Source: a bacterium | Lineage (GTDB): Bacteria > Bacillota > Clostridia > UBA1381 | DNA length: 35,172 nucleotides | Reading direction: 5' to 3' | Assembly: GCA_030536655.1 (NCBI GenBank) | Contig: JAUNPN010000017.1 | Location: 1 to 35,172 of the forward strand | Shown: positions 1 to 35,172 of the stretch, one piece after another | Layout: each line of letters opens with the position of its first letter | Position numbering within the stretch: the stretch's first letter is position 1 | Notes under the pieces: generated by a model | What the model was told of the DNA's origin: nothing | The model's database searches: none | What the model saw: the letters and a program-made list of their open reading frames with translations, nothing else | Translations under genes and position numbers: made by a program

Positions 1-68
1 TAATCTCCGTTTTTAATTAATAATTTTTGATTGGTGTCGCATAATTGACTTAATTCAATCAATGATTA

Positions 69-97
69 TTGAATTTTGAAATGTATATTGATATAAT
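69..97 (+). promoter_or_regulatory. Predicted glgB promoter
   Basis: TTGAAT at 69-74 and TATAAT at 92-97 are separated by 17 bp, and TG at 89-90 makes an extended -10. Transcription would start near 104, giving a leader of about 45 nt before a GGAGG ribosome site at about 139-143. Confidence 0.7.
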
Positions 98-150
98 AAC
101 AATATTGTAACACATAAAACGACGTTAGTCAATAAACGGAGGAAAATAAA

Positions 151-1926
151 ATGGATTTATACGGATTTTATACCGGTACAATATTTAATGCCTACGAGTA
201 TCTCGGAGTACATAGACAGGGAGAAGGCTTTATATTCAGAGTATTTGCTCCGAATGCGGAAAGAGTAACGCTGATTGGAGATTTTAATGGTATGAACGAA
301 TACCAAATGAACAGAGTAAATGACGGAAGCTTTCATGAGCTGTATATTGGCAATGCGGAGCCGGGGATGAGATATTATTTCAGAATTTATAATAAGAGCG
401 GAGGATATACTGACCATTGTGATATTTACGGCTGCGGAATGGAGCTGCGTCCCGGTTTTAAATCGGTAATAAGGGATTTAAACGATTATAAATTTCATGA
501 TGATGAGTGGCTCAGGCACAGGACAGACTGCCGCAGTAAGCCGCTTAATATTTATGAGATGCATATGGGTTCATGGCGGAGAAAGCCGGACGGGAGTTGG
601 TACAGCTATGACGAAATTGCTGACGAGCTTATATCATATGTGAAGGAAACGGGGTATAATTATATAGAATTTCTGCCGCTGAGCGAGCATCCGTGCGATG
701 AGTCATGGGGATATCAGAATACAGGCTTTTTCGCTCCGACGTCGCGTTACGGAACAGCGTCTCAGCTTATGCAGCTTATAGATAAATGTCATCAAAACAA
801 TATCGGAGTTATAATGGATTTTGTGCCTGTGCATTTTGCGGTAGACAGCTATGGTATAGGTATGTATGACGGGACTGTTTTGTATGAGTATCCGCACGTG
901 GATGTGGGTGTAAGCGAATGGGGGAGCAGCAATTTTATGCATTCCCGAGGAGAGGTAAGAAGTTTTTTGCAGTCCTGCGCGTATTACTGGCTTAAGGAAT
1001 TTCATTTTGACGGAATAAGAATGGATGCGGTAAGCCGTATAATTTACTGGCAGGGAGATGAAGCACGCGGGGTGAACGGGTGCGGCGTGGATTTTGTGAA
1101 GTTTATGAACGAAGGAATAAAGGAGCGTATGCCCGATTGTATTCTGATAGCAGAGGATTCAACCAATTATCCGAATGTGACAAAGCCCGTTGCCGAAGGC
1201 GGTCTTGGCTTTGACTATAAGTGGGATATGGGGTTTATGAATGATACGCTTAACTATTTCAGAACTGCTCCGGAATACAGAACGGAAAATTATCATAAGC
1301 TTACATTTTCTATGATGTATTACTATAATGAAAATTATCTTCTTCCGTTTTCTCATGATGAAAACGTGCACGGCAAGGCAACAATTATGCAGAAAATGAG
1401 CGGTGAGTATGAGGATAAATTTCCTCAGGCAAGAGCGATGTATTTATATATGTATATGCATCCGGGCAAAAAGCTGAATTTTATGGGCAGTGAAATAGGA
1501 CAGCTGCGTGAATGGGATGAAAAGCGCGGGCAGGATTGGGATATATTGAGGTATCCTAAGCATGACGGATTTTTCGTCTTTATGAAGGAGCTGAACAGGA
1601 TATATCTCGGTTGCCGTGCGATGTATGAGGGTGATTATTCCGCGGATGGCTTTTCGTGGATTGACTGCGATAACACTGAAAACTGTATTTATGCGCTGGA
1701 ACGAAGAAGCAAAAAAGAAAGGCTTGCCGCAGTATTTAATTTCAGCGATACTGAAAAGGAGTATGTGCTTGAAGGCGTAAAGGAGGCGGAAGTGGTGCTT
1801 CATACCGATTGGAAACGTTTTGGCGGGGAAACGGCAGAAAATACAAGGGTTTGTACAGATAATATATTGCTGCCAAGATTTTCCGGAGTTTTGTTTAAGG
1901 AATCACTGATTAATTATAGTTCTTAG
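151..1926 (+). CDS. glgB: 1,4-alpha-glucan branching enzyme (GH13)
   Basis: Predicted to cut alpha-1,4 glucan chains and rejoin them as alpha-1,6 branches during cytoplasmic glycogen synthesis. The 591-residue protein has a CBM48-like N-terminal domain (about 20-110), the branching-enzyme signature NIYEMHMGSW (133-142), and a GH13 barrel with nucleophile D292 in RMDAV, acid/base E335 in IAEDS and D403 in SHDENVHGK. It is shorter at the N-terminus than the E. coli enzyme, as in many Firmicutes. The start is set by a GGAGG ribosome site just upstream. No other glycogen genes adjoin it. The last nine or so codons (from KES onward) lie inside a mobile palindromic element, so the natural C-terminus has probably been replaced; the catalytic part is unaffected. 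Confidence 0.93.
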   Translation: MDLYGFYTGTIFNAYEYLGVHRQGEGFIFRVFAPNAERVTLIGDFNGMNEYQMNRVNDGSFHELYIGNAEPGMRYYFRIYNKSGGYTDHCDIYGCGMELRPGFKSVIRDLNDYKFHDDEWLRHRTDCRSKPLNIYEMHMGSWRRKPDGSWYSYDEIADELISYVKETGYNYIEFLPLSEHPCDESWGYQNTGFFAPTSRYGTASQLMQLIDKCHQNNIGVIMDFVPVHFAVDSYGIGMYDGTVLYEYPHVDVGVSEWGSSNFMHSRGEVRSFLQSCAYYWLKEFHFDGIRMDAVSRIIYWQGDEARGVNGCGVDFVKFMNEGIKERMPDCILIAEDSTNYPNVTKPVAEGGLGFDYKWDMGFMNDTLNYFRTAPEYRTENYHKLTFSMMYYYNENYLLPFSHDENVHGKATIMQKMSGEYEDKFPQARAMYLYMYMHPGKKLNFMGSEIGQLREWDEKRGQDWDILRYPKHDGFFVFMKELNRIYLGCRAMYEGDYSADGFSWIDCDNTENCIYALERRSKKERLAAVFNFSDTEKEYVLEGVKEAEVVLHTDWKRFGGETAENTRVCTDNILLPRFSGVLFKESLINYSS

Positions 1927-2073
1927 TGAACGCAGTCAGATTTTTCGTCAGATTATGCAAAAAGCTCGAAGGCATACTCGTGTATGTCTAGAGATTTTTG
2001 TATGATATGACGGAAAATATGCAAGTTCAATGCGTGCTAAGCCATTAGGCGTTAATTAATCAGTGGTTCCTTA
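1896..2073 (-). mobile_element. Family 1 palindromic MITE-like element, copy 1
   Basis: A 178-bp element bounded by inverted ends TAAGGAATCACTGATTAA and TTAATCAGTGGTTCCTTA. The interior is one long imperfect hairpin: the arm at about 1936-1976 pairs with about 1982-2022 around a CATAC/GTATG apex. It is reversed relative to the copies at 25085 and 35122. It has no coding capacity, so any movement would need a transposase in trans. Flanking TA dinucleotides fit a Tc1/mariner or IS630-type target, but that is inference. The left end lies inside the glgB reading frame and supplies its TAG stop. Confidence 0.8.
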
Positions 2074-2127
2074 AGTTTTGTATTTAAATTGAGACCGAAA
2101 GATGGACTCTGAATATGCCGTTAGACA

Positions 2128-2162
2128 AAATAAGCTGCTGTATTTATTACAGCAGCTTATTT
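2128..2162. terminator. Bidirectional terminator between glgB and xerD
   Basis: A perfect 15-bp stem (2128-2142 with 2148-2162) has a 5-nt loop, with A-tract and T-tract ends inside the stem. It lies 5 bp from the end of the minus-strand recombinase gene and can serve both converging genes. Confidence 0.85.
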
Positions 2163-2166
2163 GGCA

Positions 2167-3057
2167 TTATGCTCTCGGATGCGTTTTTGAATACACGTCA
2201 CGCAAATGCTCATCGGGAAGCATGGAGTAAATCTGGGTTGAAGCAATATCGGCATGTCCCATCATTTCCTTTATGCTTTCCAAATCAGCTCCGTTGCGGA
2301 CAAGATGGGCAGCAAATGAGTGCCTTAATGTATGCGGTGTAATATCGGAATGAATTTTAGCTTCCTTACCATAATGCTTTATTATTTTCCAGAATCCCTG
2401 CCTTGACAGCCGTACGCCGGCAATGTTTACGAAAAGCGCGGTTTCGCCGGGTGAACGCACGAGGTGAAGTCGTGCGTTATCGATATATGAATCTATTGCT
2501 TCCGCAGCTGTGTGTCCCATAGGAATAATCCGTTCCTTGCGAACTCCGCGGCAGCGGATAAAGCTCATGGGAATATTCACGTCATTTAGATTAAGATTAA
2601 TCAATTCGCTTACACGGATTCCTGTTGCGTATAGAAGCTCAAGCATTGCCTTGTCGCGTATTCCCTTATAGTCATCAAGTATCGGCGCCGCGAGCAGACG
2701 TTCAACCTCATCACTTGACAGAATATGGGGAAGCTTTTTTTCGGGCTTCGGCGCCTCAAGCGCAGTGGTTGGATTTTCTTTTATTATGCCGCTGCGCATG
2801 ATGAAGGAATAAAATGATTTGAGCGACGCAAGCGCGCGTGATACAGTAGACGCCGCCTTGCCGCAGCTGCGGAGCGCATCAAGATAAGCCGTAACGGTTG
2901 CTTGGGTTGCGGCAGTAATATCCATATTGTCATGCTCTTCAAGGTAAGTTATGTACTGAGTTATATCACGCTTGTATGAATCAATGGTATTCCGTGACTT
3001 ATGACGTTCACCGGCAAGAAAATGCGTATATTCATCAATATATACTGATGATTCCAT
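2167..3057 (-). CDS. xerD: Site-specific tyrosine recombinase, XerD type
   Basis: Expected to resolve chromosome dimers at dif with a partner recombinase. The 296 residues match Xer length: an N-terminal SAM-like core-binding domain (about 1-90) and a catalytic domain with R148 (TGIRVSEL), K174, H242 and R245 (HTLRHSFAAHL), H268 (GHADIAST) and the nucleophile Y277. The C-terminus HLRDVYSKTHPRA resembles XerD more than XerC, though that split is not certain from one sequence. The motif around Y277 reads IYSMLP instead of the common IYTHV. The gene stands alone, divergent from ychF, with no integrase cargo or att-like repeats beside it, so a housekeeping role is favoured over phage integration. 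Confidence 0.88.
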   Translation of the reverse strand: MESSVYIDEYTHFLAGERHKSRNTIDSYKRDITQYITYLEEHDNMDITAATQATVTAYLDALRSCGKAASTVSRALASLKSFYSFIMRSGIIKENPTTALEAPKPEKKLPHILSSDEVERLLAAPILDDYKGIRDKAMLELLYATGIRVSELINLNLNDVNIPMSFIRCRGVRKERIIPMGHTAAEAIDSYIDNARLHLVRSPGETALFVNIAGVRLSRQGFWKIIKHYGKEAKIHSDITPHTLRHSFAAHLVRNGADLESIKEMMGHADIASTQIYSMLPDEHLRDVYSKTHPRA

Positions 3058-3095
3058 ATGTGGTTCCCCTTTTATCCAAAATATCCTATAATATA

Positions 3096-3123
3096 ATTAT
3101 ACCATAAATTTAAAAAATGTAAA
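3096..3123 (-). promoter_or_regulatory. Predicted xerD promoter
   Basis: Read on the minus strand: TTTACA (3123-3118), 16-bp spacer, TATAAT (3101-3096) preceded by TGG, an extended -10. The leader is about 35 nt and ends in an AAGGGG ribosome site. Confidence 0.6.
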
Positions 3124-3196
3124 TCACATTTTTATTACATTTTTGTGACGTATTCAGAAAATAGGACAACTCATTATTATTTTTCTAAAAATCCTC

Positions 3197-3225
3197 TTGC
3201 AAAAGCATATTAAATGTATTATAAT
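3197..3225 (+). promoter_or_regulatory. Predicted ychF promoter
   Basis: TTGCAA (3197-3202), 17-bp spacer, TATAAT (3220-3225). It would drive ychF and, because of the short gap downstream, probably the GH4 gene as well. Confidence 0.72.
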
Positions 3226-3262
3226 ATAGTATGGATAATACCATGACGAAAGGATATTAATT

Positions 3263-4357
3263 ATGAAATTAGGAATAGTAGGATTACCGAACGTAGGAAA
3301 GTCAACGCTTTTTAATGCCATTACACAGGCGGGCGCGGAGAGCGCGAATTATCCGTTCTGTACAATAGAACCTAATGTCGGCATTGTTGATGTTCCTGAC
3401 GAAAGGCTTGACAGACTGGCCGAAATGTATAACCCGAAAAAGGTTACTCATGCGTTTATTGAGTTTGTTGACATTGCGGGTCTTGTAAAGGGCGCGTCGA
3501 AGGGCGAGGGTCTCGGAAACAAGTTTCTTGCCAATATTCGCGAATGTGACGCTATAGTGCATGTTGTGCGCTGCTTTGAGGATACCAACATAACTCACGT
3601 TGACGGTTCAATCGATCCGGTAAGAGATATTGAAATAATAAACCTTGAACTTATATTCTCGGATATTGAAATGCTCGAAAGAAGAATTGACCGCACAAAG
3701 AAAGCGATGAAGGGTGACAAGAGCCTTGCAAAGGAGCTTGAGCTGCTTGAAAAAGTAAAGACCGCACTTGAAAACGAAACTCCGGCAAGAGCCTTGGACT
3801 ATACCGAGGATGAGATGGAAATAATGAAGGATATATTCCTTATAACAATGAAGCCGGTTATATATGCGGCAAATGTGGCGGAAACAGACTTTGCGGACGG
3901 TATAGAAAACAATAAGTATGTAAAAGCAGTTGAAGAATTTGCCGCGAAGGAAAATTCTCAGGTTATGCCCGTTTCCGCAAAAATTGAGGAGGAAATCGCA
4001 CAGCTTGACGGAGAGGAAAAGGAAATGTTCCTTGAAGAGCTTTGTATGAACGAATCGGGACTTGACAGACTTGTCAAAGCAAGTTATACTCTGCTCGGCT
4101 TAATCAGCTACCTGACTGCCGGAGAGCCTGAGGTCCGCGCATGGACAATTAAAAAAGGCACAAAGGCACCGCAGGCTGCCGGAAAAATACACAGTGATTT
4201 TGAACGCGGCTTCATAAGAGCTGAGGTAGTTCATTACAATGACCTTATGGAATGCGGAACAATGACCGCTGCTAGGGAAAAGGGACTTGTAAGAAGCGAA
4301 GGAAAGGAATACGTTATGAAGGATGGAGATATTGTCCTGTTCAGATTTAATGTATAA
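3263..4357 (+). CDS. ychF: YchF/OLA1-family redox-regulated ATPase
   Basis: A universally conserved Obg-family P-loop NTPase that binds ribosomes and prefers ATP. The 364 residues match the family length. The P-loop GLPNVGKST is at residues 6-14 and the G3-like [16 protein letters not shown] at about 68-83. The usual G4 NKxD is replaced by NVAE (YAANVAE), the substitution typical of YchF and linked to ATP preference. A coiled-coil insert follows at about 130-180, and the last 80 or so residues form the TGS domain. An AAAGGA ribosome site precedes the start. Only 15 bp separate it from the following sugar-hydrolase gene. Confidence 0.95.
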
Positions 4358-4372
4358 GGAGATTTTACAGCT

Positions 4373-5776
4373 ATGAAGTATTATGAAAACCATGCCGAAG
4401 ACGTTAATATAGCATATATAGGCGGCGGCTCGCGCGGTTGGGCGTGGGGACTTATGTCCGACCTTGCGTCCCAGGATATTCTTACGGGTACAGTTCGCCT
4501 TTATGATATTGACAAGGAAGCGGCAAATGCAAATGTGATTATAGGAAATAAGGCAAAGGATGCGGAGGGAGCGAAAAGCAGTTGGAAATATATCTCCTGC
4601 GATAGTCTTAAGGAGGCATTAACAGGAGCGGATTTCGTTGTTATTTCTATTCTTCCGGGTACTTTTGACGAAATGGCTTCTGACGTTCACGAGCCGGAAA
4701 AGTATGGAATTTATCAGTCTGTCGGCGACACTGCCGGTCCGGGCGGACTCGTAAGGGCACTGCGCACTATTCCGATGTACAAGCCGATTGCTGAGGCAAT
4801 ACGCGATTTCTCACCGAATGCATGGGTTATTAACTACACAAACCCGATGTCATTGTGCGTGACCGCGCTTTACCATTACTTCCCGAAGATTAAGGCGTTT
4901 GGCTGCTGTCACGAGGTATTTTCAACTCAGAAGCTGCTTTCAACGGCACTTGAAGAGCTTAGAGGAATTAAGGACGCAAAACGCTCGGATATATGCGTTA
5001 ATGTTCAGGGCATAAATCATTTTACATGGCTTTCATCGGGATATTACAGAAATATTGACCTTGTCGGGGTTTACCGTGAGTTTGTTGAAAAATATTATAA
5101 AAACGGCTTTGAGGGCATGAACGAAAAAGACCACTGGATGAATTCGACCTTTGCCTGCGCGCATAGGGTTAAGTTTGACCTGTTTAAGAGATACGGCTGC
5201 ATTGCGGCTGCCGGTGACCGTCACCTTGCTGAATTTATGCCGGGAAAGATGTATCTTGCCGACCCGGATACAGTGAAAAGCTGGAAGTTTGGTCTTACCA
5301 CCGTTGACTGGAGGAAGAACGACCTTAAGGAACGCCTTGCAAAAAGCAAGCGTCTTGTAAGCGGTGAGGAGGAGTTCAAGCTTCGTCAAACCGGTGAGGA
5401 GGGTGTAAATATGATGCAGGCGCTCGCAGGATATAAGACGCTTGTTTCAAATGTAAATATTCCTAATATCGGTCAGTGTCCGGATCTGCCGATGGGCGCG
5501 GTAACGGAAACGAATGCGGTATTCCGTCATGATACGGTTACGCCTGTATGTGCCGGTAAAATGACGAATGAAATACATGCGATGGTCAGCCGGCATATAC
5601 ATAATCACAGAACTATTATGCACGCATCGTCGAATAATGATGCGGACGCAGCATTTACAGCGTTTATCAATGATCCGCTTGTAACCTGCTCATACGCGGA
5701 CGCAAAAAAGCTGTTTAAGGCAATGCTTATGAACACAGCTAAGTATCTTCCTGAAGAATTGATTTCGGGAATTTAA
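4373..5776 (+). CDS. GH4 glycosidase, probable alpha-galacturonidase (CHEV type)
   Basis: An NAD- and divalent-metal-dependent family 4 glycoside hydrolase acting by a redox-elimination mechanism in the cytoplasm. The N-terminal Rossmann fold starts with AYIGGGSRGW (14-23). NYTNPMS is at 154-160, the metal and active-site motif CHEV at 179-182, and a second metal-site NH at 215-216. Established work on GH4 links the four-residue motif to substrate class, and CHEV marks alpha-galacturonidases such as LplD of Bacillus. The inferred role is release of galacturonate from short pectin fragments. The 467-residue length fits. It begins 15 bp after ychF with its own GGAG site and is followed by a LacI regulator. 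Alpha-glucosidase or alpha-galactosidase activity is less likely because of the motif. Confidence 0.82.
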   Translation: MKYYENHAEDVNIAYIGGGSRGWAWGLMSDLASQDILTGTVRLYDIDKEAANANVIIGNKAKDAEGAKSSWKYISCDSLKEALTGADFVVISILPGTFDEMASDVHEPEKYGIYQSVGDTAGPGGLVRALRTIPMYKPIAEAIRDFSPNAWVINYTNPMSLCVTALYHYFPKIKAFGCCHEVFSTQKLLSTALEELRGIKDAKRSDICVNVQGINHFTWLSSGYYRNIDLVGVYREFVEKYYKNGFEGMNEKDHWMNSTFACAHRVKFDLFKRYGCIAAAGDRHLAEFMPGKMYLADPDTVKSWKFGLTTVDWRKNDLKERLAKSKRLVSGEEEFKLRQTGEEGVNMMQALAGYKTLVSNVNIPNIGQCPDLPMGAVTETNAVFRHDTVTPVCAGKMTNEIHAMVSRHIHNHRTIMHASSNNDADAAFTAFINDPLVTCSYADAKKLFKAMLMNTAKYLPEELISGI

Positions 5777-5787
5777 AATTTCCGAAA
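5763..5787. promoter_or_regulatory. 12-bp inverted repeat between the GH4 gene and lacI
   Basis: TTTCGGGAATTT and AAATTTCCGAAA flank one central base, with 11 of 12 positions matching. The repeat covers the GH4 stop codon and lies 27 bp before the LacI start. It lacks a poly-T tail and the central CG common in LacI-family operators. It could be an operator for the adjacent regulator or an mRNA-stabilising hairpin. Confidence 0.4.
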
Positions 5788-5814
5788 ATTAAAAACAAAA
5801 AGAGGAACATCATC

Positions 5815-6801
5815 ATGAACATATCCGAGATAGCAAAGCTCGCGGGAGTTGCACCCGCAACTGTATCACGCTACCTTAATAACGGCTACGTAAGCGCGGA
5901 AAAGAAGGATAAAATACGCCGCATTATCGCTGAAACGGGTTACTGTCCCCGCAGCTCGGCGCAGACGATGAGAAGCGGAAAAAGCCACTTAATAGCCGTG
6001 GTTGTCCCTCGGCTTGCTTCGGAAGCAATTGCAAGAATGGTTGAAGGCATAACAGAAGAAATTTCGGGTACAAGCTATAATGCCGTGGTTGCCACGACCT
6101 TTGACAATGCAGCAAAAGAGCTGGAATGTCTCAGGTTATTCCGCGACAATGAAATAGACGGCGTCATATTTGTGGGAGCAGTTTTGACTCCCGCACATTA
6201 TGAAACGCTTAATTCCTACAGAAAGCCGATTGTCATGCTCGGTCAGCATAACAAAAGCTATCCGTGCGTATATTTTGATGACTATAATGCCTCGTATACG
6301 GCGGTGAAGCACTTAATAGGCAGAGGCTGCCGGCGTATTGCGAATATTTATGTTAATCCGGAGAATAAGGCTGCCGGAAAAGCAAGGATTGACGGATGCT
6401 ATGACGCAATTAAGGATGCGGGACTTACATATGATGAAAAGCTCATGACAGCAGCAGAATTTTCATCAAAAAGCGGACGTGCGGCAATGCGCAGAATCCT
6501 TTCATCCGGAACGAGATTTGACGGTATATTCTGTGCGGCAGATTCCATAGCCTTCGGAGCAATGGGACTTTTAAATGAACAGGGCATTGCCGTACCGGAT
6601 GAGGTAAAGCTGATTGCGGTAGGCAGCAGTAAATACAGCACTGTGTCAAACCCGTCGCTGACAACGGTTCAGTACAATTACGCAACCGGCGGCAGAGAAG
6701 CGTGCAAAATCCTTTTGGAGCGCATAGAAGGGAATGTAAAAACAATGAAGCAGTACAAACTCGGGTTTGAATTTGTTGAACGTGAAAGCACGAGAGGGTA
6801 A
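5815..6801 (+). CDS. LacI/GalR-family transcriptional regulator
   Basis: A 328-residue repressor-type protein. The N-terminal helix-turn-helix with hinge lies at residues 1-50 (ISEIAKLAGVAPATVSRYLN). The periplasmic-binding-protein-like sensor domain follows from about 60 to the end, with family motifs DGVIFVGA, VYFDDYNA and DGIFCAADSIAFGAM. It follows the GH4 gene by 38 bp in the same direction, so a role as a local regulator sensing a galacturonide or related sugar is a reasonable inference. No transporter gene adjoins, so targets elsewhere are likely. A strong terminator closes the unit 50 bp downstream. Confidence 0.9.
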   Translation: MNISEIAKLAGVAPATVSRYLNNGYVSAEKKDKIRRIIAETGYCPRSSAQTMRSGKSHLIAVVVPRLASEAIARMVEGITEEISGTSYNAVVATTFDNAAKELECLRLFRDNEIDGVIFVGAVLTPAHYETLNSYRKPIVMLGQHNKSYPCVYFDDYNASYTAVKHLIGRGCRRIANIYVNPENKAAGKARIDGCYDAIKDAGLTYDEKLMTAAEFSSKSGRAAMRRILSSGTRFDGIFCAADSIAFGAMGLLNEQGIAVPDEVKLIAVGSSKYSTVSNPSLTTVQYNYATGGREACKILLERIEGNVKTMKQYKLGFEFVERESTRG

Positions 6802-6852
6802 AAATAATTGAGAAAGTTCGGTTAATCGGTATAATTCCGAATGGCATAGCTT

Positions 6853-6880
6853 TAAAAGGCGCCCTGTTGGGCGCCTTTTA
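6853..6880 (+). terminator. Terminator after the LacI-family gene
   Basis: A perfect 12-bp GC-rich stem (6853-6864 with 6869-6880) with a 4-nt loop TGTT; the 3' arm ends in TTTT. It ends the ychF/GH4/lacI unit. Confidence 0.85.
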
Positions 6881-6923
6881 ACTCGAATAAAAGCAAATTT
6901 TCTTAAAAAAATACATAAAGGTA

Positions 6924-6952
6924 TTGAATTTTTGTCGGAAATATGTTATTAT
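6924..6952 (+). promoter_or_regulatory. Predicted nfnAB promoter
   Basis: TTGAAT (6924-6929), 17-bp spacer, TATTAT (6947-6952). The leader is about 90 nt before the GGGGTG ribosome site of nfnA. Confidence 0.6.
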
Positions 6953-7050
6953 ATAAGGCGAAGGTTTATAAATATATCAACATAACGCATGAAATAAGCT
7001 GAATATACAGCGTTTTCACGTTATCCGAAATTTATATCAGGGGTGAAATT

Positions 7051-7902
7051 ATGGCTTATAAAATTGTAAGAAAAGAGGTTCTCAACCCGTCAATATTCCT
7101 TATGGAGGTTGAGGCGCCGCTTATTGCACGTAAGGCAGAGCCGGGTCAGTTCATTATTTTAAGAATTGACGAGCATGGTGAAAGAGTTCCTTTTACAATC
7201 AATGATTATGACAGAGAAAAGGGAACAGTAACAATTATTGTCCAGATTGTGGGTAAGACAACAAAGGATTTGGCGCAGATTGAGGAAGGCGGGTATCTTC
7301 TTGATTTCGTGGGACCGCTCGGTACGCCGACTCCGCTTGACGGTCTTAAGAAAGTAGCGGTAATCGGCGGCGGATTGGGTACTGCTATCGCATATCCGCA
7401 GGCTAAGAAGCTTCATGAGATGGGCGCTGACGTTACGGTTATCACAGGCTTTAGAAATAAGGATTTGGTAATCCTTGAGGACGAGCTTAAAAAGGTTTCA
7501 ACAAAGCTTATTGTTGCGACAGATGACGGTTCAAACGGAAATCAGGGCTTTGTTACCGATATGCTCCAGAAGGAGATTGACGCGGGAGAGAGGTTTGACG
7601 AGGTTATCGCAATCGGTCCTCTTGTAATGATGAAGTTTGTATGTAAGGTAACTGAAAAGTATGACATTCCGACGACGGTTTCAATGAATCCGGTTATGAT
7701 TGACGGAACAGGAATGTGCGGAGGCTGCCGCATTATTGTCGGCGGTGAAACAAAGTTTGCCTGTGTTGACGGTCCGGACTTTGACGGCCACAAGGTAGAC
7801 TGGGACAGTGCGATGAAGCGCGGCAGAATGTTCAAGGATTATGAAGAAAAGTCATGCGCTGACGGCTACTGCAGAATCGGCAGAACCAATAAGAAAGACT
7901 AA
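7051..7902 (+). CDS. nfnA: NfnA-like subunit (FAD/NAD-binding, [2Fe-2S])
   Basis: Small subunit of a probable electron-bifurcating NADH-dependent reduced ferredoxin:NADP+ oxidoreductase. The 283 residues show the ferredoxin-reductase layout: an FAD beta-barrel (1-95, with the RVPFTINDYD flavin motif), an NAD(H)-binding domain starting at VAVIGGGLGTAIAYP (about 103-117), and a C-terminal [2Fe-2S] cysteine motif MCGGCRI followed by FACVDGPDF. It lies 18 bp before nfnB, which has its own AGGGGGG site. The same fold occurs in dihydroorotate dehydrogenase electron-transfer subunit PyrK and in sulfide dehydrogenase SudB; the neighbouring GltD-like partner and absence of pyrD favour NfnA. Confidence 0.88.
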   Translation: MAYKIVRKEVLNPSIFLMEVEAPLIARKAEPGQFIILRIDEHGERVPFTINDYDREKGTVTIIVQIVGKTTKDLAQIEEGGYLLDFVGPLGTPTPLDGLKKVAVIGGGLGTAIAYPQAKKLHEMGADVTVITGFRNKDLVILEDELKKVSTKLIVATDDGSNGNQGFVTDMLQKEIDAGERFDEVIAIGPLVMMKFVCKVTEKYDIPTTVSMNPVMIDGTGMCGGCRIIVGGETKFACVDGPDFDGHKVDWDSAMKRGRMFKDYEEKSCADGYCRIGRTNKKD

Positions 7903-7920
7903 TTAAGGGGGGATTTTACA

Positions 7921-9306
7921 ATGCCTAATATGAGAATGGACAAAAATCCGATGCCGGAGCAGTGTCCTAACGTAAGAAACAAGAACTTCCTCGAGGTAAC
8001 AACAGGCTATACGGAAGAAATGGCAATAGATGAGGCAAAGAGATGTCTTAACTGTAAGCATAAACCGTGTATGCAGGGCTGCCCGGTAAGCGTTAAGATT
8101 CCGGAGTTTATCGCATTTGTGGCTGAGGGAAAATTTGAGGAAGCGTATCAGAAGATTAAGGAAACAAATGCTCTCCCTGCTGTCTGCGGACGTGTATGTC
8201 CCCAGGAAAAGCAGTGTGAGTCAAAATGCGTAAGAGGTATTAAGGGCGAGCCTGTCGGTATCGGCCGTCTTGAGCGTTTTGTTGCGGACTACCACATGAA
8301 GAACGTTAAGGATGAAATTACAGTCCCTGAGCAGAACGGCAAGAAGGTTGCTGTTGTAGGTTCAGGTCCTTCAGGACTTACAGTTGCGGGTGACCTTGCG
8401 AAGAAGGGATATAAGGTAACTGTTTATGAGGCATTCCACACCGCAGGCGGCGTTCTTATGTACGGTATTCCGGAATTCAGACTTCCTAAGGATATTGTTC
8501 AGAACGAAATTGCAAACTTAAAGTCTATGGGTGTTGATATTCAGACAAATGTCGTTATCGGAAAAACTCTCACAGTTGACGAGTTATTTGAGGATATGGG
8601 CTATGATGCGGTTTATATCGGTTCAGGAGCGGGACTTCCGAGATTTATGGGCATCAAGGGCGAGGAATTAAACGGCGTATACAGTGCTAATGAGTTCCTT
8701 ACAAGAATAAACCTTATGAAGGGTTACAAGTTCCCGGAATATGACACTCCGGTATATGTAGGTAAGAATGTTGCAGTCCTCGGCGGCGGAAACGTTGCAA
8801 TGGATGCTGCGCGTTCAGCAAAGCGTCTTGGTGCTGAGAATGTATACATAGTATACAGACGAGGCAAGGAGGAGCTTCCGGCAAGAGCTGAGGAGGTATT
8901 CCACGCTGAAGAAGAAGGTATTGAGTTCAAGCTCTTACAGAACCCGACGAAGATTCTCGGTGATGAGAACGGTTGGGTAAAGGGCATGGAGGTTATTAAG
9001 ATGGAGCTCGGCGAGCCGGATGAAAGCGGCAGACGCCGTCCTATAGCTGTTGAGGGCAGTGAGGAGGTTCTTGACATTGATACAGTTGTTGTAGCAATCG
9101 GTCAGACGCCGAACCCGCTTATCAGACAAACAACAAAGGGGCTTGATACAAACAAACGCGGCTGTATCGTGGCAGACGAGGTTGGTAAGACTTCAAAGGC
9201 TCATGTATATGCCGGCGGTGATGTTGTAACAGGCGCTGCTACGGTTATTCTCGCTATGGGTGCAGGTAAGGCTGCTGCTGAAGCGATTGATAAGGAATTG
9301 AATTAA
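7921..9306 (+). CDS. nfnB: NfnB-like subunit (GltD family)
   Basis: Large subunit of the probable NfnAB complex, which couples NADH, NADPH and ferredoxin pools. The N-terminal part holds cysteine motifs for two [4Fe-4S] clusters: CLNCKHKPCMQGCP at about 41-54 and CGRVCPQEKQCESKC at about 81-95. Two dinucleotide-binding folds follow, VAVVGSGPSGLTVAG (about 143-157) and VAVLGGGNVAMDAARS (about 284-299), and the C-terminal YAGGDVVTGAATVILAMGAG motif contacts FAD. The 461-residue length fits NfnB. No large glutamate synthase subunit gene is adjacent, so the common label 'glutamate synthase small subunit' is probably misleading here. Confidence 0.88.
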   Translation: MPNMRMDKNPMPEQCPNVRNKNFLEVTTGYTEEMAIDEAKRCLNCKHKPCMQGCPVSVKIPEFIAFVAEGKFEEAYQKIKETNALPAVCGRVCPQEKQCESKCVRGIKGEPVGIGRLERFVADYHMKNVKDEITVPEQNGKKVAVVGSGPSGLTVAGDLAKKGYKVTVYEAFHTAGGVLMYGIPEFRLPKDIVQNEIANLKSMGVDIQTNVVIGKTLTVDELFEDMGYDAVYIGSGAGLPRFMGIKGEELNGVYSANEFLTRINLMKGYKFPEYDTPVYVGKNVAVLGGGNVAMDAARSAKRLGAENVYIVYRRGKEELPARAEEVFHAEEEGIEFKLLQNPTKILGDENGWVKGMEVIKMELGEPDESGRRRPIAVEGSEEVLDIDTVVVAIGQTPNPLIRQTTKGLDTNKRGCIVADEVGKTSKAHVYAGGDVVTGAATVILAMGAGKAAAEAIDKELN

Positions 9307-9321
9307 GAGTATAAAAAGAAG

Positions 9322-9348
9322 CTGCTGCAAAACATTGTTTTGCAGCAG
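9322..9348. terminator. Bidirectional terminator between nfnB and icd
   Basis: A 12-bp perfect stem (9322-9333 with 9337-9348) with a 3-nt loop; A-rich and T-rich segments inside the arms allow function on both strands. It lies in the short gap between the converging genes. Confidence 0.75.
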
Positions 9349-9362
9349 TCTGTTTATATGCT

Positions 9363-10574
9363 TTACATTAAAGAAGCAAGCTTCTCATTTACAGCCTCAA
9401 GGAATTCCTTTGTATTGACCTTTTTCTTATTCTCAAGCTTTGATAAGAGATATAAGTCGCCGGTCATAATTCCGTCCTCGATTGTTTCAACGGTAGCCTT
9501 TTCTAGCTTATCGGCAAATGCCATAAGCTCCGGAAGCTCGTCAAGTTCGCCGCGCTTTCTCAGTGCGCCTGTCCATGCAAAGATTGTTGCAACGGAGTTT
9601 GTGGAGGTTTCCTCACCCTTTAAATACTTGTAATAATGGCGCTGAACCGTTCCGTGAGCAGCCTCGTATTCATACTTGCCGTCCGGTGAAACAAGAACGG
9701 ACGTCATCATTGCAAGTGAACCGTAGGCGGTTGCAACCATGTCGCTCATTACATCGCCGTCATAGTTCTTGCACGCCCAGATATAGCCGCCCTCTGAGCG
9801 GATAACACGCGCAACTGCATCGTCAATTAATGTATAGAAATATTCAATTCCCGCAGCTTCAAATTTTTCCTTATATTCATTTTCGAAAATTTCAGCAAAA
9901 ATGTCCTTAAAGCGGTGGTCATACTTCTTTGAGATTGTATCCTTTGTCGCGAACCAGATGTCCTGATGAGTATCAAGCGCATAGTTGAAGCATGCTCTTG
10001 CGAAGCTTGAAATACTTTCATCTCTGTTATGAAGTCCCTGAATAATTCCGTCGCCCTTGAATTCGTGGATTGTTTCCTTTGTTACATTGCCATCTGCGTC
10101 TGTGTATACAAGCTCTGCCTTGCCGCCTGCCGGAACCTGCATCTCAACATTCTTATATACGTCTCCGTAAGCATGTCTGGCGATTGTAATCGGCTTTGTC
10201 CATGTCGGTATATAGGGAGTGATTCCCTTTACAAGAATCGGAGCACGGAATACAGTACCGTCCATAATTGCGCGGATAGTTCCATTCGGTGACTTCCACA
10301 TTTCCTTAAGGTTATATTCCGGCATTCTTGCCGCATTCGGAGTAATTGTCGCGCACTTTACAGCTACACCGTACTTAAGCGCTGCCTCGGCACTCTCAAA
10401 TGTAACCTTGTCATCAGTTTCGTTTCTGTGAACAAGTCCCAAATCATAGTACTCGGACTTCAAGTCAACATACGGAGTGATAAGAATATCCTTTATCCAC
10501 TGCCATATAACCCTTGTCATCTCGTCGCCGTCCATTTCGACGAGCGGTGTTTTCATCTGAATTTTTTCAGCCAT
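9363..10574 (-). CDS. icd: NADP-dependent isocitrate dehydrogenase
   Basis: Oxidatively decarboxylates isocitrate to 2-oxoglutarate, making NADPH. The 403 residues belong to the dimeric type II (eukaryote-like) subfamily: [21 protein letters not shown] at the start, SPNGTIR and RNILGGTVFR-like segments for isocitrate binding, [12 protein letters not shown], and the coenzyme segment [13 protein letters not shown]. The start is set at MAEKIQM because an AACGGAGG ribosome site lies 6-13 bp upstream of it; an upstream in-frame ATG at 10616 lacks that spacing. With nfnAB converging on it, the locus groups enzymes that set the NADPH pool. Confidence 0.95.
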
Positions 10575-10637
10575 TTTATATATCCTCCGTTTCTGCGGAA
10601 AGCAGCAGACGCGCATACTTCCGTTTTATAAAAATAC

Positions 10638-10665
10638 AGGGCGATGTTATATGTAACAACGCCCT
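10638..10665 (-). promoter_or_regulatory. Leader hairpin in the icd 5' UTR
   Basis: A 12-bp stem with one mismatch (10665-10654 with 10649-10638) and a 4-nt loop begins a few bases after the predicted icd start site. On the minus strand it is followed by GTATTTTTAT, resembling an intrinsic attenuator. Confidence 0.45.
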
Positions 10666-10675
10666 TGTCATTCCT

Positions 10676-10704
10676 ATTATAGCACAGCCGGTTTATATAT
10701 GCAA
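10676..10704 (-). promoter_or_regulatory. Predicted icd promoter
   Basis: Minus strand: TTGCAT (10704-10699), 17-bp spacer, TATAAT (10681-10676). Leader of about 95 nt. Confidence 0.62.
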
Positions 10705-10746
10705 GGCTTTTTTTGAAATTTGTGTAATTTGCTATAGTAGAAAACA

Positions 10747-10776
10747 TTGACAACAGCTGTAGTAATATTGTAAAAT
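10747..10776 (+). promoter_or_regulatory. Predicted promoter of the HD-domain gene
   Basis: TTGACA (10747-10752), 18-bp spacer, TAAAAT (10771-10776). The leader is very short and includes a TAGGAGAG ribosome site. Confidence 0.6.
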
Positions 10777-10799
10777 AATAAATAGGAGAGTGAAGCCTC

Positions 10800-11288
10800 A
10801 TGAATGATGAAGAACGTTTAAAGCGTGCACTGAATTTTGCAGCGGAAAAGCACAGTGGACAGTTTCGGATAGGCGGTGATGAATATATCACGCATCCTAT
10901 GGCAGTGGCAGAAATATTAAGGAAGAACGGATACGAAGCGGATTATCAAATTGCGGCTTTGTTTCATGATTTGCTGGAGGACACTGACGCTTCCGAGGAG
11001 GAAATCAGGTCATACGGGAATGAGAGGATTTTGAATGCTGTAAAGCTTCTGACAAAGGAAACAGGCTATAAAATGTCCGAATATATTGAGCGGATACGAA
11101 ATGATGAAATGGCTTTTGCCGTTAAGGCGGCGGACAGACTGCATAATCTAAGGACTGCCATTGAAGCGGACGAGCATTTCAGGAGAAAGTATATTCTTGA
11201 AACACGTGAATGGTATATGGATTTTTCGCCGCAAATTTCGGAGGCAGTGAAAAAGCTTGAAGAAAGTCTTGAAGAGGGTAAGTTTTAA
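10800..11288 (+). CDS. Small HD-domain hydrolase, alarmone hydrolase-like
   Basis: A 162-residue stand-alone HD protein like the hydrolase half of Rel/SpoT and like MESH1-type small alarmone hydrolases. The family motifs are present: a GQ-R-GG-YI-HP segment with H32, the HDLLED motif (H56, D57, E60, D61) and ADRLHNLRT with D112. In Rel enzymes these residues bind Mn2+ and remove pyrophosphate from (p)ppGpp, so that activity is predicted; another nucleotide substrate is possible. No synthetase or TGS/ACT regulatory domain is present. It overlaps the next gene by one base (TAATG), suggesting translational coupling. Confidence 0.82.
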   Translation: MNDEERLKRALNFAAEKHSGQFRIGGDEYITHPMAVAEILRKNGYEADYQIAALFHDLLEDTDASEEEIRSYGNERILNAVKLLTKETGYKMSEYIERIRNDEMAFAVKAADRLHNLRTAIEADEHFRRKYILETREWYMDFSPQISEAVKKLEESLEEGKF

Positions 11289-11752
11289 TGAAGAAAAATA
11301 TAATAATCATAGTATTGGCATTTGCGGCGTTCATTTCCGGGGGTATGAATATAAAATCATACAAGGAAAGGAAACACGAGATTTATCAGTACAAAATCAG
11401 TCTGCAATCAGAGCTTGCCAATGCGCTGACAGAGCTGAATGTAGAGTATGAGCAATCCTATAACAATGCTATGACGCATTTCTATGCTGCAAATAAGATT
11501 ATATCATGTTCAGAAGCATTTCCGCAGGAAAGTAAAAGAACAGCTGTATGTGATTTTTTGTGGGCATACGGAAGCCGCTATCCGGAGGTTTTTAAGCAGT
11601 ATATTCCGGAACTGACGGCATTGCATGAACAGGTAGTTGCATTGGACATAAATTCAGAAGGTCAAAAGAAATTCAATGAGGGATTTATGAGGCTGTATTC
11701 GGAGCTTGATGAAATTGTCAGTAAAATCGGCAATGATATTTCCGCAAAATGA
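11288..11752 (+). CDS. Unknown membrane-anchored or exported small protein
   Basis: I do not recognise a family. The 154 residues start with a positively charged tip and one hydrophobic segment (about 4-20), a signal peptide or anchor, without an obvious lipoprotein cysteine. The rest is polar and likely helical, with acidic, coiled-coil-like stretches (about 30-60 and 115-150) and two cysteines in the middle (CSEAF and VCDFLW). Its ATG overlaps the stop codon of the HD gene, so the two are co-translated and may act together. An AAGAGGG ribosome site lies inside the upstream gene. Confidence 0.6.
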   Translation: MKKNIIIIVLAFAAFISGGMNIKSYKERKHEIYQYKISLQSELANALTELNVEYEQSYNNAMTHFYAANKIISCSEAFPQESKRTAVCDFLWAYGSRYPEVFKQYIPELTALHEQVVALDINSEGQKKFNEGFMRLYSELDEIVSKIGNDISAK

Positions 11753-11777
11753 AACACAAATGCCTGCTGTAAGTTAA

Positions 11778-12053
11778 GTTTGAAAAAAGATAAGCGGCGC
11801 ATCTCGCCGTCATTCGTGGCTTGAAGTACAGCGTACGACTGCGCCCCTCATAACGGCAATCTGCTTGCTTCTCTTTTCCCAAACGCATTGGTGAAAGGAG
11901 TTCGAATTATAAGTTTGGAAAAAGATAAGCGGCGCATCTTGCTGCCCTCAGCGACTTGAAGTATAAACATACGTCGGCATCGCTTCTGACGGCAATCTGT
12001 TTGCTTCTCTTTTCCCAAACGCATTGGTGGAAGGAGTTCAGATTATAAGTTTG
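11778..12053. repeat. Family 3 palindromic repeat, two tandem units
   Basis: Two tandem units of 135-136 bp start at 11778 and 11913, with a fragment of a third start at 12049. Each runs from GTTTG(G/A)AAAAAGATAAGC through an imperfect central hairpin (arms such as GCCGTCAT...ATAACGGC around AGTAC/GTAC) to GCTTCTCTTTTCCCAAAC. The two ends form imperfect inverted repeats. A constant linker of about 28 bp containing GCATTGGTG and AAGGAGTTC follows each unit. Middle sequences differ between units while keeping pairing, as in old mobile hairpin elements. No protein is encoded. This fills the 327-bp gap between the two flanking genes. Confidence 0.75.
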
Positions 12054-12079
12054 ACAGCAGTCATCATTTTTTAAACGTC

Positions 12080-12502
12080 TTATTTTTTAAAAAGCAGCAT
12101 ACCGCCGATCATCAGCGCAAGTCCGACATACTTGTTCCAGCCGAAGGCTTCTTTTTCAGTTCCCATAATTCCGAATGCATTGATTAAAGCCGCAACAAGC
12201 AGCTGAGCAATGAGAATTACGGAAACCGCAACGGCAGGGGACAGCTTGCCCATGCCGAGCATGACTGTAATTGTAATTAACAGTCCCAATGCTCCTCCGA
12301 GAAGATAAAGCTTGTTAACTCCGCCGATTTCCCGGAAGCTGCCCTTGCCGGTGATCCAGACTGCCGCAAGCGACAGAATAAAGGCTGTACCCTGCACAAA
12401 CGCATTTGACTCGTAAAGACCGATTTTTTCACCGAGCCGAGTATTCATGACGCCTTGGATACTCATTGCTGCGCCTGCGATTATGCTCCAAATGTATCCC
12501 AT
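12080..12502 (-). CDS. DMT-superfamily transporter, YdcZ/DUF606 family
   Basis: An integral membrane protein of 140 residues with about five hydrophobic helices (about 2-18, 34-51, 64-84, 89-109, 123-139) and only a lysine pair at the C-terminus. The start GYIWSIIAGAAMSIQGVMNTRLG and the pattern ending in GLALMIGGMLLF are typical of DUF606 half-size drug/metabolite transporters, which probably pair to form a ten-helix unit. The substrate is unknown. A GGAGG ribosome site precedes the ATG. It diverges from bioY, and the BirA-type operator lies in the shared intergenic region, so joint control is possible but unproven. Confidence 0.82.
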   Translation of the reverse strand: MGYIWSIIAGAAMSIQGVMNTRLGEKIGLYESNAFVQGTAFILSLAAVWITGKGSFREIGGVNKLYLLGGALGLLITITVMLGMGKLSPAVAVSVILIAQLLVAALINAFGIMGTEKEAFGWNKYVGLALMIGGMLLFKK

Positions 12503-12623
12503 AATAATATCCTCCGCAGTAGTTTTTAACCTCTAAAATATCAGGTAAACCGGATTTTCAGAGCTTGCATTTATTATTTCTTATATTTATGGCAGTTATT
12601 CCTTATTGAACGTACTTTTAATG

Positions 12624-12657
12624 TTGTCAACCATAAAATAAAAATACGGGTTGACAA
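12624..12657. promoter_or_regulatory. BirA-type biotin operator
   Basis: TTGTCAACC (12624-12632) and GGTTGACAA (12649-12657) form a perfect 9-bp inverted repeat with a 16-bp spacer. That is the architecture known for BirA operators in Firmicutes. The right half includes the -35 element of bioY, so binding of biotinyl-AMP-loaded BirA would block transcription. Confidence 0.8.
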
Positions 12658-12679
12658 TAGGCGCGGAATATGATAAAAT
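12651..12679 (+). promoter_or_regulatory. Predicted bioY promoter
   Basis: TTGACA (12651-12656), 17-bp spacer, TAAAAT (12674-12679) preceded by TGA, an extended -10. The predicted start site near 12686 coincides with the left end of a mobile palindromic element. Confidence 0.75.
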
Positions 12680-12686
12680 GAAACTA

Positions 12687-12844
12687 TAGCTTATTTGTAA
12701 ATTAAGCGCCTCTTGCTTGCCGGTTTTCTGTCATATTGCCCCCAAAATCCTCGGCATACGCCGGTATATGGCGGTTTTTTGGAATAATCTGGAGAAAAAT
12801 CTGACTTTGCAATAGGCACTTCTTTAATTACGGATAGGTTCTAA
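12687..12844 (+). mobile_element. Family 2 palindromic MITE-like element forming the bioY leader
   Basis: About 158 bp with imperfect inverted ends (left TAGCTTATTTGTAAATTAAG; right, reversed, AGAACCTATCCGTAATTAAA). The interior (about 12729-12817) aligns with the family 1 core at about 25138-25228, sharing GTCATAT, an apex CATACGC..GTAT, ATAATCTG and GAAAAATCTGACT. It fills the space between the bioY promoter and its ribosome site, so the bioY mRNA would start with this hairpin. Confidence 0.75.
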
Positions 12845-12867
12845 ATAAAAAAGGAGATAATTCAATA

Positions 12868-13446
12868 ATGAACAAATCAATTAAATCAACAAGAGAACTT
12901 ACAAAAATGGCATTGCTTGCCGCGCTTCTGTGCGTGTCTGCGTACATAACGATTCCTATAGGTGAGGCACCTTTGACACTTCAAACCTTGCTTATTAATC
13001 TTATTGCGATAATACTTACACCGACAGAGGGTTTTTTGACAGTTTTGGTCTATGTGATTATAGGGGCAGTTGGAATTCCTGTATTTTCAGGAGGACAGGG
13101 AGGCTTGGGTAAGCTTTTCGGACCGACCGGAGGATATATTTTCGCATTTCTTGCGGCAGCTCCTGCAATGGCCTTTTCAAAAAAGTATTTTGCGGCGGCT
13201 TGCGGTAAATTTATAAAAAACAAGACAACTGCGGAAATTGTGGGATATACAGTTAATGCGGTAATTATTGGAATGGTAATTGTGTACGCTGTAGGAACTG
13301 TGTATATGAAGCTTATGTTAGGCAGAGGCTGGGGAGAGGTGCTGATGATGGCGGTGGTTCCGTTTATTCCTCTTGATATTGTGAAGTGTGCCGCGGCGGC
13401 GGTTATCGGTGTTCCGCTCAGAAAATCTCTGAATAGAATGAAATGA
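12868..13446 (+). CDS. bioY: BioY biotin transporter (ECF S component)
   Basis: The substrate-binding membrane component for biotin uptake, working with energy-coupling-factor subunits EcfT/A/A' encoded elsewhere, or possibly alone. The 192 residues carry the BioY pattern: ISIPIGEAPLTLQTL-like segment at about 28-42, GAVGIPVFSGGQGGLGKLFGPTGGY at about 62-86, and the terminal FIPLDIVKCAAAAVIGVPLRK. About six membrane helices are visible. The AAAAAGGAG ribosome site lies just beyond the family 2 element. A BirA-type operator over the promoter agrees with biotin control, and with the function call. Confidence 0.93.
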   Translation: MNKSIKSTRELTKMALLAALLCVSAYITIPIGEAPLTLQTLLINLIAIILTPTEGFLTVLVYVIIGAVGIPVFSGGQGGLGKLFGPTGGYIFAFLAAAPAMAFSKKYFAAACGKFIKNKTTAEIVGYTVNAVIIGMVIVYAVGTVYMKLMLGRGWGEVLMMAVVPFIPLDIVKCAAAAVIGVPLRKSLNRMK

Positions 13447-13460
13447 TATGCGGCTTGACG

Positions 13461-13484
13461 CCGGGAGAAAATATTTTCTCCCGG
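13461..13484 (+). terminator. Hairpin after bioY, probable terminator
   Basis: A perfect 24-bp palindrome (CCGGGAGAAAAT and its complement) begins 15 bp after the bioY stop. The arms contain A and T tracts, but there is no uninterrupted T-run downstream, so termination strength is uncertain. Confidence 0.6.
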
Positions 13485-13566
13485 ATATTGCTGTTTTAGT
13501 CATTTTATACTGTGTTAATGATTAAAAAATGTGATTATTTTTTGCTTTTTTTGTGTATGTTTTATA

Positions 13567-13595
13567 TTGATTTTACAATTTGCGTATGATATAAT
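13567..13595 (+). promoter_or_regulatory. Predicted rho promoter
   Basis: TTGATT (13567-13572), 17-bp spacer, TATAAT (13590-13595) with TG at 13587-13588, an extended -10. It is the strongest promoter-like site in the gap and lies over 500 bp upstream of rho. Confidence 0.55.
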
Positions 13596-13601
13596 AGGTA
13601 T

Positions 13602-14123
13602 GGTTAACAGATAACTCATTGCAAATGTTGGGGGATAATTTTATTAATATTGATATGAAGCAAGGTAATCGTAAGTTGTATTTATGATATAACGGGAATA
13701 TTAATAAATGTCTTGAGTATCAATAAGGGTAGTATGCTTTTTTTCGGATAATATAATTCCGTCATGATAAAGTTTTTATTTACGGAACAGTAGCTTATAT
13801 GGAGAATCTTAAGAAGTATTGGCATTTTTTTATACTTGAATTCTATTTTGTTTTTTCTGAAAAGTTAATATTAGTAATACTTTATTTAGAAATTAAATCA
13901 TGAATTGATTACAGTATTTAGGTATATCATGTCTATATAAGCAGAATAGATTGCAATGTATTTATTTCTGTACGGTATTCAAATAAATGGATTTATTTGA
14001 ATAATGACAATAAGTTTTAGAACAATGCATATGCAGTGTTTTTTATAATCTTTATATTCAAAAATAGAAAGCGGACGTCAGGCATGGAGTGTCTGTATCC
14101 GTTGATTTAATGGAGGTATTTTT
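13602..14123 (+). other. Long AT-rich leader region upstream of rho
   Basis: About 520 bp with no convincing gene. It is much more AT-rich than its neighbours and rich in T-tracts. A stem-loop at 14072-14101 (CGGA...TCCG with an inner CAGGCA/TGTCTG helix, one G-U pair) ends about 10 nt before the GGAGG site of rho. If the promoter at 13567 is used, this is an unusually long 5' UTR, which suits autoregulation of rho, as known in E. coli. A further promoter inside is possible, because many TATAAT-like sites occur. Confidence 0.45.
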
Positions 14124-15437
14124 ATGCAGGATGGAGTTAAGCTCGAAAGAAAAACAAAGGAAGAGCTCAAACAGATTGCACAGGGTTTGGAGATTCCTAA
14201 AATCTATTTGTTAAAGAAAGAGGAATTGATTGCGGCAATAAGAGAAAAGCGTGCCGCAAATGAGGCGGAAGCAAAGAGAGAAATGGTTCAGACGATAAAG
14301 CGTAAGCGCGAGCGTCCTGCCGATGTTGTTGAGGTATGCGGTGTTCTTGACATTATGAACGACGGCTTCGGATTTTTGAGGGTTGAGGGTCTTAACTCAA
14401 GCCCGAACGATATTTATGTTTCTCCTACACAGATAAGGCGTTTTAATCTCAAAATGGGTGATGAGATAACCGGCGACAGCAGACCGACGCAGGATGAGGA
14501 TAAATATTCACCGCTGCTTTTTGTAAAAAAAATAAACGGTGATCCGCTGGAAATTGCTTTAAAACGCCGTCCGTTTGAAAGACTCACACCGATTTATCCG
14601 AAGGAAAAGCTTATATTAGAAGGCAATTCAAGCGTTGCCGCAAGAATGATTGATTTAATTGCGCCTATAGGAAAGGGACAGCGAGGACTTATCGTTGCGC
14701 CGCCTAAGGCAGGTAAAACTACGATTATAAAGGAAGTAGCACGTGCGATAACAACAAATAATCCTGAGGTAAAGCTTATGGTGCTGCTGATTGACGAGCG
14801 TCCGGAGGAGGTAACGGATATTGCACGCAGCATTGACGCTCCGGTATATGCGTCAACCTTTGACCGTATGCCTGAAAATCACTGCAAAATTTCAGAGATG
14901 GTTCTTGAAAGAGCAAGAAGGCTGGTTGAACAGGGTAGAGATGTTGTAATACTTATGGATTCAATAACCAGATTGTCAAGAGCTTATAATTTGACGGTAA
15001 CTCCTACCGGCAGAACTCTTTCGGGCGGACTTGATCCGGACGCGCTGCACGGACCGAAGAAGTTTTTTGGCGCGGCAAGAAACATCGAGGAGGGCGGCAG
15101 CCTGACAATACTTGCAACTGCGCTTGTTGAAACAGGAAGCAGAATGGACGATGTTATCTTTGAAGAATTTAAGGGTACGGGAAATATGGAGCTTAAGCTT
15201 GACAGAAGCTTGCAGGAGAAAAGAATTTTCCCGGCAATTGATATTTCAAAGTCCAGCACACGCCGCGAGGAGGATCTGCTTACCGAGCAGGAGCTTGAAG
15301 CGTCACGGCTTATGCGCCGCGAATGTGCGAGAGTGGGTGGTTCGGAGATGACGGTTAAGCTTATAAATTATATTAAGCATACCGATTCCAATAAGCAATT
15401 GGCGGAGCATATACTTACGAGCTATGGCAAAAAATAA
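14124..15437 (+). CDS. rho: Transcription termination factor Rho
   Basis: A hexameric RNA-dependent ATPase that ends transcription and limits antisense RNA. The 437 residues follow the family plan: an N-terminal Rho_N helical domain (about 1-45), a basic linker, the RNA-binding cold-shock-like domain (about 65-145, with GFGFLRVEG and [14 protein letters not shown]), then the ATPase core with Walker [10 protein letters not shown] (about 194-202), Walker [11 protein letters not shown] and the Q-loop/R-loop region [20 protein letters not shown]. No large insertion is seen in the N-terminal region. A GGAGG site 7 nt upstream fixes the start. The end overlaps the next gene by 14 bp. Confidence 0.97.
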
Positions 15438-16842
15438 AGTTTTAACCAAAACGGAATCTAATTCCGTTTTGGTTAAATTTATATGTATATCTTTAGCGGC
15501 TGTGCTTGTATCCGGAATCGTTACAATCGGAGCCATGAATCTTTTTTGCACAGACGAGCTGTATACAGTCTATCAAACAGAATTTACATCAGCTTCGGTG
15601 ATAAACGGTATATTGACATTGGCAGCAACGGCGGGAACAATGCTTGCACTGTATAAGCTGCTTAAGAAACGAAATGCGGCTGTGGTTGTGTTTGTGCTTG
15701 CGTTTGCTGTAAGACTTGCGGCGGCGCTGTTTTGGAGAATAGAGCCTGAGTCCGATTTTGCGATAACCTATGAATTGGGTAAGCTCATTGCTCATACCCC
15801 AATTGAGGAGTGGGGCAGGGCGCTTGATGATTACGGTACAAGCTATAACGATTTATGGGCGGTGCATATGCCGTTTGTGGTATACCAGGGAATGCTGCTG
15901 AAAATTACAGACAGCGCTGTTATTTTACGGCTTGCAAACACGATGTTTTCGTTTGGTTCGTGTTATTTTACGGTAAGCCTTGCGGAAAAACTCGGCGGTG
16001 AAAGAGCGAAACGCGCTGCACTTACGTTTACAGCATTTAATCCGGTGATTATATTTTTTATCCCGGTGCTTACCAATCAGCATGTGTCACAGTTCTTCTT
16101 TGTTTTCGGATTATGGCTTTTCATGGGCTGCGGAGCGAAGAATATATATGCATATGCGTGGTCGGCGGCACTGTGCTTCGGAGTAAGTCAGCTGCTGCGT
16201 CCGGAAATGCTCGTTGTCGTAATTGCGGCGGCTGTGTATGTCATTTACAGCGTGATACGAAGCGGCGGCGCAGCGAAAAAGCTGATTATATTTGTGTCAG
16301 GTTTGTGTGTTTTTCTTGCGGTGATTGCTGCAATGAACACTTTCTTGACTTCAATTCACGCTGTACATAGAAATATATATTCGGGAAATTTGAATTATAA
16401 AATAATGGTCGGCTTGAATCCGGAAACAAATGGTTCGTGGAGTGCATCGGATTCCGGACTTGAGGGCAACAGCGAAGCAATAAATTCGGTAATAAGGTCG
16501 AGGCTTAAAGAAAATCCGTTAAAGCTTGCCGCAAGGCTGTACGGCAAATCGGTGTATCAGCTCGGCTCGTACGTGTATACTTGGTCTTACCGGAGCGGCA
16601 GCGAATGGATTTCACAGATGCTTATGCGCCGGTGCGGAGCAGCGCTGATGCTCATTGTATGTACGCTTGCGGCTTGGAATGTGCTTTTTCACAGGCAGGA
16701 AAGGTTTGTATGGCTGTATATGACAATGGCGGCATTTGCGGCTGTATATGCGGTGATTGAGGTACAGAGCAGATATAATTTTGTTTTTATACCTGTGCTT
16801 ATTCTAATCGCGTCAGTCACTGACAGAAAGGAAAATAGATAA
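15424..16842 (+). CDS. Membrane GT-C-type glycosyltransferase, putative
   Basis: A 472-residue polytopic protein with about 11-12 hydrophobic helices. After the first helices an extracytoplasmic loop carries an acidic motif (EPESDFAITYELGKL, about 101-115), as in PMT/ArnT-like GT-C enzymes that use polyprenyl-phosphate sugars; the donor and acceptor are unknown. The family assignment rests on topology and that loop only. The ATG lies inside the end of rho (14-bp overlap), and codons 7-19 form a perfect hairpin. A later start at Met37 (about 15535) would avoid the hairpin but would lose the first membrane helix. The stop codon is followed directly by a mobile palindromic element. Confidence 0.62.
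   Translation: MAKNKVLTKTESNSVLVKFICISLAAVLVSGIVTIGAMNLFCTDELYTVYQTEFTSASVINGILTLAATAGTMLALYKLLKKRNAAVVVFVLAFAVRLAAALFWRIEPESDFAITYELGKLIAHTPIEEWGRALDDYGTSYNDLWAVHMPFVVYQGMLLKITDSAVILRLANTMFSFGSCYFTVSLAEKLGGERAKRAALTFTAFNPVIIFFIPVLTNQHVSQFFFVFGLWLFMGCGAKNIYAYAWSAALCFGVSQLLRPEMLVVVIAAAVYVIYSVIRSGGAAKKLIIFVSGLCVFLAVIAAMNTFLTSIHAVHRNIYSGNLNYKIMVGLNPETNGSWSASDSGLEGNSEAINSVIRSRLKENPLKLAARLYGKSVYQLGSYVYTWSYRSGSEWISQMLMRRCGAALMLIVCTLAAWNVLFHRQERFVWLYMTMAAFAAVYAVIEVQSRYNFVFIPVLILIASVTDRKENR
15441..15477 (+). terminator. Perfect 17-bp hairpin at the rho 3' end
   Basis: TTTAACCAAAACGGAAT (15441-15457) pairs fully with 15461-15477 across a 3-nt loop. It starts 4 bp after the rho stop codon and is preceded by an A-tract and followed by ATTTATAT. 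It looks like the rho terminator, yet lies within the first codons of the overlapping downstream frame. Confidence 0.7.
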
Positions 16843-16844
16843 TA

Positions 16845-16907
16845 AGAGCCTATCCCTAAATTAAGCGAACCTTGCTTGCCGCACTTCTTTAATTACGTAT
16901 ATGCTCT
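16845..16907. mobile_element. Family 2 element, internally deleted copy
   Basis: A 63-bp remnant keeping both ends of family 2: AGAGCCTATCC..TAAATTAAGCG on the left, CTTCTTTAATTACGTATATG and CTCT on the right, and the shared segment CTTGCTTGCCG. The central hairpin is missing. It begins 3 bp after the TAA of the glycosyltransferase gene. Confidence 0.7.
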
Positions 16908-17368
16908 AAATACAATTGATGTATTTATGTTTATTCTTGGATTAGGCGAGTCAGGATATGTCGGGAATAATGGAAGAACACTCCAAAATACGGTATAATA
17001 TAAAGTATCATATTTAGATGACCTCACAGAAAACAGTATATATTTTATGGCAGGCTGTCAAACGGGGTTCAGAAAAGCGGCTATCGCAATTCTATGTGAT
17101 AGTCGCTTTTCATATGAATATGTCACGTTTTAAAAGTAAAAAAATAGCATAAAACCTATATATCCGGACGTTAAAACTTAGGGTGTAATGTATAGTGATA
17201 TTCCGACGTTTGAAATCGCTATTTTAACAGACCACGTAACGCCTAACGATCCATATAAATTACTTTTTAGTCAATAGTGGAATAGTAGAGATATTTGATA
17301 CCGTATAAAACATATACTTTCAAGGCTTAAAACTTAACAGACCGTATAGTGTCTTTCAAATCCTCAAG
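16908..17368. other. Non-coding gap downstream of the glycosyltransferase gene
   Basis: No credible gene is visible. The only clear structure is a long hairpin at 17072-17111. Two stretches around 17170 and 17320 share short words (TTAAAACTTA, GTATAGTG), which may be decayed repeat sequence but are too weak to classify. Confidence 0.45.
17072..17111 (+). terminator. Isolated long hairpin, possible terminator
   Basis: A 17-bp stem with two G-U pairs (17072-17088 with 17095-17111) and a 6-nt loop; A-tract and T-tract at the base. It is 230 bp downstream of the nearest + strand gene, so its partner transcript is uncertain. Confidence 0.5.
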
Positions 17369-17440
17369 GTTTGGAAAAAGACAAGCACCGCTTCTCTTTT
17401 CCCAAACGCATTGGTGAAAGGAGTTCGGATTATAAGTTTG
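17369..17440. repeat. Family 3 repeat, internally deleted copy
   Basis: It keeps the left end GTTTGGAAAAAGA, the right end CTTCTCTTTTCCCAAAC and the linker with GCATTGGTGAAAGGAGTTC seen in the tandem units at 11778-12053. The central hairpin is lost. It ends 24 bp beyond the stop codon of the BspA-like gene. Confidence 0.72.
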
Positions 17441-17464
17441 CTGATTTCTGTTCCATTCAACTTG

Positions 17465-20400
17465 CTATTTCGACGATTCTGCAAGTGGTGTCATATCGTT
17501 TAAGCTGTTCCACAGCATTGCGCGAACCATACCGCTTGACAAATCCAGATTGTCAAACACCACCGTTTCGGCAAAATTCTTTGTATACATATTTTTCAAA
17601 CTACCGTCACTGTCATATATTGCAAGAATTACAATCCCATTGCTCACTTCGTCGCAGTTAAGCGCATTAACCATTAAGCTTGTGTCCGAATTGTATTTAA
17701 TCGTCAGCATTTGACAAGCTTTGATGGTTGCTGTAATATTCACGTCATATTCCGGTATACGGATTGTCGTTGTGGCGTTTGACGCATCGGCAAAAATGTC
17801 CTCGCTCGCGTCTGAAGTCCATCTGACAAATTTATAGCCATCGGGTACATAGGCTGTAATCTCTGCATTCTCACCGTTACTCAGTTCTGATGAAACCGAC
17901 AGGTCTGAGGTAAAATATCCATTTATAATTGTCGCTTTACAGGTTTTTTCTTCTGAAGCAAGAGAGTCATAATCAGGATAAATGTTTTCCTCTCCATCTG
18001 CCAGAAGGATATATGCGTCCTCCTCCAAAATTGTACCGTTTTCATATGACGTATAGGACAATCCATCCGTGAGCGGAATACCGTAAAAATATACAAATCT
18101 TTTTTCACTGCCGGAATCATACTCAGTAACCTTTATATCCATTGCCCCTGTGTCATTTCCCATATAAACGACCGTATATTCATCGCCGTACATATATATG
18201 CTTTTACTGTCACCGTCAACTCCTATCGTGATATTTGCTCCGTCGATACAGTACGGAATATTGTTTTCAATGTAACCGACCACACTGCCGTTTTTGTTGA
18301 GCACATATACGTCAACAGGGCAATTTATATTCAGAACTTTTTGCAGTTCATTTACCGGCATATCAAGCAGAGATGAATATTCATCGTATTTGTCGGGATA
18401 GTCTGTTTCAAGAGAATAAATCCAGTTTGTAAGTACGCTTTTATGCATGCCATTGTAACCGCCCCGAATAGATTCTACCTTCTCTTTCCATTCATCAATG
18501 CTTGTATCACCGAATGCATTCAATATTTTCTGCGCCCATGCATCGTTTACGGTGTCGGCATATTTTACAGCGTAATCACAGTCGGTATCAAGCATATTAT
18601 ACATCACGTCGATCACGCTGTTGTATACCAAAGCTGTTTCTTCCGTATCGGCTGAGATAAAATAACGCTTTTTATTGCTGTAAACCGTCTTTATCAAATC
18701 CCATGTTTCCATAAGCGCGGCTATTTTACAATATTGTTCCTCTATATCGTCTGCGTTAAACAATGTATTTGCAACGGTTTTGCCGGCAATATATGCCGCT
18801 TGGAATGTAAACGCCGCAGGGTGCGAAGCACAGAACGCTGTTTTTACATCGCCCCAGAATTTATCTATGCAGTATTGCGCTATGTCCCTGCCAACGACGC
18901 TTACGGCATACGCCGCCATTTCTGCCCGGAAAGCGGATTGACTTGAGTTCATAACCGAAATACAGTCATTAAGCGCCGCTTTCAGAGCTATATTATCGTT
19001 CGGGCAAACGGCATACATATTATACATGATATTTTTCATTGAACCGCTGAGCTGATTTATATTATAATACGCTGCGGCATTTTCGCAAAGCGTCTTGAAA
19101 TCTCCCACATAGCCTATCGCATCGCCGACATAGCCTGTTATTTTGGAAACCGATGCAATATCAGGGTGCATTTGCTTAAACTCATCTTCGAAAATTTCGC
19201 ACAGTTTGCTTTTTTGCAAGTCCGTCATATTGTTGAAATCATATGTATTGTACATGTCGATATTGTAAAGCGTTTGCATCTCCTTTGCAGCGGTACTTAA
19301 TAATTTATTGGTTTGTTTCGTAATCTCGCTCGTCATAAGGCTTGTAACCTCAAGATCTACCGAGCTTTCAAACATACTCATAATTATGGCTGAATATATG
19401 TCCTTTTCCTCAAAGGTATAATCCAAAAGGCTTGACGGACTGTCAACCTTGTCCATTGTGTCCATAAATGCCGACCATGCCGCAGCAGCACTTTCAAGAC
19501 CGTTTTCCTTTCCTGTTTTGTATATAACGCCGCTTGGGGTATCACCGGAAAATTCCGCTTCCATCGTTTCGCCTGTCGGATCGTAAAGTAAAAATTCCGC
19601 ACGGTATTTGTTCAGTTCAAAATTATATGCTGATACGCTGAATTTATGGATATACTTCTTTGCCGCTGCATTATCCGCTGTCACACGTATCGTTAGCTCC
19701 GCTTCACCCGTCGGAGGATTGTCGAGATATACGGTTTCGCTTATATGTCTTGCAGCGGATAGTGTGTCAAAAGTGTATCTTCTGGAGCGTACCGGGGAGT
19801 TTTCATAAAAGCTGAAGCCCTTGGGCAGAGTAACCGTCATATCTGCATTTCTCATAGTATGGTCAGCCGAATAATCATCACCGAGATACAAGCCGTATAC
19901 GGATATATCGAGACTAAAACTGTCATCATTGTAGCTGTCCTTGTCCGCGTCATACACAATATCCTGACCGCCGTTTGCATATATGTAAATTACGTTGTCG
20001 GTCTGAGAGACAGTACTGACAGGCGTATTTGTTGCTGTGCAGTTATAGTGCCATTCGACAGAAGCATAATAAAAAATGCCTTCGATCGCAATATATCGTT
20101 CATCCTTACTGCCTTCATATAATATGTCTATCGTGTTGCCGCAGCCTTGAAATGCTCGAGAATCACCAAATGATATTCTTGACTTCGGTATTGTTATATT
20201 TTTCAGACTCGTACACTGCGAAAAAGCATAATCCAAAATACGCAGTCCGGAAGCGCCGGGAGCAAAAGTTAAGCTTTCAAGTTCGGTACAGCCGGAAAAC
20301 GCGTAGCTGCCTATTTCAGTAACATTACCGGGTATGATTATATTTGTAAGACCACTATCTGCAAATGCATAATTGCCTATACTTATAATGCTGTTCGGCA

Positions 20401-21469
20401 AATTTATATTTTCCAATGCATCACAGCCGCTAAAAGCCCGTATTCCAATGCTTGTCACACTGTCCGGAATAGCTATGTCCGACAATTCGGTACAGCCGCA
20501 AAATGCGTAATCTCCTATAGTTGTTACTCCATAAGGAACAACTACAGACTTAACACATTCCAGACCATAAAATGCATAATCTCTTATTTTTTCAACTCCA
20601 TCTGGGATAACGATGTTTTCAGCAAGTTCGTTATTTATATATAAATTTTTTGCATAATAAAGCGGATTGGAGGAATAATCGGGTATGTCTATGTTGAGAT
20701 ATGCATCTAAATCTGTTATATATACGTCTGTTAACGCTTCACAAGATCTGAACGCGCCTTCTCCAAGGCTTGTCACACTGCCCGGAATATCTATACTTAC
20801 CAGGCTGCTGCAACCACTAAATGCATAATCTCCTATATTTTCCAGGCTGCTACTGTCCGAAAAAGTATAATCATCGCCGATTTTTTGTTCTCCGTCTTTT
20901 ATTCTCACGCTTGTCAAGTTGGTACAATAAGCGAACGCACTGCTGCCAATGCTCGTTACACCAATACCAATCTTTACATTTTCTAACGCAGTGCAGGATT
21001 GAAACGCCTCGTAGCCAATATATCCCACGCTGTCAGGTATGTTTATATTTGTAAGGCTTGTGCAAAAATAAAACGCACAATCTCCAATGCTTATGACGCT
21101 ATTACCGATTGTTGTATTTGTCAGACCGGTGCAGCTTCTAAACGCCGCGTAGCCAATGCTTGTCACATCATTGCCGATAGTTACACTTTTTAAGTCTGAG
21201 TGACCGTTAAACGCATAATTGCCAATGCTTGTTACGCCATTGTCAATGACAACACTTGTAATACTTTTACTATACCATGCCCATGGACCTCCCCCGCTGG
21301 TGAAATCCGTCATCTCTCCCGTACCGCTTACGGTGAGCGTGCCGTCATCGTCAAGCGTCCACGTTAGATTATCGCCGCACGTGCCGCTTGTATCCGCACT
21401 TGCAATCACAGGCATAAACGCGCACAACATTGCTATAGCCAAAAGCAAGCTCAAAGTCCTCTTTTTCAT
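17465..21469 (-). CDS. Large secreted BspA-like leucine-rich-repeat protein
   Basis: A predicted 1334-residue exported protein. A signal peptide (1-25, cut near ASA/DT) precedes a CGDNLTWTLDDDGTLTVSGTG module typical of BspA-like proteins, then about 13 LRR_5 repeats of roughly 23 residues (about 65-455; consensus SIG-YAF-GCT-L--I-IP--V). A beta-rich segment follows (about 490-640), then a long helical region with no family I recognise (about 660-1010), a beta-rich part, an InlB-B-like repeat (GYKFVRWTSDASED, about 1220) and a C-terminal module ending GMVRAMLWNSLNDMTPL, seen in other clostridial secreted proteins. No LPXTG, SLH or transmembrane anchor is evident. The start is placed at MKKRT because of a GGGGGAG ribosome site; an upstream ATG at 21523 lies inside a leader hairpin. 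Adhesion or glycan binding is inferred. Confidence 0.88.
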   Translation of the reverse strand: MKKRTLSLLLAIAMLCAFMPVIASADTSGTCGDNLTWTLDDDGTLTVSGTGEMTDFTSGGGPWAWYSKSITSVVIDNGVTSIGNYAFNGHSDLKSVTIGNDVTSIGYAAFRSCTGLTNTTIGNSVISIGDCAFYFCTSLTNINIPDSVGYIGYEAFQSCTALENVKIGIGVTSIGSSAFAYCTNLTSVRIKDGEQKIGDDYTFSDSSSLENIGDYAFSGCSSLVSIDIPGSVTSLGEGAFRSCEALTDVYITDLDAYLNIDIPDYSSNPLYYAKNLYINNELAENIVIPDGVEKIRDYAFYGLECVKSVVVPYGVTTIGDYAFCGCTELSDIAIPDSVTSIGIRAFSGCDALENINLPNSIISIGNYAFADSGLTNIIIPGNVTEIGSYAFSGCTELESLTFAPGASGLRILDYAFSQCTSLKNITIPKSRISFGDSRAFQGCGNTIDILYEGSKDERYIAIEGIFYYASVEWHYNCTATNTPVSTVSQTDNVIYIYANGGQDIVYDADKDSYNDDSFSLDISVYGLYLGDDYSADHTMRNADMTVTLPKGFSFYENSPVRSRRYTFDTLSAARHISETVYLDNPPTGEAELTIRVTADNAAAKKYIHKFSVSAYNFELNKYRAEFLLYDPTGETMEAEFSGDTPSGVIYKTGKENGLESAAAAWSAFMDTMDKVDSPSSLLDYTFEEKDIYSAIIMSMFESSVDLEVTSLMTSEITKQTNKLLSTAAKEMQTLYNIDMYNTYDFNNMTDLQKSKLCEIFEDEFKQMHPDIASVSKITGYVGDAIGYVGDFKTLCENAAAYYNINQLSGSMKNIMYNMYAVCPNDNIALKAALNDCISVMNSSQSAFRAEMAAYAVSVVGRDIAQYCIDKFWGDVKTAFCASHPAAFTFQAAYIAGKTVANTLFNADDIEEQYCKIAALMETWDLIKTVYSNKKRYFISADTEETALVYNSVIDVMYNMLDTDCDYAVKYADTVNDAWAQKILNAFGDTSIDEWKEKVESIRGGYNGMHKSVLTNWIYSLETDYPDKYDEYSSLLDMPVNELQKVLNINCPVDVYVLNKNGSVVGYIENNIPYCIDGANITIGVDGDSKSIYMYGDEYTVVYMGNDTGAMDIKVTEYDSGSEKRFVYFYGIPLTDGLSYTSYENGTILEEDAYILLADGEENIYPDYDSLASEEKTCKATIINGYFTSDLSVSSELSNGENAEITAYVPDGYKFVRWTSDASEDIFADASNATTTIRIPEYDVNITATIKACQMLTIKYNSDTSLMVNALNCDEVSNGIVILAIYDSDGSLKNMYTKNFAETVVFDNLDLSSGMVRAMLWNSLNDMTPLAESSK

Positions 21470-21490
21470 AGTGTTCTCCCCCCTATAAAT

Positions 21491-21523
21491 AAAAAATGCG
21501 CAGCCGCTTGCACGACTACGCAC
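21491..21523 (-). terminator. Attenuator-like hairpin before the BspA-like start
   Basis: On the minus strand an 11-bp stem with three G-U pairs (21523-21513 with 21506-21496) and a 6-nt loop is followed by a run of T bases, 22 bp before the start codon. A second T-run (21530-21525) follows a shorter GCAGC/GCTGC stem just upstream. Both lie between the promoter and the gene, so premature termination is a likely form of control. Confidence 0.55.
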
Positions 21524-21548
21524 TAAAAAACGCAGCCTGCTTTATTGT

Positions 21549-21640
21549 TGCTGCACAATTCATCAATAGCACATGGGCATTATAAGCAAAGCCTACGTTC
21601 CTTTAACGAACGCAAGCCACGCGCTAAATATTGTGTAGCA
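21549..21640 (-). promoter_or_regulatory. Structured leader RNA upstream of the BspA-like gene
   Basis: The ends are complementary: TGCTACACAAT (21640-21630) with ATTGTGCAGCA (21560-21550), 10 of 11 pairs. Inside is a 7-bp hairpin with G-U pairs (TGCGTTC at 21612-21606 with GAACGTA at 21600-21594, reading on the minus strand). The 3' arm of the closing helix overlaps sequence that can form the first terminator stem, the layout of a switch. I could not match it to a known riboswitch class; it could also be a palindromic mobile element. Confidence 0.45.
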
Positions 21641-21645
21641 TAATT

Positions 21646-21674
21646 ATTATACAATATATAACCTAAATTATAAA
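21646..21674 (-). promoter_or_regulatory. Predicted promoter of the BspA-like gene
   Basis: Minus strand: TTTATA (21674-21669), 17-bp spacer, TATAAT (21651-21646). Transcription would start at about 21640, the first base of the structured leader. Confidence 0.55.
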
Positions 21675-21957
21675 GATGTAAATCTAACGAATTTTTCGCA
21701 TTATTTTGGTGATTATGTATAAACAAAATAAGCCGACAATTTTCAACGAAACTATCAGCCTATTTTATAATTACCAATCCAACAAATCTATGGACGGGAT
21801 TTTTCTTGTTATTGAATTATCTGTTTTATCTGATTTTTGATTGAACTTTGTCGCCGCATAATATGCAAGCGTTTTGGAGCGCTTTTGTTTTTTATTGATA
21901 TTATATTTTTCCGTCTGAAAAAACACAACCGTTATGAAGCTTTTTCATACAAGAAAT
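21675..21957. other. AT-rich gap between radA and the BspA-like gene
   Basis: No gene is visible. A small hairpin near 21866-21886 (AAGCG...CGCTT) is followed by T-rich sequence on the + strand, but no + strand gene precedes it. No clear radA terminator is present apart from weak pairing of AAGCTTTTTCA-type sequence at about 21937-21950. Confidence 0.4.
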
Positions 21958-23334
21958 TTATTTTTTTCTTAGCATGGAAATCGTTTCGGCAAGTGTTTTG
22001 ACACCGAATGCGGCAAAGCCCTCCGGAACGCGTATTCCCTTTAGTGATTGCTTCGGAACAACCGCAGTTTTAAAGCCAAGCTTTGCTGCCTCGCTGAGCC
22101 GTTTCTCAAGCTGTGTCACCGCGCGCAGTTCACCTCCGAGTCCCACTTCTCCGATGAATATCATATCCGGCGGTATTGCCGTATCTGCCTGAGCTGTCGC
22201 AATTGCGGCACATATTCCAAGGTCAATCGCTGTTTCGTCAATGCGCAGTCCTCCCGCTACATTTACGTATACGTCAGAATTTGACAGGTTCATTCGCGCA
22301 CGCTTTTCAAGCACCGCGATAAGCAGCAGCATTCTGTTGAAGTCAATTCCGGAACTCATACGGCGTGGATTTCCGAAGCCGGTAGGAGTTACAAGCGCCT
22401 GGATTTCAGCCATGACGCCGCGTGAGCCTTCCATAGTACATACAATGCAGCTGCCTGAGGTATCTTCTCCTCTGCCCTCAAGGAGCATCATTGAGGGGTT
22501 TGCAACCTCTGCAAGCCCTTTGTCCTTCATTTCGAATACACCGATTTCGTTTGTGGAGCCAAAGCGGTTTTTTACTCCGCGCAGTATGCGGAAGGTCGTA
22601 TTTCTGTCACCTTCAAAGTAAAGTACACAGTCAACCATATGCTCCAGCACACGAGGACCTGCAAGCGCGCCGTCCTTGGTTACATGACCAACGATAAACA
22701 TTGCCGTACCCATTGATTTTGCGGTGCGCATGAACGCATTTGTTGCCTCTCTGACCTGCGGCACGCTGCCTGCCGCGGAGGCAATATCTTCACGGTGCAT
22801 TGTCTGTATTGAATCGATAATAACAATGTCCGGCTTTGCATCGGTTATTAATGAAATAATGGTTTCGGTGTCCGTTTCGGAAATGAGGTAGAGATTTTCC
22901 GAAGCAACGCCGAGGCGGTCTGCCCTCAGCTTGATCTGTCCCTCCGATTCCTCACCGCTGACATATAGTATTTTATGGTTTTGTCCGGCTGTTTCACATA
23001 TTTGAAGGAGCAGGGTGGATTTTCCTATACCGGGGTCTCCGCCGACAAGTATCAGGGAGCCTTGAACAATGCCGCCGCCGAGAACTCTGTCAAGCTCTGT
23101 CATTCCGGTTTTGTAACGTTTTTCATAGCCTATTTTAACATCGGAAATTTTCTGAGGCTCGCGTCTCAGACCGAGAGATGCCGGGGCGGATACAGCTGAA
23201 ACGGCGGAGCTTTTTTTCTCGGAAACGATGGTTTCCTGCATGGTGTTCCATCTGTTGCAGCCGGGGCATTTGCCAAGCCATTTAACGGAACGGTATCCGC
23301 ATTCCGAGCATATATATACTGATTTGGTTTTCAT
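21958..23334 (-). CDS. radA: DNA repair protein RadA
   Basis: A RecA-like ATPase and DNA helicase that processes branched recombination intermediates. All family parts are present in 458 residues: an N-terminal zinc finger (C9, C12, C23, C26), Walker A GGDPGIGKST at about 96-105, the RadA-specific KNRFGST motif at about 254-260, and a C-terminal Lon-like domain (about 285-458) with VNVAGGLRIDE and FIGEVGLGGELR. The gene has its own promoter and diverges from glyS across a region holding DnaA-box-like sites. Confidence 0.97.
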   Translation of the reverse strand: MKTKSVYICSECGYRSVKWLGKCPGCNRWNTMQETIVSEKKSSAVSAVSAPASLGLRREPQKISDVKIGYEKRYKTGMTELDRVLGGGIVQGSLILVGGDPGIGKSTLLLQICETAGQNHKILYVSGEESEGQIKLRADRLGVASENLYLISETDTETIISLITDAKPDIVIIDSIQTMHREDIASAAGSVPQVREATNAFMRTAKSMGTAMFIVGHVTKDGALAGPRVLEHMVDCVLYFEGDRNTTFRILRGVKNRFGSTNEIGVFEMKDKGLAEVANPSMMLLEGRGEDTSGSCIVCTMEGSRGVMAEIQALVTPTGFGNPRRMSSGIDFNRMLLLIAVLEKRARMNLSNSDVYVNVAGGLRIDETAIDLGICAAIATAQADTAIPPDMIFIGEVGLGGELRAVTQLEKRLSEAAKLGFKTAVVPKQSLKGIRVPEGFAAFGVKTLAETISMLRKK

Positions 23335-23363
23335 AAAATTGTCCCTTTCGGAGTTTTTATTCT

Positions 23364-23392
23364 ATTTTATCATTATTACGCGGTTATGTCAA
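23364..23392 (-). promoter_or_regulatory. Predicted radA promoter
   Basis: Minus strand: TTGACA (23392-23387), 17-bp spacer, TAAAAT (23369-23364) with TGA before it. Near-consensus and extended; leader of about 25 nt. Confidence 0.72.
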
Positions 23393-23462
23393 TATTCTTT
23401 ACAAAACGTAAATAAAAAATTACATGGATTACCTTAATATTACAACATGCTTACAATTCACT

Positions 23463-23569
23463 TTATCCACGCACTTATTCACATTAAACGGCGGTAAAAA
23501 ATCCCTTTTTATCATAATTTTCAGAGTTATCCACACCGGAAGGAGAAAAAGTGAATAACTTTTTCCACG
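23463..23569. promoter_or_regulatory. Cluster of DnaA-box-like sites between radA and glyS
   Basis: Against the consensus TTATNCACA: TTATCCACG (23463-23471, one mismatch), TTATTCACA (23475-23483, match), TTATCCACA (23527-23535, match), TTATTCACT on the minus strand (23558-23550, one mismatch) and the weaker TTTTCCACG (23561-23569). The first two start 12 bp apart. The segment is AT-rich around the boxes. No dnaA or dnaN gene is in the window. Confidence 0.65.
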
Positions 23570-23618
23570 GTGCGAATCGAATTATGTAAATTATTGCGGA
23601 AAAAATTTTTCAAATCAC

Positions 23619-23648
23619 TTGACAAACATATATGTTTTGTAATAAAAT
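23619..23648 (+). promoter_or_regulatory. Predicted glyS promoter
   Basis: TTGACA (23619-23624), 18-bp spacer, TAAAAT (23643-23648). A perfect 14-bp palindrome AAACATATATGTTT (23624-23637) fills most of the spacer and could be an operator. The leader is only about 40 nt, too short for a T-box. Confidence 0.65.
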
Positions 23649-23695
23649 ACTACTATATGTATTTATACCATAGGTAAAAAGGAGTAAATATTAAA

Positions 23696-25087
23696 ATGAG
23701 AAATGAAGATAAGACAATGGACAAAATTGTAGCCCTCTGTAAGGGCAGAGGTTATGTTTTCGCCGGAAGTGAAATATACGGCGGTCTTGCAAATACATGG
23801 GATTACGGTCCTCTCGGTGTTGAGTTTAAGAACAATGTCAAGAAAGCATGGTGGAAAAAGTTTATTCAGGAATCAAAGTACAATGTGGGTATAGACTGCG
23901 CCATCCTCATGAACCCGGAAACATGGGTTGCATCGGGTCACGTAGGAAGCTTCTCAGACCCGTTAATGGACTGTAAGGAGTGTCATGCGCGTCACAGAGC
24001 CGATAAGCTTATTGAGGACTACGCTCATGAGAATAATGAGGATATAGTCGTTGACGGTTGGTCAAAGGATCAGATGGAAAGCTACATCAAGGATAACAAC
24101 ATTGTATGCCCGAAGTGCGGAAAGCAGAATTTTACTGAAATCAGAGAATTTAACCTTATGTTCAAGACTTTCCAGGGTGTAACGGAGGATAGCTCATCAA
24201 CAGTATATCTTCGTCCGGAAACTGCTCAGGGTATATTTGTAAACTTCAAAAATGTACAGCGTTCGTCAAGAAAAAAAGTTCCGTTCGGTATCGGTCAGGT
24301 TGGAAAATCATTCAGAAATGAGATTACGCCGGGAAACTTTACCTTCAGAACACGTGAGTTTGAGCAGATGGAACTTGAGTTCTTCTGCAAGCCGGGTACA
24401 GACCTTGAATGGCACGCTTACTGGAAGAAATATTGTATGGACTTCCTCTTAAGTCTCGGTATGAAAGAGGAAAATCTTCGTTTCAGAGATCATTCACCGG
24501 AGGAGCTTGCATTCTATTCAAATGCAACGGCAGATATAGAGTTTATGTTCCCGTTCGGCTGGGGTGAGCTTTGGGGTATCGCTGACAGAACGGATTACGA
24601 CTTAAAGCAGCATATGGATCACAGCGGTACAAGCATGGAATATCAGGATCCTATTACAAATGAGAAGTATGTTCCGTATTGTATCGAGCCTTCGCTCGGA
24701 GCAGACAGAGTTGCGCTTGCATTCTTAATCGAGGCATATGATGAGGAAACCTTGGATAACGGTGACAGCAGAGTTGTTCTTCATCTTCATCCGGCTCTTG
24801 CGCCGGTTAAGGCGGCGGTTCTTCCGCTTTCGAAAAAGCTTAATGATAAGGCTTCCGAAGTATATGAAATGCTTTCAAAGAAATATAACTGTGAGTATGA
24901 CGACGCCGGTTCAATCGGTAAGCGTTACCGCAGACAGGATGAAATCGGCACGCCGTTCTGTATCACATATGATTTCGATTCGGTTGAGGACAATGCTGTA
25001 ACAGTGCGTTTCAGAGATTCTATGGATCAGGAGAGAGTCGCGATAGATAAGCTTGATGAATTTCTTGCAGGTAAGCTTGAATTCTAA
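23696..25087 (+). CDS. glyS: Glycyl-tRNA synthetase, alpha2 type
   Basis: Charges tRNA-Gly; class II dimeric enzyme of the archaeal/eukaryotic-like bacterial type, distinct from the alpha2beta2 GlyQS form. The 463 residues include the N-terminal [19 protein letters not shown] segment (about 28-46), zinc-ligand pairs CKEC (about 92-95) and CPKC (about 139-142), motif 2 [28 protein letters not shown], motif 3 [13 protein letters not shown], and a C-terminal anticodon-binding domain (about 360-463). A GGAG ribosome site 10 nt upstream fixes the start. The TAA stop is itself the first three bases of a mobile palindromic element. Confidence 0.97.
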
Positions 25088-25261
25088 GGAACCACTGATT
25101 AATTAACGCCTAACGGCTTAGCACGCATTGAACTTGCATATTTTCCGTCATATCATACAAAAATCTCTCGACATACGCGAGTATGCCTTCGATCTTTTAT
25201 ATAATCTGACGAAAAATCTGACTGTGTTCACTGCGTACTATATTTAATCAGTGCTTCCTTA
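25085..25261 (+). mobile_element. Family 1 palindromic MITE-like element, copy 2
   Basis: A 177-bp copy in the opposite orientation to the one at 1896-2073, with ends TAAGGAACCACTGATTAA and TTAATCAGTGCTTCCTTA and a long hairpin around CATACGCGAGTATG. It spans the interval from the glyS stop codon to 34 bp before the mscL start. A promoter-like pair inside, TTGAAC and TATCAT with a 17-bp spacer (about 25123-25151), points toward mscL. Confidence 0.82.
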
Positions 25262-25294
25262 AAAATATATTGCAAAAGCGGAAGGAGAAACTCA

Positions 25295-25741
25295 ATGAAG
25301 TTTTTTGATGAATTTAAGGAGTTCATATCCAAGGGGAATGTAATGGATATGGCAGTCGGCGTTGTAGTTGGCGGCGCATTTACATCTATTGTTAATTCGC
25401 TTGTAAAGGATATTATTACTCCGCTGCTCAGCCTTGTTACAAAGCTTATGAAGGCGGGAGTAGAGAGCGGAGCAAGTAAAGCAGGCGCTGAGGAAGCTGC
25501 AAATAAGCTGCTTGATATGCAGAACTGGATTATTCCGGGAACAGCTATTAATATAGGTTCATTCATCCAGTCGGTTATCAGCTTCCTTATCATGGCATTT
25601 GTTATTTTCTGCATTGTAAAAGGAGTTAATACGCTTCGTGACAGAATTGAGAAGAAGGCAGAGGAGGCTCCGGCAGAACCGGCAGGTCCTACTCAGGAGG
25701 AACTGCTTGCGGAAATACGTGATTTGTTGAAGAATAAATAA
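25295..25741 (+). CDS. mscL: Large-conductance mechanosensitive channel MscL
   Basis: A homopentameric inner-membrane channel opened by membrane tension to vent solutes during osmotic downshock. In 148 residues it shows the N-terminal amphipathic helix FFDEFKEFISKGNVMDMAVGVVVGGAFTSIV, leading into TM1 with the pore-lining glycine-rich VGVVVGGAF, the periplasmic loop, TM2 (about 86-110) and a charged cytoplasmic helix near the C-terminus. A GGAG site precedes the start. A mobile element ends 33 bp upstream, so transcription must come from within that element, from glyS, or from a site I do not see. Confidence 0.96.
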   Translation: MKFFDEFKEFISKGNVMDMAVGVVVGGAFTSIVNSLVKDIITPLLSLVTKLMKAGVESGASKAGAEEAANKLLDMQNWIIPGTAINIGSFIQSVISFLIMAFVIFCIVKGVNTLRDRIEKKAEEAPAEPAGPTQEELLAEIRDLLKNK

Positions 25742-25751
25742 TGAATATAAA

Positions 25752-25790
25752 AATAAGGCTTTACCCGATTTGTAAGGGTAAGGCCTTATT
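25752..25790. terminator. Bidirectional terminator between mscL and purF
   Basis: A 15-bp stem with one G-U pair (25752-25766 with 25776-25790) and a 9-nt loop, followed by TTTTTT on the + strand and by A/T-rich sequence on the other side. It separates the converging genes. Confidence 0.85.
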
Positions 25791-25821
25791 TTTTAGTATA
25801 ATCAGCATCGCAGATGAACGC

Positions 25822-27234
25822 TTAATCATCGCCCTCATCGTATTTGTTCAGATACTTGTCCACATCAATCGGGTATTTTCCGCAGAAGCAGCCGTCACAG
25901 TATTCGCAGCCGGCATTCGGAATAATATCCTTCAACGCTTCAACGCTTAAAAATCCCAGACTATCCGCGCCGATAAGCTCACACATTTCGTCAAGCGAGC
26001 GGTTTGTGGCGATAAGCTGATCCTTTGACGGCACATCAGTTCCGAAATAGCACGGATCCGTGAACGGCGGTGCTGACGAACGTACATGTACCTCCTTCGC
26101 ACCGAATTTTCTTAATAGTGCTACAATTCGTTTTGAGGTTGTTCCCCTTACAATAGAATCGTCAACCATGACAACCCTTTTGCCCTCGACTGTGCTTTGC
26201 AGTACGTTCAGCTTGATTCTTACGGCATTTTCACGCATGGACTGTGTAGGCTCAATGAAGCTTCTGCCTATATATTTATTTTTAATAAAGCCTATTCCGT
26301 AGGGAATGCCGGATTCAAGCGCAAATCCCATTGCCGCGCTTATTCCGCTGTCCGGAACACCGATTACAACATCCGCGTCCGCCGGATGCTCTTTCGCAAG
26401 ATTTCTTCCGGCAAGAATACGTGCGTCATGTACTGATTGCCCCTCAAGCACGCTGTCAGGTCTTGAAAAGTACAGATATTCAAAAATGCACATTGAATGA
26501 GGCTTAGTCTTTACATATGTGTTAATGGACTTGACTTCGCCGTTTTTCACAACAACTATCTCACCCGGCTCTATATCGCGTTCATAAACTGCGCCTACTG
26601 TATCAAGCGCGCAGGTTTCCGAAGCAAAATATATTGCATTGCCCTTTCTTCCCATCACAAGCGGCCGGAAACCCCAAGGGTCTCTTGCTGCGATAAGCTT
26701 CTGCGGACTCATCACAATCAGCGAAAATGCACCGGCAAGATGTGCTATGGTTCTCTCTACCGCTGCTTCAATGCTGCCTGCCGCAAGACGCTGCTTTGCT
26801 ATCATATAAGCAATCATTTCGGTATCAGTCGTGGTTTGGAAGATTGCTCCGGATATACTGAGCTCTTTTTCCAAATCTCCCTTATTTACAAGATTTCCAT
26901 TATGCGCAAGAGCAATATTTCCTTTGATATAGCGAAGCACGAGCGGCTGTGCGTTTTCACGCAGCGATTCGCCTGTCGTAGAATAGCGCACGTGACCTAC
27001 TGCCATCGTTCCGCCAAGCTTTGATAAAATTCCTTCATCAAAAACATCGTTTACAAGCCCCATATCCTTGTAATATGAAATATCACGGTTGTTATTCACT
27101 GCAATGCCGCAGCTCTCCTGACCTCTGTGCTGCAGTGCATACAAGCCGTAGTACGCAGTTCTTGCACAGTCGCCGTCAGGATCATAAACCGCGAATACTC
27201 CGCATTCTTCGCCTATTCTGTAATCTATCATCAT
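25822..27234 (-). CDS. purF: Amidophosphoribosyltransferase PurF
   Basis: First committed step of purine synthesis: PRPP plus glutamine to 5-phosphoribosylamine. A short propeptide ends before the catalytic cysteine in EECGVFAV (residue 11 from the first Met), as in the B. subtilis type. The PRPP-binding loop VVMVDDSIVRGTTSKR (about 354-369) and cysteines for a [4Fe-4S] cluster (SMCIFEYLYF, DPCYFGTD, and the C-terminal CEYCDGC) are present. Length 470. Two adjacent ATG codons at 27234 and 27231 compete; the second has better spacing from the AAGGAG site. The gene stands alone, without other pur genes. Confidence 0.97.
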   Translation of the reverse strand: MMIDYRIGEECGVFAVYDPDGDCARTAYYGLYALQHRGQESCGIAVNNNRDISYYKDMGLVNDVFDEGILSKLGGTMAVGHVRYSTTGESLRENAQPLVLRYIKGNIALAHNGNLVNKGDLEKELSISGAIFQTTTDTEMIAYMIAKQRLAAGSIEAAVERTIAHLAGAFSLIVMSPQKLIAARDPWGFRPLVMGRKGNAIYFASETCALDTVGAVYERDIEPGEIVVVKNGEVKSINTYVKTKPHSMCIFEYLYFSRPDSVLEGQSVHDARILAGRNLAKEHPADADVVIGVPDSGISAAMGFALESGIPYGIGFIKNKYIGRSFIEPTQSMRENAVRIKLNVLQSTVEGKRVVMVDDSIVRGTTSKRIVALLRKFGAKEVHVRSSAPPFTDPCYFGTDVPSKDQLIATNRSLDEMCELIGADSLGFLSVEALKDIIPNAGCEYCDGCFCGKYPIDVDKYLNKYDEGDD

Positions 27235-27245
27235 TTTCTCCTTTT

Positions 27246-27266
27246 GCGGCAGACAGTGCCTGCCGC
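27246..27266 (-). promoter_or_regulatory. Leader hairpin just before the purF ribosome site
   Basis: A perfect 7-bp GC-rich stem GCGGCAG/CTGCCGC with a 7-nt loop lies directly before AAAAGGAG on the minus strand. It has no T-run and could tune translation or mRNA stability. Confidence 0.4.
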
Positions 27267-27287
27267 GATAAATTTACTGCACTATTA

Positions 27288-27316
27288 ATTATATACTATT
27301 TTTTTTAGAATTGCAA
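27288..27316 (-). promoter_or_regulatory. Predicted purF promoter
   Basis: Minus strand: TTGCAA (27316-27311), 17-bp spacer, TATAAT (27293-27288). No PurR-box-like sequence is evident nearby. Confidence 0.68.
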
Positions 27317-27328
27317 TAGTAATTTTAA

Positions 27329-28684
27329 TCAAATTCTTATTTGCGTCCATTTGCCGGCTTTAAACCTTACTGCGGCAAAAATGTATCTTGAAACCTGATC
27401 GCCGACTACGCCCATCCATATTCCGGTAATACCCCAGCCGAGGGTGTAGCCGAAAAAGTATGATGCGGCAGTTCTGATGAGCGTTACACTGATTGTTGAA
27501 GCGGCGGCTGTATAAAGTGTATCACCGGCTCCGCGCAGACAGCCCATATAAATAACTTGTCTTATTTGGAAAAGTACTACTATAATAATTATATGCATAA
27601 TGGAAACGCCTATATCCACAATTTCCGGCTCACGGAAGAACATACTCATAAGCAGTCTTGCCCCGAAAAAATAAATAGCGGCAAGCGAAACCGAAATTAT
27701 GCCTCCTATCATCTGACACGCGCTTCCGTACTCTTTAGCTCTGTCAGGCTTGTTCTCGCCAAGACTGCGTCCGATAAGCGCGACAGCCGCCGCCTGCAAG
27801 CCGTCTCCGAACGAAAACGAAAGTCCCATGATGTTCATTCCAACCTGATGAGCCGCCATTGATGCTGTACCCTGATGAGCCGCCATAATCGCGGTAAGCA
27901 TAAATCCTATACGCATGAGAAGCTGCTCAAAGAATACACTGTAACCGATGTTTACAAGATTTTTAAACGCAAGCAGCGACGGTTTTATATGATTACTGAT
28001 TATGTATGGAATACTTATAAAGTTGTCCTTTTTCATAATTGAAACTATGCTCATTATGCAGGAAACGACCGTACCAAGAACTGTAGCTATTGCCGCGCCG
28101 GCTATTCCCAATGCGGGAAAACCGAAATGACCGTTAATGAGCAAATAGTTCATTATTATATTGACCGTGTTTGAGGTAATATTTGTTTTCATCGTAATCT
28201 TTGTATTTCCGACACCTCTTTGGGCTGAGTTAATACACATCTGTATGCAGTTAAAAATCATACAGCTCATAATAATACGATAATACAGAACCGCGCTGTC
28301 ATGTGTTTCGGGCGTAGAGCCGCACCAGTTAATAATCTGCGGTGCAAACAGCGCAAGAAGTCCACCGAGCAGCAGCGATGCGATTACCACAAATATAAGT
28401 GTGGTGCTTAGAATAGCATTCGCATTATCGCGTTTATTCTGCCCGTACCTCCTTGCGGTAAGGGCGGAAATTGCCACATTAACTGCAATAAACATTGACA
28501 GTCCCATGAATTTCGGCTGCGTTGTAAGACCGACAGCCGCAACAGCCTCTGAACCGAGCGAGCTTACCATGAAGGAATCCACCAAGCCGGCGAATGCGAC
28601 AAAGAATGATTCCACAATAGCGGGAATTGCCATGCTTAGGGCTGCTTTTACTACATTTTTGTTATACTTTTTCGTAACAAACAC
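27329..28684 (-). CDS. MATE-family efflux transporter
   Basis: A cation-coupled multidrug/toxin exporter of the NorM/DinF-related MATE family, with 12 predicted membrane helices in two homologous halves. The family start KAALSMAIPAIVESFFVAFAGLVDSFMVSSLG is clear, as are the central HQVGMNIMGLSFSFGDGLQAAAVALIGRSLG and GTGNTKI-like (RGVGNTKITMKTN) segments. The start is uncertain. The reading frame extends upstream to a GTG at 28756, but that part overlaps a promoter, so I place the start at the GTG of VFVTKKYNK (28684), giving about 451 residues. There is no good ribosome site there. The substrate is unknown. Confidence 0.85.
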   Translation of the reverse strand: MFVTKKYNKNVVKAALSMAIPAIVESFFVAFAGLVDSFMVSSLGSEAVAAVGLTTQPKFMGLSMFIAVNVAISALTARRYGQNKRDNANAILSTTLIFVVIASLLLGGLLALFAPQIINWCGSTPETHDSAVLYYRIIMSCMIFNCIQMCINSAQRGVGNTKITMKTNITSNTVNIIMNYLLINGHFGFPALGIAGAAIATVLGTVVSCIMSIVSIMKKDNFISIPYIISNHIKPSLLAFKNLVNIGYSVFFEQLLMRIGFMLTAIMAAHQGTASMAAHQVGMNIMGLSFSFGDGLQAAAVALIGRSLGENKPDRAKEYGSACQMIGGIISVSLAAIYFFGARLLMSMFFREPEIVDIGVSIMHIIIIVVLFQIRQVIYMGCLRGAGDTLYTAAASTISVTLIRTAASYFFGYTLGWGITGIWMGVVGDQVSRYIFAAVRFKAGKWTQIRI

Positions 28685-28714
28685 CTCATTTCTGAAAATA
28701 TACCTATTACATAT

Positions 28715-28723
28715 ATTGTACCA
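28715..28723 (-). promoter_or_regulatory. Extended -10 promoter of the MATE gene
   Basis: Minus strand TGG-TACAAT (28723-28715). A -35 candidate TTGGCG (28741-28736) has only a 15-bp spacer. The inferred transcript starts about 25 nt before the GTG at 28684. Confidence 0.45.
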
Positions 28724-28761
28724 TAAGTGCAAAGCCGCCAATCGGCTTTGCTTCACACCGA

Positions 28762-28819
28762 TACAATAATTACAACATTGAAATCCGAAAGGATTTCTTC
28801 CTTGCCTGTAATTATTATA
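28762..28819. repeat. Nested inverted repeat upstream of the MATE gene
   Basis: Outer 13-bp arms (28762-28774 with 28807-28819, one mismatch) enclose an inner perfect 7-bp hairpin GAAATCC-GAAA-GGATTTC (28780-28797) with a GNRA tetraloop. It lies between the divergent MATE and DUF421 genes. It may be a further small mobile palindrome or a cruciform regulatory site. Confidence 0.55.
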
Positions 28820-28917
28820 TCATACTTGTCAAGATATAATTGAATAATTTCCTGTGTTTTGATAGATGATAAGATAAGAAAGCCTCAAAAAATCCAAAAA
28901 ATTTAAGGAGAATTATA

Positions 28918-29625
28918 ATGAATCTGATAAAAATATTTCTCACATCAATCGGATCTCTTATGGCAATGTTTGTGTTTACCAAGCTTATCGGTAATAAGCA
29001 GATGTCACAGCTGAATATGTTTGACTATATAAACGGAATAACTATTGGCTCAATTGCCGCTGAAATGGCAACAAATATTGATTCTGATTTTATATATCCG
29101 CTGCTTGCTATGTCGGTATATGCGGTTGCAATATGGTTAATCTCATTTATTTCTCAGAAAAATTTGAAGCTGCGCCGTTTTTTTGAAGGACGCTCGTTAA
29201 TGCTGATGGGAAATGGAAAGCTGTACCGCGAAAATTTTAAAACTGCAAAGCTTGATTTAAATGAATTTCTGACACAATGCAGAATAAGCGGATATTTTTC
29301 GTTATCCGAAATTAACGAAGCGTTTATCGAACCGAACGGTCAGATTTCCTTCAATCCAAAAAGCGCGGAAAGACCTATTAAGCCTTCCGATATGGAAATT
29401 TCTCCGCCTGAAGAAAAAGCCGAATATACAATTATCAATGACGGTTATGTAATGGAGGAAAATCTGAAATACTGCGGCAAGGATTTAAATTGGCTGCACA
29501 GCGAGCTTAATCGGCTCGGTATCGGCAGTGTAAAGGATATTTTCTTTGCATCCTGCGGCAGTGACAACCGCCTTACTGCCTATAAAAAAGTATCGGATAA
29601 GCCGGAAAATGATATGTTTCAATAA
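28918..29625 (+). CDS. DUF421 (YetF/YdfR-type) membrane protein
   Basis: A 235-residue protein with three N-terminal membrane helices (about 3-20, 35-52, 58-76), with TKLIGNKQMSQLNMFDYINGITIGSIAAEM between and within the first two, as in the DUF421 family. The soluble DUF421 domain follows (about 80-235; ENFKTAKLDLNEFLTQCRISGYFSLSEINEAFIEPNGQISF). Members of this family in Bacillus are linked to sporulation or the cell envelope, but the molecular role is not established. An AAGGAG site precedes the start. No operon partner is apparent. Confidence 0.88.
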   Translation: MNLIKIFLTSIGSLMAMFVFTKLIGNKQMSQLNMFDYINGITIGSIAAEMATNIDSDFIYPLLAMSVYAVAIWLISFISQKNLKLRRFFEGRSLMLMGNGKLYRENFKTAKLDLNEFLTQCRISGYFSLSEINEAFIEPNGQISFNPKSAERPIKPSDMEISPPEEKAEYTIINDGYVMEENLKYCGKDLNWLHSELNRLGIGSVKDIFFASCGSDNRLTAYKKVSDKPENDMFQ

Positions 29626-29971
29626 ATTATGCGGGTGTGTAAAACAAAGTGTTTTCAGCAGATCCTTATTAATAAGCGGCTTGGAATAAAGATGAAAGCC
29701 CGGCATAAATAATTTTAGTTAACAATTCGGACACAAAATTAATAAGTAATTAAAATAAGATAAGAAAAATTTAAATTACCACCGATATTTTTTAATAAAA
29801 ATATGATATAATGGATACAATTGGAGAAAAGCCGTAAATATTCTTTGCAGATTAGGCAAATATAAAAATTACGGTAAATAAATTTATAAAAAAGTAATAA
29901 ATCGGTGTTAATAAACATATAATATATAGAATTGATAAGCAAGGGCTTAGGCAACAAAGGAGGATAAAACA
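29626..29971 (+). promoter_or_regulatory. Non-coding gap with the promoter and leader of the SSB-like gene
   Basis: An extended -10, TGA-TATAAT (29804-29812), has no good -35. The 160-nt leader can form a nested stem-loop: CCGTAA (29832-29837) with TTACGG (29869-29874), enclosing TTTGC/GCAAA (29844-29848, 29856-29860). Another TATAAT-like site is near 29920. The first 170 bp hold only a weak AAAACA/TGTTTT hairpin after the DUF421 gene. Confidence 0.45.
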
Positions 29972-30682
29972 ATGGATATTACAAACAATCAAACAGAAAT
30001 CATGGGAATTATAAAGGATGAATTTACATTTAACCATGAAATTTATGCGGAGAAATTCTATACTTTTACGCTCGAGGTTCCGCGTCTGAGCGGTACATAT
30101 GACGATATCAAGGTTATGATATCGGAGCGCCTTATAATGGACGGAGAGTATAAGACAGGTGACAGTATTGTTGTGTCGGGACAGTTCCGCTCGTACAATA
30201 ATAATGAGGCAGGCTCAAACAGGCTGGTGCTTACAGTATTCGCAAAGGACATTATGCACTGCAGCGCTGAGGTAAAGAATCCTAACCGACTGTATCTTAA
30301 CGGTTATATATGCAAGCCGCCGGTATACCGAACAACTCCGTTTGGGCGTGAAATTACGGACTTACTGCTTGCTGTAAACAGAAGCTATAACAAGTCAGAC
30401 TACATACCGGTAATTGCGTGGGGAAGAAATGCGAGATATGCAAAAAATCTTTCCGTGGGCGAGAATGTGAGAATCTGGGGAAGAATTCAGTCGCGTAACT
30501 ATCAGAAGCGTGTCAGTGAGGATGAAGTTATCACGAAAACAGCTTATGAGGTTTCAATCAACAGACTGGAGCTTGTAACTCCGGAAACGAGCGATGAGGA
30601 TACCGGTATAGGCGAGAGCGCTTTTGACAGACGTGAAGCTGCTGCTGTGGAGGCTGTAAGCACTGCGGTGGTTGAGGAATAA
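29972..30682 (+). CDS. Tandem-OB single-stranded DNA-binding-like protein
   Basis: The 236 residues appear to hold two OB folds. The second (about 105-203) has clear SSB features: LYLNGYICKPPVYRTTPFGREITDLLLAVNR, then YIPVIAWGRNARYAKNLSVGENVRIWGRIQSRNYQKR. The first (about 8-100) is more divergent but has the same order, with DSIVVSGQFRSYNNNE in the matching place. Standard SSB has one OB fold and ends in an acidic DDDIPF-like tip; here the tail is acidic but lacks it. It is thus probably a paralogue, distinct from replicative SSB, with ssDNA binding inferred. A GGAGG site fixes the start, and a strong terminator follows. Confidence 0.78.
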   Translation: MDITNNQTEIMGIIKDEFTFNHEIYAEKFYTFTLEVPRLSGTYDDIKVMISERLIMDGEYKTGDSIVVSGQFRSYNNNEAGSNRLVLTVFAKDIMHCSAEVKNPNRLYLNGYICKPPVYRTTPFGREITDLLLAVNRSYNKSDYIPVIAWGRNARYAKNLSVGENVRIWGRIQSRNYQKRVSEDEVITKTAYEVSINRLELVTPETSDEDTGIGESAFDRREAAAVEAVSTAVVEE

Positions 30683-30692
30683 GATTTATTGG

Positions 30693-30720
30693 AGCGGTTC
30701 TGCTGCACGGCAGAGCCGCT
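30693..30720 (+). terminator. Terminator after the SSB-like gene
   Basis: An 11-bp GC-rich stem with one G-U pair (30693-30703 with 30710-30720) and a 6-nt loop, followed by TTTTTG. Confidence 0.88.
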
Positions 30721-30765
30721 TTTTGTCATTTCATGCAAGAATAACGGCATTTCAGGAAAAAACAA

Positions 30766-30793
30766 TTGAAAAATGTCATATTATGTGTATAAT
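30766..30793 (+). promoter_or_regulatory. Predicted promoter of the stalk-domain gene
   Basis: TTGAAA (30766-30771), 16-bp spacer, TATAAT (30788-30793), followed closely by a GGAGGT ribosome site. Confidence 0.68.
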
Positions 30794-30821
30794 GATGGTA
30801 TTCAATACATGGAGGTATGAT

Positions 30822-32369
30822 ATGAAAGTAAAAATATTTATTGCTGTTGCTGTGATGCTCTGTGCCGGAGCAGTTTCAGCACAAGCAGAGGAAGCACAGC
30901 CGGGGACGATCCCTGTTACAGTGAACGGAAAAACATCGGAAGCGGATGTATACAATATTTACGGAAATAATTATTTGATGCTGCGTGACATGGCAGGACT
31001 TTTAAAGGATACGGACAAGCAGTTTAATGTGAATTGGAAATATAACCGAATTTATATTCACTCCGGAGAAGCATATGATGGTACTGATACAGACAGTAGG
31101 GAGATGATGAAACCGTGTGAGGCTTTGTTCAAAACTGAAATGGTTGTTCTGAATAATAAAGACGGAAGTCTTTCCGGTTATAATATATATGACCATAACT
31201 ATTATAGGATACGTGATATTGCAAGAATTTTTGACTTCAGCGTTGAATATGAAAATGGTGGAGTTATAATTGACACATCAAAGTCTTATATACCGCAGCG
31301 TCAGCTTATGAAGGACGGAGTGAACGGCTTGGCATATGAGGCAGATTTAGCTTTGTTTGTTGATGAAATGCCGTTGCAGGCTTATTATGCGTCTGTAGAT
31401 GCAGCATACAATAATGTACAGGCGGAAAGGCTTAATGAGCATATGAAATTAAATAATGTTTTTATCAATGCCGTCGAACTTAAAAATTATGGGTTTGATG
31501 TTGATTTATCTGACGATGAAATCAAGCTGACGCGTAATAAAGAAAAACGCTTTGAGCTTCTTGACAGCGATATTATAAATTCGGCTCCCGACGATATTGC
31601 GGAGATTTGCGGCTCAGATAAAAAGGTTTATCTGGACGGAAATGAAGTTATGAATATTGAAATAAACGGGGAACCTTATATTTCTGTCGCTGAGCTTGCA
31701 GTATATGGAGAAGTTACGGACGACATAAGAGCAGAAGGCGGATTTTGTTGTGCCTATGACGACGGCGTGTATATTGACTTTTTTAAAAGTGGTTTAAAAC
31801 AGAACTACGATATGACAGATGAGGAAGTACTGCAAAATGAAACCTTAATCAGCAGTACGGAATATAAACCAGATGCGGAAATTGGAAGATACAGCTTGTC
31901 CACTTCCGAAAAAAGTATTAAATATATAGGCGGAATGGACAGTGAATACAGATTTAACGGATACGGCGTATATGAGGAATGTTGGCTTTACGGTAGAGCC
32001 GGAGCTGCGCCAACCAGATATTATGTTATTAAATGCGGAGAATTCCGGGATAATGAGCTTTACTGCGGAGTAAAATATACACAGGACAGTGATAATCATA
32101 ATCCGGAATTGGAAAATGAAAAAGGCATACGCAGCGAAGGTGATATCAAGGATGGATTCAGGCGTGATGCTGTTGCAGTTTCTGGCAATTGGGAAAATTA
32201 TGAATACTTTGAAAAATATAAGGACGTATTTAGGTTTGGTTACAGAATAGACTGTGAAGGTAGTGTTAAGGATGGTGAGTACTGCGGTTACTATAAAAAA
32301 TACGGGGAGGACGGCAGTCTGATTTTCGAGGGGGATTATAAAGAGTATGTGAAATTATATTGCAATTAA
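30822..32369 (+). CDS. Secreted stalk-domain protein of unknown function
   Basis: A 515-residue exported protein. A signal peptide (about 1-24, cut near SAQA/EE) is followed by a copper-amine-oxidase-N-like stalk domain: VTVNGKTSEADVYNIYGNNYLMLRDMAGLL (about 32-61), the KQFNVNWKYNRIYI strand, and the second half YNIYDHNYYRIRDIARIF with the closing GGVIIDTSKSY. This arrangement is common in clostridial cell-surface proteins, where the domain works as a spacer. The remaining 350 residues, rich in Tyr, Asp and Glu, match nothing I recognise. The start is set by GGAGGT and the signal peptide; in-frame sequence upstream overlaps the terminator of the previous gene. Confidence 0.78.
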   Translation: MKVKIFIAVAVMLCAGAVSAQAEEAQPGTIPVTVNGKTSEADVYNIYGNNYLMLRDMAGLLKDTDKQFNVNWKYNRIYIHSGEAYDGTDTDSREMMKPCEALFKTEMVVLNNKDGSLSGYNIYDHNYYRIRDIARIFDFSVEYENGGVIIDTSKSYIPQRQLMKDGVNGLAYEADLALFVDEMPLQAYYASVDAAYNNVQAERLNEHMKLNNVFINAVELKNYGFDVDLSDDEIKLTRNKEKRFELLDSDIINSAPDDIAEICGSDKKVYLDGNEVMNIEINGEPYISVAELAVYGEVTDDIRAEGGFCCAYDDGVYIDFFKSGLKQNYDMTDEEVLQNETLISSTEYKPDAEIGRYSLSTSEKSIKYIGGMDSEYRFNGYGVYEECWLYGRAGAAPTRYYVIKCGEFRDNELYCGVKYTQDSDNHNPELENEKGIRSEGDIKDGFRRDAVAVSGNWENYEYFEKYKDVFRFGYRIDCEGSVKDGEYCGYYKKYGEDGSLIFEGDYKEYVKLYCN

Positions 32370-32402
32370 GTTCAAAAACCGTGAGAATATCGTAATTTTC
32401 TC

Positions 32403-32431
32403 TTGACTTTGGCTTAAAAAGATAGTATAAT
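32403..32431 (+). promoter_or_regulatory. Predicted greA promoter
   Basis: TTGACT (32403-32408), 17-bp spacer, TATAAT (32426-32431). Near-consensus; leader of about 30 nt. Confidence 0.75.
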
Positions 32432-32467
32432 AAATCATATGTTATTATTTTGAAAGGACTTGAAAAA

Positions 32468-32941
32468 ATGGCAGAGAAGGAATATATATTAACTCAGGAA
32501 GGTAAGGAAGAGCTTGAGCAGGAATTAGACACGTTAAAAAATATCACACGTTCTGAGGTATCAAAGAAGATCGAGGAAGCGCGTTCATTTGGAGATTTGT
32601 CTGAGAATGCCGAGTATGACGCGGCGAAAGAGGAACAGGCGAAGGTAGAAGCGAGAATTAACCAGATTGAATATATGCTGAAGTATGCCAAGGTTGTCGA
32701 AGATGACGGACTTGACACGGTAACCGTGGGAAAAACTGTAACGGTTGAGTATGTGGAGCCGCCGAGAGGCATCGTTACCTATACAATCGTAGGTTCAACA
32801 GAGGCAGATCCGTACAAAAAAAGGCTTTCGTTCGAATCACCGATAGGCGCGGCTATTCTTAACCATAATTCGGGAGATGTTGTATCGGCTGTTGTTCCTG
32901 CCGGAACATTAAAGCTCAAAATTGTATCGGTAACAAGATAA
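32468..32941 (+). CDS. greA: Transcription elongation factor GreA
   Basis: Rescues backtracked RNA polymerase by stimulating cleavage of the nascent RNA 3' end. The 157 residues show the N-terminal coiled coil (about 1-75; LTQEGKEELEQELDTL, with the acidic tip DLSENAEYDAAKEEQ carrying the catalytic acidic residues) and the C-terminal FKBP-like domain (VEPPRGIVTYTIVGSTEADP, SPIGAAILNHNSGDVV). The ATG at 32468 is preferred over an in-frame upstream start because an AAAGGA site lies 9 nt before it. It has its own promoter and precedes rplU by 205 bp. Confidence 0.95.
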   Translation: MAEKEYILTQEGKEELEQELDTLKNITRSEVSKKIEEARSFGDLSENAEYDAAKEEQAKVEARINQIEYMLKYAKVVEDDGLDTVTVGKTVTVEYVEPPRGIVTYTIVGSTEADPYKKRLSFESPIGAAILNHNSGDVVSAVVPAGTLKLKIVSVTR

Positions 32942-33009
32942 CTTTAATGGCTGCGTTTTGGACAGATTTCACAAAGCTGCAAAAAACGGCATAAAATGAA
33001 AAAAATCTC

Positions 33010-33038
33010 TTGACACTGTGGTTTTTCTGTGGTAAAAT
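33010..33038 (+). promoter_or_regulatory. Predicted promoter of the rplU-rpmA unit
   Basis: TTGACA (33010-33015), 17-bp spacer, TAAAAT (33033-33038) with TGG before it, an extended -10. A strong site, as expected for ribosomal protein genes. Confidence 0.78.
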
Positions 33039-33049
33039 AGAGAAGATGT

Positions 33050-33103
33050 GACCGCATTGACCGGGTTGTAAATCCGTATAACGGTACCCGTTGACAGCGT
33101 GTC
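33050..33103 (+). promoter_or_regulatory. Candidate ribosomal protein L21 leader
   Basis: Three nested helices are visible: GACCGC (33050-33055) with GCG-T-GTC (33097-33103), CGGGT (33062-33066) with ACCCG (33086-33090), and CCGT/ACGG (33074-33084). A structured leader upstream of rplU is known in Firmicutes and serves autoregulation by L21. Position and shape agree; the match to that RNA family is inferred. Confidence 0.55.
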
Positions 33104-33146
33104 CTCAATAATATATTTAAAAGTATATCGAGGAGGTGTTTTAAGA

Positions 33147-33458
33147 ATGTACGCAATAATCGTAACAGGCGGTAAGCAGTACAAGGTATCGGAGGGCGAT
33201 ACATTATTCGTTGAAAAGCTTGAGGCCGAGGAGGGTTCGGTTGTAACTTTTGATCAGGTGCTCATGGTAGGCGAGGGTGCAGACGCAAAGGTTGGCGCTC
33301 CGACAGTTGAAGGTGCTGCTGTAGAGGCTAAGGTTGTAAAGAACGGTAAGGCTAAGAAGATCTATGTATTCAAGATGAAGAGAAAGAAGAATTATAGACG
33401 TAAGAAGGGTCATAGACAGCCGTTCACAAAGGTAGAAATCACAAAGATTAATGCCTGA
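33147..33458 (+). CDS. rplU: 50S ribosomal protein L21
   Basis: A 103-residue L21 with the standard start [14 protein letters not shown], the mid-motif [22 protein letters not shown] and the C-terminal [23 protein letters not shown]. It binds 23S rRNA near L20 and helps 50S assembly. The GAGGAGGTG ribosome site fixes this start; an in-frame ATG 48 nt upstream overlaps the leader. The rpmA gene follows after 59 bp. Confidence 0.97.
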
Positions 33459-33517
33459 ATTGATGTTTGAAAAAAGACTTATTATAACGATTTTAAAGAG
33501 AAGCGAGGTGTTTTTCA

Positions 33518-33775
33518 ATGGCTCATAAGAAAGGTATGGGTAGTACAAAGAACGGTCGTGACAGCGAGTCGAAAAGACTTGGTGCGAAGAGAGCAGACGG
33601 TCAGTTTGTTTTAGCTGGTAACATTCTTGTAAGACAGCGCGGAACGAAGATTCATCCGGGAAACAATGTAGGCATCGGTTCAGATGACACATTATTTGCT
33701 TTAATCGACGGTAGGGTTAAGTTTGAAAGAAAGGGCAGAGATAAGACACAGTGCAGTGTTTATGCCGCTAACTAA
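33518..33775 (+). CDS. rpmA: 50S ribosomal protein L27
   Basis: An 85-residue L27, whose N-terminus reaches the peptidyl-transferase centre. It starts directly as [20 protein letters not shown], preceded by a GCGAGGTG ribosome site. Most Firmicutes make L27 with a short N-terminal extension that the protease Prp removes, and carry prp between rplU and rpmA. Here neither the extension nor a gene in the 59-bp gap is present. Confidence 0.97.
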
Positions 33776-33789
33776 TTGTATTACACACA

Positions 33790-33816
33790 GGGTACATAAT
33801 TTTAGATTATGTACCC
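33790..33816 (+). terminator. Terminator between rpmA and obgE
   Basis: A perfect 11-bp stem (33790-33800 with 33806-33816) with a 5-nt loop, followed by TTTATTATT. It may allow partial read-through to obgE, which starts 30 bp later and has no promoter visible in that gap. Confidence 0.78.
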
Positions 33817-33846
33817 TTTATTATTGTGAAAGGAGCGGAGAAATAT

Positions 33847-35124
33847 ATGTTCATAGACAAGGCGAAAATTTGGGTTAAGGCCGGTGACGGCGGAAACGGT
33901 TCAATCCATTTCAGACGTGAGAAGTATATTGCGGCGGGAGGACCGGACGGCGGTGACGGAGGAAAGGGCGGAAATGTTGTTTTTAAGGTTGATACAAGCA
34001 TGACCACGCTTATGGACTTCAAATATAAGAGAAAGTATACCGCGCCGAACGGTGAGAATGGCGTCGGAAAGCGCCAGAGAGGAAAGAGCGGTGAGGATGT
34101 TGTATTAAATGTCCCGCAGGGAACAATAATACGTGATTATAAATCCGGCAGAATTATTGCCGATATGTCTGAGCCGGAAAAGGAAATAATAATTGCAAAG
34201 GGCGGCAACGGAGGCTGGGGTAATGCGCATTTTGCTACGGCTGTGCGTCAGACCCCGAACTTTGCAAAGAACGGTCAGAAAGGGGACGAAAGAGAAATTA
34301 CCCTTGAACTGAAGCTGCTTGCAGATGTTGGACTTGCAGGTTTCCCGAATGTGGGAAAATCCACTTTGCTTTCACGCACGACAAAGGCGGATCCGAAAAT
34401 TGCAAATTATCATTTTACGACCTTGGAGCCGAATTTAGGCGTTGTGGATTTGGGTAATCACAGAAGCTTCGTAATGGCAGATATTCCCGGACTTATTGAG
34501 GGCGCTTCTGAGGGAGTGGGTCTTGGACATGAATTTCTAAAGCATATTGAACGAACGAGGATTCTTGTTCACGTTGTTGATGTGTCCGGCATTGAGGGAA
34601 GAAACCCGGTTGAGGATTTTGATATAATTAACTCGGAGCTTTCAAAGTATGATATGGCATTGGAGGACAGACCGCAGATTATCGCGGCGAATAAGACGGA
34701 TATTATTCAGGATGAGTCGGTATATAAGACCTTTATTACTGAAATGGAGGAAAGAGGCTATAAGGTATTTCCGATAAGTGCGGCAACCGGAAACGGCGTA
34801 GATGCACTGATGAAGTATACCTATGAAGAACTTTCAAAGCTTCCGCCGGTTGTGGTATTTGAGCCGGAAATGAATCTTGAAGAAGAAGAATTTATTATGG
34901 ATGATGACGGTTATGAAATCAGCCGTGACGGTGATGCATATGTTGTAAGCGGTTCATGGATTGAAGCGGTCGGAGGAAGCGTTAACTTTGATGATAACGA
35001 GAGCTTGCAGTATTTCCAGAGAGCCTTGCTTAATAAGGGAGTTATTGAAGCTCTTGTCAATGAGGGTATTCAGGAAGGCGATACCGTAATTATAGGTGAT
35101 TTGAAGTTTGATTTCGTGTATTAA
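33847..35124 (+). CDS. obgE: GTPase ObgE/CgtA
   Basis: An essential GTPase in 50S assembly and stress signalling. In 425 residues: the glycine-rich Obg domain (1-158; FIDKAKIWVKAGDGGNGSIHFRREKY), the G domain with P-loop [12 protein letters not shown] (about 166-177), G3 DIPGLIEGASEGVGLG and G4 NKTD, and a C-terminal OCT domain (about 340-425) found in Firmicutes Obg proteins. A GCGGAG site 6 nt upstream sets the start; a GTG 21 nt earlier would merge with the ribosome site. The rplU-rpmA-obgE order is widely conserved. Its TAA stop is the first three bases of a family 1 mobile element. Confidence 0.97.
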   Translation: MFIDKAKIWVKAGDGGNGSIHFRREKYIAAGGPDGGDGGKGGNVVFKVDTSMTTLMDFKYKRKYTAPNGENGVGKRQRGKSGEDVVLNVPQGTIIRDYKSGRIIADMSEPEKEIIIAKGGNGGWGNAHFATAVRQTPNFAKNGQKGDEREITLELKLLADVGLAGFPNVGKSTLLSRTTKADPKIANYHFTTLEPNLGVVDLGNHRSFVMADIPGLIEGASEGVGLGHEFLKHIERTRILVHVVDVSGIEGRNPVEDFDIINSELSKYDMALEDRPQIIAANKTDIIQDESVYKTFITEMEERGYKVFPISAATGNGVDALMKYTYEELSKLPPVVVFEPEMNLEEEEFIMDDDGYEISRDGDAYVVSGSWIEAVGGSVNFDDNESLQYFQRALLNKGVIEALVNEGIQEGDTVIIGDLKFDFVY

Positions 35125-35172
35125 GGAACCACTGATTAATTAACGCCTAACGGCTTAGCACGCATTGAACTT
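35122..35172 (+). mobile_element. Family 1 palindromic MITE-like element, copy 3 (cut by window end)
   Basis: The first 51 bp match the left end of the copy at 25085-25135 with no difference that I can see: TAAGGAACCACTGATTAA, then AACGCC, TAACGGCTTAGCACGC and TTGAACTT. The rest lies outside the window. Confidence 0.8.

What the first reader, a model, noticed from the sequence alone, without database searches (positions are those of the whole stretch)
12687..12844. Two element families with different ends share one hairpin core
The interior of the family 2 copy before bioY (about 12729-12817) aligns in order with the family 1 core (about 25138-25228): GTCATAT, CAAAATC, apex CATACGC and GTAT, ATAATCTG, GAAAAATCTGACT. 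The terminal repeats are unrelated in sequence. That suggests modular elements in which a conserved core hairpin is carried by different end sequences, and so possibly by different transposases. A conserved core across families hints that the core itself does something, for example as an RNA or protein-binding site.
Basis: seen in the sequence. Interest (0 to 1): 0.6.

Follow-up and report, generated by a model that had tools for sequence, protein, structure and literature searches.

The report
Mobile hairpin wearing swappable transposon ends
Two families of tiny jumping elements in this gut-type Clostridia genome share one folded hairpin body but carry unrelated ends used by different transposases, and the same hairpin recurs with yet other ends across many Clostridia, which suggests that the hairpin itself is kept for a purpose not yet known.

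Summary
The F2 copy before bioY (12687-12841) and the F1 copies (25088-25258; 1899-2070 reversed) share a ~112-nt imperfect-palindrome core. The interior alignment scores 83, against at most 49 in 4000 pair-shuffled palindromes; a model built only from F2 cores finds F1 cores at E~1e-9. The outer ~15 nt are unrelated. F1 ends (GGAA.CACTGATTAA) leave 4-bp TTAA-type duplications; F2 ends (GAGCCTATCCGTAA) leave 3-bp duplications and sit on remnants of an IS5_3-type transposase gene. So these are non-autonomous MITEs moved by one identified and one inferred IS5-family transposase. The core recurs in 64 of 391 Clostridia genomes sampled and 4 of 398 across the phylum, with further end types. Across families it covaries strongly: 91% of cells paired versus 78% shuffled, 31 of 43 pairs changed on both sides, 0/500 shuffles. 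It is strand-polar: one invariant U.G wobble, and the same strand more stable in 20 of 20. This argues that the folded strand matters, although flanking mRNAs carry the weaker strand more often (61 v 33). Function is not shown. Closest precedent: S. suis BOX elements, where two kinds of ends flank the same boxB module.

The parts
12687..12841 (+). F2 element (MITE with GAGCCTATCCGTAA-type ends) before bioY; left end degenerate
   Evidence: one of at least 40 F2 copies in the genome
12708..12819 (-). shared hairpin core in the F2 copy (stable strand is -)
   Evidence: R1 hit + 12708-12819; R2 hit - 12707-12821, E 7e-13
25088..25258 (+). F1 element (GGAA.CACTGATTAA ends); flanks CTAA (25084-25087) and TTAA (25259-25262)
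25124..25238 (-). shared hairpin core in the F1 copy (stable strand is -)
   Evidence: R1 hit E 2e-10; R2 hit E 2e-24
1899..2070 (-). second F1 element, reversed, TTAA duplication on both sides (1895-1898, 2071-2074)
1919..2034 (+). shared hairpin core in the second F1 element (stable strand is +)
   Evidence: R2 hit E 4e-26
35125..35172 (+). left end of a third F1 element, cut by the contig end
   Evidence: F1 ends lie at many contig ends of this genome
16847..16915 (+). F2 remnant that has both ends but has lost the core
12651..12679 (+). promoter-like site TTGACA-17-TAAAAT just upstream of the F2 element; the element fills the predicted bioY 5' leader
   Evidence: consensus match only
12868..13446 (+). 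bioY (biotin ECF transporter component), neighbour gene
   Evidence: PF02632, E 4e-37

Best explanation
F1 and F2 are non-autonomous MITEs of one superfamily. Their body is a ~112-nt imperfect palindrome inherited from a common ancestor; their outer ~15-17 bp are terminal repeats fitted to different IS5-family transposases. F2 ends belong to an IS5_3-type element (3-bp TNA duplication; remnants present here). F1 and related GG-ends are probably served by an IS5_4-type element (4-bp TTAA-type duplication; inferred). Ends are changed either by co-divergence with the transposase or by recombination inside the shared core when one element has inserted into another. The core is kept as a folded, strand-polar hairpin, so the most likely reading is that a single strand of it (RNA in a transcript, or single-stranded DNA at the lagging strand) is recognised by a host or transposition factor that is independent of the end type. 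Shown: homology, end types, duplications, IS5_3 link, covariation, strand polarity, nesting, one chimera. Inferred: F1 transposase, route of end exchange, and that the folded strand is recognised by something.
For: Homology beyond any shuffled palindrome and by covariance model. Ends unrelated. F1: 26 of 30 copies with identical 4-bp flanks, mostly TTAA (shuffled mean 17.3, max 23). F2: 17 of 26 with identical 3-bp flanks (shuffled mean 8.9, max 16). The F2 end stands at both ends of an interrupted gene that matches NF033580 (IS5_3). F1 sits inside F2 ends in 6 of 30 copies, and L148 joins an F1 end to an F2 core inside GATTTT(T/C)CGTCA. The same core occurs with ends GGCAACACCGCACAA, GGTAAGYRCYGATTAAATA, GGNAACCTCTAAA and others. 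Covariation over 20 members not chosen by sequence pattern: 91.1% paired v 78.1+-0.7, 31 of 43 pairs changed on both sides v 15.6, covariation 0.401 v 0.165, slid controls at most 0.102, 0/500. U.G 20/20 at one pair, G.A 28/28 at one internal mismatch, same strand more stable in 20/20.
Against: Copies within one genome (F2, mostly 74-84% alike) show little compensation (84.1% paired v 83.1+-0.4), so single insertions decay freely; constraint is visible only between lineages. Elements lacking the apex or the whole core exist (L158, L160, L161; window 16847-16915); they may be in-place deletions or may show that the core is not needed to move. Between co-directional genes the weak strand is in the mRNA more often (61 v 33, p 0.005). 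Palindromes can be homogenised by template switching, which mimics covariation. No autonomous F1 element was found.
Confidence: 0.72

Rival explanations
1. The core is a passive body kept only by descent. Compensatory changes come from quasi-palindrome correction (template switching between arms), and the strand bias from old chance mutations or strand-biased deamination. It has no function.
For: Weak compensation inside F2; palindrome-linked deletions and core-less copies exist; terminal repeats of one copy also seem to co-vary in L282-L291.
Against: Template switching would turn wobble and mismatch positions into perfect pairs, yet one U.G is invariant in 20/20 and one G.A in 28/28 across genera and end types; G.U exceeds A.C 145 to 40 in a strand-neutral count.
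Confidence: 0.25
2. The core is a cis-acting part of transposition that works with several IS5-type transposases, for example by bringing the two ends together as a hairpin on single-stranded DNA.
For: Conserved with every end type and in distant genera; hairpin also predicted with DNA parameters.
Against: IS5-family elements are generally taken to need only their ends (own knowledge); short F2 forms without the apex occur in several copies with the same junction.
Confidence: 0.2
3. The core acts as an mRNA element (stability, processing or termination) for neighbouring genes, as reported for ERIC and Correia elements.
For: Copies lie between genes and here fill the bioY leader; precedents with RNase III and RNase E (PMC10969869).
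Against: The strand that folds best is the less frequent one in mRNA (33 v 61), and no terminator-like site was found at the F1 copy.
Confidence: 0.12
4. Chance resemblance of AT-rich palindromes.
For: Both are AT-rich palindromes.
Against: 0 of 4000 pair-shuffled palindromes reach the score; covariance-model matches at E~1e-9; few matches across the phylum sample (4 of 398 genomes).
Confidence: 0.01

Closest known systems
BOX elements of Streptococcus suis and S. pneumoniae (Croucher et al. 2011, PMC3049150)
   Same: Small modular repeats with fold-back structure; in S. suis two kinds of ends (boxA/C and boxE/F) surround the same boxB modules.
   Different: There the shared boxB is an insertable middle module largely unpaired with the ends. 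Here the shared part is one long palindromic hairpin, the ends are short terminal repeats tied to IS5-type transposases with different target duplications, and the core is spread over a class rather than one genus.
ERIC/IRU and Correia (NEMIS) elements (PMC2229807; PMC10969869)
   Same: About 100-160 bp palindromic MITEs between genes; Correia elements have a length variant with an internal insert, as in the F2 long form.
   Different: One end type per family; no sequence relation was tested or is claimed; hosts are Proteobacteria.
IS5-family MITEs (ends matched to a resident insertion sequence)
   Same: F2 ends match an IS5_3 element in the same genome; target duplications of 3 and 4 bp.
   Different: The body shows no sign of deriving from the insertion sequence and is shared by unrelated ends.

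Membership tests
MITE | short, non-coding, terminal inverted repeats, multi-copy | tested here: met
   about 155-172 bp with inverted ends, multi-copy
MITE | target-site duplication | tested here: met
   4 bp for F1 and 3 bp for F2, both above shuffled flanks
MITE | F2 ends match an autonomous element | tested here: met
   IS5_3 remnants with the same ends
MITE | F1 ends match an autonomous element | tested here: inconclusive
   No F1-ended transposase in held sequence; nearest is an IS5_4 element with GGCAACCTCTAAAAACC ends, whose end type does carry the core in L277
IS5 family mobilisation | transposition demonstrated in trans | not testable with these tools
   needs an assay
BOX | boxA/boxB/boxC sequence modules | not tested
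   compared only by description
Known Rfam RNA family | covariance-model match | tested here: not met
   no match in the window at gathering scores; relaxed search of 14 loci gives no credible match at the core
Intrinsic terminator | GC-rich stem followed by a T run at the element | tested here: inconclusive
   one weak site inside the F2 copy, none at the F1 copy

The most novel reading that the evidence does not exclude
A class-wide, selected structured hairpin (an RNA or single-stranded DNA motif) that is itself the conserved unit and has been passed between different transposon end types, so that the body rather than the transposase end defines the mobile family.
Probability: 0.35. Interest if true: 0.8.

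Novelty: new variant of a known kind. Interest (0 to 1): 0.6.

Why it matters
MITEs are usually classified by their ends and their bodies are treated as filler. Here the body outlives changes of ends and transposase and is kept as a structure with strand polarity across a bacterial class. That makes a testable case for a function of the MITE interior and gives a natural set of end swaps for asking what IS5-type transposases really need. The elements also break assemblies (many contigs of this genome begin or end in F1), which matters for gut metagenomics.

Tried and rejected
Chance similarity: rejected by pair-preserving shuffles. Known RNA: no Rfam family. Autonomous F1 or F3 element: paired ends 0.6-2.6 kb apart in all held loci enclose ordinary genes, no transposase recognised among those inspected. 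First RNA model with RNAalifold on the weaker strand gave only 5 pairs; the opposite strand explains it. Maintenance of single F2 copies: little sign. Stable-strand mRNA role: orientation count points the other way. Match in G186 (L283) judged a terminator, not a member. Literature search found no description of these elements in Ruminococcus or Ruminococcaceae, within an open-access library only. A strand-neutral count over more distant members was weak (88 v 65), so strand polarity is claimed mainly for the closer set.

Full report
What was claimed.

Check of the observation. The F1 copy lies at 25088-25258 with flanks CTAA/TTAA. A second, reversed copy lies at 1899-2070 with perfect TTAA flanks, and a third is cut by the contig end at 35125. 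The F2 copy lies at 12687-12841, and a core-less F2 remnant at 16847-16915. The two interiors align on the same strand (score 89 against 50 reversed). Without terminal repeats the score is 83. Shuffles that keep each hairpin's pairs and composition give mean 22-24 and maximum 49, 0 of 4000 reaching it. A model of 24 F2 cores finds F1 cores at 67-70 bits, E 2e-10 to 6e-10 in the window. The first 16 nt are unrelated. F1 and the later-found F3 are alike from about nt 19 inwards (ACGCCTAACGGCTTAGCAC against ACGCCTGACGGCTTTGCAC), so the change is confined to the terminal repeat itself.

Copy number. In the window's genome (3.49 Mb, 266 contigs) at least 40 F1 copies are mostly 97-99% alike and at least 40 F2 copies are mostly 74-84% alike to the window copy (only 40 candidates are scored). 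The F1 end pattern occurs 222 times, against 0 for the reversed control, often at contig ends. F1 therefore looks young and F2 old. F2 has a long form with two extra small hairpins (GATGACTTGC..GCAAGTCAT, GGTGAGCTGTTTACAGCTCACC) and a short form without the apex.

Ends and transposases. F1 copies have identical 4-bp flanks in 26 of 30, TTAA in most (shuffled mean 17.3, max 23). F2 copies have identical 3-bp flanks (mostly TTA or TAA) in 17 of 26 (shuffled mean 8.9, max 16). The F2 end stands at the start of a gene fragment with DUF4096 on C120 and at the end of a DDE fragment on C139; both match NF033580 (IS5_3), and both run into the same third sequence, apparently another inserted element. 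The genome also has an IS5_4-type element with ends GGCAACCTCTAAAAACC and an ATAA duplication; this end type carries the core in another genus (L277). No transposase with F1 or F3 ends was found.

Nesting and chimeras. Six of 30 F1 copies sit in or against the TTAA-bearing ends of F2 copies. F2 makes up roughly half a percent of the genome by my estimate from copy number, so this is a strong excess. L148 (C203) joins an F1 end to a long F2 core within GATTTT(T/C)CGTCA; the joint rests on so few shared bases that an assembly error is unlikely but not excluded. This shows a possible route, not proof, by which ends could be exchanged through the core.

Spread. Relatives of the same family carry F2 ends (G006, 25 core matches counting both strands; one of its contigs has the length of a contig of the water-deer MAG RGIG9115) or F1-type ends (G008, G014). 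A second model built from 28 members hits 21 of 95 genomes of the order, 64 of 391 of the class and 4 of 398 of the phylum sample; the last includes the window's own genome and one false positive. Class-level hits carry F1, F3, GGTAAGYRCYGATTAAATA and GGGAACCTCTAAA ends. More distant hits have still other ends, such as GAGCCTGTTTAGTATC, AGAGCGTGTTCACAT and AGCAGTGGAGAGCCGAAC; these lie at weaker E-values and I treat them as probable, not certain. F3-like copies also occur on Subdoligranulum plasmids and in unannotated gut phage records.

Structure. Over 28 members from different end types 92.5% of cells pair against 82.2+-0.6 shuffled, 25 of 42 pairs change on both sides against 13.8, none of 500 shuffles reaches this, and slid controls stay at or below 0.101 against 0.344. 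Because most F3 members of that set were found by an exact pattern, I repeated the count on 20 members found without it: 91.1% against 78.1+-0.7, 31 of 43 pairs against 15.6, covariation 0.401 against 0.165, slid at most 0.102. Structures were taken from the consensus, which favours the unslid version on the percentage paired above all. Related sequences can exceed such shuffles for reasons of descent, but the slid controls keep relatedness and stay far below.

Strand polarity. On one strand the arms' mismatches are G.U, on the other A.C: 144 against 21 cells in the structure, 145 against 40 when internal mismatches are included, 49 against 11 in F1/F2 rows alone. One U.G is invariant (20/20) and one G.A mismatch too (28/28; one side of it lies in the pattern used to find F3 members). 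The same strand folds more stably in 20 of 20. Template switching between arms, the usual non-selective source of covariation in palindromes, would remove such positions. More distant members give a weaker bias (88 v 65). Single F2 copies in the genome show almost no compensation. The constraint therefore appears to act on lineages that keep moving, not on individual insertions.

What the core does. If the stable strand worked as an mRNA hairpin, copies between co-directional genes should have it in the transcript. The opposite holds, 33 against 61 (p 0.005 over all sets), most clearly for F1 (5 v 17). Genes were called simply as long open frames. Either strong hairpins in mRNA are purged, or the polarity was shaped to soften the hairpin in mRNA, or the relevant strand acts elsewhere (single-stranded DNA in replication, or a separate transcript). 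I commit to a recognised folded strand as most likely, at modest confidence, with passive descent as the main rival.

Known systems. The idea that different ends can flank one middle module has a clear precedent in S. suis BOX elements. ERIC and Correia elements are similar in size and fold, and Correia elements have an insert-bearing variant. No Rfam family matches the core, and I found no description of these elements in the open-access library. I therefore class this as a new variant of a known kind.

Noticed in passing
window 12624-12679: Inverted repeat TTGTCAACC-N16-GGTTGACAA overlaps a strong promoter-like site (TTGACA-17-TAAAAT) directly before the F2 copy. It looks like a BirA operator (from memory of the motif), so the F2 element would be the leader of a biotin-regulated bioY transcript.
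   Followed up: partly
window 11775-12053 and 17357-17440; L162: Another repeat (GGCAATCTGCTTGCTTCTCTTTTCCCAAACGCATTGGTGAAAGGAGTT) occurs three times in the window and is fused to half an F2 element in L162.
   Followed up: no
L053, L128-L142 and others: F2 long form: an extra module of two small perfect hairpins inserted in the right arm; some shorter copies keep a remnant (L036, L040), so loss of the module is common.
   Followed up: partly
L266, L259, L276, L278: Larger elements of other Clostridia families carry a second match to the core directly adjacent on the opposite strand (inverted pair).
   Followed up: no
plasmids OY725839, OY725847, OY725857, OY725879; phage records MT835489, MT835572 and others: F3-type elements sit on Subdoligranulum plasmids and on unannotated gut phage contigs, possible vehicles between species.
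   Followed up: no
whole genome G000: Many contigs begin or end within an F1 element, so this repeat fragments the assembly.
   Followed up: partly
L263, L264, L269: Related hairpin with similar flanking sequence in three genomes of one genus, apparently at the same locus; may be an old fixed copy worth testing for function.
   Followed up: no

Follow-up and report, generated by a model that had tools for sequence, protein, structure and literature searches.

The intergenic region that separates the divergent genes radA (minus strand) and glyS (plus strand) carries a dense cluster of DnaA boxes, which, by analogy with the DnaA-box clusters known from other bacteria, is probably a chromosomal DnaA-binding control site outside the replication origin (oriC). 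This array of up to five boxes, which lies between radA and glyS or next to one of them, is conserved in relatives. A related array lies between serS and trmK, near oriC, and a motif resembling one arm of the dif site recurs next to both arrays in relatives. The best reading of the relatives' sequences is that a predicted Xer-type half-site has been added there to a non-oriC DnaA-control site. These observations bear on how bacteria that lack Hda, SeqA, IHF, datA or DARS time their replication, and, in little-studied gut Clostridia, a module that changes neighbours yet keeps its form is a concrete candidate for a control site.

The DnaA-box array between radA and glyS

The window, meaning the whole stretch of DNA analysed, is a 35,172-nt contig (C220) from a 3.49-Mb draft genome of 266 contigs (G000). 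A scan with the consensus TTATNCACA identified five DnaA boxes at positions 23463-23569: two perfect, two with a single mismatch and a weaker one. The features of the region are:

21958-23334, minus strand: radA, 458 aa; a neighbour, outside the element
23364-23392, minus strand: radA promoter-like site, TTGACA-17-TAAAAT
23463-23471, plus strand: DnaA box 1, TTATCCACG, one mismatch; an aligned box in relatives
23475-23483, plus strand: DnaA box 2, TTATTCACA, perfect; 12 bp after box 1
23527-23535, plus strand: DnaA box 3, TTATCCACA, perfect; 52 bp after box 2
23550-23558, minus strand: DnaA box 4, inverted, TTATTCACT, one mismatch
23561-23569, plus strand: weak DnaA box 5, TTTTCCACG, two mismatches
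23582-23591, minus strand: imperfect dif-arm-like motif, ATTTACATAA (plus strand TTATGTAAAT), one mismatch to GTTTACATAA
23619-23648, plus strand: glyS promoter-like site, TTGACA-18-TAAAAT; TTGACAAA conserved in the alignment of relatives
23696-25087, plus strand: glyS, glycyl-tRNA synthetase, 463 aa; a neighbour, outside the element

The position of box 5 aligns with better boxes in some relatives, for example TTATTCACA in L008. The cluster ends 50 bp from the -35 element of glyS and starts 71 bp from that of radA, the promoter-like sites themselves being no more frequent than in shuffles (2 seen, 2.8 expected). The dnaA gene of G000 is found with dnaN on a separate contig, C142.

Boxes were not in excess over the window as a whole (44 allowing one mismatch, versus 41.3 +/- 6.9 in shuffles), so that only the local clustering is unusual. 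As many as four boxes in 107 bp, the maximum of the window, arose in 1 of 200 simulated windows, in 3 of 5000 simulated intergenic regions, all generated by a first-order Markov process with the same dinucleotides, and in none of 17 stretches (303 kb) from three relatives, where the maximum was three. Two perfect boxes in direct orientation, separated by 3-60 bp, were found at two sites in G000, the glyS-radA cluster and contig C239; this pattern does not catch the pair beside dnaA, whose gap is 2. An initial annotation, made from the window's sequence, had described two perfect boxes, two with one mismatch and a weaker site within 107 bp, the first two starting 12 bp apart, at a density beyond chance, near the promoters of glyS and radA and with no dnaA at the cluster. 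The box scan, the simulations and the location of dnaA bore out this description.

A lack of conserved boxes upstream of glyS or radA in close relatives had been named beforehand as evidence against the initial annotation, and the family genomes did not show such a lack. The glyS gene was matched in 56 of 61 family genomes, and its upstream region was readable in 50. At least three boxes were found in the 170 bp upstream of glyS in 24 of these 50 genomes, and at least four in 19, whereas none of the control promoters had three (0/28 upstream of dnaA and 0/30 upstream of the DUF6873 gene). Upstream of radA, at least three boxes were present at 15 of 28 loci, partly in the same intergenic regions as the glyS count. 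The order and spacings of the boxes recur among 30 loci, with a spacing of 12 in six loci, 52 in four and 53 in four. Searched for the pair pattern TTATNCACR-N3-60-TTATNCACR, 37 family genomes yielded 128 matches (0-11 each, with zero in five family genomes), compared to 23 (0-4 each) for the reversed control. Among 80 wider clostridial glyS loci, of which 78 were scored (two had too little upstream DNA), the cluster was clear only in L037 and weak in L059, and the nearest named genus by GlyS, Candidatus Ornithomonoglobus (L038, 83%), had no boxes upstream of glyS.

In five family genomes of genus g14 (L009-L013), between zero and two of the aligned boxes upstream of glyS are still recognisable, the others being degenerate. 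The aligned boxes of these loci are mostly TTATCCCC- or TTATCCGC-like, and G056 and G048, both of this genus, have 48-53% GC where sampled, as if their DnaA tolerated G-richer boxes or the site were decaying.

A structured RNA such as a T-box was rejected, as an Rfam scan of the window returned no family at gathering score. Adjoining radA, the window encodes a 1352-aa protein (17465-21523, minus strand) with BspA-type leucine-rich repeats and an InlB B-repeat-like domain. A terminator-like hairpin with a T-rich tail (23734-23751, plus strand; 1 versus 0.1 in shuffles) lies within the start of glyS, and could be a chance structure or could reflect attenuation.

A second motif beside the boxes and its match to dif

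The motif GTTTACATAA first became visible beside the boxes in the alignment of relatives. Around 28 representative clusters, one per genus and site and chosen by us from the fetched loci, it was the commonest exact 10-mer without having been preselected (20/28), occurring at 9 of 14 clusters at glyS/radA and at 11 of 14 near oriC (trmK). With one mismatch allowed, it was found at 26 of the 28 clusters, and its one-base shift, TTTACATAAT, at 27. Permuted motifs averaged 1.8 of 28, and the top-scoring permuted motifs (23) were shifts of the same motif. Matches with at most one mismatch numbered 133 in 37.8 kb near clusters, versus 50 in 336.6 kb elsewhere; AT-rich intergenic DNA may explain part of this contrast, which the permutation control addresses. 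In G000, the motif is exact at the serS cluster and has one mismatch at the glyS-radA cluster (g1), which is thus outside the 20 of 28. No such association was seen when 12 other named genomes were searched: 10 had matches, and the 30 loci read contained 4 copies of the motif in 12.8 kb near clusters versus 11 in 78.0 kb elsewhere, those four being two places counted twice, in Blautia sp. MSJ-9 (L339/L349, one mismatch) and Ructibacterium gallinarum (L341/L351, exact).

The B. subtilis dif site is given as ACTTCCTAGAATATATATTATGTAAACT (PMC3025954), and GTTTACATAA is identical to its right arm. Since the right half-site is reported to be preferred by RipX, the XerD homologue (PMC5357621), the cluster motif equals the XerD-side arm of dif.

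A complete site of this kind may exist elsewhere on the family's chromosomes. An inverted repeat, GTTTAC(C)ATAA-N5/6-TTATGTAAAC, of which GTTTACATAA is one arm, lies just upstream of the DUF6873 gene (PF21778). It was found with at most four mismatches at 20 of 30 DUF6873 loci (L284-L313), perfect in 10, and control stretches showed 5-10 mismatches; six of the 30 loci belong to genomes (G003, G013, G018, G023, G026 and G032) in which the repeat had been noticed beforehand. The remaining 10 loci lack the repeat, including that of G000 (L312, best 7 mismatches), a genome in which neither the pattern scan nor the DUF6873 locus yielded a dif-like repeat. At L279 and L281, the repeat follows a ligA-like gene, with BRCT and HHH domains in L281. 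GC skew changes from positive to negative at the DUF6873 gene in all six genomes sampled (G002, G054, G056, G042, G009 and G013), the first 5 kb beyond the gene still having positive skew in G013. Four of the six (G054, G056, G042 and G013) carry the repeat, and none was found at the skew switch of G002. DUF6873 thus looks like a terminus-linked gene, and the repeat beside it is best read as dif, because it has a pair of arms around a 5-6 bp centre and sits at the predicted terminus.

Genome scans for dif-like patterns were not clearly above reversed controls (13 versus 9 in one scan), and only perfect inverted repeats stood out. One of four perfect repeats, GTTTACATAA-N5-TTATGTAAAC in G036 (contig C47; L274:1501-1525), is not beside DUF6873 but next to a gene that is presumably dnaX-like, as judged from its reading frame, and is either a moved dif or another use of the site. 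A fixed place of the glyS cluster near the terminus was rejected: the cluster lies 82 kb from the skew switch in G002, but in G054 the terminus contig, which reaches 179 kb to one side of the DUF6873 gene and 395 kb to the other, contains no glyS.

A somewhat doubtful alternative is that the dif-arm-like motif is a further degenerate DnaA box and the element a plain DnaA array. The stretch TTATGTAAA is two mismatches from TTATNCACA, and the motif disappears when boxes with two mismatches are masked. Against this, the conserved sequence is longer than the nonamer that resembles a box: it reaches to GGTTTACATAAT, which, allowing one mismatch, is the commonest 12-mer (21/28), and this stretch is also found in the dif-like repeats, as AGGTTTACATAAT in L288-L291, L293, L299, L307 and L309.

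Candidate control of DnaA and relation to neighbouring genes

Binding of DnaA to the array is expected from the sequence of the boxes. By analogy with the B. subtilis clusters and with datA, we infer that DnaA assembled on the array would there be titrated (held) or converted, and that withdrawing or converting a share of the cell's DnaA in this way would tune the timing of oriC firing. Less surely, its identity with the dif arm suggests that GTTTACATAA is bound by XerD. A second protein, most simply a XerD-type recombinase, would then occupy the flanking motif and help build or time the DnaA complex, as IHF does at datA in E. coli. Any effects on the transcription of glyS or radA would be secondary.

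Several known systems offer points of comparison. B. subtilis, likewise a Gram-positive bacterium, has six DnaA-box clusters (DBCs) outside oriC, whose joint loss is reported to cause early initiation (PMC13220808, PMC5295017), and the present cluster, with several boxes clustered outside oriC, is of the same type. However, none of the clusters named in the cited account, where the strong DnaA regions outside oriC are sda/yqeG, ywlC, ywcI, yydA, gcp/ydiF and trmE, is at glyS or radA (PMC4447404), and the cited descriptions of the DBCs mention no dif-arm motif. The E. coli datA locus is similar in layout, having five DnaA boxes away from oriC together with a site for a second protein (PMC5295017), but there the partner is IHF and no dif-arm motif is named in the cited description. 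DARS1 and DARS2 of E. coli also lie outside oriC, and act on the nucleotide state of DnaA (PMC13220808). The likeness is one of location, reactivation being a property that sequence does not reveal. According to the same review, it is unknown if regulators of the DnaA ATP/ADP balance exist in B. subtilis (PMC13220808). XerD of B. subtilis is reported to act on SMC in the terminus region, besides its role in recombination (Karaboja 2021, via PMC12322038); in the present case, the arm-like motif accompanies DnaA boxes.

A more far-reaching proposal, which we consider rather doubtful, is that both sites, the oriC-proximal one beside parAB and its counterpart at a different chromosomal location, are composite control sites made up of a DnaA array and a XerD half-dif, at which XerD would couple the state of the terminus (dimer resolution, SMC unloading) to the availability of DnaA. 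If XerD binds the flanking motif, proteins of initiation and of termination would meet on one DNA element, which hints at a so far unrecognised link between the start and the end of chromosome copying. A literature search, covering titles and the opening lines of abstracts, found no DnaA-box clusters with dif arms; an earlier description is possible.

The cluster could also serve local transcription control, with DnaA regulating glyS and/or radA from between their divergent promoters according to the state of replication. The short distances to both -35 elements, the position and direction relative to glyS, which are kept in many relatives, and the known activity of DnaA as a transcription factor (PMC4447404, PMC8203912) are consistent with such a role. 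Nevertheless, we regard it as unlikely to be the main one, because some genomes have the cluster without radA nearby and others have it without glyS. In G002, about 195 kb separate radA from glyS, and it is glyS that has the cluster; in G010, radA lies 6 kb from dnaA, while the glyS cluster is on a different contig. At eight loci (L018-L020, L024, L026, L028, L030 and L035), the glyS cluster is present with no radA match in the 1.5 kb upstream. Conversely, three boxes are lacking at 26 of the 50 glyS loci, and in at least 8 of these 26 genomes a cluster is instead found near radA: in G009, G026, G008, G028 and G001, up to about 700 bp away, and in G046, G049 and G057 (loci L137, L152, L156, L159, L163, L196, L205 and L206), with the cluster on the 3' side of radA in G008 and G028. 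In the other 18, of which a part was checked, no near-radA cluster was seen. Similar clusters stand beside quite different, unrelated genes in some family genomes, and also between serS and trmK near oriC.

Thus, among the roles offered by the initial annotation, DnaA control of radA or glyS is possible, but the cluster tracks no single gene. A titration or reactivation locus is the best-supported kind, as the cluster is conserved, is often kept when radA and glyS are apart and has a precedent in B. subtilis, although sequence cannot separate titration from reactivation. Against such a control site stand the 26 glyS loci short of three boxes, the degenerate boxes of the g14 genomes, the five genomes with no pair match, the scarcity of the cluster among the wider clostridial loci, the clusters beside unrelated genes and the mismatch in the motif at the G000 glyS-radA cluster. 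A chance cluster without function is very improbable: scanning many windows would yield some with four boxes at the simulated rate of 1 in 200, but chance would not account for conservation across genera and for the absence of such clusters from both sets of control promoters.

Location of the origin and the serS-trmK array

A displaced or second replication origin, the remaining suggestion of the initial annotation, is highly improbable; in its favour are dense boxes near AT-rich DNA and a single trio-like TACTACTA, 79 bp after the last box in G000. The dnaA-dnaN intergenic region on C142 carries boxes and TTATTACTATTATTATTATAAATTATATAATA, which we take to be a motif of the DnaA-trio or unwinding type, with four overlapping trio matches in G000. 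The trio pattern TAYTAYTA was found within 500 bp downstream of dnaA at 23 of 30 family loci, versus trio-like matches in the 300 bp upstream of glyS at 9 of 30, five of which, including that of the window, fall at -33 to -48, the position of the promoter. The two relatives sampled, G056 and G002, both show a change of GC skew from negative to positive at dnaA, in G056 to within about 20 kb. At glyS, skew was checked in G002, G000 being too fragmented; no such flip was found, and glyS lies at 311 kb, in an arm of mainly negative skew. The boxes, the trio and the skew flip therefore place oriC at dnaA-dnaN, and the glyS cluster is not the origin.

The second, denser array of G000, on contig C239 between serS and trmK (L036:905-1211), packs eleven boxes, each with no more than one mismatch, into about 300 bp. 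It lies near parB-parA, with one exact parS beside parA on C239; in the window, which contains the glyS cluster, no parS with three or fewer mismatches was found. In the ten genomes with both on one contig (G003, G005, G008, G010, G013, G018, G023, G025, G030 and G034), the trmK-side cluster lies about 1.3-31 kb from dnaA. The serS-trmK array is thus an oriC-proximal cluster that recurs in the family and, because none of the 28 regions upstream of dnaA contains three boxes, possibly the displaced second half of a bipartite origin.
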